NCBI GenBank assembly: GCA_964036195.1
Contig: OZ038454.1
Location: forward strand, 22,554,315-22,618,314
Origin: Sphaerolaimus hirsutus
Taxonomy: Eukaryota; Nematoda; Chromadorea; Monhysterida; Sphaerolaimidae
Length of the DNA stretch: 64,000 bases
Direction: 5' to 3'
The notes under the pieces are model-generated. The model was not told the DNA's origin. It saw only the letters and a program-made list of their open reading frames with translations, and made no database searches. Below are positions 1 through 64,000 of this stretch, piece after piece. A program made the position numbers and the translations under genes. Each line of letters opens with the position of its first letter. Position 1 is the stretch's first letter.

Positions 1-300
1 AACGTACGCAGACGTCGAAAAATGCAACAAAAACCGCCATTTATAAGGTTCTGTAGACTAATATTAGTATGTAGATGGTATGTACACTGTTCTAACGTGA
101 CACCGACATTGTTTTAACGTGTGTTCTGCAGTACACTGAACCCAAACTACAGTTATTGTCATGTACGTTCCCTTTACACTCAATTTGGGGGGGTATTTCG
201 AGGGGGGGGGGTGATTGTTTCATAGTGGTCTCGAGAGGGGGGGGGGTCAAACGAGGGGGGGGTATTTCAAGGGGGGGGGGTATTTCGAGGAAATACGGTA
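1..300. mobile_element. Right part of a TACCGTATTTCCTCGAA-ended MITE
   Basis: The segment ends in GAGGAAATACGGTA, the inverted form of the family terminus, after long G runs. It matches 41036-41336 almost base for base, so it is the right part of an element cut by the window edge. No coding content; short frames through it are G-run artefacts. Confidence 0.85.
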
Positions 301-939
301 TGTTTATGCTATTTTGTCCCTATGATGCTTTTCTCACCTTTTTTTCCTTTTCATCCTGAAAAAGCCTATAAAGAAATATGTTTTCTGTACTCACGTATTT
401 TCAAAAAGTATGTGAGTATACCCAGTGTTGCAAAAAGGTATTTATGTTTACCCAAAATACCCCATTATTCAGGTATTTATATTTGTGTTTATGTTTACGC
501 TTTCCAAAATACCATTTCATTTTGTTACGTTTTCCTGGCACAATTATCAGAGAAAATTTAAAAAATATGTTACATGGAGCCGTATTTTATGACAAACGTA
601 GTGTGTAATGATGAGTTCAACATGCTTTAACGTGAAGAGAGTGCCAATTTCGCAAGTGGAGGCACATGTTTAAAATTTCACTGACTTTCGATTTTTTTTT
701 CAATTGAAGCCCTTCAATTAAATGAAGCCCATTTATTTCACAAAATACCGAAATAAACCTGTAAACAAATGTGTGGGCCACATTATTGCGTGGGATGGGA
801 ACTGGGGTGTCTATTGGATTCTTAAAATTTCAACCATTTTTAATCAGCACATTTAGAATGGCATTCAACCCCGCTGGAAAATCACTTAAAATATTTTTCT
901 GTCATCTAAAATTATAAAAATGTGACAACAGCGCATTTC

Positions 940-1034
940 CCGTACTTCCTCGAAATACCCCCTCGTTCAACCCCCCTCAAAATTTCCATTCTGAAAAAAT
1001 TAACCTCCTGGGGGTAATTCGAGGAGATACGGTA
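940..1034. mobile_element. Short deletion derivative of the CTCGAAATACCCC MITE family
   Basis: Left end CGTACTTCCTCGAAATACCC and right end GAGGAGATACGGTA are degenerate copies of the two family termini, with only about 70 bases between them. Confidence 0.6.
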
Positions 1035-3032
1035 AAGGAACATAAAGTGTCAAAGTTAAAGTAAGGTTCAGTTATAAAATCTTTTCTTTTTTTTGTTTTG
1101 ATTGACATTTTACATGACATTTGACACTTTACTTTACACTTTACAGCGCTCAGGACCGGCACCTTCCGGTAACTATTCAATATACCAAACCCATAATTCT
1201 AAATTTAAGAAATATGTAAGCAGATAATGTCGAATGAGATCAAAGGAACATCTATAATATTGTAAAAACTGTGAAAACTTTCTCTGACAGCACTCGATAA
1301 AAGTTTTACGTTTATGTTTTATTTTATGTTTTCCTAGGTATTTTAAAAATACCCTACGTTTTAGTATTTATACTTCTGAATTCTAAAAGGTATTTACATT
1401 TATGTTTACATTTTCCAAAAATACCTGTATTGTAACAACACTGAGTATACCAGTATTTTTTTAGGGGTAACGTACATGTGTTTATACAGTAATTAAGTAT
1501 CTGTACTTATCGAGTAAACATAAACACGTTTTTACAACTATGGTAAGGTGATGGAAAAGCGCAAGAAAAAAGGGCGCCAAGCGCCAATGGTGCCATGGCA
1601 CCATTCCTCATAAGAGCGCCAGGTGCCAAGGGCACCACGGAAAGGGCGCCATTCTGAAACAAAGCGCCAGGCGCCAGGGACCACAGGAAAAGGGCGCCAA
1701 GCGCCACTGGCGCCATGGCGCAGCGCGCTTTGGCGCCCTTAAATGGCGCCAGCGCCACAGGGTCAAAACACCTATAGTATACCTACAAAAACCTACTGAA
1801 AAAACCCGTCCAAACATAAATTTTCCGGTTTGGATTTGGCAGTTGAAAATGTGGTATGCAGAAATTTTCGGTTTTAGTGTGTGTGGCCCCATTGTCAAAT
1901 CATTTTTATATCATTATATTGTCCAATCTTTTCATGTCGAGATGTCGTCGGATCTTTTTACGTCAACATGTCGTCGGATCTTTCTACGTCAGATAGCTGT
2001 AATTCAAAAATCTTTTTACGTCAAAACTTTTCGCGTCAAACATTCCACGTCATCATTTCACGTTACATGCTCGAGCTCTAATTCCGGCTTTATGGTGAAA
2101 TAGTTTTAAGTGTGTTGTTGCTTTACAGTATCATTACTATTATTATAAAATATTTATATTAACTGTTCATGGAAACAATGCACTTAGGCATATTGTTTTA
2201 TTCAAATAGATTTTTTGTGATTTTACTCATTATACAACTGTTCATGAAATGCCATGAAAGACGTATCGGTTGTAAATACCAAAGGTAAAATTCACATTGC
2301 ATGTAGGTAAATATATTCTAAGAACTAAGTTGAAACAGTATGAATTATTTAAATGTTTTATCAGAATGAAGTGAATGACATCGCCTTTGGTGAGCTTGTA
2401 AAACTGTACATCAGTACATGGAAAACTGGGAATGACAGTACCAGCAAAACACCAAACCAACTTTGTTTTTGTCTACACACAATTCATGGTGTGATTAAAA
2501 GGCATCTCATCACATGCATTTGGGAATAGGATATCAATTCATAAACATATTAATGGCAGTGATATAGTTTGAAAAGTGCCATTTTGTCACATACTGATGT
2601 AAGAACTTACATGCACACTTATCTGCATATTTTAATATTCAGCAATATTAATACAGTGCCGGGAATCACTAGAATGGAAGTTAACAATGATATCTGTCAT
2701 AAATGAAATGTATTATTCACAATATAAAATAAATATTTGGTATTTCTTACCATTAACACTTCCCTCCATCAAAATGCAACATATTTGTAAGTATACTCGG
2801 TGGACATCACACTTTTTTTATGGAAACCTACCATACCACAACCCATCTGAATGATGAACCAAAAATGATACAGTTTTTTCATCATAATATTTTGTTTTAA
2901 CATTGGAATATCTAACTATGAAATTTATTGTAAGATTTTATTAATTAAATTACGATAGCATTCGGCACATACTTTGCTGTCCGCCGAGTATACTAACTCT
3001 CAACCGAATATAACCACCTATTTACAAAGTCC
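1035..3032. other. AT-rich non-coding stretch with degraded repeats
   Basis: No supported exon. At 1330-1540 there are words like GTATTTA, TTTACGTTT and ACAACTATGG resembling the ends of the element at 14181-17749. At 1546-1760 lies a diverged GGCGCC-type array that opens with GGTGATGGAAAAGCGC. The rest is AT-rich with nothing recognisable. Confidence 0.5.
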
Positions 3033-3461
3033 ATCTACCGTATTTATTCTAATAGAGGAGCGCTGTTCTATTTTTTCCTCCACTTTTTTACCTGCCATTC
3101 TATTGGAGGTGCCACTCTATCCGAGGCTGCCGTTCTATTGTTTTCACAAATTTTCCACATTTTTTTAACACAGCATCATTTTCAATCAAAGATGAGCAAC
3201 ATTGAAATATCAGGGCATCTTTTTGTAATTTTATATCAATATTTGAATTTTCTAGACATCCATTTCATATATTTTTGTGCTTTGGCACTCTTCCACTGTA
3301 ATATCTACCTGCCGTTCTATTGGAGGTGCCGTACTATTGGAGGCTGCCATTCTTTTGTTTAGTGAGCACAAAAGAGCCAAACACTGCCATTCTAGGTGCC
3401 GTTTTATTGGAGGTATGCCATTCTATTATAGGTATGCCATTCTATTAGAAGAAATATGGTA
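3033..3461. mobile_element. MITE with TTCTATTGGAGG internal words
   Basis: The ends TACCGTATTTATTCTAATAG and CTATTAGAAGAAATATGGTA are inverted copies. Inside, variants of GCCGTTCTATTGGAGGTGCC recur many times on both halves. TA flanks both ends. It sits just downstream of the stop codon of the Kunitz/lustrin gene, so it may lie in its 3' UTR. Confidence 0.65.
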
Positions 3462-3470
3462 ACAAACCAA

Positions 3471-3712
3471 TCAATTTCCATCAATCATAAGTGCCCCAAC
3501 CAATAGAAGTGCAATCACAACCAATGAACCCCAAATCACATTCTTACCCCCAGCAGCGTTTTCCAGCTGGTCGCGCTGCACCACTTCCTGCAGGTGCACA
3601 TCTTGGTCGTTGGTGAGCAAGTTGTCCTTGGCGCCGCCGACCAACGTGTTGGACTCCAATTGAGAGTTTGATGCGGGTGGGCAGCCGGCGCGCAGTTCTG
3701 ATGGTTTGTTGG
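3471..3712 (-). CDS. Kunitz/lustrin gene, terminal exon (hydrophobic C-terminus)
   Basis: Last visible exon of a minus-strand gene whose other exons are 4504-4737, 5087-5180 and 8644-8842. The acceptor is CCCCGCAG at 3713-3720. The exon starts with two bases that complete a codon, matching the single base left by the previous exon. It encodes a polar linker, then about 19 hydrophobic residues (WGSLVVIALLLVGALMI) and only three residues before the stop. This is either a C-terminal transmembrane anchor or a GPI-anchor signal. A competing donor (GGTAAGA) lies just before the hydrophobic part, so this part could instead be retained intron. The product is probably an extracellular, membrane-tethered cysteine-rich protein. 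Confidence 0.6.
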
Positions 3713-3922
3713 CTGCGGGGATTTGTTAGGTCATGTGGTTGTTATGAAATGATAAATATCACTGTATTTGTGCTATTTGATGTTGTCTGTCAAAAATAAT
3801 TGATATTGAAAATACATTGTATCCAAGCACATTAAACAACATTTATTTGGTGACACTGTATCCATTTAAATGACCAGTGGTTGTTTAATCAACTGATATC
3901 TATATGCCTCTGATAAAGGAAT

Positions 3923-4355
3923 TACCGTATTACCTCGAAATACCCCCAGGGGGTTTATTATTTCGCCAGCAAAATTTGAGGGGGGGATAATTCGAGGGGG
4001 GGGGGGTTATTCGAGGGGGGGTCTATTATTTCGCCAGAAATTTTTCGGAAATTCCCCATACTCCGACGTAGAAAAATCGATCAATTACATAAATGTATAT
4101 GTGTTTATAGGTATATATAACTGTATATACACATAAACCCTTCCCTAACGTCACTCAATCTTCAGTTTTAACGTGTGTTCTGCATTGTATAGATCACAAA
4201 CTGCGGTATTTGTCATGTACGTTCTCTTTACACTCAATGTTAGGGGGGGTATTTCGAGGGGGGGGTTTATTATTTCCTCAGCCGAATTTTAGGGGGGGTA
4301 TTTCGAGGGGGGGGGGGGTTAATTCAAGGGGGGGATAATTCGAGGTAATACGGTA
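3923..4355. mobile_element. TACCGTATTACCTCGAA MITE inside the gene intron
   Basis: Left terminus TACCGTATTACCTCGAAATA and right terminus TTCGAGGTAATACGGTA are inverted copies flanked by TA. The interior has G-runs and TTATTATTTCGCCAG words shared with other copies. It lies in the intron between the last two exons of the Kunitz/lustrin gene. Confidence 0.85.
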
Positions 4356-4503
4356 GTAGGGTATAATAGTCACAAATAATTTATTCCTTTCAACTTATTT
4401 ATTACACTTAGACATATTTTCCACTGCCCACTGCCAATAATTATCAACAATAACAAAAACCATCCACTTCACAAAAGCACAAAAATACAACCAATCAACA
4501 CAC

Positions 4504-4737
4504 CTCCCAAATCATTCCCATCTGGCTCCGCCCCCTCAGTTCCACAACAGTGCGCAAAGAGACTCATTTGTACACATTTGGTCCCAGCTGGGCAGTGCCC
4601 ATCTGTACAAACTTTCCCCAGCAGAGGCATTTGCACTTGAGGCAGGCCGGTGCCCGGATCTCCGGTGTTTTCCATATTTGCAAGTACCGCTTTTTTGCCA
4701 TTTGGACAGAATGGCCGCACGTTGCGTTCATATTCGT
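4504..4737 (-). CDS. Kunitz/lustrin gene exon: complete lustrin-type cysteine repeat
   Basis: The acceptor is AAAATCCAG above 4737 and the donor is GTGTGT below 4504. The phases fit: one base from the upstream exon plus AC gives Asp, and the trailing G joins the terminal exon. The translation has the lustrin-like layout: a Cys after an N-terminal Tyr/Arg segment, PNGKKA, a loop of about 25 residues, Cys-x4-Cys-Pro-x-Gly-x2-Cys, then a Cys-Cys pair (FAHCCG). Such repeats occur in secreted matrix proteins and are often combined with Kunitz domains in invertebrates. The exon skips no cysteine of the pattern. Confidence 0.8.
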
Positions 4738-5086
4738 CTGGATTTTGACAGGGGTGGGGGGTTATTTGGGTAGATTTTTGTGATAATCTTGAGACTTGAA
4801 GGTGCGCTTTGCGAAAATTGTGATGCAATATTTGTTGGGAAATAATCGCCCAACATAAAACTATCATTCATTTTCGCGATGAATTGAATGTATTATCTCG
4901 AATTATCTCCCCCTTGAATTCCAGTAGGTCATTTCAATTATTTGAATTTTTCCTTGAATTTGAACTTCACTATCCCTCCTTATTTTGCAAATTTTCATTT
5001 TGCACATGTAAAATTTCACATTTTTCCCACATTTTTCCTGGGGCCCTTTCGCGCATAGAAAAACTTCTAAATACCTAAAAACGTAC

Positions 5087-5180
5087 CCTCTGCTGTGGCG
5101 TTGCAACAGATTGCAAAAAATGCGGCATTTTGACAGCGAAATCCTTCGGGGCACTTTCCGTGCTCCGCAGCCGGCCCGGG
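5087..5180 (-). CDS. Kunitz/lustrin gene exon: C-terminal half of a lustrin repeat
   Basis: A 94-base exon with acceptor CCGTTCCAG and donor GTACGT. It starts at a codon boundary, as required by the Kunitz exon that precedes it, and ends one base into a codon, as required by 4504-4737. It encodes GKCPEGFRCQN and then AFFAICC, the Cys-Pro-x-Gly-x2-Cys ... Cys-Cys end of a lustrin repeat whose first cysteines lie at the end of the previous exon. It was recognised by motif and splice phase; no Met-initiated frame covers it. Confidence 0.8.
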
Positions 5181-5387
5181 CTGGAACGGAGACATAAGAA
5201 GCTTTAATTGTCAGGTTTTGTGTGTTGTAGTATCTAGTCGAGTGCAAAAGATTTGTCTTTTTGGCACAGTGCCAACGTTTCATTTTGCATCTGAAGCATT
5301 CATTGCTTGCCAACGACGACGCGCTTCGTTGCACTGCCTTACGACATAGAACTGTATAGTTATAGTGATAGGTGTGTCTACTCTAGC

Positions 5388-5613
5388 TAGTGATGTGAAA
5401 GCGCCATGGCGCTGGCGCCTGGCGCTAGCGCCAAAGCAAAAAGCGCCATGGCGCTTTTGGCGCTTGGCGCCATTTTGCTGTGGCGCCATTGGCGCTTGGC
5501 GCTGGACTTTTGAAAAGCGCCATGGCGCTTTTGGCGCTTGGCGCTATAGTGCCCTGGCGCCATTGGCGCTTGGCGCTAGTGTTTTTAAAAGCGCCAAAAA
5601 AGCGCCACATAGT
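5388..5613. repeat. GGCGCC-type array (hAT TAGTGATG end)
   Basis: Starts with TAGTGATGTGAAAGCGCC and continues as tandem variants of GCGCCATGGCGCTTTT and GGCGCTTGGCGC. It is one terminal array of the hAT family described at 18979-22098, here without a clear second terminus. Every frame is open because the words contain no stop codon; it is not coding. It lies in an intron. Confidence 0.8.
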
Positions 5614-5798
5614 TGACAATTTTCTGCATTAATTGATGCAGAAAGATGTGTGTAAAATGCAATTTTGCAAAACATTTACATTCTAAAATCTACATTCTGC
5701 ATTCCCACTTCTAATTGTTTATAGTGATTGGTATTTTCACTGCTTTTTTGTATACAGAATGTTACAACAATGTGATGCGATAAATTATGCATCATATC

Positions 5799-7565
5799 CA
5801 GGCTGGCCGCGGCGGAAACCCTTTAAGGCATAAACGCGTTACGCGTGGCCTTAAAGAGTTTCCCAACACGCAAGCGCGCTGGCTCATGCATGTGAACAAA
5901 TGCAAGCGCGCATCAACGCGTCGCTTAAAGCGATTCCCAAATTATCGACGTGCAAGCGCACACGCGCTAAAGTGTTTGCCACTCTGGAAACCCTCTGTTA
6001 AAGGGTTTACATGAGCGCAAGCGCTTTAAGGAAAATATAACCTAATGGGCTTTGTGACGTAACACCATGAAAACCTTGGCAAAACTTAAAAAACGGCTAA
6101 AATAAAGTGAAAAAACGGCTAGTCAAAAATAAATAGGGAATAAAAAGTGAAGTAAAAGGAAGTGAAGTAAAGTGTCAGGTTTGTGTAAAATGTTAAAAAA
6201 TGCACCATCATGTAAAACGTTACTTTGTTGATCTCAGTGAGTGACACTAATTTTTATCTAATCCACAATTGCTGTGTCGATTGCGAAAAAAAAGAAGTCA
6301 CTTTGCAAATAATCATAAGCGAATTTACAAGGTGAAATAACGCGGGAAAACTAGCAGCACTTGCGCGGAGCAACCGCCCGCGCAGGCAAACCTTATTTGG
6401 TTGCACGCGATTCTATCAACCCACCCGAATATAGACTAGTGCCATACATGAGTTATGTCGGTGACACTAAAATGGCAATGGAGTGGATGAGTAGCTGTTG
6501 GAAAGGAAAAACATAGACACGTCACACAGACTGGATGTCAACCGAATTTGTGTCAACTAAATTTTATTTGATAATGTGATTTCAACTTTCCTAGCTGATA
6601 GAGCATAATTAATTTGTTGATAATTAAAGCATTAATTTTACATTGTGACACTTAATTTTCATTGTTTCTGTAAAGTGTGATGCTGTAAAACAAATTTTTT
6701 TGTGCCATTTAGTTGACATTTGCCATGTCAACTAGCGTGTGTGAGCCTATAGCCGCAGCCGCAGCAAGTATAACATGGCAAAAACTACCTAAGCCTGCGC
6801 GGAACAACTGCACACACTACTTATCGCGGGCCAATGATTGAAATAGCGTTCCAAAAATGTCAGGAGATTTATTTTCCTGAGGGGTTTTACTATATTTAAT
6901 TTATGAGAAGAAATGTAAAAAATCTGTTATTTATATTTAATTATTTACTTTCTCAGCGTTTTTCAGAGATTTATTTTTAAAAAACTTTTGAGAGATTTTC
7001 TGAGATTATATTTTCTGAAATTTTTGGAATGCTAGATGGGAAGGGGAAACAGCAACGTCGATAAAATTAGGACTATATGTATGAAATCATTCCGTCAACT
7101 CATGCATTCCGGGTATTAAACAGTTCGATGACAAGAAAAAAAAGTAACCATTTTGAAACAATCTCAAAGCATACCTGCCACATGTTGAAAAATAAATACT
7201 GTGGTATGCGTGTTTGTGAGTTTTGGCTTCATTTAATTACTAATTGCTAATTGTTCGAATTAGTGGGACACGCAGCACAAAATACAGTCATTATGTACTA
7301 ATTAATTTCTTAACACATGAACTCACTTCACACTAACGGGGTTCCCAAACTCTCAAACGCGTGCGCCTAAAGCGTCTCCCCCCGGCAAGCGCGCAGTGGC
7401 ACATGCGCTGCGCGACTGCAGCGGCGGGAACCACGCGCCTTAAGGCGGTCCCCCCCCCCCCCCGCAAACACTTTAGTGGCATTGGCTTAACGCGACTCCG
7501 ATTTGGCAGTCGCTTTAAGAATAAACGCGCTGGAAACACTACCCGTTTCCGGCGCGGTCAGCCTG
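5799..7565. mobile_element. Non-autonomous hAT element with exact 8-bp duplication ATCATATC
   Basis: ATCATATC at 5791-5798 and 7566-7573 flanks inverted ends CAGGCTGGCCGCGGCGG and CCGGCGCGGTCAGCCTG. Subterminal zones (about 5800-6030 and 7340-7560) carry repeated words such as CGCGCTTTAA and CTTTAAAGCG. The centre is AT-rich and has no transposase frame. It lies in the large intron between the Kunitz and lustrin exons. Confidence 0.9.
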
Positions 7566-7871
7566 ATCATATCACAGATAGCGATGAGATTTAAAAGTGT
7601 CCTGTTTTGTAATTGATGCAGTATATTGGATATCAGAGTAGGGTGTGCTCACTTTTCTCGTGGAACTGCAGGCATGCAGGGTCTCCAATGGGGGGGGGGC
7701 TGAGCTGGTATTACCACCCCAATCGGCCAGCTATCTCACCCAGACCAGCTAAGCTATCCATCTACCTTGAGGCGAATTTTTTTCCGCTACTGTCACCTGG
7801 TGCACAAGTAATCGAAATTGAAGAAAATGGTATGTACTGTGTCTCACCTGTACCATTAAAAGCAAAATAAT

Positions 7872-8060
7872 TTTGGCGCTGGCGCCATGGGCTCCTGGCG
7901 CCTTTGGCGCTTGGCGCTAAGGTTCGGGAAAGCACCATGGCGCTTTTGGCGCTTGGCGCCAATTTGCTGTGGCGCCTCTGGCGCTTGGCGCTAAAGTTTG
8001 AAAAGCGCCATGGCGCTTTTGGCGCTTGGCGCCAAAAGTCTGGCGCTTTTCGCATCACTA
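7872..8060. repeat. GGCGCC-type array ending CATCACTA
   Basis: Reiterated GGCGCTTGGCGC and AAAGCGCCATGGCGC words that finish at GGCGCTTTTCGCATCACTA, the family terminus in inverted form. One-ended copy in an intron; non-coding. Confidence 0.8.
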
Positions 8061-8073
8061 ACTCTAGCTACCG

Positions 8074-8198
8074 TATATCCTTGAATAAGACCACAGGCCA
8101 CAGGGGAGCTATTATTATTTCGTCAGACGTTTTGGAGGCGGGAGTTATTCAAGGGGGGATATTATTCAAGGGAGGGGTCTTATTCAAGTATATACGTT
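8074..8198. mobile_element. Short MITE with CCTTGAATAAGACC ends
   Basis: Left end ACCGTATATCCTTGAATAAG and right end CTTATTCAAGTATATACGT are inverted copies around about 90 bases. It is a relative of the CTCGAAATACCCC family. Confidence 0.55.
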
Positions 8199-8311
8199 AT
8201 TTATGATTTATAGGTAACCTTATAGCTCTCCCAATTTTATATTCCCAATTATAAAAACGTTCCTTACAACTGTCACGAACTCAACCGCATTTCCACAACT
8301 TGGTAGGTAAA

Positions 8312-8573
8312 TACCGTATTTCCTCGAATTACCCCCCAGGGGTTTATATTTCAGAGTGAAAATTTTGAGAGAAAAACGTGAAAAATGCAACAATAACCAC
8401 CATTTATAAGTTTTTACAGCCTTATATAAGGATGTAGATGGTATAAAAGATGTTCTAACGTAACACAGTAAGTGTTTTGAATGTCTGTTATGCATTTCCC
8501 GGACCACAATATCATAGTGCCCATTTTGAGGGGGGGTATTTCGAGGGGGGGAGGATTTTGAGGAAATACGGTA
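8312..8573. mobile_element. TACCGTATTTCCTCGAA MITE
   Basis: Inverted termini TACCGTATTTCCTCGAATTA and GAGGAAATACGGTA flanked by TA. The interior is shared with the copy at 62675-62936 (including the AACACAGTAAGTGTTTTGAA segment). Confidence 0.88.
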
Positions 8574-8643
8574 GATGGGCACAAAACATGCAAACTCCAC
8601 AATAAATCCCAACCCCCCCCCCTCAAAATACAACAAAACACAC

Positions 8644-8842
8644 CTGTCTAGCGCACACAATAGGCTCCCCCTGTTCATTCTTGCCCACTTGCCCAGTGGG
8701 ACTGCACAAGGGCGCATCTGCGGGAATGCACGTGCTCGCGCACTGTACCCACGAGCGGAACACGTTGTTGCTGTGGTCGCCGAACACTAGGCGGTCGTCG
8801 GAGGCGGCCGCCAGGCAGGTTAAGGTGGATTGGTCGAAGTAC
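8644..8842 (-). CDS. Kunitz/lustrin gene exon: Kunitz-like domain end
   Basis: Acceptor CCCAACCCAG above 8842, donor GTGTGT below 8644. The exon begins with the last base of a codon and ends at a codon boundary, matching 5087-5180. It encodes YFDQSTLTC, a loop, then a Gly-Asp-His-Ser-Asn-Asn-x-Phe segment and CASTC. This follows the second half of a Kunitz/BPTI fold (YYD..T..C, GN.N.F, C...C). The usual Gly-Cys before GN is not conserved, so inhibitor activity is uncertain. It then gives PLCSPTGQ and IVCARQ, which open the first lustrin repeat. The first half of the Kunitz domain should lie further upstream, but I did not find it within the window. Confidence 0.8.
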
Positions 8843-10427
8843 CTGGGTTGGGGGGGGGGGTTTATTGAGGGTGGTGGGAAGTGATGGAAAAGATGTTACC
8901 GTATATACTCGAATAAGACCCCGTTGAAAAATCTCCCCCCTGCCGGCTGAGTGAGGAAAAAATGATTTCCCCTTGAATAATCCCCCCCTCGAATAGCTTA
9001 TCCCTCAAAAACTCTGACGAAGAATAACTCCCCTGATATTTTTAAATGTGAATCTCCCAGAGATTTTTACGATATTTACCGTCTTCATTCGATCTACCTC
9101 ACTGTTCGCAGAAAAATTACCGTGAATATTTTCCGAACACGCCTAAATACCAATGTAGTGTACCACATTAATTTCGCAAAACAAACCAAAATGTAATTGG
9201 CGAAGCGCCAGGTTTCAGGGCTTTGCAGCCAGTGTTTTCCGGTCGTGGCTTCAAACATCTAGCCGGCTGCGCTCCCGGCTGAGCTGCGCATTTGACAAAT
9301 TTTATCAATTTTATCTTTTTTTCCGACTTCTTTAAATCTGCAATACCCGAAAATCACCAACCTCTTGCTAAAATCGCTTGCCAAATGAAAAAAATCGCAG
9401 CGTACATCGGCGCCATGTTATTTTATCCGTTTTAGTCTAGAAATATTCACGAAATTGTGACCGCTCACATTGCGAAGCGAATTCGACTCGTCGCGGCACA
9501 CCTCGAAATTCGAATATTCTATAATTCTATAATTCTTCTAATACGCAAATAAATAATTCACCGCGTACAGGTAAACAAGTCCGCTTTGCAAAATGCCGAC
9601 ACTAAACGCGCGCACACTAGTTGACGATCGAAATTTCGGAAACTGATAAATCAGCTTTGAACAAATTTGAGTTGACCAGAACGAGGAGTTCGTTAACTAC
9701 TGATGACCGAGATGAAATATGAATCATTCTTGTAAACTCAAATGTATTGAAATCAGATTTATGAGTTTCCGAATTATCATCGTCCGTAAACTCAACGGTG
9801 TGCGCGGCCACACTTTTCGAAAAACCCTCGCCAACGAAAAAAAAACGTGCAGTGTGGCCGCGGCAACGCGGCCAAAAACCGCTTCCACATTTTATTATTT
9901 ATTCATCATAAATATAGGTAGGTACGTTTTCAGCGGCAGAAAAAAAATACCATTCAAATACACGTTTTTCGCATCTGAAAACCGAAAACCAGGGGGGCAG
10001 CGTGCAGATGCGGCACGAACACAGGTGTGTAAATAAATGCACGGAGAATTTGAGCGGCGAGAAAAGAGTGTTGCGGCTAACGATGGCAAATAAAATGTCG
10101 CATTTTTATTCACCGCTAGAAAAAAAACGCCTAAAAATTGATGTTTTTCTAGAATTTTGTTTCGCGATTTTTCTATATCTCAATGTTTTGATGGACTTAC
10201 ACGTAGGGTTCGAACAGGACCAAGGTAAATACTACTACCTGGTTTGGAAAATTTCTGGACCCAATCTCGATGCTGATAACCATAAATTCTGGTTCAAGTC
10301 CCAAACACCCAGTCTCGGTCCCAGATTTCCCCAGAAATTTCTTGCCTTTCATTTTCATGACTTCAAGTTAAGTTGGACATGGACGGAAAAGTGATTGAAT
10401 AATTTTATAAGTGAAGGCACATTGACA
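8843..10427. other. Intergenic or intronic, diverged MITE fragments
   Basis: At 8897 there is a left end TACCGTATATACTCGAATAAG with many CCCCTCGAATA words up to about 9120 and no clear right end. At about 9600-9830 a degenerate palindrome opens GCGCACACTAGTTGACGAT and closes near GGTGTGCGCGG. The rest is AT-rich, and no supported exon was found. Confidence 0.5.
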
Positions 10428-10624
10428 CCCTGCGCACACTAGTTTTCACACGAAATTTCAAAAACTCATAAATGAGCTTTGAACCTGTTTGAGTTTTCCA
10501 CAATGAGTCATTTTTGATCTCCGTCAACTGTAGTTGACGGCCATCTCATTGTAGAAAACTTAAATGCGTTGTAAACTGATTTGTGAGTTTTCGAAATATC
10601 CTGTAAAAACTAGTGTGCGCAGGG
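10428..10624. mobile_element. Palindromic MITE CCCTGCGCACACTAG
   Basis: Ends CCCTGCGCACACTAGTTTT and AAAACTAGTGTGCGCAGGG are inverted, with further pairing inward (AAAACTCATAAAT with TTTGTGAGTTTT). ACA flanks both sides, a possible 3-bp duplication. A relative lies at 39911-40164. Confidence 0.75.
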
Positions 10625-10807
10625 ACAGTATCAAAAAAGTCTTCTAATTTCTGTATTCAAATTTTTCTGAAAAATAGTGATTTTTAACTGTTTTCCCCAA
10701 AAAATTTGCAAAATCTTTTAAAGCCCACAATTTTGTAAGTTGTTCACGATTTTTTGTATTTATAACGTGGGGACGCGTTGCTGACGCCACGTTTTGGAAG
10801 CCTTGCC

Positions 10808-11012
10808 TAGTGATGTAGCAAGCGCCAGAGTTTTGGCGCCAAGCGCCAAAAGCGCCATGGCGCTTTTTCATGTGCAGCGTCAAGCGCCAATGGCGCCAAG
10901 AGATTTTAGCGCCAAGCGCCAAAAGCGCCACGGCGCTTTTCCAGACCGTAGCGCCAAGCGCCAATGGCGCCAGAAGACAATGGCGCCAAGTGCCAATAGC
11001 GCTAGCGCCAAA
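10808..11012. repeat. GGCGCC-type array (TAGTGATG end)
   Basis: Opens TAGTGATGTAGCAAGCGCC, then tandem GCGCCAAGCGCC and GCGCCATGGCGCTTTT words, closing GCTAGCGCCAAAAATTT. It has the same layout as the left array at 18979. Confidence 0.8.
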
Positions 11013-11213
11013 AATTTCTGACTGATTTCTGATTAGCCCGCATAGGTATACATAAATATACAGTATAATATACTATACAATATAAAGTTAGACACCTAGA
11101 TACATCTTATATGGATCAAAATCGATGCTAAATACAAAAATACAGCAATTTTTATGAACATTTTACAAGATGTGATTAGCATTGATTGGTAGTGAGAATT
11201 TATCTGATCTTTA

Positions 11214-11316
11214 ATACCATATTTATTCCCTCGGATTATCCCACCCTGAATTACCCCCTTCATAATTTGCTGGCAAAATAATAGACATACTGGGGGTATT
11301 TCAAGGATACACGGTA
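11214..11316. mobile_element. Very short MITE of the TACCGTATTT family
   Basis: TACCATATTTATTCCCTCGG opens and TATTTCAAGGATACACGGTA closes. Total length is about 103 bases; an internally deleted copy. Confidence 0.55.
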
Positions 11317-11655
11317 TAAATAAAACTTTGCCCAGGATTGTCTAGAGAGATTGAATTATATTTTTGTTTTGAGAGATTTTGTGAGTAATCTGAAGGAACA
11401 TAAAAATATATGCAAAATATTACATTTATATTTATTTACATCTTTCCAAGGCTTTTCCAGAAAAATCAAATTGTATTTTTCAGAGATTTTCTGAGATTAT
11501 ATTTGACTATATTTTATCAAAAAAAAACAAGATTTACTATTTATATTAATTGTAAATTATGGAACATAATTTTGAATGACGATATATTGGATGGAACACA
11601 AACAATCATAAATATTCTGATGGCAGATTTGATGCCAACCATCGAAAACGTATGG

Positions 11656-11858
11656 CGATTTTTTGGCGCTTTTTTATTGCTAGCGCCAAGTGCCAATAGC
11701 GCCACAGCACTTTAGCGCCAAGCGCCAAAAGCGCCATGGTGCTATTGATGGTCTCGGCGCCAAGCGCCAATGGCGCCACGGCAAAAAGGTGCCAAGCGCT
11801 AAAAGCGCCATGGCGCTTTTTGATTTGGCGCTAGCGCCATGGCGCTTTTACATCACTA
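11656..11858. repeat. GGCGCC-type array ending CATCACTA
   Basis: GCGCCAAGCGCCAAAAGCGCC-like words end in GGCGCTTTTACATCACTA. One-ended copy of the TAGTGATG hAT family. Confidence 0.8.
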
Positions 11859-12057
11859 GCCTTGGCGCCCCTTGTGGTAATCTTGCGATAAGCGATAGTG
11901 TCCTTCACGAAACACGCGGTGGTTATAGCTGGTTTTCTGAAGCTCGCTTAGGTAGATTTGGGAGCAATTGGCAAATAAATAGTAATGGTATGTGTAGCCA
12001 GTTCAGGATAGGTACTTTCCCTAAAATTTTGTGAGGCATGTTAAGTGTCTTCACATA

Positions 12058-13510
12058 AACACCTTCCCGGACAAGTTCACCACCCATTTTTTTATTTCAC
12101 TTCAGATGCAATATCTCTGGCTATGGGAACCGTATAAAGCTAATATTTGGTTGGTATATAGTCCTAACACTTCGCTACTCCGTATTAATGGGGGGAGGTG
12201 CGGCGACTCACTACAGAGTGGGTCGTCCTACATGCAAACATTTTTATGGCTTTTTCGGTGTCCCAAACAAGTTCACCACTCACTTGATTGGCTACACTAC
12301 GAGGGCTATATCTCCAGTTGTGTGGGCGATAGAAAGCTGAAATTTGGGGGATGTCTTGCAAACAACCCCCTCTCACAATTCATCAGTGGGTGGCCACCGA
12401 CGACTCACTACAGCATGGGTCGCCGCATATAAAGTTGTTCATTTTTAAAAAACAACCTAAGTCTCCCAAACAAGTTCGCCATCCGTCTCCATTATAAAAA
12501 ATGTTGTGAGAATTTACCTGATATAAAATTGAATAAAATTAGAACCCTAGTTCTGCTCATTAAAAATTTTTCAGTAGGGCACCCACCCTGTCCCATAAAC
12601 AGCGGACTGAAAATTTTACTTTAAACCAATTTTTTGTTTCACACTCAAAAAGTTGGTTTACAAAGTTCACTAGAAAAGGGTTTAAGGTTCAAAGTTATGT
12701 AAACAACATAACCTTTAAAATGCCTGCATAAGGAAATTTATTTGGGGTGAATGAAAAAATGGAAATTTTGTCAAATTTTGTTCCTGTGATGATGTCATTA
12801 TGACACCATAATTTTCACCCCAAATAAATTTCCTTATGGAGGCATTTTAGAGGTCATGTTGTTTACGTAACTTTGAACATTGGACCCTTCCCTAATGAAC
12901 TTTGTAAACCAACTTTTTAAGTGTGAAACAAAAAATTGGTCTAAAGTGAAATTTTCGGCCTGCTGTTGATGGGATGGGGTGGGTGCCCTACTGAAAAATT
13001 CTTAATGAGCATAATTAGGGTTCAAATCTGACTCAATTTTATACCAGGTATGTTCTCACAACATTTTTTATAATGCAGTTTGATGGCAAACTTGTTTGGG
13101 ATGCTTGGGTTGTTTAGAAAAAAATGAACAACTGTACTTGCAGCAATGCATACTGTAGTGGGTCGCTGGCAGGCAGCCCCACTGGTGTATTGTAAGGGGG
13201 GTTGTTGGCAAGACATCCCCCAAATTTCAGCGTCATACCAGCCTCACAGCTGGAGATACGACCCTCGAAGTGTAGCTAATCAAGTGGGTGGTGAACTTGT
13301 TTGGGACAGCAAAAAAGCCAAAAAAAATTGTTGCGTATAGGGCAACCCACCCTGCAGTGAGTCGCCCCACCTCCCCCCATTGAAGCAGAGTAGGGGGGTA
13401 TTACAACTTTATATATTCAAAGTTTCAGCTTTATAACACCCCCATAGAAGGAGATATTACATCCGAAGTGAAATAAAAAATTGGGTGGTGAACTTGTCCG
13501 GGAAGGTGTT
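12058..13510. mobile_element. Foldback element AACACCTTCCCGG, TA-flanked
   Basis: About 1.45 kb with arms of roughly 650 bases. It opens AACACCTTCCCGGACAAGTT and closes with its inverse, between TA dinucleotides. Segments such as ATAAATTTCCTTATG recur inverted about a short spacer near 12750. A second copy is at 36454-37914. No transposase frame is visible; a mariner-type non-autonomous element is likely from the TA target. Confidence 0.82.
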
Positions 13511-13604
13511 TAGATCACGTGTTCATTTAGCTAAGCTAGGCTAAAATCCGCCAAAAACACCATAAATACAATAGTAATAAAAATCATATTGTAAAAATTC
13601 ACAA

Positions 13605-14013
13605 TACCGTAAATCCTCGAATAAGTCCCCCCCCCTCGAATAACTCCCCCCTGTAAACTGACTGAGGAAAAAATAACCCCCCCCCCCCTCGAATAACTCC
13701 CCCCTCTTTTATGGGTGGGAACAAAGTCCACGTATAAAAAACGTATGTACCTATGTATAAATATGATCATTAAAAGCATTCATTATTTTGCAGTTCATGC
13801 ACACTAGCATTGATTTTATTGCATGAATTACAGGATTTCTATTCTGGCTCACACGTTTATGCAGCCTACTTAACCGCATTCAGATGATATACTGATCAAG
13901 TATTTTACTCAATATTCCGACGAAGAAATAACTCCCCCCTCGAATAAGTCACCCCTCAAAAAATTCTGAGGAAAAAATAACTCCCCCGGGGACTTATTCG
14001 AGGATTTACGGTA
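13605..14013. mobile_element. MITE TACCGTAAATCCTCGAATAAG
   Basis: Left TACCGTAAATCCTCGAATAAG and right CTTATTCGAGGATTTACGGTA are near-perfect inverted ends with TA flanks. Many CCCCTCGAATAACTCCCC words inside. It is a sister family to the CTCGAAATACCCC elements. Confidence 0.85.
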
Positions 14014-14180
14014 CATTCAAACTGGTGATTTTGCAGTGCTTGGCATTAATTAAAAAGCAGTTGGAAATATCGTAGACAGCGCAAGCAAGCAACCCATAAA
14101 GCGACATTATTAACAGACGTTTTGGCTCGTAATTTGGAGGTTAACAAGTAACAGTGTAAACAATGTGTGGTAAATGGAAC

Positions 14181-17100
14181 CATAGTTCCATTAAATTAGT
14201 TCCATTCCATAAAAACGTATTTACGTTTACTCGACTTTTACGTATACTCGAGTACTGCGTAAATACGTTTACGTTTTCTCCCGAAAAAAATACCGGTACT
14301 CATTTACTCGCATACTTTTTAAAAGTACGCGAGTACAGGAAACGTAATTCCAAAAAATCAATGGGGTGCAAAACAAGCAAAAACTATTCAAACGAATTTA
14401 AGTAGCTGTGAAAATCGCAGCGGCAATGATCAAAGTTGCGACGGGTAGGGAAAGCGATGACTTCCACATTTGCTCTACTCACCTTTATGTTTTTCTGAGT
14501 ACAAAATTGAAAAAATACTAGCTTTTACGTTTTCCCTGAGTAAAAATACTGGTATTTACGTTTCCTCACGTTTTACGCAGCGTAAAAGTATTGAAAAAAT
14601 ACTTTACGTTTTCTGTACTCAGGGTTGAGTAAAAAATAAATACTTTACGTTTACGTTTACTTTGAAAAAAGTTCAGTATTTTAAGCAACCTTGAATGGCA
14701 CCCCCCCCCCACAGTTCACACTTTAGCTCCCACTATATTATTTTTAATTCACTTAGTACAGAAAAAGTAAAGTAAAACTTGGTGCTTTGACTAGTTAAAC
14801 GTAAAAAAACGTCACGGTACTTTACACCTGAGAAAACGTAAAACGAAGTATTTTTTCCATCTTTTCTCAAAAAATGTAAAAGTACTTTCATCGAAATTTT
14901 CAAGTTACACACAAGTTCACAACATAGTCCAGTAGCGATATTTTTTCTCCTAGGTACATTTTCTACGTATACTAATACATTTGGATCATTATTTGCTTAT
15001 TAGTAAATAAATTCAAATGTACAAAACCATGTTAAAAACAGCAGAAATTCGCAGATGTTTCGATCTGTCACTGCATTTGTTGAATTGACAAATACCTATT
15101 TAATATGTATATCGGGTACGAATTTATTTAGGCTACGTCAATTGTGGTTAAAAACAGCTAAAGTATTTCCAAGCCAATGCACATTTTTGTTAGACGTCAA
15201 GCTCATGTTATGAGATTCTACAGTTAAGAAAATGAACTCTTCGGTAGTTTAGGTAAGGGGGGCGTTATTCAAAACTTTATGGTACACAGTCCAGACAAAA
15301 GCAATGATCAAAAACGACAAAAACATATGTTGCAGGCGTTTTTTACACGAATATGATTCGCAATTGGCAGTTTTCGATCCATGCACAAATGGATTTGTCG
15401 TTTTATGGCGCTGGGGAAGTGGGTTATATTCGTATTTCGCGTATGGAATGGAATCAAATATGTAAAGGTATACCCATTATATTCACATGGATTTAAGTCA
15501 GCGCGATACCTCCAATTGTTGTGCATAAAGTATGATATTACATAGGTAAATACCTGTATAACTATATGGGTAATACATAGGTACTTAGGTATTTTTACCT
15601 ATATACATGTTACATCTATACATCACCACAAATTCGAATCCATAAACACACTTTATCTATGCAGGTGATTTATGATTAGCTATGGCGGAAAATTTCCAAA
15701 ATATATTTAGATGTTCTACACGATTTTTTTTATTGTTCACATGCTGGGTTTTCGATATTTTTGCAGTTGTTTTTTATTTCAAAAATTGTACAACGTGCTG
15801 TAAATGCGAAAACTAAAACCGGTTTTGTCCTGCCAGTATTTTCAATATTTTATTGCCCGAAGTTGAAGAGGCGGATTGTTTTCCGGAAAAGTTATCAAAA
15901 TACCAACATTTCAAAACTCCAAATATGGTTAAAATTTAAATTGATGTCCTCCGGTTTTTGAATTTTCAGACTGTTCAAGTGTTATGCATGCATATGGCCG
16001 TCGTGTCTCGTGTGCCCAATATTTTGCATCATTTTGGGCTGGTTTTTCTGATCCGACTGAATGCTGTACAAAGAATGTTACCGTATTTTGATGAATAAGA
16101 TCGTGTGAAAAATTACTCACTGAATTTGCAAAGTGATGAAAAAGTAAAACATTTGGTTTTTATTCTGTGGGATATGTTAGATTTCATTGTAAAGTGGGCG
16201 CTGCGCGGACCAACTAGGTACCTATACCGTGGGCGTGAATTCATAGAATTATGAGTTACTAAAGCTACACAAGTATGTATTTACAATAAAATATGAATGA
16301 CGACAAAAATATCCGTCATATATATTTCACAAATTGTGTGCATTATGTACACACGATCCCAGTCCAGAACAATGGAAAATTGCAAACGCAATGCAAGCGA
16401 AATTTCATTTGTTCAGTGTCAGTTTCACAATTTTAGTTGGCTGGCACGATTTTGCGCGACCATTTCGAAAATAACCGGCCGTCGGAACGGCATTTTAGAA
16501 TTGAACTGCAATGATAAATAAAAATGAGAGAACATACCTGGAAATTCGTTTTTGCATGATTGACAGATTTCTTATTTTTTTTGCTGCAAAATTTTAAAGT
16601 GAAATCAATGGGGTGTGTCAATCGGAGTTAATGATGAATTATAAAAACAATCAACAGTTACCTATTCTATTTATAGTGAAATTAATGGGGTGTGCCACTC
16701 TGAGTTTATGTGGAATTATAAAAGCAGTAAACAGTTATTCTATTTATAGTGAATTTAGTCAGCCGAATAAAACAAATCAGGCTTATGTCAAATTTCTTAT
16801 TTTTTTCCACAAAAAAAAAACTAAGTAAAATATTGCAAGTGTGGATTTTTAGCATCTTTTAGCCTCATTCATTCAGACCAGAGTTGTTCAAATACAGTTA
16901 TTTTTGGAAAGCTTTCCAAGTGTTAAGTAAAACGCTTTCCAGTTTCAAAGTTTAACTACCAAGTATTTTTAAATATCAAGCGAAATCGTAAAAACAAAAT
17001 TTAAGTATTGGACAACACCATTGTTTTCACTTAGAGCTGAATTTCACATTTGTACTGTCTATGGCAGATACATGTAGGTTCCAAACAAAACAGTTTTTCA

Positions 17101-17749
17101 GTCTCATCGGAATAGGGGCTGGCTGGGACCTTCACAGTCCACTAAATTTGAAAACCACCTACTGATCGGGACCCAAGACCATAGTCCCGTTTGAACCCTT
17201 GTGATGTGATATCATAATCGACAGCCTTTTCACCAGAGTTGTGTAAAGTACTGAAACTATTTTAAAGTAAACGTAAATGTAAAGTATTTTTATTTGACTA
17301 ACACATAGGTACAGAAAACATTAAGTATTTTATTTTTATTTTTCAGGAAAGGCGAGTAAAATACTTTTTTCCAGAGAAAACGTAAAAATGAGTATTTTTA
17401 CCAGGAGAGAATGTAAAAATGGGTGTTTCCCACAGAAAACGTAAAAGTGAGTATTTTCTCACAAAAATAATGTAAAAATTGGTGTTCTTTCAATTTTTAC
17501 TTTAAAATAAATCAAAGATGTGTGCTTCTCCCTCCTGATAAGTATTTTTTAGGAAAATGTCCTATGTTTGTCACTTTCTGTCTGGCAAAATGACATTTTC
17601 TGTTTCCTTAAAATATATTTTCTGTACTCACGTACTTTCAAAAAGTACGCGAGTATGTGAGTACCGGTATTTTTCGGGAGGAACGTATTTACGCAGTACA
17701 TGAGTATACGTATTTATTGAGTAAACGTAAATACGTTTGAACAACTATG
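14181..17749. mobile_element. Probable large hAT-like element with ACGTAAATACG end words
   Basis: 14181-14345 and 17585-17749 are inverted relatives: CATAGTT..., ACGTATTTACGTTTACTC, ACGTATACTC, GTACTGCGTAAATACG, AGTACGCGAGTA. Inside each end, words such as AGTAAAAATAC and ACGTAAAAGTA repeat (14460-14890, 17230-17480). No 8-bp duplication was found and no transposase frame, so the limits are provisional. At 16601-16755 a unit of about 75 bases is duplicated in tandem. Confidence 0.5.
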
Positions 17750-18309
17750 CATTTCACAAGCCGCAAAATTTTACAGAATAAAATACTATCAATAACGAAT
17801 AGCAAACGTCGATATTGAAAGATAAGTTATCTAAAAGTCACTCATTGTTATTTTATGACGCTAACCGAAAATCTCACTCTCACAAAAAAATAGTAAATAA
17901 TGCAGCGACTGCATGGCAGTTTTCTACGGCGTATTTTATAAAAATTCTCTGTCCAAAAAATTATGCGACTACCAAAAAATGAACTTTATGAAACTTGTTT
18001 CATTTTTATGTAGACAAAGCATAAATGCGACTTATGGAGTGGACGGGTTTTGCATCATGATTTGCGTTTTCACACCGAAAACTGAGCGAAATAAATACTG
18101 AGAGCTGGTAAGGAAAGCGTGCGAAATTTGTTTGAAATTTTTCAATGATGTAAACAGAATTTACCTATTTTTAGTTTTATGCGGCTTTTGGTGGCCAAAC
18201 GAAACAACATTTAGCATTCAAAAGATCACCAGTTTTAGAAAATCACAAATTTAAATCGTTGTCTTAATTTAAACAATTATCGTTTCAACAAATTCTGTGT
18301 ATTTACAAT

Positions 18310-18957
18310 TTGGAAAAAATTGTAAAAATTTTTAAATGGAAAGCGGAAACGGAAACGGAAATTTTTTGTAGTTGCCGGAAAACGGAAACGGAAAAAATGT
18401 GCACTTGGCGTAAAAACGGGAACAGAAGCGGAAAAAATTTCAGCGACCGGAAAACAAGGCCGGAAAATGGAAAAATAAAGTTTGCATGGAAATGGCAAAA
18501 ATTGCTGAAATTTTGCCTGAAAATGGAAAAAAATTGCTGAAATTTGCTGAAAATGGTAAAAATTGCTGAAATTTTGATGGAAATGGAAAAATTCACAAAA
18601 TTGAAAACCTGCATGCATTTTTAACAGTGTGACTGAAACAGAAAACAGACAATTGAGCCGGAAGAAATCCAAAATAAAATTAAATTAAGAAAGGAATATG
18701 GGGCGGAAAAACAGAAAATTGAGCTGCAAAATGAAAAAAAGATGGAAAACAGAAAATTGTGGCGGAAAACGAAAAAAGCAGAAAAACTGAAAATTTAGCC
18801 AGAAAACGGAAAAAGAGCTGGAAAAAATGGAAATGGAAACAGGAAAAAAATTAGTGGCCAAAAAACAGAATGGAAAACGGAAAAGTTTCAGCTGCCGGAA
18901 AACAGAACGGAAAACAAAAAAATTGCCTGTGGAAAACGGAAACAGAAGATGTAAAAT
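18310..18957. repeat. Purine-rich GGAAAACGGAAAC quasi-repeat block
   Basis: The plus strand is almost wholly A and G with irregular GGAAAACGG, GGAAATGG and AAAATTGCTGAAA words over about 650 bases. Complementary frames look like long Phe-rich proteins but are composition artefacts. It may be the array of another word-type hAT element; termini not identified. Confidence 0.6.
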
Positions 18958-19939
18958 AGAAATTTGACACCCTAGTTGTAGTGATGGAAAAAGCGCCAGG
19001 ACTTTGGCGCCAAGCGCCAAAAGCGCCATGGCGCTTTTCCGAACCCCAGCGCCAAGCGCCAATGGCGCCAGAGCAAAATGGCGCCAAGCGCCAAAAGCGC
19101 CATGGCGCTTTTCTAGACCATGGCGCCAAGCGCCAATGGCGCCAGAGGATATTGGCGCCAAGCGCCAATAGCGCCAGCGCCAAAAAATTTTTGCTTCTCA
19201 TATATGCGGCCATGCTGATGCACTGCTATTAATTTGTTTTTGGCGCACGATACATGTCAACTGCAGTCACTATTGTTCTTGTTGTCTTGATAGTTTGGGC
19301 TAATCTAAGTATAGCACACCATCTGTAAAAAGTGCTTAAAAATTTAGGTGTTTTTTAAAATTACTTTTGGAATTTAGTTGTTTTTCCCCAAAAATAATTT
19401 TCAAATGAAGTTTTAATTTTTTTGAAATACTTTCTATTTTTCTACTATGATATTGCAGTTTCAAGTTTTGCTAGCCACTTTTGAACACAGGATTTTGAGG
19501 TTTCAAATGTTCGATTGCCATTGTTGGAATGGCTTCAGAAAGTGATTCCACACCCTGTAAAATCAAGTGTCAAATGTCAAGAAGTAAATGTGATGTAAAA
19601 TGTCAATCAAAATAAAAAAGAAAAATTTTTGATTCAACTTTTGACATTTCACATGACACTTAACAAAGTTGTATTGATGAAATATTGGATGATGTTTATT
19701 TATTTTTTTACTCAACTTTACACTTTACAGGGTCCTTTGACCCTGCTCAAACAAAACTGCAAGGAACGAGCTCAGTATAGTGATTGAGCTAAAACCTATG
19801 TGAAGAGTGTTACCAGTCCGATGAATAGTCACATAAAGCCTTACATAATTCGGATTAGATGGGACAAATGTTGAATACCCATGCAATCAGAAGGAAATTG
19901 TTTAAAAAGTAATCAAGAATAGGGTATGTTGATCTGGGA

Positions 19940-21772
19940 TAGCATTCGAAAAATAACCCGTGATTTATATTTTCAAAAATCACAATAAATATAAATAACC
20001 CGTGATTTATATATATTTATATTTTTTCCAAATTCTGAGTGATCTATTTATATATATTTTTTAAATCTGAAAAAAAAATCACTGAGAAAATCACTCATAC
20101 TTGATACGTTGTGGTGCAATGATTGCACTTTATGACTAAAACATGCAATCTGTGCAAGAGAAATTTGCAGGGATTTTTGCCAGAAAATCTCTCTGCTCAT
20201 GTAGAGCATTATTGGGTTAACATTGTATTTGAAGCAGGTAAATATTGTTAGCCTACACACACTAGTTTTCACCCTGACTTTTTTGAAAACTGAAATGGCC
20301 AAAAATGGTGACATGTTTCCATCAAGTTTTCCACTACTGAATGCTATATACCATATTTCCTCGAAATACCCCCCCTCGAAATACCCCCTGTTGAGAAATA
20401 CCGCCCTCAAAATGGGTACTATGACCTTATAAACCCCCCCCCCTGTCGCGAAATACCCCCTCAAAATGGGCACTATGAACTTATAGTCCCCCCCCTCGAA
20501 ATACCCCACCCCAATTTACTGAATAGAGAACATAATGTGGTTTGTGATCCGGGAAACGTAGAACACATGTTAAAAACAATGACTGTGATGTTAGAACTGG
20601 TTTTATACTGTCTACATACATATATAAGTCCATAGAGTGTTATAAATTGCAGTTTTTGTTGCATTTTTTGACGTTTGTGTACATTTCAAACAACAATTTA
20701 GTAATGGGATTTGAAAAATTTCTGACAAAATGATAACCCCCCTCGTTTGACCCCCCTCAAAATTTCCACTTTGAAAAAATAAACCCCCTAGGTTGTAATT
20801 TGAGGAAATACCGTATGTTCAGTTTTCACAAATGGCATGAATTTTGGTGGGTGGTGATGGCAAATCACTAGTTTGGTCACAACTCAAACTCAAATGATGG
20901 CAAATGGTGACATCACTATCAATTAGTTTTCATTTTTTATGTGACAAAAATGTAAACTGTTTTAGTAACTTTTTGTTTATGTCATCCTGCTATGAATTCT
21001 ATGGTTATGTTTAAAGTATAAAGCATCTCTCTATCTTTTAACATACTTTTCTAAATAAAACATGACTTTAAATCAAAAAATACAAATTTGATGTGATCAA
21101 AATTTCTCTACAGTGATTGCAAGCTCAGTTTACCATTTTTGAAAACTGACGATGCTTGGTGACATGCAACAATGTCGGCTGTTGTCAAATATTGGGAACA
21201 ACTGTGGAAAACTGTCACCATGGTGTCACCAGAGCCACTAGTGTCATTACACTGTTGCCAAAAACATAGCCATGTGCCCAAAAATGAGTTTTCACAGCAC
21301 ATCACCAATGAAAAAGTGCTGAGCATGAGCACCTATTTAGTCAAACATCCATTGCCACAACCAGGCGCTATAGGTTGAGAGCTAAATATTTGCAGTGCAA
21401 AATATTTTTGAAGTTTTCATTGAGGTTGAACTGAAAGTTGAATTTTTGCTGTGATATTTGTTTGATGTTTTCACTTGTAAAATACTGTATAAATGAATAC
21501 TGCTTGTGGAATGATAATAAATGTACTGTGGTACCTTAGAGTACTTTTTTTGAGCTTGCAAATGGTAAATAAAGCCCAGAATATTGCTTGAAATTGAAAT
21601 AAAGCTCAAGTGATTTTTTGAGATTTTTTTCGAGCTTAGAGTTATTTTTTCAGTAATTTAATTATATTTTCTGGAGACCTAGAGTGATTTATATATATTT
21701 ATATTTTTTCCAATATTGGAGTGATATATTTATATATATTTTCCAAAAAATCGGTGATTTTTTTGAATGCTA
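19940..21772. mobile_element. Nested non-autonomous hAT with duplication ATCTGGGA
   Basis: ATCTGGGA at 19932-19939 and 21773-21780 flanks inverted ends TAGCATTCGAAAAA and TTTTTTGAATGCTA. Words like GTGATTTATATATATTTATA recur near both ends. The paralogous empty site at about 23220 confirms the insertion. It contains a further MITE at 20349-20815. No transposase. Confidence 0.9.
20349..20815. mobile_element. TACC(A)TATTTCCTCGAA MITE, nested third level
   Basis: Opens TACCATATTTCCTCGAAATA and closes TTTGAGGAAATACCGTA, with the family CCCCTCGAAATACCCC interior. It lies inside the hAT element at 19940-21772. Confidence 0.8.
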
Positions 21773-22268
21773 ATCTGGGAACACACTGACGTCTGACAGT
21801 AGCACATATAAATACTTATGTAAATTATACTTAACAGGTCTTTCTGCCATAAAACAATGATGAATTTTCAGTACTTCTTGGTGCTTTTTTGGCGCTCATT
21901 AAAACACCAGCGCCAAGCGCCAATGGCGCCACGGCGTCATAGCGCCAAGCGACAAAAGCGCCATGGCGCTTTTCCAAACCCCAGCTCCAAGCGCCAATGG
22001 CGCCACAACAAAAAGGCGCCAAACGCCAAAAGCGCCATGGCGCTTTTTGTTTTGGCGCTAGCGCCAGGCGCCAGCGCCATGGCGCTTTTCCATCACTACC
22101 TAGTTGTCACCTCAGTCTCACCCGTAATTGGTAATTAATCAATAAGAAAATTTTATAAGAACAACGCTGTGTGAGAGCAGAGTTGTTTAAATTGCAGAAC
22201 TTTTTCAAACTACCTATATCTAAATCACTTTGTTTTGCTCATGTGAAAACCCTGTAGAGTGTCAGTTG

Positions 22269-23483
22269 TAGTGATGGAAAAAGCGCCAGGACTTTGGCGC
22301 CAAGCGCCAAAAGCGCCATGGCGCTTTTCCGAACCCCGGCGCCGAGCGCCAATGGCGCCAGAGCCAAATGGCGCCAAGCGCCAAAAGCGCCATGGCGCTT
22401 TTCTGGACTACGGCGCCAAGCGCCAATGGCGCCAGAGGATGTTGGCGCCAAGCGCCAATAGCGCCAGCGCCAAAATAAATTTTGCTTCTCATATATGCAG
22501 CCATGCTAATGCACTGCTATTAATTTGTTTTTGGCGCAATATATAAGTCAACTCCAGTCACTTTTGTTATTTTTGTCTTGATATTTTAGCTGGGTGTTTG
22601 GGCTAACTATAGCAAACCATCTGTAAAAAGTGCTAAGATTTTTACGTGTTTAAAAAAAATTACATTTGGAATTAAGTAGTTTTCCCCTAAAATAATTTTC
22701 AAATGAAGTTTTCAATTTTTTGGAATACTTTCGATTTTTCTACTAGGATATTGCAGTTTCAAGTTTTGCTAGTCACTTTTGAACACAGGATGTTGAGGTT
22801 TCAAATTTTGGATTGCCATTGTTGGAATGGCTTCAGAAAGTGATTCCACACCCTGTAAAATCAAGTGTCAGATGTCAAGAAGTAAATGTGATGTAAAATG
22901 TCAATCAAAATAAAAAACTTATTTTGTTGAACTTTGACATTTCTCACATGACACTTAACAAAGTTGTATTTATGAAATTTTGGATGATGTTTATTACTTA
23001 ACTTTACACTTTACAGGGTCCTTTGACCCTGCTTGAACAAAACTGCAAGGAACGAGCTCAGTATAGTGATTGAGCTAAAACCTATGTGAAAAGTGTTACC
23101 AGTCCGATGAATAGTCACATAAAGCCTTACATAATTCGGATTAGATGGGACAAGTGTTGAATACCCATGCAATCACAGGGACATTGTTAACAAAGTAATC
23201 AAGAATAGGGTATGTTGATCTTGGAATACACTTACAGTAGCACATATACTTATGTAAATAAAATTTTACAGGTCTTTCTGCATAAAATAAAAATGAATTA
23301 TTAGTACTTCGGCGCTTTTTTGGCGCTTTTTAAAACACTAGCGCCAAGCGCCAATGGCGCCACGACGTCATAGCGCCAAGCGCCAAAAGCGCCATGGCGC
23401 TTTTCCAAACCCCAGCGCCAAGCGCCAATGGCGCAACAGCAAAAAAGCGCCAAGCGCCAAAAGCGCCATGGCGCTTTTGGCGC
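22269..23483. mobile_element. Second GGCGCC hAT copy, truncated by the LTR element
   Basis: Begins TAGTGATGGAAAAAGCGCC and follows 18979-22098 (without its nested insert) through the spacer into the right array. It stops at 23483 where the retrotransposon LTR begins; the missing CATCACTA end is not found on the far side of the retrotransposon. Confidence 0.8.
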
Positions 23484-25149
23484 TTGGCGCTAAAACGCTC
23501 TGGCGCCATTGGCGCTTGGCGCCAGGGTCTGAGAAAGCGCCATGGCGCTGTTGGCGCTTGGCGCCATTTTCTGGTGGCGCTATTGGCGCCTGGCGCTGGC
23601 ATTTTAAATGGCGCCAAAAAAAGCGCCAACCATGATTATTAAAATTGCTATAATATTGTGAAATCGACACTCCAGTTGCTCAATTTTGAGAGCAACTGAA
23701 TAAATATTGATTTGTGTAAGCGTGTTATGGGACATTTATAGTTATTAAATATTGATAAATATTAGGAGACAACTTTATTATATACATGGTCCGGCTGAAA
23801 AGTCCCCGGGCAGTGCTCGCCATTCGCGCTAGGGGTAAGCTACGGTCATCAAATTTCGCCAGGTTAAAATATCAGGTGTTTTGAGTTTTCACCCAAAATT
23901 TCACCCCTCTAGCTCCACCCACTGCGGAACTGTGGGTGTTACAATTTCGGTCATTTTGTACTGATGTACAAATGGTGCTCTAGCTCAATGCTTCTTTAAG
24001 TTGTGATCATGAAACTTTGGCTAGTGTAAGTCACCAGTGTTGGCAATGTGCCAGCACTAACCAACTTTAGCTATGATATCATAGTTCATAATGTCATTAC
24101 TGTCACTACTCTCACAACCAAATTCATCATTCTGCCTCTCCTTTTCAAAAAGTGGTTAATACAGGATGCATTTTGCATGCACACTGCTGTTGAACACAGG
24201 TAATGTGTCCACTACAGATTAGTAATGAAACACACATGAAATTTAATTCACATAATTTATTTACAGCACATTTCAAAACAACATTAAAATCACTGCAATA
24301 CAACATGATCTCAGATGATCACCAAAAACATCCATCACAGTTCCCACGTTTCTTGCACTTCACCCTGATCTGCATATTAATTTTACCTTAATAGCAATGA
24401 TGTTGATTTAAGTGTTGATTATTATGAGTACATTGCCAACACTGGTGGCTTACACTAGCCAAAGTTTCATGATCACAACTCAAAGCAGCATGGAGCTAGA
24501 GCACCATTTGTACATCAGTACAAAATGACCGAAATTGTAACCCCCACAGTTCCGCAGTGGGTGGAGCTACAGGGGTGAAATTTTGGGTGAAAACTCGAAA
24601 CACCTGATATTTTCACCTGTCAATATTTTATGATCGTAGTTTACCCCTAGCGCGAATGGTGAGCACTGCCCCGGGGACTTTTCAGCCGGACCATGTACAA
24701 AGTACACAAGCATAGGTGTTTAAATGTGTTTACTTTTTTCTCAAAAGGTCCTCGTATTTGGAAGTGGAGCAAATACTTTTGTTTGCTCAAAAAATGTACT
24801 GGTATTGTATTCATCCACCATTTTTTCATTTTAAGCCTCAAATGATTGACATTGATAACTAAGAGTTGATTTCAAGGAAATGGATTTTTATGTTTTCTAA
24901 TCGCATCAAACACTTTCCCTTCCTGAATGGTTCCCCCCTTCACAACGGTCAAATGACAAAATAATAATTCACCAGGGGAATTATTTGAGCAAATACTGTA
25001 TTTACTCTGTATGCGAGTATATGTATTTTTTCCAGTAAATGTAAATACATTTTAACTACTATGAATACAATAAATTGCTCTGTATACCAACAAAAATACC
25101 ATAAATTCTTGAATAAGCCCTACAATCACTCCAACTGTTAGCCAAATAA
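23484..25149 (-). repeat. 3' LTR of the gypsy element
   Basis: Same length as the other LTR and nearly identical. Its downstream end (low coordinates) is half a GGCGCC array, and it contains a TA-flanked foldback at 23785-24695. Confidence 0.9.
23785..24695. mobile_element. Mariner-like foldback inside the LTR
   Basis: Opens CATGGTCCGGCTGAAAAGTC and closes with the inverse, flanked by TA. Arms of over 200 bases pair, for example GATCATGAAACTTTGGCTAG with its complement. The identical insertion is in the other LTR (31683-32593), so it was present before the last retrotransposition. Confidence 0.85.
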
Positions 25150-25552
25150 AGTTTGGAGGGACTTAGGAGGGGGTCCCTCAACCCCGGGTCCAAAGTAATA
25201 TTTCTGGGTCTTTATTAGAACTCCAGACTGATCTAAATACACATCCAAAGTGAGGCATAGTCAACAATCATTGAAACATGAGTATCGCGGGTTTGACACA
25301 ATGCATGCCTACACACCTACTCAACTCCTGGGGGGCAATAGAAGATTATGCGACCCCGTATAATCAAAAGGATATGAAATATGGAAGTACAAAGCAAATG
25401 AATATATGTTGAATCACATCACACAAAAAGATCACACAATTGGTTTCACACAAGCCTAGGCTATCACACAAACACACATTTTGATTTGTATTTACGACAG
25501 AAGGATATAAATGTACGATTCACTTAAAATAACATTTGAACATGAAAAACAA
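25150..25552. other. Non-coding tail of the gypsy element
   Basis: Between the integrase stop and the 3' LTR. No frame and no clear polypurine tract on the coding (minus) strand next to the LTR; the G-rich run at 25151-25172 is on the plus strand. Confidence 0.6.
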
Positions 25553-27139
25553 TCAATTATTCACAAATCTTGGCTGCAACATATTGATCGGCACAGTCCA
25601 GTGCTTGCCATTGGTAAATTTGATCACAGCAGCCTTGGGTGACGGGAACGACTCGATTTCACCTTCTCTGGAGTTTGGAAGATCGAGCTTTGCTTTGCGG
25701 CTTCCCATTGCTGGAGCATCGCGTACAAAGACAGAATCGCCGATGTTGAATCGGGTGTTGGGATTGGTGGAGAAAGCAGCCATTGCAGCTTTCTGTTGTG
25801 TGGACTTGACACGCTCATTGACACGTTTCCAGAAGTCGATCAGCGGCGGTGCTGGCTCAAACTCGTGACCAGTTGTGGCGCGTTTTGAACCATAGTGGAC
25901 CTCAAATGGTGTAGCGCCAGTAGCCGAGTGTTCAGTCGCATTGTAGGCGGCCACTGCATCAGGCAGGATGTAGTTCCAGGCACGCCCATCATTGGCTCGT
26001 TTCTTTGCTAAGATGTCTTGCAGAGTACAAATAGCGCGTTCGCAAATGCCATTGCTCGTTTTTGATCCGGGAGTTGTTGTGTGCAGCTTTGTTTGATGCT
26101 TTTGCAACGTTGACTGGAATTCTTGGCAATTGAAGTGTGTCCCACTGTCAGTGACAACTTCTTCAGGCACTCCATGTGTGGAAACAATTTCATTGAACAA
26201 TTTGACTGCATTCTTTGCATCAGTTGCTGTGCAAGCCTTTGCTTCAATGAAACGCAACATTGCATCGATTGCAACAAGGCAGAATCGTGGACCCTTGTAG
26301 GTGTTTGGCATGAATGTTGAGTAATCCATGTGCCATCGGCGGCGTGGTTGGTCAGGAGGTGGTCTTGGCAGTAACGGCAGCACCTTGTAGCGAGTTGATC
26401 GCTGTTTGCAAATGTTGCACTGCTTGCAGTATGCTTGAACGTCAGCAGCCAACGTCGGCCACGTTTCATGTGAGTAGAAAGGTCGCAGTCGCTGGTACGT
26501 TTTCTGCGCACTTGCATGAGCTGCCCAGCGTCCTTCGTGATGCCACTGCAGCATCTCATCTCGTTCCTTTTTGTCAGCAAGAACGATGTTGTTGACAGCA
26601 GCTGGTTTTGTCAACTTTGCCAACATGTGTGATAATCGAATGTTGCACACAGTGTTGAGTGATGTTTCTGGCTCGTCGATTGTCTTTCCTCCCCCCATGC
26701 GGACAGGAATCGTGCCAGTTGGAGCTCGTGAAAGTGCATCAGCCACTTGATTCTTGATCCCCGGCTTGTAGCACAAAGTGACATCGAATTGCTGTAGTAC
26801 CAAGCACCAGCGGTACAGGCGGTGAGATGGGCTGTTCTTCTGGAACAGGTGGGTCAGTGGATTGTGATCAGTGAACACGGTCACCTTTTCTCCAGTGATG
26901 TATGGACAAAATGTTTCCAGCGCGTAAATCACGCCACGGGCTTCTAATTCTGTCGCAGAGTATCGTTTCTCAGCAGGTGCTGTCACTCTACTGGCAAATG
27001 CAATCGGGTGAAGTTGACCATTATCGTTGGCTTGTTCCAACATAGCGCCAAGTCCATCAGCACTAGCATCTGTGGTGATGACATAGTCTCGGCCTGGTAC
27101 GGGCATAGCAAGACTTCTTGGGTCACCATTTCTTGACAA
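25553..27139 (-). CDS. pol: gypsy pol, 3' part: RNase H and integrase
   Basis: A 528-residue frame. The start shows the RNase H core (TTDAS, later TELEARGV and FTDHNPL). Next comes an integrase with an N-terminal zinc motif (WHHEGRWAAH ... CKQCNIC), then the catalytic core: Asp in WHMDYS, Asp in VTDSGTHF and Glu in NGICERAI. The C-terminus ends in a short beta-rich tail. It is in a different frame from the upstream protease/RT part; the switch falls near 27105-27125. No deletion of a catalytic residue is seen. Confidence 0.9.
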   Translation of the reverse strand: MSRNGDPRSLAMPVPGRDYVITTDASADGLGAMLEQANDNGQLHPIAFASRVTAPAEKRYSATELEARGVIYALETFCPYITGEKVTVFTDHNPLTHLFQKNSPSHRLYRWCLVLQQFDVTLCYKPGIKNQVADALSRAPTGTIPVRMGGGKTIDEPETSLNTVCNIRLSHMLAKLTKPAAVNNIVLADKKERDEMLQWHHEGRWAAHASAQKTYQRLRPFYSHETWPTLAADVQAYCKQCNICKQRSTRYKVLPLLPRPPPDQPRRRWHMDYSTFMPNTYKGPRFCLVAIDAMLRFIEAKACTATDAKNAVKLFNEIVSTHGVPEEVVTDSGTHFNCQEFQSTLQKHQTKLHTTTPGSKTSNGICERAICTLQDILAKKRANDGRAWNYILPDAVAAYNATEHSATGATPFEVHYGSKRATTGHEFEPAPPLIDFWKRVNERVKSTQQKAAMAAFSTNPNTRFNIGDSVFVRDAPAMGSRKAKLDLPNSREGEIESFPSPKAAVIKFTNGKHWTVPINMLQPRFVNN

Positions 27140-28752
27140 ATCTTGTGGAAAAGTTGCTTCAACTCTTCAGTCCATTGCAGTTTTGTTCCATTAGTTTCGG
27201 CGGCTTGAAAATGTTTCCGCAGAGGTGCAAGGCGATGCGACAGGTTGTGATGAAACCTTCGCATGTAGCTCGCGAGTCCCAAAAATGAGGCGCCATCCTT
27301 CTTGGTGACAGGCAATGGGTAGTCGCGTATCGCAGCGGCTTTGTCTGGGTCGATGCTGATGCCATCAGCACTAATAACATGGCCCAGGTACTGGATTTTC
27401 TGTTTCAGGAAGTGACATTTTCGAGGGTTCAACCTCATACCAGTCTTGCATACTGTTGAAATCACAGCTTTCAGGTGCTCGATGTGCTTGTCCAATGTCG
27501 TGGATGCGATGATGATATCATCAAGATATGCCCGGCAGTATGCCTTGTGGTCCATCAAGATGTTGTTCATGGCGCGCTGGAAAGTCGCCGGCGCATTGTG
27601 AAGACCAAATGGCATGCGCTTCCATTCAAATAGCTGGTCGAGCGCAGTGAATGCGGTCTTGTGTTGATCTTCTTTCTTGATCCGAATGTTGTAGTAACCG
27701 CACTTGATGTCCAGCGTCGTGAAAAATTTTCGACCTGGCCACAAATCGAGCATGTCGTCCATGCGGGGCAGCGGGTAGCTGTCGCGTCGCGTGTTCAAAT
27801 TCAACTGCCGGAAATCCACACAAAACCTCCATGAGCCATCCTTCTTCTTGGCCAGTACAAATGCGCTGCTGTAATTGCTGTTTGATGGGATAATGCATCC
27901 TTGATCCAGCAAGTCCTTCAGCATTTTCTCTACTTCAGGACGCAGTTTGAGCTGGATGCGACGGGGTGGAACTTTGAATGGTCGCGTGTCACCAGTGTCG
28001 ATCTCGTGTTCGACCTCGGTGCAGCCAATTTCGTCAACATTCTGACAGGTTCCAGCCTTGTAGTCAGAGCTAAAAGCATGGCGCAGTGTGAATAGTTCAT
28101 TGACGACTTTCTGATGATCGGCTTCAGAGCATGTTCCGATGTTCAGCATTTTGGCCCAGTCATCCTTGCTCAACTTTTGTATCTCATTGATCACTGCTTT
28201 GGTAACTGGTTTCTGGTCATGTAGTGGCACATGGGCAGCTTTGATCGGCTGGCCCGCCTTGTCAGCAAATATCACGAGGGCAGATTCATCGTCTGCCTGC
28301 AGCTTGCAGTGTTGGATGAGTTTTCGGCATATTTCTGGTGACAAATCCACATCATCAGCTTCTGGTAACAGGTTGCTCCCGTCCGCAGCAGTCATGCGGA
28401 TGCCAAGCTTGGGCAGCAAATCCTCGCCGAGAAGAATATCGTAATCGATTTCATCAGACACAAAACATCTGTGTGTTGTCTTGCCGCCGGCATACTCGAT
28501 CTGAATGTCGACACAGCCGTCAGTGCTCAATGCTGAACCGTTTGCAGCATAGAGTTTTTCATTTGTCGGCTTTGGCAGCAGTCCTAGTTTCTTGATTACT
28601 TTTGATGTCACGATTGAAACGTCCGCACCATTGTCAGGTCGGCATGTCGAAAATGGGACCCCGTTCAAGTAGGCGGCTGGGCGGCTGACTCTATTGCACC
28701 CATTATTCTTCAAAATAGTCTCTTTGTATGCATGTTGAATGCGGTTGATCAC
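26983..28752 (-). CDS. pol: gypsy pol, 5' part: protease and reverse transcriptase
   Basis: A 589-residue frame directly after the gag stop and in the same frame. Residues 35-115 are an aspartic-protease region. The active-site box reads DNGADVSI, with Asn where Thr or Ser is usual, and a YDILLGEDLL block follows. The reverse transcriptase has FVLAKKKDGSWRFCVDFRQL, TLDIKCGYYNI, MPFGLHNAPATFQ and the catalytic YLDD, so it looks intact. After the RT connection (SFLGLASYMRRF) the frame drifts into a meaningless tail near 27110 and the RNase H continues in another frame. Confidence 0.92.
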   Translation of the reverse strand: MINRIQHAYKETILKNNGCNRVSRPAAYLNGVPFSTCRPDNGADVSIVTSKVIKKLGLLPKPTNEKLYAANGSALSTDGCVDIQIEYAGGKTTHRCFVSDEIDYDILLGEDLLPKLGIRMTAADGSNLLPEADDVDLSPEICRKLIQHCKLQADDESALVIFADKAGQPIKAAHVPLHDQKPVTKAVINEIQKLSKDDWAKMLNIGTCSEADHQKVVNELFTLRHAFSSDYKAGTCQNVDEIGCTEVEHEIDTGDTRPFKVPPRRIQLKLRPEVEKMLKDLLDQGCIIPSNSNYSSAFVLAKKKDGSWRFCVDFRQLNLNTRRDSYPLPRMDDMLDLWPGRKFFTTLDIKCGYYNIRIKKEDQHKTAFTALDQLFEWKRMPFGLHNAPATFQRAMNNILMDHKAYCRAYLDDIIIASTTLDKHIEHLKAVISTVCKTGMRLNPRKCHFLKQKIQYLGHVISADGISIDPDKAAAIRDYPLPVTKKDGASFLGLASYMRRFHHNLSHRLAPLRKHFQAAETNGTKLQWTEELKQLFHKICQEMVTQEVLLCPYQAETMSSPQMLVLMDLALCWNKPTIMVNFTRLHLPVE

Positions 28753-30306
28753 TCACTCTCGGTCAGTCTCATTCTCAGCCCCATACTGGACATGGTTGAC
28801 TTTCGATGGCTGCCATTCAGTTTTCATTGGCCGTCTGGTCGCATTGAATGGTCTGTTGCCATTGAATTGCCGTTGGCTGACGCAATCTTCAGTGTTGTGT
28901 GTGACAGAGTTGTGGAACGAACACCACTTGTCTGAATTTCGTCTGGCAGGGTAGCGATCAGCATTCGGTTGAAACTGTCGAGTTGGTGGGTTTCTTGGGG
29001 TGGGTGGGTATCGGCCACGGGAATTTTGTTGCCGGTTGATGGTGCGGCCCATCGATGGTGCGCTGCGCTGATTTCTTGGTCCGCTAGTTGCAGAATTCTT
29101 GGCCATTGCAAGCGCCGTTGTGCACTCATTTGTGGAGTGTCCTCTGCTGTTGTGGAAGATGCAAAAGGAATCCATTGGCTTGCCACTTGTCTTTGCTCTC
29201 TTTTCCGCAAACTCTATTCGCTCAGCATTGTCGATCAGCTCCTTGAACGACATCATTTCAAACGTTGGCAGCGTGTACAGCGTGTTTTGTAGCGACTGGT
29301 TGTGCAGCCCTGTCATGAAGTGGTGCTTCAGCTGTATTTTGAGCGCAGCTGGCTGGGTGTCCGGTAATGCCTGGCGAACCAAACTGTCGACAAATAGTCC
29401 AAAATCTCGGACATGGTCCTTTGGTCGCTGGCGCAGGTTCAACAATTTGTTCATTGCATTCTGGGCGGCAAAGTGGTCACCATACTGCGACTCCAAAAAT
29501 TCACACACTTGCTCAAATGTCTCCCGATCCTCCTCTGGCAGTCTCTCAAATTGGCGTAGGGCGCGTCCTGACAGGCACTTGCGCACATGAATAATGGCAA
29601 ATTCATCAGGAACTTCGGTCAGCTTGATGCGCGCCTTGAGGTCATTGATCCACAGCTTGAATTTCAACGGGTCCTCGCCATCGAACGTTGGAAATCGCTC
29701 TTCTAACAGCGGAGCCCACAGCCGTTTCTCATGTGCTGCATACTTGGGTGACAATTCTGGTTTACTCTCGCTGATGTGCGTTGAGCTCTGGTTTTCAGCC
29801 GAGGAAAATTTGTTGGCCAGAAGGGAGAGGGCCTCCGTTTGTTTGTCCATCATCGCAGCTTGTTGATCCATTATGGCTTGGGTCTGTCGGTCTTGTCGCT
29901 CCATCATAGCTTGCGACTGTTTGGCTTGTTGCTCCATCATGGCTTGTGTCTGTCTAGCTTGTTGATCCATCATCGACTGCATAAACATGCACAACTGCGT
30001 GACCAGTTCGGGTGATTGAGGCGCAGATGCTGATGCAGATGGTAGTGCAGATGATGGTGTGGCAGAAGTTGCCAACGGTTTCAGTAGATCAGTCACGCCC
30101 GTGTCACGGATCGAGGTAGCCACTGTCTTCAGCTTTGTCCCGTAGCGATCGAAGGCTATCTTGCGCCATACTTCCTCGTCTTCGGATAAGTCAGCTGGAT
30201 TGTGGCTCCTGAGAATATTTCTGAGCTGATGCAATTTGTCGCGGTCCTTGCTCGTGACTGATTGATCGACATAGCCAATGAAGGTATCCAACGATAGCGT
30301 TGACAT
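28753..30306 (-). CDS. gag: gypsy gag
   Basis: 517 residues, starting at the ATG nearest the leader. About residues 100-155 contain tandem 10-12-residue repeats of the MMxQQxxQTQA type, likely a coiled coil. The middle has a retrotransposon-gag capsid-like region (FPTFDGEDPLKFKLWI, RQFERLPEEDRETFEQ). The C-terminus has two Cys-x2-His-x4-His-x4-Cys boxes (CIFHNSRGHSTNEC and CSFHNSVTHNTEDC), where classic knuckles have Cys at the second position. It ends at TGA, with pol continuing at the very next codon in the same frame. Confidence 0.92.
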   Translation of the reverse strand: MSTLSLDTFIGYVDQSVTSKDRDKLHQLRNILRSHNPADLSEDEEVWRKIAFDRYGTKLKTVATSIRDTGVTDLLKPLATSATPSSALPSASASAPQSPELVTQLCMFMQSMMDQQARQTQAMMEQQAKQSQAMMERQDRQTQAIMDQQAAMMDKQTEALSLLANKFSSAENQSSTHISESKPELSPKYAAHEKRLWAPLLEERFPTFDGEDPLKFKLWINDLKARIKLTEVPDEFAIIHVRKCLSGRALRQFERLPEEDRETFEQVCEFLESQYGDHFAAQNAMNKLLNLRQRPKDHVRDFGLFVDSLVRQALPDTQPAALKIQLKHHFMTGLHNQSLQNTLYTLPTFEMMSFKELIDNAERIEFAEKRAKTSGKPMDSFCIFHNSRGHSTNECTTALAMAKNSATSGPRNQRSAPSMGRTINRQQNSRGRYPPTPRNPPTRQFQPNADRYPARRNSDKWCSFHNSVTHNTEDCVSQRQFNGNRPFNATRRPMKTEWQPSKVNHVQYGAENETDRE

Positions 30307-30372
30307 GGTGGTGTTGACTGGTTCACGTCACGTCGTGATGAGGGTCGCTGTAGTTCAGCTGTCACTGCATTT

Positions 30373-31092
30373 CACAGTGAAACGTTACATGCTGACAGTT
30401 TGCTGACAATAGGCTGACATACATTTGTTTACGGTTGTCATCTAACTGTCAGCGTATGTCATCTGATTGTCAGTACATTGTCAGCGTATGTCATCGAGCT
30501 GCAAGCACTTTTAGAAAGCAGCAGTGTTGCTGTCAGTGAGCTGTCAGCATATTGACTGAGAATGCCTTGCATACAAGTGTAATTTAGGCATGTACAATTT
30601 ATTTGGCCCAAAGTAAGCATGTGGGGTAAATTTGTGCAGCAAACAGTTTAAATAAGCATAAATGTTAAATGTACTAATGTTAAATAAGTTTAAATGTACT
30701 GCAGTTAGATGTCCACACTTCTTGCACTGAAATGCGATTGAAAGAACAAATTTGTGATTGTTAAAACTAGTCCTCATGATGATTTTATTTTCATATTGAG
30801 TTTCATTCAGTTGCAAATAATAATAATTCATCTATCCCCCTAACATTCCATTCACTGCTTTTGCTTTACACATACCTATGTAGGTAATGTTGAGCTCATT
30901 TATTTTTGGGTCAAATAAATAGCCTAATCTTGTACATTTTGTCAAAAAACTGTCAGCGAGCTGCAGCATGCAATAGTTCAGTTGTCAGCGAGCTGTCAGT
31001 AAGTTGGAATATTTCGTCAGCGAGCTGTCACATTTTTTGATGGATTTCAAGCAAACTGTCAGCGAACTGTCAGTGTGTAACGTTTCACTGTG
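30373..31092. mobile_element. Non-autonomous CACTA-like element in the gypsy leader
   Basis: Inverted ends CACAGTGAAACGTTACA, flanked by TTT on each side (3 bp). Subterminal CTGTCAGCGAGCTG-type words repeat at 30390-30550 and 30950-31070. These are CMC/EnSpm hallmarks (CAC end, 3-bp duplication, subterminal repeats). It sits between the primer-binding site and gag of the retrotransposon. Confidence 0.8.
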
Positions 31093-31363
31093 TTTGTCGC
31101 TGGTGCTGGTTGTCGTCACAGCAGCCAGTCTCGTTTTGTTGTTGATCACTTGTGACAACGTTGTCGCGCTGCTCGTGTTTATTTGTTGCGTCGGCGTTGT
31201 CGAGCCACGTGCGTTGATGTCACGCTGCTTGCGTTGTTGTCGATGTTGTGTTGTTGACTGCTGCCCGCTCGTGCTGCGGTTGTCGAGCCCAGTCGTGCCG
31301 CCAGTAGTCGGTAGTCGCAGGGTCGGCAGCCAGTCGTTGCAGGGTCGGCGGTCCTCGTGTAGA

Positions 31364-31379
31364 CCGGGTCGCGGCACCA
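31364..31379 (-). promoter_or_regulatory. Primer-binding site of the gypsy element
   Basis: On the minus strand TGGTGCCGCGACCCGG begins two bases inside the 5' LTR boundary. It starts with TGG, as a tRNA 3' CCA end requires, and the sequence fits a tRNA acceptor stem. The tRNA identity was not assigned. Confidence 0.75.
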
Positions 31380-31381
31380 GT

Positions 31382-33047
31382 TTGGCGCTAAAACGCTCTG
31401 GCGCCATTGGCGCTTGGCGCCAGGGTCTGAGAAAGCGCCATGGCGCTGTTGGCGCTTGGCGCCATTTTCTGGTGGCGCTATTGGCGCCTGGCGCTGGCAT
31501 TTTAAATGGCGCCAAAAAAAGCGCCAACCATGATTATTAAAATTTCTATAATATTGTGAAATCGACACTCCAGTTGCTCAATTTTGAGAGCAACTGAATA
31601 AATATTGATTTGTGTAAGCGTGTTATGGGACATTTATAGTTATTAAATATTGATAAATATTAGGAGACAACTTTATTATATACATGGTCCGGCTGAAAAG
31701 TCCCCGGGCAGTGCTCGCCATTCGCGCTAGGGGTAAGCTACGGTCATCAAATTTCGCCAGGTTAAAATATCAGGTGTTTTGAGTTTTCACCCAAAATTTC
31801 ACCCCTCTAGCTCCACCCACTGCGGAACTGTGGGTGTTACAATTTCGGTCATTTTGTACTGATGTACAAATGGTGCTCTAGCTCAATGCTTCTTTAAGTT
31901 GTGATCATGAAACTTTGGCTAGTGTAAGTCACCAGTGTTGGCAATGTGCCAGCACTAACCAACTTTAGCTATGATATCATAGTTCATAATGTCATTACTG
32001 TCACTACTCTCACAACCAAATTCATCATTCTGCCTCTCCTTTTCAAAAAGTGGTTAATACAGGATGCATTTTGCATGCACACTGCTGTTGAACACAGGTA
32101 ATGTGTCCACTACAGATTAGTAATGAAACACACATGAAATTTAATTCACATAATTTATTTACAGCACATTTCAAAACAACATTAAAATCACTGCAATACA
32201 ACATGATCTCAGATGATCACCAAAAACATCCATCACAGTTCCCACGTTTCTTGCACTTCACCCTGATCTGCATATTAATTTTACCTTAATAGCAATGATG
32301 TTGATTTAAGTGTTGATTATTATGAGTACATTGCCAACACTGGTGGCTTACACTAGCCAAAGTTTCATGATCACAACTCAAAGCAGCATGGAGCTAGAGC
32401 ACCATTTGTACATCAGTACAAAATGACCGAAATTGTAACCCCCACAGTTCCGCAGTGGGTGGAGCTACAGGGGTGAAATTTTGGGTGAAAACTCGAAACA
32501 CCTGATATTTTCACCTGTCAATATTTTATGATCGTAGTTTACCCCTAGCGCGAATGGCGAGCACTGCCCCGGGGACTTTTCAGCCGGACCATGTACAAAG
32601 TACACAAGCATAGGTGTTTAAATGTGTTTACTTTTTTCTCAAAAGGTCCTCGTATTTGGAAGTGGAGCAAATACTTTTGTTTGCTCAAAAAATGTACTGG
32701 TATTGTATTCATCCACCATTTTTTCATTTTAAGCCTCAAATGATTGACATTGATAACTAAGAGTTGATTTCAAGGAAATGGATTTTTATGTTTTCTAATC
32801 GCATCAAACACTTTCCCATCCTGAATGGTTCCCCCCTTCACAACGGTCAAATGACAAAATAATAATTCACCAGGGGAATTATTTGAGCAAATACTGTATT
32901 TACTCTGTATGCGAGTATATGTATTTTTTCCAGTAAATGTAAATACATTTTAACTACTATGAATACAATAAATTGCTCTGTATACCAACAAAAATACCAT
33001 AAATTCTTGAATAAGCCCTACAATCACTCCAACTGTTAGCCAAATAA
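31382..33047 (-). repeat. 5' LTR of the gypsy element
   Basis: 1666 bp, matching 23484-25149. In minus orientation it ends in a truncated GGCGCC array directly before the primer-binding site. The nested foldback copy is at 31683-32593. Confidence 0.9.
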
Positions 33048-33225
33048 GGAACAAATAAAACGTCGCTTAAATAAGTTTACCTAAATATCAGCTGTGTGAG
33101 GAACATTGGACTGTTTGAACATGGTTGATTAAACTTTTATGGCAAAAGTGAAATCGACTACATGGACATCAGCGGTACGTCACAGCTATGCATTCATTAT
33201 TCTACAAACGAATTCAAGAAAAAAT

Positions 33226-33432
33226 TTTTGGCGCTGGCGCTATTGGCGCTTGGCGCCATTACCCTCTGGCGCCATTGGCGCTTGGCGCTGAGGTCCAGAA
33301 AAGCGCCATGGCGCTTTTGGCGCTTGGCGCTATTTTGCTCTGGCGCCATTGGCGCTTGGCGCTGTGGGTAGGAAAAGCGCCATGGCGCTTCTGGCGCTTG
33401 GCGCTAAAAGCCTGGCGCTTTTTCCATCACTA
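33226..33432. repeat. GGCGCC-type array ending CATCACTA
   Basis: Inverse of the left array of the family: GGCGCTGGCGCTATTGGCGC and so on, ending GGCGCTTTTTCCATCACTA. Single-ended copy downstream of the K2P gene. Confidence 0.8.
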
Positions 33433-33489
33433 GTGTCGTGTTAAGTTTGCTGTTGGTGGACATTATATAAATATTGATGATTAAAAAAA

Positions 33490-33642
33490 CTAAATCAGCA
33501 CTTCTTTTATCACCGATTTGTTCTCTAGATGTTGTGAACCTTTTTTATCATTCCCAAGTTTTATGTCTGCGTTACTTTGTATAATAATTTGTCCAGTGCC
33601 CTCAATTGCAGTTGTTTCAAAATTGTCGTAGAAGGAAACATC
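33490..33642 (-). CDS. K2P channel gene, terminal exon
   Basis: Acceptor TATTTTCTGCAG, phase 0, 50 codons and a TAG stop. It encodes a polar cytoplasmic tail with no motif I recognise. The upstream exon ends in CAG before GTATGT, also phase 0. Confidence 0.75.
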   Translation of the reverse strand, partial: DVSFYDNFETTAIEGTGQIIIQSNADIKLGNDKKGSQHLENKSVIKEVLI

Positions 33643-33709
33643 CTGCAGAAAATAAATACCTTTATCTGAATTCACTGCCAAAAATCCATATATTGATCAT
33701 TAAACATAC

Positions 33710-33907
33710 CTGCATCAAATTAATCTTCCTTTGATTTATCCAAACACCATTCACATTACTATCTTCATTTTTTAACATTTCATTCAACGTCTCATAAATC
33801 GGATTTTCTTCCACCAATTTCGGCGGGTTCAGTTCCGAATATTGGATTATTTTTGTTGTGTTCGGGCTGAAACTCACTGATTTTGGAAAAGTTGTTTGCG
33901 GCAACTT
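33710..33907 (-). CDS. K2P channel gene, C-terminal tail exon
   Basis: Acceptor TTTCCTACAG, donor GTATGT, 66 codons, phase 0 on both sides. Polar and acidic, with SFSPNTTKIIQYSELNPPK; no membrane segment. It fits the long cytoplasmic tails of TWK-type channels. Confidence 0.75.
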
Positions 33908-34343
33908 CTGTAGGAAAGGGGGGTTTATTTAGACATTGGTGGTTTTGGAGGGAACCGGATTTTCCACACTACTTTTTTGCTTCGGAAACCCAGGGGGATC
34001 CCATACCCTGTAAAAAAACCCTGTAAAATGTCATGTGTCATGTAAAAGATCGTGTTAAGTGTCAAATGTCATGTAAAAGACTGATGCATTTACTGCAGGT
34101 TCATGCATTTACTGCAGGTGATCAACAATGATAAAAAGTGATAAGAAAAGTTCCAAATGATAAGTCAACACATAAACTTGTAATGAACTTTTTACCAAAA
34201 ATGTTTATCATTTGAAAGTTTGCTTGCCATCTGACTTACAACCTACAACTTTTCTTATCACTTACCGATTTCCTGTAACTATCCCTTTACATCATTACCC
34301 CCATAACTACCACAAACCCCATTATAAAAACCTAAAGACTCAC

Positions 34344-34638
34344 CATCTGTGTTTGTAGCAATCGTTTATCTACAAGTCCACTTTTTGCCAGGTTTAAACC
34401 CCCAGTCAGAAAAATATTTGCATGGGAGCTCAATGCATTTTCTACCACGTGTGGCGAATGAGAGTGCCTTCTGTCGACATTTCTAGACACTTTTGTCTGG
34501 CTGTTTCCATATGTTTCCGTGTTGTTTGAATTTTGCTGAGCGCTGGCACTGCGCCAATACGATTGATTGACGCCTGGTTTCGATGAAATTGTTGGGTTTT
34601 TGTGTTTGCTTCCGGCGCTCGTTTTTGGCCGTGCTTCC
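34344..34638 (-). CDS. K2P channel gene, post-TM4 cytoplasmic exon
   Basis: Donor GTGAGT at the low end. The acceptor chosen, GGAAACACAG, leaves one base that completes the AG left by the TM4 exon; another AG 14 bases upstream gives an early stop. About 98 codons, rich in Ser, Asn and Gln, ending in a LAKSGLVDKRLL segment. Phase 0 into 33710-33907. Confidence 0.65.
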
Positions 34639-34931
34639 CTGTGTTTCCAAGCTGATTAAATTTTTGGAAACATGAAGATGCTGTTAATGCGAATGCCTAT
34701 GACTGGTGGCCTGGAATGTATTGCCTGTCACACTCCATCTAAAAATGTTATGTAAAATTCAAAATGTCGAGAAAAATTCCAGTAAACACAAATACAAAGC
34801 TCCATCAGTTTTCAAATTTTTGGCCATGAACTAATCTTTGAGGGGACCGTTTTTTAGTCGCATCAAAGTACACACACTTTTCGGTGAGCAAAAGTAAATA
34901 CTACCTTTTCAAAATTATGCCAAAAACATAC

Positions 34932-35058
34932 CTGTATGTACTTTCCAATGCTGAGTGTATTACATTGATGCACATGGAAAGCAGTGATAGCCCAATCAGA
35001 ATGTTGCCAAATGTCATCAACAAATACTTTGGCTTCCGTGGAATTATGTCACCAAGAC
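34932..35058 (-). CDS. K2P channel gene, pore 2 end and TM4
   Basis: Begins mid-codon so that the upstream TTIG is followed by LGD: the selectivity filter of pore 2 reads TTIGLGD. Then comes IIPRKPKYLLM and a hydrophobic TM4 (ILIGLSLLSMCINVI) ending HSALESTY. Acceptor ATTACCCAG, donor GTATGT. This is diagnostic for K2P (TWK-like) channels, dimeric potassium leak channels of the plasma membrane. Confidence 0.9.
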
Positions 35059-35099
35059 CTGGGTAATTTGGGGTTTGATTCAACTTTATTTATGTTTCA

Positions 35100-35460
35100 G
35101 AACTAGAGAAATATGATCGTTTTATCTGCATTGTTATTTTTAGTATACTCGGCAGATATGATACTCTGCCCTCGCACTGATTTATGTCTCACGTTGGAAG
35201 CGTGCCAATGATAAAAAGCATGCAATTTTTGTATAAAAAATGAAAAAATCATTGTTGTGAATAAATTAACGTATATCGTTAGAACAGCGAAAACATCCTT
35301 CAACTTTTTATGAAAATCGCATGCGTTTCGTTGGCACGCTTCCAGCGGGGACCACGCGTGCAGGGTGTAAAGTGATTGGAGTATATCTAAGTTATTTTCA
35401 ATATTCATGTTCCTTTAAAATAAGGAGCACCTATTTATATTGATTGAACCATACTCTGTC
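35100..35460. repeat. Small imperfect palindrome in a K2P intron
   Basis: TTGGAAGCGTGCCAA near 35197 pairs with TTGGCACGCTTCCA near 35330, and TATACTCGG-like words flank them. A MITE is likely, but no duplication was resolved. The minus-strand frame across it is not supported as coding. Confidence 0.4.
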
Positions 35461-35562
35461 GAAGGGTGTTACAGTGTTTCGATGAAACAAGTCACATGAA
35501 AATTACACACCAAATCACTTAAAACAAGAACTCCCTGCAGAACCCTCCCCCTCAAATCTCAC

Positions 35563-35704
35563 CAATAGTAGTTAGGGATATGAAGAAAAAATAAAATGCA
35601 ACAAAGTAGTCCCAGTCTGTTTCCCAAATGGTCTGGATTGCAGCACAGAAAAATGTCCAGCCCACCACAATGGCCACAGCCACTGGTATTGGCAAGTCAA
35701 ATAC
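35563..35704 (-). CDS. K2P channel gene, TM3 and pore helix 2
   Basis: Acceptor TTCCTCAG, donor GTGAGA, 47 codons plus one base. TM3 is the hydrophobic stretch VAVAIVVGWTFFCAAI, then WETDWDYFVAFYFFFISLTTIG, the pore-2 helix and start of the filter. Phase 0 with the upstream linker exon and phase 1 with 34932-35058. Confidence 0.92.
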
Positions 35705-36055
35705 CTGAGGAATAGGTTTAATGTATTGTTGCATTGTGTATTGTGTGCTAGCAACTTACAAACTGTCCATGAGGACAAGAGTACACACACAGTGGGAAAG
35801 ATGGGTATCACGCACATTTCTGTGTTTCCAAATTATGGGAAACACAAACTTAAAATGAAAACGTGTGTTTCCTTGTGGTTTGGGGCAAGAAAATTGTGCA
35901 TATAACACTGTGGAAAACCTGATCCGTGCCCACCCATCCCTCCAAACGGTTCAGTAATTGCCCATGATGTCATATTTACCTTGAATAGCACCTTTTACAG
36001 TGCTTTTCAATTTATCATCACCCACATGTTCAGAGAATCACCCAAAATTGCTCAC

Positions 36056-36176
36056 CTCCAAGTTCGCTTTATCCTTTCTCTCAGCCAACTTAATCTCTTC
36101 AATGTTCAAACCCAAACAACATCTGAAACAGCGGCGGAATATCAGCTTTGTAATGAACCAGGGGAATTTCATGATC
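36056..36176 (-). CDS. K2P channel gene, TM2-TM3 linker exon
   Basis: Donor GTGAGC at the low end, phase 0 into the TM3 exon. The proposed acceptor is ATTGGAATCAG, leaving one base of a split codon. It encodes KFPWFITKLIFRRCFRCC and a charged helix (EEIKLAERKDKANLE), typical of the basic intracellular linker after TM2. The expected TM2 itself is not encoded here or just upstream. Confidence 0.65.
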
Positions 36177-36302
36177 CTGATTCCAATTTCACACAATGGC
36201 AAGTGACAAAAACTGGTTAGTGACAAGTGAAGTTTTATTGTTGTAAGTTATAATTATAAGTGACAACAGTATAGAAGCGCCTTTGAACTTTCCAATAAAT
36301 AC

Positions 36303-36453
36303 ACCGTATTTCCTCGAAATACCCCCCCCCCCCCTCGAAACACCCCCCTCAAAATCGGCACTATGAATTTGTGGTCCGGGAAATGCATAACAGATGTTCA
36401 AAACACTTACTGTGTTATGTTAGAACATCGTTTATACCATCTTCATCCTTATA
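36303..36453. mobile_element. Left half of a TACCGTATTTCCTCGAA MITE
   Basis: Begins ACCGTATTTCCTCGAAATA and follows the interior of the copy at 62675-62936 to CATCCTTATA, where the foldback at 36454 starts. The expected right half is not found after the foldback, so sequence has been lost. Confidence 0.75.
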
Positions 36454-37914
36454 AACACCTTCCCGGTCATGTAAGCCACCCATTTTTTTATTTCATTTCG
36501 GAAGCTATATCTCGGGCTATGGTTGGGTTATAGAGCTGAAACTTGTGAATAGGTATATACTTGTAACATCCCTCTACTCTGCATCAATGGGGGGAGGCAT
36601 GGCGACCAACCACAGGGTGGGTCGCCCTATATGCAACAATTTTTTGCCAGGTTTTCAGTGTCCCAAACAAGTACACCACCCCCTTGATTAGCTACACTAA
36701 AGGGGCTGTATCTCCAGTTGTGGGGGTGGTAGAAAGCTAAAATTTTAGGGGTCTCTTGGCAACACCCACCCCTACCATACGCCAGTGGGGCAGCTCCCGA
36801 CGACCCACTACAGTTTGTGCCGCACTGTATAAAGTTGAAGTTTTTTAAAAACGACCCAAGTGTCCCAAGTAAGTTCACCACCTAAAGGAATTAAAACTTT
36901 TTTTTGAGAACATACCTTATATAAAAACTGAATCAGGTTTTCACCCTAGTTCTGCTAATTAAGATTTTTTTTCCTTTGTTGAGCCAACCCCATCATAAAT
37001 GGCAGACCAAAAATTTCACTTTAAACCAATTTTTTGTTCCACACTTTAAAAGTTGGTTTAAAAAGTTCAGTAGAGGAGGGTCTAAGGTTCAAAGTTACGT
37101 AAACAACATGACCTCCAAAATGGCAACATAAGTAAATTTATTTGGGTGGAATGAAAAAGTGAAAATTCTGTAAAATTTTGTTCCTGCAATGACATCATCA
37201 TTATGAAATCATAGAATTCACCCCAAATAAATTTCCTTATGTTGCCATTTTGGAGGTCATGTTGTTTACGTAACTTTGAACCTTAGACCCTCCTCTACTG
37301 AACTTTGTAAACCAACTTTTAAAGTGTGGAACAAAAAGTTGGTTTAAAGTGAAATTTTTGGTCTGCCATTTGTGATGGGGGTGGCTTAACAAAGGAAAAA
37401 AATTTAATTAGCAGAACTAGGGTGAAAACCTGATTCAGTTTTTTATATAAGGTATGTTCTCAAAAAAAATTTTTTATTCCTTCAGGTGGTGAACTTACTT
37501 GGGACACTTGGGTCGCTTTTTAAAAAAAAAAAACAACTTTATACAGTGCGGCACAAACCGTACTGGGTCGTCGGGAGCTGCCCCATTGGCGTATAGTAGG
37601 GGTGGGTGTTGCCAAGATACCCCAAAAAATTTAGCTTTCTACCACCCCTACAACTGGAGATACAGCCCCTTTAGTGTAGCTAATCAAGTGGGTGGTGTAC
37701 TTGTTTGGGACACTGAAAACCTGGCAAAAAATTGTTGCATATAGGGCGACGCACCCTGTAGTTGGTCGCCATGCCTCCCCCCATTGATGCAGAGTAGAGG
37801 GATGTTACAAGTATATATTCACAAAGTTTCAGCTCTATAACCCCACCATAGCCTGAGATATCGCTTCCGAAGTGAAATAAAAAAATGGGTGGTGTACTTG
37901 TCCGGGAAGGTGTT
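36454..37914. mobile_element. Second AACACCTTCCCGG foldback element
   Basis: Same layout as 12058-13510, about 1.46 kb, ends AACACCTTCCCGG, TA on both sides. It lies in the K2P gene exactly where the pore-1 exon is missing. Confidence 0.85.
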
Positions 37915-38016
37915 TATAACCTACTTTTATATCGAATATTGAGTATCGACGAAGAAAATTTCTTAAATCTTACCAAATATTTATATCGAATAGAAACACC
38001 AAGCATCTAAATTTAC

Positions 38017-38187
38017 CTGTGGCATTGTGTTCCACTGCAAATTGTCTGATTGCGACATGTTACGCTGGCTTTCAATATCAATCGCATTCAGTGCATCACT
38101 CAAATCGCTCGTTTCATTTCCGCCGCTGAAATAAAATAATTCTTCGGTTTCTGCACTCGCCGGCGGAGTCAAATTTTTAGTGAACAG
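38017..38187 (-). CDS. K2P channel gene, extracellular cap exon
   Basis: Acceptor CTTTTTTCCAG, donor GTAAAT, 57 codons, phase 0 at both ends. Polar with N-x-S/T sites (GGNETS, RNMSQS), as expected for the extracellular cap between TM1 and pore 1. The next exon should carry pore 1 and TM2, but the next exon found downstream begins in a different phase. Confidence 0.75.
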
Positions 38188-38301
38188 CTGGAAAAAAGTT
38201 TTTTAAATGCATGTGAAGTTTTGGGAACATTTTTATGTCATTGTCGCAATAAATTTTTAATCTACAAAAACAGTCTAGAAAATAATAAACCGTGTGTAAT
38301 A

Positions 38302-38368
38302 CCGTATTACCTCGAATTATCCCCCCCCCCCCTTGAATTACCCCCCCTCGAAATACCCCCCCCCAGAA
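38302..38368. mobile_element. Fragment of a TACCGTATTACCTCGAA MITE
   Basis: Left end TACCGTATTACCTCGAATTA then C-runs and CTCGAAATACCCC; no right terminus. Intron of the K2P gene. Confidence 0.6.
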
Positions 38369-38481
38369 TGAAGTACATCATGATACATATACCTATTTTT
38401 AGCCAATTTTTTTTATACCGATTTCGAAATTTTTGGCTGGCTGCCGACTCACATAGGGGCTCCAATAAAAAGGTGTGACAA

Positions 38482-39192
38482 TGTTGGGAATCGTGATGTT
38501 TGTTCACTGATACTACTTCCCCTTTGATTCAATATAGCTGTGTGATAGCAGCCACCGAGAGGACACTATGAAGTACTAACAAACCAAAACCACTCAACCC
38601 TCAAATCCAACATGGTGGACAACCTAAACCGTATTCAATGCAGAGGGGATGGCTGCATCATTGCTGCATGGCTGTGCTGACCTGCCAAGCTCTTCATTGG
38701 CACCTGCTCACCCATCTGCTGGGTACACAGCAGACCAGTGCCAACAAGCTGCTTCTATCCAGCTTCAAAGGAACCTACACCTACAGCACCTGCTCACCCA
38801 TCTGCTGGGCACACAGCAGAAACGCTTCACAGGTGGGAAAAGAGGTCTCCTTCAGTGCTGTCAGCTCGCGGTGTCCACTGTCAAACCGGAGTGATCCAGA
38901 CAAACACAAGAGCACACTGGCAAGGGAGGTACCAGTCAGTTGCTTGCAGTGGCCTCACCAGAGAGAGTGAAAGTGTGATGGTTTTGGTTAACCCAGTTCT
39001 CCCTTAACCTAACTTATCCCTCAACTTATTATCCTTTTCTTATAGGAAAAAAGGGGGAATATGTTGGGAATCGTGATGTTTGTTCACTGATACTACTTCC
39101 CATTTGATTCAATATAGCTGTGTGATAGCAGCCACCGAGAGGACACTATGAAGTACTAACAAACCAAAACCACTCAACCCTCAAATCCAACA
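38482..39192. mobile_element. TRIM: miniature LTR retrotransposon
   Basis: Two 131-bp direct repeats (38482-38612 and 39062-39192), one mismatch by eye, each TGTTGGGAA...AATCCAACA, so TG...CA ends. ACAA at 38478-38481 and 39193-39196 is the target duplication. TGGTGGACAACC directly follows the left repeat as a likely primer-binding site. AGGAAAAAAGGGGG lies just before the right repeat as a polypurine tract. The 449-bp interior has no gag or pol, only a duplicated CTGCTCACCCATCTGCTGGG unit. It lies in a K2P intron. Confidence 0.92.
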
Positions 39193-39411
39193 ACAAGGTG
39201 AAATTTAGGCTAATGTGAATGTCACAAGCGCAAATTAGGACCTTGCGCCGCCTATGCAACACATAGACTAGTTTGTGTAGCTATCCAGTTGTTATGTCCA
39301 AATATATCCTGTTTGGACACATTTACCTATTATTTACCTGTGCTGGGTACGCAAATGCCTATTTATAACTACAATCCTTACGAAAATTTCTGTCGAAATA
39401 ATATTAAAAAA

Positions 39412-39507
39412 CCTCGAATAACCCCCCCCCCCCGAATAACCCGCCCCTCGAATTAACCCCCCTTCAAACTTTGGTGGCGAAACAATAATTTCGGGGTTAT
39501 ACGGTAT
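39412..39507. mobile_element. Degenerate CTCGAATAACCCC MITE fragment
   Basis: CCTCGAATAACCCC opens and TTTCGGGGTTATACGGTA closes. K2P intron. Confidence 0.5.
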
Positions 39508-39592
39508 TTAAAAATGTGATATTTATTAAAAGAAATTCAATTAGGTAATTTTTGTACCAAGTGAATTATTTCAAAGTGTAAAATTGACTTAC

Positions 39593-39731
39593 ATTGTGCA
39601 CTGTTGTAGTGAAATCCAAGCTAGAGTCCAACAAATCACCCTTTTCATGCAGTGTCTCATTGAACCTCTCTGCTATTTTTTCTATGAGCCATTGCTTTTT
39701 CACACTTAGTGCGGTAAGTTTCTTCAGTTGT
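39593..39731 (-). CDS. K2P channel gene, exon after TM1
   Basis: Acceptor GCATGCAG, donor GTAAGT (strong). The first base completes the Arg codon left by the TM1 exon; the end is phase 0. It encodes an amphipathic stretch (QLKKLTALSVKKQWLIEKIAERF) that fits the cap helix after TM1. Confidence 0.8.
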
Positions 39732-39752
39732 CTGCATGCATAGTGCAAATAT

Positions 39753-40200
39753 GAAGTGATGAAAAAAGCGCCAGGACTTTAGCACCACCAGGCGCCAATG
39801 GCGCCAGAGCAAAATGCCATGCAAGCGTCTGCTCCAGGTTTATTGTTATTGGCGCCAGGGAAATAACAGCGCCATGGCGCGTTTCACGGGCGCGGCGCCA
39901 AGCGCCATTGTGCCTACACACACTAGTTTTCACCGTGACTTCGTGTGAAAACTCAATTTTTTCAAATGCAAATTAATGAACACGGTTGAATGATTTGATT
40001 TTATTTACCTAAATTGGAATTTAAATTAATGAAAGTTAAACTTTGAAAATTTTGAAACTAAAAGACATATACCTAGGTAGCATACAAAAAGAGTAGGCTG
40101 GATGTCGCCATGTGGCCATTTCAGTTTTCACATCGGTCACGGTGAAAACTAGTGTGTGTAGGGCCAATGGCGCCAGAGCGAAGTCACGCCATGCGACATA
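39753..40200. repeat. GGCGCC-type array split by a MITE
   Basis: Starts AAGTGATGAAAAAAGCGCC; array words reach 39910 and resume at about 40165 with CAATGGCGCCAGAGCG. The interruption is a palindromic MITE (39911-40164). Confidence 0.65.
39911..40164. mobile_element. Palindromic MITE CCTACACACACTAG
   Basis: Ends CCTACACACACTAGTTTTCAC and GTGAAAACTAGTGTGTGTAGG with further pairing (CGTGACTT and GTCACGG). Same family as 10428-10624. Confidence 0.75.
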
Positions 40201-40235
40201 TGCCAAGAAGCGCACCCCCCCTCCCCCCACCCAAC

Positions 40236-40568
40236 CTCTCCTGCTGGGCGCCCCTCTCCAGCAACAGAAACATGGCCGCGCCCAGCACCGAGTACAGCAG
40301 CAAGCCAGCCATGAGCATCACCTGCTTCGTGCCGAATTGGGAGTCTCCATGGTTGGCGCCTTTGAGACTGCCCACTGTGGACTGGCGGCGGATGTGTTTG
40401 TTACCGTGGGGTTGGGTTTGGGTTGGGTGCCCGACGGTGGCTGATTGGTTGCCCGATTTGTCGGGCTGGTGGTTTTTGGTGTTGGGTGGTGAGGGAGATC
40501 CCGCTGTGTCTTCTGAGTCGCTCTGTGGGGTTTTTGTGGTTGGAGATTGTTGTTTTTGTTGGTTGATT
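40236..40568 (-). CDS. K2P channel gene, N-terminal region and TM1
   Basis: 110 codons between acceptor AAAAAAGCAG and donor GTTGGG. The first part is Ser/Thr/Gln/Pro-rich cytoplasm. It is followed by TM1 (VMLMAGLLLYSVLGAAMFLLLE), ending ERGAQQE, the classic K2P TM1 signature. Two bases remain to be completed by 39593-39731. The start Met must be in an upstream exon that was not identified. Confidence 0.82.
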
Positions 40569-40881
40569 CTGCTTTTTTTTACCTATACCATTAAGCATAT
40601 CCTACCAGTGTGTCAACTTTTGCAAATTAGCTGAGCCATGCTTTGAAACAAGTAGCATTATTGCATGGACTTGAGGCAATGTGTAGCATCCTGAGCTGTT
40701 TTAGATGTGTAATTACCTCACCGCAGCAAATCTGATTATTTACTTAAATGACAAGAGAAAAGCTATTTAGAAATTTTACTTTGGCATAAGTTTACTTGTG
40801 TTTTTACCTAGTAATTTTACTTGACTTTCCACTTCCAGCTTTTCTTGTCGCTTATTGTCCACTTTTGGAATAAACACTGAG

Positions 40882-41336
40882 TACCGTATTTCCTCGAAAT
40901 ACCCCCCGGGGGGTGATTGTTTCATAGTGGTCCCGAGAGGGGGGGGGGGTTAAACGAGGGGGGGGTATTTCGAGGGGGGGGGGGTTATTATTTCACAAGA
41001 AAATTTTTGAAAACCAAGTACGAAATTGTCGTCTGAAACGTACACAGACGTCGAAAAAAGCCACAAAAACTGCCATTTATAAGGTTCTGTAGGCTAATAT
41101 TAGAATGTAGATGGTATGTACACTGTTCTAACGTGACACCGACATTGTTTTAACGTGTGTTCTGCAGTACACAGAACACAAGCTACAGTTATTGTCATGT
41201 ACGTTCCCTTTACACTCAATTTGGGGGGGTATTTCGAGGGGGGGGGGTGATTGTTTCATAGTGGTCCCGAGAGGGGGGGGGGCAAACGAGGGGGGGTGTA
41301 GTTCGAGGGGGGGGGGTATTTCGAGGAAATACGGTA
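40882..41336. mobile_element. Complete TACCGTATTTCCTCGAA MITE
   Basis: Both inverted termini with TA flanks; the interior equals that of the element at the window start. A reference copy for the family. Confidence 0.92.
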
Positions 41337-42286
41337 TCCAAGAAGCGCCATTTGACTTCACATCACAGACACATCGTAAAGTTATGAACTAAAAATCACG
41401 TTTTACATAAAAATAAAAACCAACACTGCTATCGTAGCATTTCGTCGGCTGTTTGTGGTAAAACAAGCGACGCATTTTCTTCCAATATTCGATTTTTTTA
41501 AGCTTGGTTAGATGCAAATACGAGAACTGGGAAACAATAAATTCACACTAGTTTCTGAAACTGATTCACCTTTTGTGGGTGAGATAAATTTAGAGTGTAA
41601 TTTGAGCAGCACTTCCACTCCCACTTCCACAACCAACAAACATGAAAGGAAATGTGTCTGCTGGTTTCTGAGCAGAGTTGTTAAAATGTTATATTTACAC
41701 AGATCGACGCTGTGTTTTTTAAATTTATTTTTCGCTCTGAAAGGTATTGTACTCTGAATATACCTTTTGAAGCACTTTCGTAGGTAACGAATTTTTTGCG
41801 GATTAAATTTGTATTTCTGAAAAGTTGTTGTTTGTCATTGTTTTTCAAATTGAAAAATCATATTTTAAATTTCAATATCCTGGTAAAAAATACTACCTAT
41901 GTATTTGCTTGAAATATTCAGTTTACCACTCTACAAATTCAACACTATTTTGCACACACTTTTAAAAAGTATCATAAATTATTTTAACAACACATTCAGA
42001 TCCGAGCTCATATTATAATGAAAATGAGCCACACGCATCCATCTTGGGACTTTCCCCTTTGATGAAACTCAATCTGGCCTAGTTTTGGTCCGTTGCAAAT
42101 CCGTTGGCCAGCTGTCAGTCAGAAACTTTACACTTTAATTCATAAATACCAGGGATAAATCATACCAGGGATAAATCATACCAGGGATGAAAGTTTAATT
42201 AGTCCGATGCTTGTTTTTGTGCAGCTAATAATTTCTGGCAAAGTACTTATTTATATGAATTTTATGAATTATGTGGGACAAAAGTG
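41337..42286. other. Non-coding, AT-rich
   Basis: No supported exon. Three near-copies of ACCAGGGATAAATCAT stand in tandem at about 42150-42190. A lone AGCAGAGTTGTTAAAATG word near 41670 resembles the end of the element at 59997. Confidence 0.5.
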
Positions 42287-42294
42287 CCCCAGAT

Positions 42295-42544
42295 TAGTGA
42301 TGTAAAAGCGCCATGGCGCTAGCGCCAAACCAAAAGGCGCCATGGCGCTTGGCGCTATTTTTGACAGGCGCCAGGAACAAAATGCCTGACGCTGGCGCTT
42401 GGCGCTAGCGCCAAAGCAAAAAGCGCATGGCGCTTCTGGCGCTTGGCACCATTTTGCTCTGGCGCCATTGGCGCTTGGGGTCGGAAAAGCGCCATGACGC
42501 TTTCGGCGCTTGGTGCCAAAGTTCTGGTGTTTTTCACATCACTA
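42295..42544. mobile_element. Short two-ended GGCGCC hAT
   Basis: Begins TAGTGATGTAAAAGCGCC and ends CACATCACTA. CCCCAGAT (42287-42294) and CCCAAGAT (42545-42552) flank it, an 8-bp duplication with one difference. It consists only of the word arrays. Confidence 0.82.
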
Positions 42545-42951
42545 CCCAAGATCACTTGAACTGTAATAAGCCTTAAGTAGTCTACGATAGGCCTAGCTGT
42601 TCTCATTTTCGAACAAATCAAACAATTGAACAATATGGAAATCTATACACCGTTTTTATCACTTTCCTTAGATTTCCTTCAATCTTCTCAGATTTCGTGT
42701 TTACATGCAGTGAAAATTCTCATGGAAAAAAACTTAGGAGTAACTTCCGTGCCAAAAAACGTCAGTTAAGGTCGTGTTATTTTTACTGGGCTTCCCTTGG
42801 TCAATTATATAAAGTAGGTAGATAAATATTTATATTTCATTTAAAAGCAAAAATGCTGAAACAGAAAAAGACTAACCCAGAAACTGCAAAACGAAAAAAA
42901 AACATCCGAATTCAGAAGAATCACACTCAAAATCGATCATCCATTCCACAC

Positions 42952-43086
42952 CTGATACAAACCGGCATATTGTAAATTATCGCAACCCCCAGTGGGTATA
43001 TAATAATCATAGCCGCTGTTAGGTCCGAGTCTGGGGCCATAGCCCTCACAATTGACCACGTAAACTTGTTCTTGCACGTTTGCACC
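42952..43086 (-). CDS. Q/Y-rich protein gene, exon 3
   Basis: 45 codons between acceptor GGCTCCAG and donor GTGTGG, phase 0 at both ends. It encodes VYVVNCEGYGPRLGPN and a Tyr-rich segment with two Cys; no known domain recognised. Further exons must lie downstream at lower coordinates but were not found. Confidence 0.65.
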
Positions 43087-43399
43087 CTGGAGCCAATTCC
43101 ACAAGTTGACAAGTGATGTGAAAGGTGATAGGTAAAATGGTTGGTGCCAACAAGTGCTAACCAAAGCGACAAGTAACTTAATTAGGTATATCTTAAATGA
43201 CAAATAATTTTTTAGGAAATTACTTGTCACTTACTTGCTTGTCAACCAAATTTATAACCAAAGTAAGAACTTCAGTCACTTGCTTCAAAGTAAGAACCAA
43301 ACCAAGTTACTTTTAATCGTCGCTTTACCCACCATCACTTGTCCTATTTACCATCACCTACCACCTGTCCGTTCACTTGTCAACTTGTGGAATCGGCAC

Positions 43400-43527
43400 C
43401 TGGTATGCATTGGTGTTCGCTACCGTCGCCGCCGTGGGCGCAGCCTGCTGTTGCGTTATGTAGATTGTGCCGGTGTTGGTCGATGTACAACCTGAACTGG
43501 AGGTGCAACCGGTGCCGGTGGCGGTGC
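43400..43527 (-). CDS. Q/Y-rich protein gene, exon 2
   Basis: Acceptor GGTACACAG, donor GTGCCG. Two bases complete a Gly codon begun in exon 1; the end is phase 0. Low-complexity Thr/Gly/Ser then YITQQQAAPTAATVANTNAYQ. Recognised from the Q-rich frame and matching splice phases. Confidence 0.6.
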
Positions 43528-43641
43528 CTGTGTACCGGTTTGGGTGGAGGTTTGATTGATTTGAAAGTGATATTCAATTTACGCGATAGAAATGTATTGA
43601 ATTTTGCTGTAGTGCGTGCTGCGCATTGCACGTAGGGCTCG

Positions 43642-43860
43642 AACTTGACTCGACTCGACTCGACTCGACTCGACTCGACTCGACTCGACTCGACTCGACT
43701 CGACTCGACTCGACTCGACCCGACCCGACTCGATTCGACTTATGACTGCAAGGTAAAAATGGGCGCCAAAAGGCTCGAGACTCGACTCGACTGGAAAAAT
43801 ATGGCCATGACTCGAGACTTCAGATTTTTACCGACTCGACTCGCCGACTCGAGCAAAAAA
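43642..43860. repeat. GACTC microsatellite and degenerate flank
   Basis: About nineteen tandem GACTC units (43647-43738), then scattered ACTCGACTCG and GACTCGAG words to about 43860. It lies in the intron between exons 1 and 2 of the Q/Y-rich gene; may be the end array of another word-type transposon. Confidence 0.8.
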
Positions 43861-43999
43861 TATGGGGGCTGCGACTCGAATTCGAGGCTGCACACGCTCA
43901 GCCTGAGACCTCAGTGCTCACTGACCAAAAGCTATTCCAAAAGCTACATCCACCTGCCGCCCCCAGCAATAAAATCTTCAACCCCCCTCCCCAGCTAAC

Positions 44000-44261
44000 C
44001 TTGCTCTGGCTGATAAACAACTGGAACATATGCGAGGTAGGGATTGTATTGTGACTGTACTTGGGTCTGTGCAGCTGCATACTGATTTGTCACTGGAACG
44101 TAATTCCCTGGCACCGAATAGTACTGCTGGACTTGTTGTTGCGGCGGTACATACGTGAGTATACGGTAGCCGGAGGGTGACGCATTTGAATAGGTCCGTG
44201 ATGCGACGTGTCTTTGTCTTTGTCTTTGTCTTTGTCCGTTTGAATTCTGAGTTGTTTTCAT
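44000..44261 (-). CDS. Q/Y-rich protein gene, exon 1 or internal exon
   Basis: Donor GTTAGC at the low end, one base into a Gly codon. It encodes an RQRQRQRH tract and then YVPPQQQVQQYYSVPGNYVP-like Q/Y/P-rich sequence. An ATG exists at 44259-44261, but an acceptor (ACAACTCAG at 44244-44252) would let the exon join CCGCAG of 56565-56810 in phase 0. So this may be the continuation of the PAN-domain gene. Confidence 0.6.
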
Positions 44262-44366
44262 GTTGATTGCCCGTTTTTGTGTGGATTGAGCGCGCTGTGT
44301 GCAATTTTACAGTATATCCTTGAATAAATCCTCCAGCCGAGTTTCTTTGGTGGGAGGTTAGACTGA

Positions 44367-45765
44367 GGCCTAGTACACATCTAAACCTCTAAACCCGCCG
44401 CCCATCTAATTCTACGAATCATACATCTAAGCCAAGTTGACATCAAACAGGCCATAGATGCGAAATGGGCTGAGGTGTGTGATGTGTCTTGACGTGTAAT
44501 GGATAACGATGGCAAAAAAAGATTCGAAAATTCGAAAATATTTTCGAATTTTCGAATTTTTTCATAATTTTCGAATTTTTATTTCACCCCTTGAAAAAAC
44601 ACTTAAAAATCGATTTATTTTTTAAAAAATTCGAAAATTCGAAAATTCAAAAATAGTTTTCGAATTTTTCAGGTAATTCAAGGCTACAAAACGCAGTCTT
44701 AAGTTCAGCGTGCTGAATAAAGCGACAATTGATATGCGGTGGGTCTGAAAATGTTTCATGTAATGAAAAAAAACATTAGGAAAACATTGAAATGGCGTCG
44801 ATGGCGCAGCGTGGACCCCATCAATACCGTTTAGGAGTGCACGGAGCCACCCGAATAAAGAACCGCGGCGCTCTACTTCCGCGTATACAAATGCTGGTTC
44901 ATTCAAAAAATCGCTTGCGGGTCTACCGTTTTTGGAAGGCATTCAGCCCCAAATGGTGCCCCCCCCCCTCGTTTAACCCCCTCAAAATTTCCACTCTGAA
45001 AAAATATACTCCCCGGGGGTAATTCGTGGAAATACGGTAATTGTTTCTACCATTTGTCATGTTAAAGTGAAGTGAAACTGTCATGTCATGCTTCATTTAC
45101 AGTGAAATTAAGGTTTAAAGGGGCTCCAAACATGAAAACAGTCCAAATACTGTGTTTTGAGCTTCAAATTCAATACTTTTCTAAAAAAATTCAAAAATTG
45201 CCAAAAAAGATTCGAAAATTCAAAAATTCGAAAATTAAATTCGAAATTCAAAAATTAATTTGGGAAAAAATTCGAAAATTCGAAAATTCATTTTAGAAAA
45301 AACACTTAAAAATTTAAATACTTTTTTCTGGGAGGTGTGCCATCGTTAGTAATGGATGGGGGATTAGCGGCAGGCAAGGTATGTCAATATGAGTAATGAG
45401 ATTAGCGTAATATTTGACATGCCTGAAAAATAATTAAATGTCAGTTGACAAATGCCAATATTTTTGACTTTTCAAATTACTTGTGACTTATTTCAAGGAA
45501 AAATGGTAAAACGTCAGTTGATACATGTAAATCGAAAGTAAATTGAGATAAATTGTGGGAGGTAAATTGAAAACTTTGTTGTTGCTGACACATGCCCATA
45601 ACACATCTAGACCCATCACACATCTAAGCCCATTACACATCTATAGGGGGTTTGTATGTGTGATGGGCCTAGATGTGTGATGGGCCTAGATGTGTGATGG
45701 GTAGAATTAGATGGGTGGTGGGTCTAGATGTGTAATGGGTTTAGATGTCTACCGCCGCAAGGTCG
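44367..45765. mobile_element. Element with ACACATCTAAACC end words
   Basis: Words CACATCTAAACC and CCCATCTAATTCTAC at the left are inverted at 45600-45765 (TAGATGTGTGATGGGCC units in tandem). It contains the hAT at 44504-45348. No duplication resolved. Confidence 0.5.
44504..45348. mobile_element. Non-autonomous hAT with TTCGAAA word arrays
   Basis: GTAATGGA at 44496-44503 and 45349-45356 is an exact 8-bp duplication. Ends TAACGATGGCA and TGCCATCGTTA. Both ends carry arrays of AAAATTCGAAAATTCG (44520-44670 and 45185-45295). A CCCCTCGTTTAACCCC MITE fragment is at about 44955-45040. Termini are related to 54989-56151. Confidence 0.9.
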
Positions 45766-45970
45766 GAGGTGATTAGAGTGAAAATTTTAAAATTTTATGT
45801 TTTCTTGAAAATTTCTTCTAGTTAATCCACAAATAATTACAACAAATAATTACAATATAATAATAACAACTGTAATTTCACATTCAACTGAACTTCTTCA
45901 CAATGTTATCGCTATCAGTGACTTGTTCCATACTATTTGCCAATTTTAAGTCTATTTTAAGAAGTGCTAA

Positions 45971-46260
45971 AGCGGCGTTTACACGGTTTCGTGTGGCGAC
46001 AAAAAAAACGAGCGAAGAAGTTCCATAATTCCGGAATAAAGTTCCATATCTGCAAGGAAAGGCACTGAAGTATACTCACTAGTCAAGTGTACACACATGC
46101 CAATTTGCAGATAATTTGCGCCTATCGTTCAAAACTTGAAAGCAAATTACACTTGTCGGTTCGGTTTCAAAACGAAAACCGAACCGACAAGTGTAATTTG
46201 CTTTCAAGTCTTGAACGACATGCCCTAATTATCTGCAAATTGGCATGTGTATACACTCAA
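45971..46260. mobile_element. Palindromic Harbinger-like MITE, left part
   Basis: Begins AGCGGCGTTTACAC after TAA (45968-45970). Together with 56402-56520 it forms a palindrome of about 400 bases: the inner arms pair at 46083-46260, and the outer arm pairs with the distant right part. The matching TAA at 56521-56523 is the 3-bp duplication typical of PIF/Harbinger elements. The LINE at 46261 interrupts the right arm. Confidence 0.85.
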
Positions 46261-46278
46261 GGCCGTCGAAAAAGAAAA

Positions 46279-49200
46279 ATGCAACAGAAGAAAGGAAGGG
46301 GGGCAGGTAACGAATTGGAGATCGTAGGTGGGCACCGAGGTGTTGCGTCAGTTCCAGAAGGAACCACGCACGCTCGGCTGGCCTTGGACGACTTTCGACG
46401 GCTGGGAAATGGCAATCTCAACCGGACGGAGAACAAAACCTCTGCCTGGAAGAGTGCCAGCTGGTTTCGCAAAGTCTCAACGGCCGCCATCTTTGACAAG
46501 AAAAAAGCGGCGACACTTATTTTTGGCACATTCATGATGTGCAAATGGAACAATTGGGCCGGCAGTGATATCGACACCATAAACGGACATTTGTCAAATT
46601 GCTTGTCGGTTCAAGGTGTCGATATAGAACAATCACCCGCGGGAAATGTTTCAACTGAGTGCGCTGCACTAGAACACTTCGCTAAGTGGAATGAATCGAG
46701 GGCTGGACATTTCTACAACTGTACGGAGTACGAGTGTGGGGTCAACACGAAAAAGAAAAATCGTGAAAAACGGCGTCAACGCACGATTGAAAAACTCGGG
46801 CGCAATGCGCATGGTGAGTCTTATCCGGATAGCGGGATAAAATCCGCGGCCGGTGAGAATAAATCGCATACCACTCGCAGTAAATGGCCGATAAATCCCG
46901 CGTCAACAAATCACTGGACAGCGCTAAACTACTCGGGTCGACGGCGGACAGAACGATTTCGAGCGCGGATTCGAGTGTCGACTCAACACTCGAAATCGAC
47001 GAGCGGTCGACAGGCGTGCAAACTAGGAGCAGTCGTCGGCCATCCGCGTACGTGCCGCGACACGAATTGCAGCGGCGGGAGGCGAAAAGAGCGAGGGTGG
47101 ATAGTTTGGTCAGTTTTCGATTTTCGGAGTTCCGGTAAACTTTTTGGGAGGGCAGCTGCGGTTTTGGGAGGGATCAGGTGTAATTTGTCGAATGACAAGC
47201 GGCACAACACTGCGTGTGGCGGTAATGTCAATACCCCCAAGCACAGCGATGGGCCTCGGCGATATTCTAATAGCGAGTATTTTTGGAACGATGCCAAAAA
47301 CAGCGAAAGTTCAAATGTGAGTAGGAAAAGCCATAAATTGGCTAAGTTGAAAACAGTTTCTCCGCTAGAAAAATGGCGCGCAAAAACGATGGCCGGGGGG
47401 AAGGTGGAAAATTGTCAATACGGAGGGGTGTCTCTGAATTTTACACCACTGTGTATTGATATAATGCGACATCATTTTCAGGTGGAGGAAAGAAAAATCA
47501 AACGGGCAGACAGCTTTTCGAAAGGGCGCGCGATGGAGTCGTCGCAGACAAGCCCGGTGCCGGCAGACGTCTACAACACGCGCGAGAAAATGGAGAAAAT
47601 GTCCCACGACGAGAAGCTGGATCACCTGAACAGACTGGTGGACAGTCGCGGCGACACCCTGCAGACAGTTAGGGACTTCGTGAGTGCGATCGAGTTCGAC
47701 CTGAAGAAAAAAGGCACCCCGGTTAGTGGGTTGAGTAGGGTAACACGATTAATTGATAAATTAGAAGCGCTTGCTGTTACTGAGTGTAGGGGAAATGTGG
47801 CAGCACAAAGCACAGTGCAAATTTCTACTCAGGTTGACCACGCTGTCTGCGCTGAAAATCTATTGGGCGGCCTGAAAGCGTTAAATAGGGCCGTAAATCT
47901 ATCGGCTCAAATAGATCTGGGGCAGTCAGTGGTTGTGAACAGTGAATTGGATGAAATGAAAAAAGAAAATGCAGTGTTGCGCGGGGAATTAGCGAAGCAC
48001 GGCGAGTTATTTTCTCGGCTGCAATCGCTAATGGCCGCCAAAGGGTGGTCGTTCGACGTCGACTCGTCCACCTTATTTTTGGTGTCGAGCACGATGCCGC
48101 AAGACCCGTTCTCGCTGTATTTCCCGAACGAATTTGTCATGGCCAAAACAAACTGGCGTTGCATATGCGTTGCGCTCATTTTTGATAAGGGGGTGCGCTT
48201 ATGCGACGAAAGTTTGAAAACGGAAGCGCTGAGGCTAAATAGTCAATATGCGCCCTGGAACAGCGACGCGCCTGTAGTTGTGAAGCGGGCTTTTCTGGAC
48301 TGGCGTAGTAGGGCCTGGGCGGCGTACTACAGCAAGGACAAAGACGAGAAGAGAGTGCAGCAGTGGTACGACTGGAAAATCGACAACGTGGATGTCATGA
48401 AACAGACACCACTGTACCAGTCTATGAGAAGTGTCCTGCTTTCCGTTATAACCGGATGCAGGCGCTTCTCGGCGTACCTCAGCTGGATCACTGGGAAGCA
48501 TGTCGTGAATGCTTGCAAACACGACGAGATCCTGGGCATGGGCTTCAACAAGACAAATTGGGACGGCATCACGATGCCCCGTGACCCTCGTTACCTGAAC
48601 ATTTACGGCGTGGCGCTTATGGATGTGCGCGATGTCGGAAATCCGGGCGCGAACGTCACTGAAGATGAAAAAGAAGCGTACATGGACGAGTGGGTGAACT
48701 ACGAGAGCGAGAATATGTGGACTTTGGGCGCCAAACTGACCGAGCACAAATCCAGGGCCGAGGAATTAGCCATTGGTAGAGTTGGGGAAAAATTTGCAAT
48801 TCTTTCTGTGCAACATTGGGTTAATTTTGTCATGAAAGATGCTCGGGTAGAAGGTGAAATAATTGAGCTAGACCTGGGGGGTAAAACTATCACAAAGTTT
48901 GTAGGATGTCCACCCCCTATCTCTGCGTACTACTTGAATTGCGCAGGTGACGAGCCAAAGGGCGGCCGCGAGCGCAGCAAAAGCAAATCCAAAGAGTCCG
49001 GCAAGGAAAAGGGCAAGGACAAGGACAAGGACAAGAAAAATGTCAGCACGGACAGCGAGGACGCACGACTGGATAAGTCTGAGGTGAGGCAGCGTTACTC
49101 GTTAGTAGTGGATGTAAATCCCTTGTGCGAGTGGATTGGAGCGGTGACTGAGCAGACGGGGGTCAGAACAGCCGAAACAATCTGCTCGCACTCGCCGGAC

Positions 49201-52200
49201 GTAATAAATTGGGTTCGGCGCGCGCTTCTGGTAGATTCACAGGGGGGTGAGGTAAATTGGAACACACCGGTAGCTAGTGATCAGCTCGGAAACACGACTA
49301 TTAGCGAGGTTCTGCGCGGATTGCGCTACGCGTGCGGTGACTGGCAGCCGTGGTTAGACAAAAGCTTTAACTACAAGAAAAACTGGCGGCTGCCAAAGTG
49401 GGCGGAGACTCCGCCCAGGTTTGGCGGGCCAAGCGATCGATTCTGCAAAAACACTGAATTCGGACAGGATAGGGGCGGAGATCGCAATCAGTTGCAACTG
49501 GGCATCCCGACCCAGTTCTGTCCGATTTCGGTTTGGCTGCTAGGGGACAGCACGGCGACTGGTGAATTCCGGGTGAACCTACAAAACATGCTGCGAGGGT
49601 CGGTGCAGTCCGGGCTTGGCGACGCGCGCAGGCGCTTCGACCTATGCTATGTGTCAACGCTGTGCGAAGTGTACCGCGGGTGTCGCTTGGCGATTATGAA
49701 AGGTGCCTGCGATTTGCAAGTGTGGGAGTATGTCGGGGCCGTTATTATAAAATCGGTGCTAGACTACTTCGACACTGTCTACCTGACGGTACGCGACGCG
49801 TCTACATTTTGGATGGAGATGTTTGTGCAGAATGTGTACACCATGTGCGCACAGCTGCGCAGATGCCTGAGCGAGTCCGGCAAGCCGCATGTGCCGATCG
49901 TCGTGTGCGTGACGCAGCCGCTTTACCCGCCGCAGCCGGGGCTGGCGCAGAATGAGCAGGTGCTGTCCAGCCTGTTGCTATTAGGCAGGGACATCGAATC
50001 GGCGCTTAAGTACGCGTGCAGCACGATAAACGGTGTTGTAATCGTACAACCGGTGCACTACGTGTTGCGCAATCATGAAAACTTGAATGCGTACACGTGT
50101 GAAAATACTGCGATGGGGCTATGCAACGGCATCGTGAATGCCGATGGCTTGCATTTGTCACCATATGGGGCGGCTCTAATGGCGCGCATTATCTCCCGCG
50201 AACTTGTCTTCTACCTACACGATCATGGGTGCACGACAAAGGGAAGGTGTGTCTGGACAAGTAGGGCAAACCCATCTCATGTACAACGCACAAATACTAC
50301 TATTATCACAGGTGGCTTCAGCGTCTCGGCGTGGAGAGTCACGAAAACGTACGAAGTCGGGCGGAAGCGGAGACACTCGGCGGAAATCGAAAGAGCGCAG
50401 GAAAAGTTGGTTTACTTTGAAGAGCACTGTAGTGATACTTATAGTACAACATCTATAAATCACACTAATCCGACTCAGATAGCAAAACTGGCAGTCCTGG
50501 GGGCTCTCGGCGAAATTCAGTATCCGACCGCGGTGATCGCCGCGGCGGCAGCGGGGGGCCGGCCGACCGTGGTTCGGACCGCGGCCCTAGCAACTGGGGC
50601 GGGCGCTTCTTCCAGCGCGGCGGGCGTGGGAGGTGTGTTGGTAAAATTGCTCACAGTATCGTGCACGCCAGTAGGATGTCTACTCATCAACATTACCCTT
50701 AAGGTCGGGCGGTGGCTACCGTGGGCGCGGCGGGTCCCAGTACGGGGCCGATCGCGGCGAGTACTTCGAGGGCGGCCGCGGCGACTACTACGAGGGGGAC
50801 CGCAGAATGGGCCGCGGGGACTACTTTCGGAAAGGGCCCGGGCGCTGGGAGTAGGAAGTAGAAAAACTCCTGGTTGGTTATCACTAGAAACAGCATTGAA
50901 CTTGTTTCTGATGCTGTGTGCTGCTAGAACACTTGCGCGCTTCACTGTGGTATCATTGAAAAATATTGAAATTCTGGCCCTGGTACAAACAAACATATTT
51001 CCCTTCAGATCTGGATCGCATTACGTCTGCATCCTTGTCAGGAGGGCTGTTAGAGGGCTAGTTTTCGCAGTACGGGTGAAAAAGGGACTACCTTCAAAAT
51101 GTTTGATCTGTGTAACTTCAATTTTACTTAAGTTTCTGTTGGTTGTGTCTGCTGCGAGAAAGTGTCAGCTGACAGGCTTAGCAAAAACTCCCAAAGTGGG
51201 CGTAAGTAACGAGTCACACCAATCACAGATATCACATCAAACACTGGACCTAAATGGGACGGCTACAAACAAAAACGCTTGGGTAAATACCCGACTAAAT
51301 CAACAGTGCGAAGCTTTTCACAAGCACGAAACTCAAGGGGGGGCAACACTGACTGGGAAAATGCGACACAATGAGAGCGATGATTTTATAAACTTAACGT
51401 TCCAGAATGTGCATTCGGTGAAAAATAAGAAAATTGAACTAACAAATTTGTTCAAAACGGGGGCAAATGATGTGATAGGCCTAGTGGAAACGAATATGCT
51501 CAGTAACGTCGACATACCACCTGCAAACGACTATGACTCATTCGCCAAACACAAAAAAGTTGGGGCAGCTGGGACAGGTGGTTTGCTGCTTATGGTGAAA
51601 AAGGGGCTACAAGCGATGGCGGACGGAGACGACTTTTTGGACAAAACTGACCAGGTGCTTTCAGTCGGGTTCAACCTAGACTCCGGTCGTAAGATGCACG
51701 TTGCTATTGTTTACATGCACGACTACGGTAAAGTGTGCAGGGACGTTCGATACATGCATGAAAATATGTGCATATTGGACGGCTTGCATAACCTGAAAGT
51801 GCGACTAGACGAACAAGGTGATGATTTATGCATACTCGGGGATTTCAATGGGCATATAGGGAATGATGAACTAGGCTGCAGCCAGAATACAGCAACAGTG
51901 AACAAAACAGGGGAACTGATAAGAGGCTGGATGGTTGCAGATAGCTGGGAACTTTGTAATAGGCAAGCTGAGCAGTGGTGGTCATTCGAGAGTGGAAAAG
52001 TTAGAACGCTATTGGATCTCGCTCTGGTAGACTCAACCAAGGGGCCGCTCTATAGAATAACACTTTCTAATGGACTGCCGGGTGTATCGTTATTATCCGA
52101 CCACTCGGCTATCCATTTGAAACTTGAACAAAACGGGTTCACCTGTCGTAAGATCACTCATCAGAAAAACTGGACTGTCTCGGGAGCAGAGAAGGCTAGG

Positions 52201-54750
52201 CGTTTTGGAACTGAAATGGAGACCTACCTAAGCAATACTAGCGCGATATGCAATGACTACAACAGCCTACATACCGCTCTCTTAGCAGTGGCAGCACAAA
52301 AGTTTGCAAAGCGGAGATCAACACATGCGGCTACACCGGTTGAAAAGAAACTTAAGTCTGCAAAAAGGGAAATTCAAAAACTTCGTCGCAAATTCCATCG
52401 AGGCGCAATCCAATATGAGGAATTCAAGGGGCTAAAGAAAATCCAACGAGACCTCATGTGGGATGCAGAAAAGGAAGGGCGAGAACATGAAATGCAGAAG
52501 TCCCTCGATAGGGAATTAGCAAGCTCAGGGGCGGACACCGATCTATATCGACTGGCGAAGAAATACCGATCTGCGGGCGTCAAATATGCAATGCTCAGAA
52601 TGGCAGACGGCAAAATGGCGCAAAGTGATGAACAGGTGGTAAGCGTACTCAAAGACTTCTGGGGCCGTATCCAAACACCGAACCCAATGTCAAGTGAGGT
52701 AATGCTAGAACCTATCATGAAAAACATCATTCTCTCACACGACAAGCCAGGGCTGTTCTCTGACATCGATGCCGCCGAAGTAAAGTTCTGCTGCAACAAA
52801 CTTAAGTTGGGAAAATCGGAAGGTACAACGCAAATTACGCACGAAATGCTACGCCATCCGGGGGGACATCTGCTGCATATATTACAGACTATATTCAACA
52901 GATGGCTCAACGGGGAGGCAATACCTGAAGTCGCAAAAACATGCAAATTAATACTGCTGCATAAAAAGGGATCAAAAAGTGATGTCAACAATTACAGGAC
53001 AATCGGATTGCAATGCAACATTCTAAAGCTCTACTGCTCAATTCTGAACAGACGCCTATTGCGTGCGTTTGAAAGCGGCAACGGTTTTGGCGATATGCAA
53101 GGGGGTTTTAGAAAGGGACGGAGAACGACAGATAACCACATTGTGATGCAAGGGTGCCTATCGGAAACAAACAACCTCTCGTGCTGTTTTGTTGACGCAG
53201 TTAAGGCGTTTGACAGAGTACCGCGAGAACGTTTGTGGACAAAATTGGAACACTTCGGCTACCCCGGTAAATTTGTACAAGCTTTAGCGGGGACATATGC
53301 CGACCAGAAGTGTTTCTTGCAATATGGCCACATCACAACAAACCTACTAGAGTACAGATTAGGGGTTAGACAGGGATGTTGCCTATCACCCAGTCTTTAT
53401 GTCGTCTATATGGCGGATCTGAGGGTTGCTTTGGAGAAAACCGGGAAAGGGGCATTACTTGAAAACAGACGAGTACCAGCAGTCTTTTTCGTCGATGACA
53501 TTGTGCTGATGGAAAATAGATCGCTGGACCTCCAGGGGCTCATGCACCAATTTTCACAGTGGGCTTGGGCTTCAGGGGTGGCAATCAGCCCTTCAAAAAG
53601 TCATGTTTTACACTTCAGACAAAAAGCTGACAAGGAGAAGATTTGGGAACTAGGTTATGACAAGCACAAAAACTTACAAAGAGTCATAGAGGTGGACGAG
53701 ACGAAATATCTAGGACTAACTCTTACAAGCTCCAAAGACCCTTTCGACAAACAGAAACGACTATATATAGAATGGGCCTACGGGGCGCGCGTATTGATCA
53801 ATGAAATTGCCTGCCACAGCATGCGACCACTATGGGCGGTAAAACGCATGTGGACCCTCTATGCAGTTTCAAAAGTATATTACGGCGTGGAGATTGTAGG
53901 GCTGAACAAATCTGCACAGGACAAGCTAGTGTCGGTTGAGCTCTCGATATATCGGAAATTGATCGGGGCTCCAAGAGGTCTGACAAACAGAATGCTCGCC
54001 ATAGAAGCAGACATGATATCAATGCGAGGCTGGTTTGCAATAAAAGTAATGGAGATGGACAGATATGTAAGAAGCGGAAAAATCTCATCTACAACGAGGT
54101 TAGCGGCACAAGTATGGGGTAGAACAAGAAATGGTCAAAATCGGAAAAACAGCATCTCCGGACGGGCGCATGAGGCGCAGAATTGGCTTTTCAAGGACAA
54201 ATCGGCGGAAACGATTGTAACAAAAAACATGCTTAAGGATACAGCAAAATATGCAGCGTGGGAATGTTTATCTAGTCGAGCGACAAGCGGGAAAAACTCA
54301 AGGCAGCATGAGAGAGAGTGCTACGACCACATCACACCGATCTGCCCGGACACGCTGTCAGTGAAAGAAATCGAATGGTTTCTATTCCGACACGGCGTTC
54401 TGTCAAAACTGGATCAAATTGCTCTAAAACGGGGTGCTATGTGTTGGATGTCATGCCCCCTCTGCAACAGCAGAGGTGTCGACCTTTGGCTAACAAACAA
54501 ACACATCCTCGAAAATTGCCCTCACGACTCGACATTGATCTGGAGACATCGGTTACTAGGTTCTCTTAGGGCGGATTGCTGTGAAAACAAGTGTAGAGAT
54601 AACGCTAGAGAAAATTTAAGCGCTACTCTATCGTCAACTGTTTGTCGGTTTACTCGAGCGACAGTGAGCAAATCGCTGTGTGAATTCGAGGAATACCTAG
54701 ACGACTTTGCGAAACAGCAGCATCCACATACGTCTCCGACAATAGCTTAG
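46279..54750 (+). CDS. LINE polyprotein frame: ORF1 (SGNH) fused in frame to ORF2 (EN-RT)
   Basis: Starts at the ATG 19 bases from the LINE 5' end; about 2823 codons. Residue numbers here count from an in-frame ATG 64 codons upstream in the MITE (46087). About 480-640: acidic coiled-coil region. About 960-990: Lys/Asp/Ser-rich. 1150-1390: SGNH/GDSL esterase with catalytic Ser1155 in GDST, and Asp1353 and His1356 in DGLHLS. 1759-2010: AP-like endonuclease with Asn1774 (QNV), Glu1801 (VETN), Asp1919 (GDFNGH) and Asp2005-His2006 (SDHSAI). 2250-2560: reverse transcriptase with Asp2370 (FVDAVKAFDR) and FVDD at 2470-2471. About 2790-2811: C-terminal Cys-x2-Cys-x12-His-x4-Cys. No catalytic residue is missing. 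ORF2 alone could start at ATG 51361. Confidence 0.88.
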   Translation: MQQKKGRGAGNELEIVGGHRGVASVPEGTTHARLALDDFRRLGNGNLNRTENKTSAWKSASWFRKVSTAAIFDKKKAATLIFGTFMMCKWNNWAGSDIDTINGHLSNCLSVQGVDIEQSPAGNVSTECAALEHFAKWNESRAGHFYNCTEYECGVNTKKKNREKRRQRTIEKLGRNAHGESYPDSGIKSAAGENKSHTTRSKWPINPASTNHWTALNYSGRRRTERFRARIRVSTQHSKSTSGRQACKLGAVVGHPRTCRDTNCSGGRRKERGWIVWSVFDFRSSGKLFGRAAAVLGGIRCNLSNDKRHNTACGGNVNTPKHSDGPRRYSNSEYFWNDAKNSESSNVSRKSHKLAKLKTVSPLEKWRAKTMAGGKVENCQYGGVSLNFTPLCIDIMRHHFQVEERKIKRADSFSKGRAMESSQTSPVPADVYNTREKMEKMSHDEKLDHLNRLVDSRGDTLQTVRDFVSAIEFDLKKKGTPVSGLSRVTRLIDKLEALAVTECRGNVAAQSTVQISTQVDHAVCAENLLGGLKALNRAVNLSAQIDLGQSVVVNSELDEMKKENAVLRGELAKHGELFSRLQSLMAAKGWSFDVDSSTLFLVSSTMPQDPFSLYFPNEFVMAKTNWRCICVALIFDKGVRLCDESLKTEALRLNSQYAPWNSDAPVVVKRAFLDWRSRAWAAYYSKDKDEKRVQQWYDWKIDNVDVMKQTPLYQSMRSVLLSVITGCRRFSAYLSWITGKHVVNACKHDEILGMGFNKTNWDGITMPRDPRYLNIYGVALMDVRDVGNPGANVTEDEKEAYMDEWVNYESENMWTLGAKLTEHKSRAEELAIGRVGEKFAILSVQHWVNFVMKDARVEGEIIELDLGGKTITKFVGCPPPISAYYLNCAGDEPKGGRERSKSKSKESGKEKGKDKDKDKKNVSTDSEDARLDKSEVRQRYSLVVDVNPLCEWIGAVTEQTGVRTAETICSHSPDVINWVRRALLVDSQGGEVNWNTPVASDQLGNTTISEVLRGLRYACGDWQPWLDKSFNYKKNWRLPKWAETPPRFGGPSDRFCKNTEFGQDRGGDRNQLQLGIPTQFCPISVWLLGDSTATGEFRVNLQNMLRGSVQSGLGDARRRFDLCYVSTLCEVYRGCRLAIMKGACDLQVWEYVGAVIIKSVLDYFDTVYLTVRDASTFWMEMFVQNVYTMCAQLRRCLSESGKPHVPIVVCVTQPLYPPQPGLAQNEQVLSSLLLLGRDIESALKYACSTINGVVIVQPVHYVLRNHENLNAYTCENTAMGLCNGIVNADGLHLSPYGAALMARIISRELVFYLHDHGCTTKGRCVWTSRANPSHVQRTNTTIITGGFSVSAWRVTKTYEVGRKRRHSAEIERAQEKLVYFEEHCSDTYSTTSINHTNPTQIAKLAVLGALGEIQYPTAVIAAAAAGGRPTVVRTAALATGAGASSSAAGVGGVLVKLLTVSCTPVGCLLINITLKVGRWLPWARRVPVRGRSRRVLRGRPRRLLRGGPQNGPRGLLSERARALGVGSRKTPGWLSLETALNLFLMLCAARTLARFTVVSLKNIEILALVQTNIFPFRSGSHYVCILVRRAVRGLVFAVRVKKGLPSKCLICVTSILLKFLLVVSAARKCQLTGLAKTPKVGVSNESHQSQISHQTLDLNGTATNKNAWVNTRLNQQCEAFHKHETQGGATLTGKMRHNESDDFINLTFQNVHSVKNKKIELTNLFKTGANDVIGLVETNMLSNVDIPPANDYDSFAKHKKVGAAGTGGLLLMVKKGLQAMADGDDFLDKTDQVLSVGFNLDSGRKMHVAIVYMHDYGKVCRDVRYMHENMCILDGLHNLKVRLDEQGDDLCILGDFNGHIGNDELGCSQNTATVNKTGELIRGWMVADSWELCNRQAEQWWSFESGKVRTLLDLALVDSTKGPLYRITLSNGLPGVSLLSDHSAIHLKLEQNGFTCRKITHQKNWTVSGAEKARRFGTEMETYLSNTSAICNDYNSLHTALLAVAAQKFAKRRSTHAATPVEKKLKSAKREIQKLRRKFHRGAIQYEEFKGLKKIQRDLMWDAEKEGREHEMQKSLDRELASSGADTDLYRLAKKYRSAGVKYAMLRMADGKMAQSDEQVVSVLKDFWGRIQTPNPMSSEVMLEPIMKNIILSHDKPGLFSDIDAAEVKFCCNKLKLGKSEGTTQITHEMLRHPGGHLLHILQTIFNRWLNGEAIPEVAKTCKLILLHKKGSKSDVNNYRTIGLQCNILKLYCSILNRRLLRAFESGNGFGDMQGGFRKGRRTTDNHIVMQGCLSETNNLSCCFVDAVKAFDRVPRERLWTKLEHFGYPGKFVQALAGTYADQKCFLQYGHITTNLLEYRLGVRQGCCLSPSLYVVYMADLRVALEKTGKGALLENRRVPAVFFVDDIVLMENRSLDLQGLMHQFSQWAWASGVAISPSKSHVLHFRQKADKEKIWELGYDKHKNLQRVIEVDETKYLGLTLTSSKDPFDKQKRLYIEWAYGARVLINEIACHSMRPLWAVKRMWTLYAVSKVYYGVEIVGLNKSAQDKLVSVELSIYRKLIGAPRGLTNRMLAIEADMISMRGWFAIKVMEMDRYVRSGKISSTTRLAAQVWGRTRNGQNRKNSISGRAHEAQNWLFKDKSAETIVTKNMLKDTAKYAAWECLSSRATSGKNSRQHERECYDHITPICPDTLSVKEIEWFLFRHGVLSKLDQIALKRGAMCWMSCPLCNSRGVDLWLTNKHILENCPHDSTLIWRHRLLGSLRADCCENKCRDNARENLSATLSSTVCRFTRATVSKSLCEFEEYLDDFAKQQHPHTSPTIA
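46884..47108 (+). other. Alternative ORF1 start exon of the LINE
   Basis: ATG at 46884 in a different frame opens 75 codons (MADKSRVNKSLDSAK..., Ser/Arg-rich) up to TTG before GTCAGT. Splicing to the acceptor ATCATTTTCAG before 47482 restores the long frame exactly at VEERKIKRAD. Both frames are open here, so which is used is an inference. Confidence 0.45.
50312..50854 (+). other. Spliced RGG-rich C-terminus of LINE ORF1
   Basis: Three out-of-frame segments join in phase through GT-AG introns: 50312-50405 (basic, KRTKSGGSGDTRRKSKER), intron 50406-50478, 50479-50632 (GDRRGGSGG ... GGRFFQRGGRGR), intron 50633-50703, 50704-50854 (SGGGYRGRGGSQYG ... KGPGRWE and TAG). The result is an RGG/Tyr-rich nucleic-acid-binding tail and an ORF1 stop at 50852-50854. 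The link from the long frame at about 50246-50250 is least certain (donor GTGTGT or GTCTGG). The long frame reads GC-rich nonsense across the same DNA. Confidence 0.55.
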
Positions 54751-54988
54751 GGGTTGCTAAGGAACTTTTAACCTCATGTAAGTAAATTTTATATGACAGA
54801 ATTACTAACAAATTTTGTAACCCCATTAAGGCACTGAGCGTGCAGAGTTCGAACGAAAGAGGGGTATAGAGACACTTTCTCGCAGCACTTGATACACTGA
54901 TTCTACTTGCGATCTCAATGATAATATGTGTATGACAAATGTGCATTTCTTTGAGTAAACAATGTTATGGCCTTTGTATAGTTATGAG

Positions 54989-56151
54989 CAACGATGGGTA
55001 AGTTCTCCAAAAAAAAACACTTTCTGTGTTTTGAGTTTTTCAAAAATGAATACCTGTGTTTTGAGTTTTTTTCTCGAAAAAAACTTGAGTAACTCTGTTT
55101 TTATTTCTGTGTTTTTTTGTAAAAACTCGAGTTTTTTTGAGTTTTTTTCTAAAAAACTTGAGTTTTTTCCAAAAAATTCGAGTTTTCCCCCCAAAAATTC
55201 TATTTACAGCATTTCTATCTGGAAACAGTGGTTTTCTTATAAAATATTGGTTTTACACATGTTTTAACCCCACATAACATTTGTGTATTCATTCAAGTGT
55301 CAAAAAAGTCCATAAAAATGTCCACAATGAGGACATCAACATCACAACACCAGCAACAAAATGCCCAGAAATGACAATTTACGCAGTACTCCAAAATTCT
55401 TCAATGGATGTGCACTGTATGGAAGACTACGGAATTGATTTGAACTACAACTACCATTTACCTCGAAATACCCCCATGGGGGTTTATTATTTCATCAGAA
55501 AGTTTTGTAAGGATCATAGAAAAAAGTAGACATTTACGTACCCAAAACAAGTTATAAATGCGTACAAACAGGATATATTTGAAATAAACATGTAGATAGC
55601 TATACAACCTAGTACAGTCTATATGTAGCTGCAATGCAAATTAGCAGTAATAAATACATCAAGTACATTGGATACATGATGTATATCATCCCGGAGGGGG
55701 CTATTTCGAGGGGGGGCTTATTATTTCACCAGTCCATTTTGAGGGGGGTTAATTCAAGGGGGGGTTAATTCGAGATAATAAGGTATACTTAAATGTCAAA
55801 ACTTAAATTGTCAAATCCACCATGAGATGTGCATGCCATCTTGAATTTCTTTTTTTGTACCATTATAAAATATGAATACATTATGTACATATTTACATAC
55901 TATACATGCTTATCTTATCTTGTTTAGTTTAACTGAATTAATGGGCATTCAACCGCTTCGCTGAAAAAAACACAAAAACTCAAAAAAACTTTTCTGTGTT
56001 TCCGTGTTTCTGTGTTTCTGTGTTCTCCAAAAAAAACTCAATTGAGTTTTGAGTTTTTCAAAATTTATGAGTTTCCGTGTTTCTGTGTAAAACAAAAACA
56101 CAGAAACTCAATGAGTTTCTGTGTTCAATTTCTGTGTTTTTTCCATCGTTG
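54989..56151. mobile_element. Non-autonomous hAT in the LINE 3' UTR
   Basis: GTTATGAG at 54981-54988 and 56152-56159 is an exact 8-bp duplication; ends CAACGATGG and CCATCGTTG. Each end carries CTGTGTTTTGAGTTTTT words (55015-55190 and 55965-56140). No transposase. It holds a MITE (55452-55785). Confidence 0.93.
55452..55785. mobile_element. MITE nested in hAT nested in LINE nested in MITE
   Basis: TACCATTTACCTCGAAATA opens and TTCGAGATAATAAGGTA closes, with TTATTATTTCACCAG and GGGGGGTTAATTCAAG words of the family. Confidence 0.8.
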
Positions 56152-56401
56152 GTTATGAGTACATGTTACGTGATTTTATTAGGGGGATTAAGGGGTCACT
56201 TATTAAAACGTGAGCTCTTGTCCCCATCGCAATTCATGTTGAAATATATCTGTTATATTTTTCGATTCGCTTCGCATTTCGACGCTTGACTTTTTTGGTG
56301 GTTATAAGTTACTTCGTTCTACGCGCTAGTGGCTTATTCTTTTTTGGTATTACCCTTTTGACGCGCGCCGGCAGAGCGGTAATAAAGTTGAATTGAATTG
56401 A

Positions 56402-56520
56402 ACTCAACTAGTGAGTATACCTCACTGCTTTGTCTTGCAGACATGGAACTTTATTGTGGAATTATGAAACTTTTTGTCTTCTTTTTTTTTGTCGGCACAA
56501 AATGCAGTGTAAACGCCGCT
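56402..56520. mobile_element. Palindromic Harbinger-like MITE, right part
   Basis: Closes ...GTGTAAACGCCGCT, the inverse of the 45971 terminus, and is followed by TAA (56521-56523). The two outer arms match over about 115 bases at roughly 80 percent by eye. Confidence 0.85.
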
Positions 56521-56564
56521 TAATCAAAATAACCCCATAAATAAAAACACAAAAATCATCACAC

Positions 56565-56810
56565 CTGCGGCAGTTGACTGGCCGGAAAAAGTGGAATGCC
56601 CCCAGTCCTAGCAAACTGATTAAAATGTCCCCGGGGTGAAAACAGCGGGACGGGTCGTCGCTGCACGAAAATCTGTCGCAGCTCTCTAACTTGTTCCTTT
56701 TCAGGAGCGCCTACATTTTCCCTCCTCTCTCTATTCGCTCCTCGTGAAGCGCGTGAAGTTTGTGAAGCGTGAATTAAGTGTGATTTGGGCACTAAAATTG
56801 GGTTGCTTAG
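56565..56810 (-). CDS. Arg/Glu-rich exon, possibly of the PAN gene
   Basis: Donor GTGTGA after CTGCCGCAG, phase 0. The frame is open to about 56843; AACGGGCAG at 56811-56819 is the acceptor that keeps phase 0. It encodes NRERRENVGAPEKEQVREL and RRPVPLFSPRG; no known domain. It lies on the same strand between the PAN exons and the Q/Y-rich exons, with the transposon nest on its downstream side. Confidence 0.5.
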
Positions 56811-57416
56811 CTGCCCGTTCGCTTGTAGTAGACGAATGCGCACCGCTCGTTGAGTTGTGGGTGAAACTGTTGAATTGAGTGGCGAAATTATGTTGAAATG
56901 ATATGGAAAATTTTGATCAATTTAATGAGCCACCTTGCCGTCGTCTCCGCCTTCGCCTGCGAGAGAAAAATTGTAGGAGACTCTAAAATAGCTACGGTAT
57001 GGCAGATTTTCAATTTTGTGGTCATTTGTGTGTTTTTTGGTATGGTACTATGGTGAATATATTGAAAATTGTGTTAAAATGTGTGGTATTGTAAATTTGC
57101 ATGTTTTGTGAAAAATAGTAATTGGTGAATTTTGCTTCACTAACAATTACAGTGAAAACTGTACAAGATGTAGTCTGACTGAGACTGTCCCAGTGACTTA
57201 CTTTGGTTTTAGTTATTACACATGTCATAAGTGTTTTGGTAAGTATCCTTCACACATCACCTGTCATAAATAGAAATGCATGAAAGTGCCTTTACCCCAA
57301 CTTTAAATTTGTTGAACTTTACCCATGAGGTGGAAGTGAACTGATGAAATGCTTTAACCACGTAGTACATTTTCCTCCATGAAAATCTGTCAACAAAATC
57401 AAGAAAAAGGGCACTT

Positions 57417-57558
57417 TTATTTCAAAACAAACTTTCTTTGTTCCTCATCGGCAGTGCCAACCCTTCTCAGGCTGGCTTGATCCTGTGCACTGTCCTCTGT
57501 TGGCAAAACTATGGAATAGAGATCGCAGCGACGGGTGTTTCTGTTGTATTGCACTGAT
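57417..57558 (-). CDS. PAN-domain secreted protein, exon 3
   Basis: The acceptor is AACACAAAG; one base completes an Arg codon. It encodes SVQYNRNTRRCDLYSI, the typical C-terminal half of a PAN/apple domain, followed by an acidic stretch and TAA at 57417-57419. It may end here, or splice before the stop (AGAAGG|GTTGGC is an in-phase donor) into 56565-56810. Confidence 0.7.
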
Positions 57559-57987
57559 CTTTGTGTTGGGGGGGGGGGGGGTTGAGTATTTGGGGATTTG
57601 GGGGTGTTTCAGTGTCAGGTTTCAGGTGTCAGATGTAACGTTTGACGTGAACAGGTGACAAGAACAGTGAATAGACGATTAGTAATACGTGAAGTGCAAG
57701 TGAACTTGTCACTTACATTTTCAGGCTCAACTTTCGTTTCGTGCCCACCCACACTGTTTTCAACTGAAACATCAAAACGTCATAATTCAGCTTTGAATGC
57801 ACTTGCACTTGATTTTTTGAGTAAAAATTCTTTCTTTTTCACATTGACACTACAGAAATAACAGCTTACGCTAATACCTGTTTTCACATAATGACACTTC
57901 TCAATGCTTCACCATAAATACATCACACACCCACAGTAACTGTGTGTACCTGACAGTGTGCCATTTACATACACCCTCAAAGCCTAC

Positions 57988-58079
57988 CTGCAGCTGGCAC
58001 CCTGTTCATTTAGGCACAGTGCCAAACATCCATCCTCCGAGATCGCCTCCCTATTCTCGTACCCATTTATGCACTGTGC
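57988..58079 (-). CDS. PAN-domain secreted protein, exon 2
   Basis: 92 bases, acceptor ACAACGCAG (phase 0) and donor GTAGGC (two bases over). It encodes AQCINGYENREAI, then CLALCLNEQGASC, the cysteine core of a PAN/apple domain. Phases match both neighbours. Confidence 0.8.
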
Positions 58080-58095
58080 CTGCGTTGTATTTGCA

Positions 58096-58210
58096 TACCG
58101 TATTTCCTCGAAATACGCCCAGGGGGTTTATTTTTTCAGAGTGATAATTTTAAGGGGGTATTTCGAGGGGGGGGGTAATTCGAGGGGGGGTAATTCGAGG
58201 AAATACGGTA
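58096..58210. mobile_element. Short TACCGTATTTCCTCGAA MITE
   Basis: 115 bases, both termini and TA flanks present. It sits 16 bases upstream of the exon 2 acceptor, so it abuts the splice site. Confidence 0.85.
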
Positions 58211-58351
58211 CCTAATTTTGTTGTAATACATAAATTTGTCTAATAGTGGCGCATCCTTAAGGGGGGGTCGACTGCGCTCAAAATACACTTTTACACTTTA
58301 ACTACACTTTAAATAAAAATTTGACAGCAAAAACAATGCAAAGCCACTTAC

Positions 58352-58483
58352 CTGCCTGTCCGGATATCTCACAAAGCAATTATCCCTGGTTGCGTACTGT
58401 GCAGAAACAAATTGCCAAGTGAATAGAAATGAAATTGCCGAAAATAACCGATTCTCGATGACCCATGTCTCACGAAAAATCAT
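58352..58483 (-). CDS. PAN-domain secreted protein, first exon with signal peptide
   Basis: ATG at 58481-58483; the N-terminus has a hydrophobic segment (LFSAISFLFTWQFVSA) with a plausible signal-peptidase site before QYATRDNC. The donor is GTAAGT, phase 0. A secreted or membrane protein with one PAN/apple domain, used for protein or glycan binding outside the cell. The start was chosen because the signal peptide directly follows it. Confidence 0.78.
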
Positions 58484-59996
58484 TCTCTTGCGACATGCGC
58501 TTTGCTAATTCAAAGGCATCTTCACATAAATAATCCACCCACTGTGATAGTTTTCCTAACGCTGTTTTTATGTAGTACATCAGCTGGAGTATTAGAAATG
58601 CTCACTTGGTATTTAAATATCACTTGAGTATCTGCGTTGAAATCCATGAAAGGTATCTCACAAAAACTCGCACTCAAAAACGACGAGATTTTTTCACGCA
58701 AAAAATCTCCTTTCGACTTTCACCGTGGAAGCGTGCGTTTCAAACAAACACGCAAAATATAGGTGGGTACATATTTTGTTGGAATTCATCAACTTCTTAT
58801 TGATACGTAACACAGTCAGGTTCTAGTGCTTGAAAAACGCTAAAAAACTTGGTGTCACGGTGATATTAAGAAAACACTTCGTGACGTGCATAGGTATGTG
58901 TATATGAATGTGTATATGACTCGGGTTGTATGGAGTAAATTGTGTAAAACCTCTTCACGGGTTTGACTTTGCCACACACATCACCACTGTGTAAAAATTT
59001 GCTGTGAGTACCTCAATAACGAGTGTGAAGTGTCTTCACAATGCATCCTGTGAAGCACTGTGATGGTCTGCCGCAAGTGCCTGGAAGTGATGTAAAAAGC
59101 GCCAGGACCTTGCTGCCAAACGCCAAAAGCACCATGGCCCCCAGCTAAATCACCAATGGCGCCAGGCGCGAGAAGAGCCATGGCGCTTTTTGCCTTGGCG
59201 CTAGCGCCAGCGCCAGGCCATGACGCTTTACATCACTAGCCTGAAGTGATTACTTTAGTTTAGACACTTCACACATCATCTTTGCCGCCTTCTTTCATGC
59301 ATCAAATCAAACAGATACTTGACCTTGGTGACATTTTGTGCAATCAAATTGCGCTAATTTTACATTTACATGCATTTTCGATAGCCAGAACAGAGACAAT
59401 AAATAACACGCAATTTCTCACATGGCGCCATCCAAACACTATATCCAAGCACCCGAAACTCATGATACGTACGCATGTATTTTGAGTTGTAAAAAGCGCC
59501 CAGTGCTTTGAAAAGACGAAATGTCTAACTAGTTTACAACATTTTTCCAGTTTCCCCTGGCGTTGTCGAACACACGCGACTCCACAAACACACAACTTAC
59601 ACATAAACAGATATTTTACGCGCAAAAACGACGGCGGCATATTTTCTGAATTTGATTGGAAAATCGATTGAACTATGACATATATTTTATGTATGTACAT
59701 GTAGTACGTAGTACCTCGATTAATTGTGGGTTGCTGAAGAAATGCTTGATTTATAGGTAGTGGAATAGTATTTAGGTATACTATTGTGCTGCGTTCTAAT
59801 ATATATTTTTATTGACATTGTGTTTTCAATGCACTGGTTATTTGTGACGTCCTAACCCCCTTTTTTGTGGCGCCGCGGTATCATCGTCGCGACACCATTT
59901 CCGTCACGCGGCCACCTTTAAATAAAGCGCCAGTCTGCTCTTTAACAGCACTATATACCACTGACACACTTGCCTGAGCAAGCTCGCTCTGTTAAC
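58484..59996. other. Intergenic, with one GGCGCC hAT fragment
   Basis: 59085-59238 opens AAGTGATGTAAAAAGCGCC and closes ACATCACTA, a short diverged copy of the GGCGCC hAT. No supported exon elsewhere. Confidence 0.55.
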
Positions 59997-60801
59997 CAGA
60001 GTTGTTAAAATACTGGTATTTTTGGAAAGTGTAAGTGTAAGTGTAAATACACTTTCCAAATTTTGAGTATGGATACCAAAAGTGTAAGGTATTTTGTAAA
60101 TACCTAGGAAAGTGTAAAAAAAAGTGTAAGTGTAAAAAAATTTTTAGAAAGAGCTCTCACTGTTGAGCATTAGAAAACACCACTGTTTTCACCTTTAGAT
60201 CAATTTATTTATCGTTTTCATGCATTATTTCAACTTTTACTGCCTTTTATGAAACATTTCAGACTGTAACAAATACTGTAAATAGTGGTATGAAGTTGCC
60301 TAATAATGGCACTTTTTCAGTGTTGATATTTTACGCTAATAAGCGCTTTTTTAAAAAAAAGCCGGGCCGTTAAAAAAAGCGCTTTTTATCCATCCCTATG
60401 CAGTAAATGTCAATGGTTCCTAGCTGACTTTGTGTTCAGCTGGTGAATTTCCATTGATCTTGTCCTTTTTACAAAAGTATGATGAAACTGTAGAACGTAC
60501 TGATCAAATGTCAGAGATAGTGCTAGTTTGTACATTTGCCATATTTTTAACATTCAATGCATAACTGCATGTGTGCACTGTGCAGTTTTTTTTTGTACAT
60601 GACCCTGTTTTATGCTTTCTCAAAAGCATAAAACAGGGCCATCTGAAAGAAAAAAATACACTTTCTGTACCCGGGTATTTTGCCCAGGAAAGTGTAAAAA
60701 AAGTGTACGGGTATTTTATGAAAGTGTAAGTGTAAGGGTAAATATAAATACCCATTTACCCGGGTATTTCGGGTAAGTGTAAATACACTTTCGCAACTCT
60801 G
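59997..60801. mobile_element. hAT-like element with GTGTAAGTGTAAATAC words
   Basis: Ends CAGAGTTGTTAAAATAC and TTTCGCAACTCTG. Subterminal GGAAAGTGTAAGTGTAA words occur at both ends in opposite orientation (60025-60140 and 60690-60790). Flanks share only CTGT, so the duplication is not clean. Confidence 0.65.
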
Positions 60802-61958
60802 CTGTAGGTGGTAGCCAGCCATGCATAAGTCAACTGCCTATTAGTACTACCTGTGCCTTACTTTGGCAAAGTGCCAGTAGTAAATGACATGTGTGACTCT
60901 TGTAAATTTAATTTGTAATTTTAGAAGAAAAAAATGGTTATTTTAAAAATCATTGTTGCTCTTGGCAGGGCAGTGTAAATGACAAACGTCTTGACAGAAA
61001 CAATTTTTTCATTATTTACAGCATCCACATGCTCTAGTTATCGTTGGCACGATGCCAATGGTGTGTAACCAGGGTGTACTTGAAAGCAGGCATTTCTCAA
61101 ACCTCCCAAACACATAAGTATACACAGCAAATCGATTAGCACAGGTACAATTTGTACCGACATCACATCACAGCGTAAGCTCTGCTCTGGCAAGAAAAAA
61201 AAGCAAATTGAAATGTAAAATAAAAATATTTCTTGACAACATAACTCAACAAAAGAGAATCATCAAAGTGGAAACAGCGATGGAAAATAAGAAATCACAA
61301 TGTTGTGAAAAAGGTTTCAGGGAATAGCGAAAATCAGTGACAAAACCAATTATAAGGACACGAGGGTTTTTAAAAACAAAGAAATAAGTATCAATTTTGT
61401 AAGTTTTAATATCATAATCTACTCTTACTGTCACTTTGCCACTTTGCGAAATTGAATTCAGGGATAGTCACAATTTTAATGAAATATCACATCGCATTGA
61501 TGAAATCAATAGTTACTGTATCCATTTTTTCAATAGAGCTTTTGCAATTCGTACTTAATACATGCACTTAATGCATAATACTTGTTATTTTACTTGTCAG
61601 TTAACTCATAACAATTGTAAAACTCATACTAAAAAATGAAGAAAAAATATTAAGGTTATGGCAAAATCTCTTAAAGCAATATCTTTAAGTCGGTGAAAGC
61701 TGCAACGTAAAAACGAAATGAAAAGGAAAATCTGTGTAAAAATTCCCACAAATAGACAAAAATGTCACGCAGTGGAGTAAATGCAAATGGTAGAAATTTA
61801 AGGAGTGAAAAAGCTCGAATGTCCGAACAAAAATAATCAAAATATGCCCAAAAGAAAAAAAAACATCCAAAAAATAATTGAAAAAACTGAAATGCGTCTG
61901 CACTGTATATTATAGTGTGTATATCGGGGAAAATCTCGGATCGATTGCAATTCATGTC
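60802..61958. other. Non-coding, AT-rich
   Basis: No exon, RNA gene or repeat that I can support. Confidence 0.4.
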
Positions 61959-62235
61959 TAGTGATGAAAAAGCGCCATGAAAACAACGCCAAACTCCAAG
62001 GGGAAGGGTGCTACGGCGCCATTCAAATAGCGCGCCAGTCCCAAGTTGAAAAAAGTGGAAGCCAAGCAAGCACCAATGACACTGTGCCCCTAAAATTAAT
62101 GGCAATGACGCTAATGCTATAGAGTATTTCAAAAATGATGCCACGCCATGAATAAGGGCGCCAGCCAAACGCCATGGCGCCGCAAATTTTGGCGCCGTAA
62201 CATTGTTCCAGCGCCACGGCGCGATCCCATCACTA
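61959..62235. mobile_element. Diverged two-ended GGCGCC hAT
   Basis: TAGTGATGAAAAAGCGCCATG opens and GGCGCGATCCCATCACTA closes; internal words are heavily mutated. No matching 8-bp flanks. It lies just downstream of the HMX-like stop codon. Confidence 0.75.
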
Positions 62236-62311
62236 ATTGACAATCATTTCTTTGAAAGAAAAAAACCTTTTACAAAAAAAAACAACCACAAAAACACATT
62301 TCTTCTGAACC

Positions 62312-62601
62312 CTAGTCACATCCCTCAGATGCATAAGTCTCAGTTGACCGATTCCGCCTGGCGAAATCCATCGCTCCGGAGTCGGTTTCTATACGCTCCC
62401 CATTTCCATCCGCACTGGAACTGCGTATATTTTCCACCGGCAGCGTATTAAAACACCCCTCAACGGGGTTTTGCTGCCGATGTTGTTGCTGTTGCTGTTG
62501 TATGGCGGCCGCGGCTAAAAGACTGTGGTACGCGTCGAGTGACACTTGTGACAGCGTCACTGGACAGTTGATTTGGTCGTCACTGGTGCCGCTGGTGACG
62601 C
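62312..62601 (-). CDS. HMX-like homeobox gene, terminal exon
   Basis: Acceptor AAACTCTCAG; two bases complete a Gly codon. 95 residues then stop: an Ala run, a CAG-type polyglutamine (IQQQQQQHRQQ) and a Ser/Glu tail. A low-complexity C-terminus of a transcription factor. Confidence 0.8.
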
Positions 62602-62674
62602 CTGAGAGTTTTTTAAGAAAGTTTTTTTCTGAAGGGTGAGACGGTTTTTCATGAAGGGTGTTGTTTTGTCAGTT

Positions 62675-62936
62675 TACCGTATTTCCTCGAAATACCCCCA
62701 GGGGGTTTATTTTTTCAGAGTGGCAATTTTGATAAAGAAATGTGAAAAATGCAACAATAACCACCATTTATAAGTTTTTACAGCCTTATATAAGGATGTA
62801 GATGGTATAAACGATGTTCTAACATAACACAGTAAGTGTTTTGAACGTTTGTTATGCATTTCCCGGACCACAAATACATAGTGCCCATTTTGAGGGGGGT
62901 ATTTCGAGGGGGGGGGTATTTCGAGGAAATACGGTA
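62675..62936. mobile_element. TACCGTATTTCCTCGAA MITE in an HMX-like intron
   Basis: Both termini and TA flanks; interior equals 8312-8573. Confidence 0.9.
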
Positions 62937-63315
62937 TTTTGGTGGAGGTGTTTTTCAAGGGGTGTTTCTGATTGAGGGAGCCCATTTTCGGCACAGATTT
63001 AAACTTCATACCTATTTCGGCACAGAAAATGCTATTCGCAAATATGGGCATTTGGGGTGCTCGTCCAAAATACGGTAAAACCTATTTTTCAGAAAGCCTC
63101 TCGAAAAACTCTGGGGTCAGATTGAACTAGAGCTGAAGGCTTTTGATTTGCGCGTTTTGCGCACAATTTCAATTCCCTTTTAATTTGAAGTGCGCCACGG
63201 GTTTCAATCTAATCTAACCCTAGGACGACACAAAAACACACAGTATACACACTCATTTAACCCTGCCCCCCCAAACCCCCCACCCCCCAAACCCCCCCCC
63301 CCCACAAAAACCCAC

Positions 63316-63473
63316 CGGCGGCGCTGTTCATATTAGCGGAGACGGACGCGAGCGCGGCGGCCATCACCGAAGCGGCCGCCGCGCCAGACACGCCGCTCGA
63401 CGGCACCCCCGCCGCGGCACCCCCCGCAGCCGTTGGCGCCGCGTTGAGGAATTGCAGGCTGGCTGGACGCGTG
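63316..63473 (-). CDS. HMX-like homeobox gene, Ala-rich exon
   Basis: Acceptor CCCCCCTCAG, donor GTGGGT; it starts with the last base of a Ser codon and ends one base into a Gly codon, matching both neighbours. Ala/Gly/Ser-rich (SVMAAALASVSANMNSAA). The frame was chosen by splice phase and composition; the other frame gives Arg/Gly-rich nonsense. Confidence 0.75.
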
Positions 63474-63887
63474 CTGAGGGGGGGGGGGGTTGGGGGGGTT
63501 TGGGGGTTGTTTGGGGGTTCTGTTAGTGGTGGGAAAAGCGCTGGAAAAACGAAGCCACATATTTACAATGGCGCCAGCGGTCGAATTGCATCTTCAGACC
63601 ATTAATATTTCCGCAGTTCAATAAGATAAATAATTCGACGCTGTAAGGTCAGACACTGTAGAATGTCATGAAAAATGTAAAATGGCATGTAAAGTGTAAA
63701 AAGTGAAATATAAATTTGTCTTGATTACCGGTGTATTAGACATTTTTTATAAAACTTAACATATCATTTTGTAGAGCGTGTTTGTAGCCATGTGTCGCAA
63801 AGTCACGCCAAGCGCCAAATACGCCACGGTTTTTTACAATACAAAAATGGGTCACCCCTAAGCCCTACCTCAAACCCCCAGCCCTAC

Positions 63888-64000
63888 CTAATAGTAGCGG
63901 CCCTCTGTAAGGCTGCTGTAGCCTGCGGCAGTAGCCCGCAATGCTGCCTGGCCGCTTGGCTCGCTTCCAATTCAGCCGCCACTTGCCGTTTCCACTTGTT
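63888..64000 (-). CDS. HMX/NK5-like homeodomain, C-terminal end (cut by window)
   Basis: On the minus strand the first residues are NKWKRQVAAELEA, the end of homeodomain helix 3 and the adjoining conserved segment of HMX/NK5 proteins. It continues to a GTAGGG donor two bases into a codon. The rest of the homeodomain is outside the window. The product would be a nuclear DNA-binding regulator, in animals usually neural or sensory. Other NK-type classes are less likely because of the AAELEA tail. Confidence 0.8.

Follow-up and report, generated by a model that had tools for sequence, protein, structure and literature searches.

A nematode LINE with stop-free introns and a predicted splicing switch between ORF1 and an ORF1–ORF2 fusion

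It has long been asked how a LINE obtains much ORF1 protein and little ORF2 protein from a single RNA; the known answers are forms of reinitiation, frameshifting or readthrough. A LINE in the nematode Sphaerolaimus hirsutus raises the question of whether splicing could be another. It lies in a stretch of 64,000 nucleotides (contig OZ038454.1, positions 22,554,315 to 22,618,314, forward strand; hereafter the window), for which the original prediction proposed that splicing ends ORF1, whereas the unspliced RNA fuses ORF1 to ORF2. Comparing the element with copies from the same genome (348 Mb), we arrived at a reading that we consider probable: a LINE whose spliceosomal introns, six or more in number, all lack stops in one and the same frame, and in which retention of the introns at the border of ORF1 and ORF2 would yield an ORF1–ORF2 fusion and full splicing ORF1 alone.

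One frame across an APE-type LINE

The element and its enzyme-coding part are laid out as follows; f+0 denotes the long frame, and f+1 and f+2 the other two frames.

46268..56397, plus strand: the LINE, interrupted by a later insertion (54989–56151)
46279..54747, plus strand: f+0 (the long frame), without a stop between the element's first ATG and the end of EN–RT, ORF1 and linker included
50858..51370, plus strand: linker, open in f+0 only, with mild f+0 constraint (window–L018, P = 0.012; pooled near copies, P = 0.032)
51390..54747, plus strand: EN–RT (endonuclease and reverse transcriptase) in f+0; Pfam RVT_1, E = 4.4e-27, and Exo_endo_phos, E = 3.8e-6

The 5′ end is marked by two copies with different flanks, L015 and L017, which begin at 46269 and 46268. 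Copies L014 and L016 are 5′-truncated, starting from 49087 and 50310, and both extend to 56397. Alignments of L014–L018 to the window stop at 54988, restart at 56152 and run to about 56397; the insertion between these points, within the LINE's 3′ part, is in none of the five and opens with stretches rich in T-runs and A-runs. The endonuclease match precedes the RT and lies above the Pfam cut-off, and the top PDB match of EN–RT is LINE-1 ORF2p (E = 3e-19). With an RT, an APE-like endonuclease and 5′-truncated copies that share a 3′ end, the element is an APE-type LINE (a non-LTR retrotransposon). Pfam found no GIY-YIG endonuclease, a Penelope trait, in the window, L054 or L055, where Exo_endo_phos was found instead, and no integrase domain, a trait of copia (LTR) elements, in ORF1 or EN–RT, with the APE endonuclease in its place; descent from either kind is thus not indicated. 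A protein search with the RT gave 356 matches, the 120 listed being 24–36% identical. Elsewhere in the window (25553–30327, minus strand), three ORFs of 524, 589 and 537 amino acids resemble, by eye, the gag, protease–RT and RNase H–integrase of an LTR retrotransposon.

ORF1 yielded fainter similarities. A NADAR-like stretch (PF08719) at 48370–48633, also present in L023, L054 and L055, scored E = 0.0036–0.054 and 14–18 bits, below the cut-off of 35.1, and esterase (SGNH) motifs were recognized by eye, with a weak Pfam SGNH match in L054 (E = 0.18). A PDB profile search of two ORF1 parts gave no match, two single-sequence folds of ORF1 parts were poor (pLDDT 38.8 and 30.9), and a protein search with the spliced ORF1 passed 0 of 7994 scored candidates. 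CR1-like LINEs have an APE endonuclease, an RT and an esterase in ORF1; the window element has such an endonuclease and RT and, in ORF1, a block that may be esterase-like. CR1-like LINEs have plain ORFs and are not known to contain introns, whereas the window element has introns.

The near copies are 97% (L014), 96% (L015), 98% (L016) and 95–97% (L017, with an internal deletion) identical to the window. L018 is 83% identical over 50536–54991, again with an internal deletion, L019 67–82%, and L020–L023 about 64–70%. Two distant subfamilies, L054 and L055, share 41% identity with the window in EN–RT and 35% and 32% in ORF1; L057 and L058 are short pieces of distant subfamilies. An RT search of the genome placed at least 18 loci (window included) of the 99 scored among 1002 candidates in open frames no shorter than 2400 codons, 15 of the 18, counted from the table, having no stop inside the match; these frame lengths were confirmed on DNA for the window, L014–L020, L054 and L055 only. 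L021 and L022 (C9) are near-identical, lie about 12.6 kb apart in opposite orientation and are perhaps an inverted duplication.

The original prediction that the frame runs from the LINE 5′ end into the endonuclease and RT without a stop holds: from stop to stop, f+0 spans 46069–54750, or 2893 codons, and its first ATG within the element, at 46279, lies 11 bases from the 5′ end. In long stretches outside the conserved cores of the window, L018, L019, L020, L022, L023, L054 and L055, f+0 contains 0 stops against 6–44 in each other frame. The counts (f+0/f+1/f+2) are 0/15/22 for window 46324–47481, 0/15/6 for the window linker and 0/8/12 for the 5′ part of L018; L019, L020, L022 and L023 give 0/19/10, 0/27/15, 0/24/7 and 0/24/13; and the 5′ part and the ORF1-to-EN stretch give 0/37/44 and 0/43/30 in L054 and 0/30/27 and 0/28/24 in L055. 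None of 2000 mononucleotide shuffles of window 46324–47481 was stop-free, nor was any of the linker, and the same held for all nine stretches shuffled, from the window and copies, at 2000 shuffles each. L015 does carry f+0 stops: two lie in the 5′ part, ORF1 has one, and another comes early, near the RT end. Stops in f+0 between ORF1 and EN, which the original prediction had pointed to as contrary evidence, occur neither in the window, L014–L020 and L023 nor in L022 up to about 51200, where homology ends; L016, L017 and L018 cover this part only from 50310, 50424 and 50536. The L021 linker is shifted in frame because 2 nt have been inserted there; L022, its near-twin, does not have them. At about 51000–51045 in the linker, a short block, HY[VF]C[IV] in f+0, is kept among otherwise diverged copies (window, L018, L019, L020, L022 and L023).

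One way to read such a frame is as a single, unspliced giant polyprotein with disordered stretches that evolve fast, the readings in other frames being shadows of GC-rich sequence. The frame is also open in relatives of 3219 and 3038 codons, and some f+0 constraint is found in exon 3 (below) and the linker, as this explanation would have it; the intron and frame evidence of the following sections goes against it, and we regard it as highly improbable. A second explanation accepts the introns and holds that the sole use of an open f+0 is to spare unspliced RNA from decay or to let ribosomes scan it, EN–RT being made otherwise, for example by an alternative splice from a 5′ AUG to EN–RT. In its favour, amino-acid change in the introns and the 5′ part is near-neutral and yet stops are missing there, and the frame is open from the 5′ end to the RT in L017 and L018, which are without most of ORF1; the mild amino-acid constraint in the linker argues against it, as does L019 (below), and we judge it unlikely. 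The distinct in-frame deletions of L017 (C1, about 47461–50423) and L018 (C7, about 47578–50536) leave one frame each, of 1840 and 1751 codons; we rejected these deletions as spliced giant introns because their junctions are not GT–AG.

Comparing Met positions before EN across near copies, we found no common AUG close to EN–RT, a point in favour of the fusion. The nearest in-frame Met upstream of the EN motif lies 162 codons away in L014, L015 and L017, 297 in L018 and 12 in the window and L016; the distances of 25 codons in L019, 76 in L020, 21 in L054 and 60 in L055 are a point against the reading that we prefer.

Introns within ORF1 and their loss in L019

Upstream of the border, ORF1 resolves into the following exons and introns, the coordinates of A3 being hand-read from the L019 alignment and the length of A being taken from the window only.

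46884..47108, plus strand: exon E1 (ORF1 N-terminal), read in f+2, with AGTAAATGG just before it, also in L019 and L023
47109..47481, plus strand: intron A, 373 nt (1 mod 3), TTTG|GTCAGT...TTTTCAG|GTGG; stops 0/5/10, none in f+0
47482..50246, plus strand: ORF1 core exons, in f+0, with A2 and A3 lying between them; they hold the weak NADAR-like stretch and the esterase-like block GDST...DGLHLSPYG
47722..47832, plus strand: intron A2, 111 nt (3n), CCCCG|GTTAGT...ACTCAG|GTTGAC; no f+0 stop
48776..48946, plus strand: intron A3, 171 nt (3n), CATTG|GTAGAG...GCGCAG|GTGACG; no f+0 stop

All three introns are missing from L019. Where the window has A2 and A3, L019 reads CCCCG|GTCGAT and CATTG|GTGACG, so that both losses are exact at GT and AG. 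The loss of A is codon-exact, ...AKRARVDSL|VEERKIKRADSF in the window corresponding to ...AKKQRTDSL|VQERKSRRADSF in L019; this comparison is a by-eye alignment of translations, the nucleotide alignment being scattered there. A2 and A3 are present at matching positions and phases in L023, L054 and L055, so it is L019 that lost them. Both introns are 3n in the window, L015, L023, L054 and L055. An earlier candidate, a single 5′ intron at 46324–47481, was dropped, as L019 revealed a coding exon in f+2 inside it.

Three introns precisely missing from one copy imply that RNA of this family was spliced and reverse-transcribed, and these border-exact losses speak against the unspliced polyprotein. 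The simplest cause is that L019, one copy, is a fossil of reverse transcription of an RNA from which the ORF1 introns had been spliced out and in which the border introns B, C and D, all retained by L019, were kept. The original prediction had allowed only unspliced RNA as a template; this was too strict, as a partly spliced RNA appears to have served too. In L019 the frame runs from the E1 ATG through ORF1 into EN–RT with one stop, in ORF1. A template stripped of its ORF1 introns that, this stop apart, still joins the ORF1 core to EN–RT in frame counts against a frame kept open only for decay escape or scanning. A3 is similar as protein between L054 and L055, and may for this reason often be retained in RNA.

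Tests for an excess of synonymous change bear on the frames of the exons; the pairs have sequences in common and so lack independence, and the number of tests is large. E1 shows such an excess in f+2 in comparisons with L018 (P = 0.0000), L019 (P = 0.005) and L023 (P = 0.0025), L015 and L017 differing there by only 4 and 3 changes, and L054 and L055 have a similar f+2 stretch at this position by eye. The ORF1 core is constrained in f+0, with w of 0.03–0.06 over 47484–47560 (L015, L018), and at 50150–50246 f+0 constraint reaches P = 0.0000 in 6/6 pairs.

Border introns and the frames of the ORF1 tail

Between the ORF1 core and the linker lie three introns and three short exons.

50247..50311, plus strand: border intron B, 65 nt from 50247 (AAG|GTGTGT) or 61 nt from the alternative donor 50251; acceptor end ...ATCACAG
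50312..50405, plus strand: exon 2, with a spliced reading in f+1 (RS-rich) and/or f+2
50406..50478, plus strand: border intron C, 73 nt (1 mod 3)
50479..50632, plus strand: exon 3, RGG-rich in f+2 and constrained in f+0 too
50633..50703, plus strand: border intron D, 71 nt (2 mod 3)
50704..50855, plus strand: exon 4, RGG/Tyr-rich in f+1 with stop TAG at 50853–50855; the alternative f+2 reading stops at 50859–50861

The 73-nt and 71-nt GT–AG introns of the original prediction are present, and the joined tail reads as described, to the TAG. Its count of two introns was too low: with B, A, A2 and A3 there are at least six, and an N-terminal exon in another frame. Its weakest point, a first junction near 50250, is an intron with its acceptor at 50311 and its donor at 50247 or 50251, the RGG reading needing 50251.

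In each border intron the class of length modulo 3 is fixed among copies, and no f+0 stop occurs, even in subfamilies 41% identical in EN–RT. From the 50247 donor, B is 2 mod 3 in the window, L014, L015 and L019–L023 (59–65 nt, GTGTGT and AG kept in all) and in L054 (161 nt), L055 and L057 (101 nt each) and L058 (68 nt). C is 1 mod 3 in the window (73 nt), L019 (61), L020–L022 (91) and L023 (70), and in the distant copies L054 (64), L055 (70), L057 (79) and L058 (76). D is 2 mod 3 in the window and L014–L019 (71), L020 and L022 (68) and L023 (71, hand-read), and in L054 (242), L055 (113), L057 (107) and L058 (218); its acceptor is lost in L015, which has AAT in place of AAG. The intron ends stay constant while the interiors drift, again contrary to a single polyprotein. 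Window stops (f+0/f+1/f+2) number 0/0/1 in 50251–50311, 0/1/5 in 50406–50478 and 0/2/1 in 50633–50703. In one host gene, alpha-tubulin (L056, C14:17922900–17924600), the donors are GTGAGC, GTCGGT and GTGGGA, and all three introns have stops in every frame; a 442-codon open frame listed for this locus is contradicted by the DNA, with stops in all frames between exons.

Synonymous excess in f+0 across introns B, C and D appears in 1/19 pair tests (D, window–L019, P = 0.049), and by this measure they are apparently read but hardly shaped as protein. The exons between them behave otherwise. Exon 2 shows the excess in f+1 in 4/6 pairs (P < 0.05), in f+2 in 3/6 (P < 0.02) and in f+0 in 0/6; with E1, it is constrained in other frames and not in f+0, which the polyprotein does not predict. 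In exon 3, f+0 is favoured in 5/6 pairs (P < 0.04) and in L054–L055 (P = 0.0145) and L055–L058 (P = 0.01). Its RGG frame, f+2, shows the excess in 0/6 pairs of the window's family and in L055–L057 at P = 0.0005. Exon 4 shows synonymous excess in no frame, either in the 7 pairs of the window's family or in pooled near copies (f+1 P = 0.22, f+2 P = 0.998). Exons 2 and 3 thus look dual-coded. The original prediction had named conservation in the long frame only as grounds for abandoning it; exon 2 departs from that pattern, while exon 3 is itself constrained in f+0.

Which frames the spliced tail uses depends on the donor of B. From 50251, the exons are read in f+1, f+2 and f+1 (RS, then RGG), ending at 50853–50855; from 50247, they are read in f+2, f+0 and f+2, ending at 50859–50861 with no RGG tail. 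That the spliced ORF1 takes the 50247 route has, in our view, a lesser but real chance. B plus C from 50247 is 3n in the window, L054, L055, L057 and L058, so D alone would then decide between fusion and stop. The 50247 donor type is conserved in all examined copies that have this junction, and is the better conserved of the two: in several copies 50251 is weak, and in L055, L057 and L058 it is GC; the f+2 signal in exon 2, the f+0 signal in exon 3 and, in L055–L057, an f+2 signal in exon 4 (P = 0.0275) fit this route. The f+2 result for L055–L057 in exon 3 and the pooled f+2 value for exon 4 do not, and RGG composition recurs in five lineages (window, L054, L055, L057 and L058) in matching frames, f+2 in exon 3 and f+1 in exon 4, with one stop in L054 exon 3 and a tail layout in the other four as in the window.

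Codon usage, in a test trained on ORF1, likewise prefers the RGG frame of exon 4, in the window (f+1, 0/500), L054 (0.01) and L055 (0.007). For exon 3 it favours the RGG frame in the window (f+2, P = 0.034) and L054 (0.007) and f+0 in L055 (0.037), and exon 2 is clear in no copy; the test is noisy, giving f+1 P < 0.03 also for A2, A3 and the linker and f+1 P = 0.007 for L054 exon 1. Both donor routes may be used. The spacing of two donors by 4 nt, considered as a telling sign, proved weak evidence, since it follows from the donor pattern GTNNGT. The choice of donor alters the tail and not the switch, as both routes end ORF1 at the same place.

A candidate switch and its relatives among retrotransposons

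Comparison of copies demonstrates conserved GT–AG units, the exact loss of three of them in L019, and, in several subfamilies, an f+0 that stays open across the introns and the linker. On the switch reading, RNA that keeps B, C and D would be translated as an ORF1–ORF2 fusion, the source of EN–RT, and RNA without them would leave f+0 and terminate where exon 4 ends, so that only ORF1 is made, with a tail that is probably RGG-rich and RNA-binding. Splicing would then set how much ORF1 protein is made relative to the fusion. A copy derived from RNA without B–D would have lost the capacity to encode the fusion; this would account for the persistence of the border introns and for the fact that those in ORF1 can be shed. 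Action of the switch in cells is inferred from DNA, as is, above all, the RGG tail. Against this reading weigh the RGG frames of exons 3 and 4 without synonymous support in the window's family, the weak or GC 50251 donor in copies, the noise of the codon-usage test, the protein-like A3 of L054 and L055, the single copy with intron loss and the shifted L021 linker.

The layout, a continuous unspliced frame from ORF1 to RT in which splicing shifts the frame to a stop, is of the copia/BARE type. BARE1, a Ty1/copia LTR element of barley, is described as having a facultative GT–AG intron of 104 nt within a single genomic frame; splicing shifts the frame to a stop just after Gag, so that spliced RNA encodes Gag only and unspliced RNA the fusion (PMC3735527). 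The likeness to BARE1 is read here at the level of DNA, and BARE1 is an LTR element with one intron; the LINE in the window is of the APE type, has six introns or more and tail exons that overlap, and includes among its copies a fossil of a partly spliced template. In copia, splicing takes out nearly all of pol (PMC3735527), and EVD (Ty1/copia) has a spliced short GAG mRNA alongside an unspliced GAG–POL mRNA (PMC8892269); a short spliced RNA beside an unspliced one would be common to these and the LINE, although copia and EVD are LTR elements. In Penelope-like elements introns can pass through transposition, and a Pen5 ORF is reported to have a spliceosomal intron (PMC3846280); these elements differ in their GIY-YIG endonuclease and Penelope RT, and the account drawn on here describes no ORF1/ORF2 splicing switch (PMC3846280). 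A literature search at the level of titles and abstract openings, covering mostly freely available papers, found no LINE with comparable introns.

We are evenly divided on a fuller picture, in which a LINE radiation keeps its introns translatable and has three states: a giant frame from the 5′-terminal AUG, a partly spliced fusion, and a spliced ORF1 with a tail in two frames set by donors 4 nt apart. Intron retention, rather than frameshifting or reinitiation, would set ORF1:ORF2 in this radiation, and intron loss would record the template RNA. If the switch is real, splicing would answer the question of ORF1:ORF2 in a LINE, much as it does in LTR elements of the copia type. The persistence of introns in a retrotransposon would be explained as well, since the enzyme is no longer encoded once the border introns are gone from the RNA, and the presence of introns in each copy would record how far its template had been spliced. 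The many stop-free introns in one genome would offer a natural test of intron translation.
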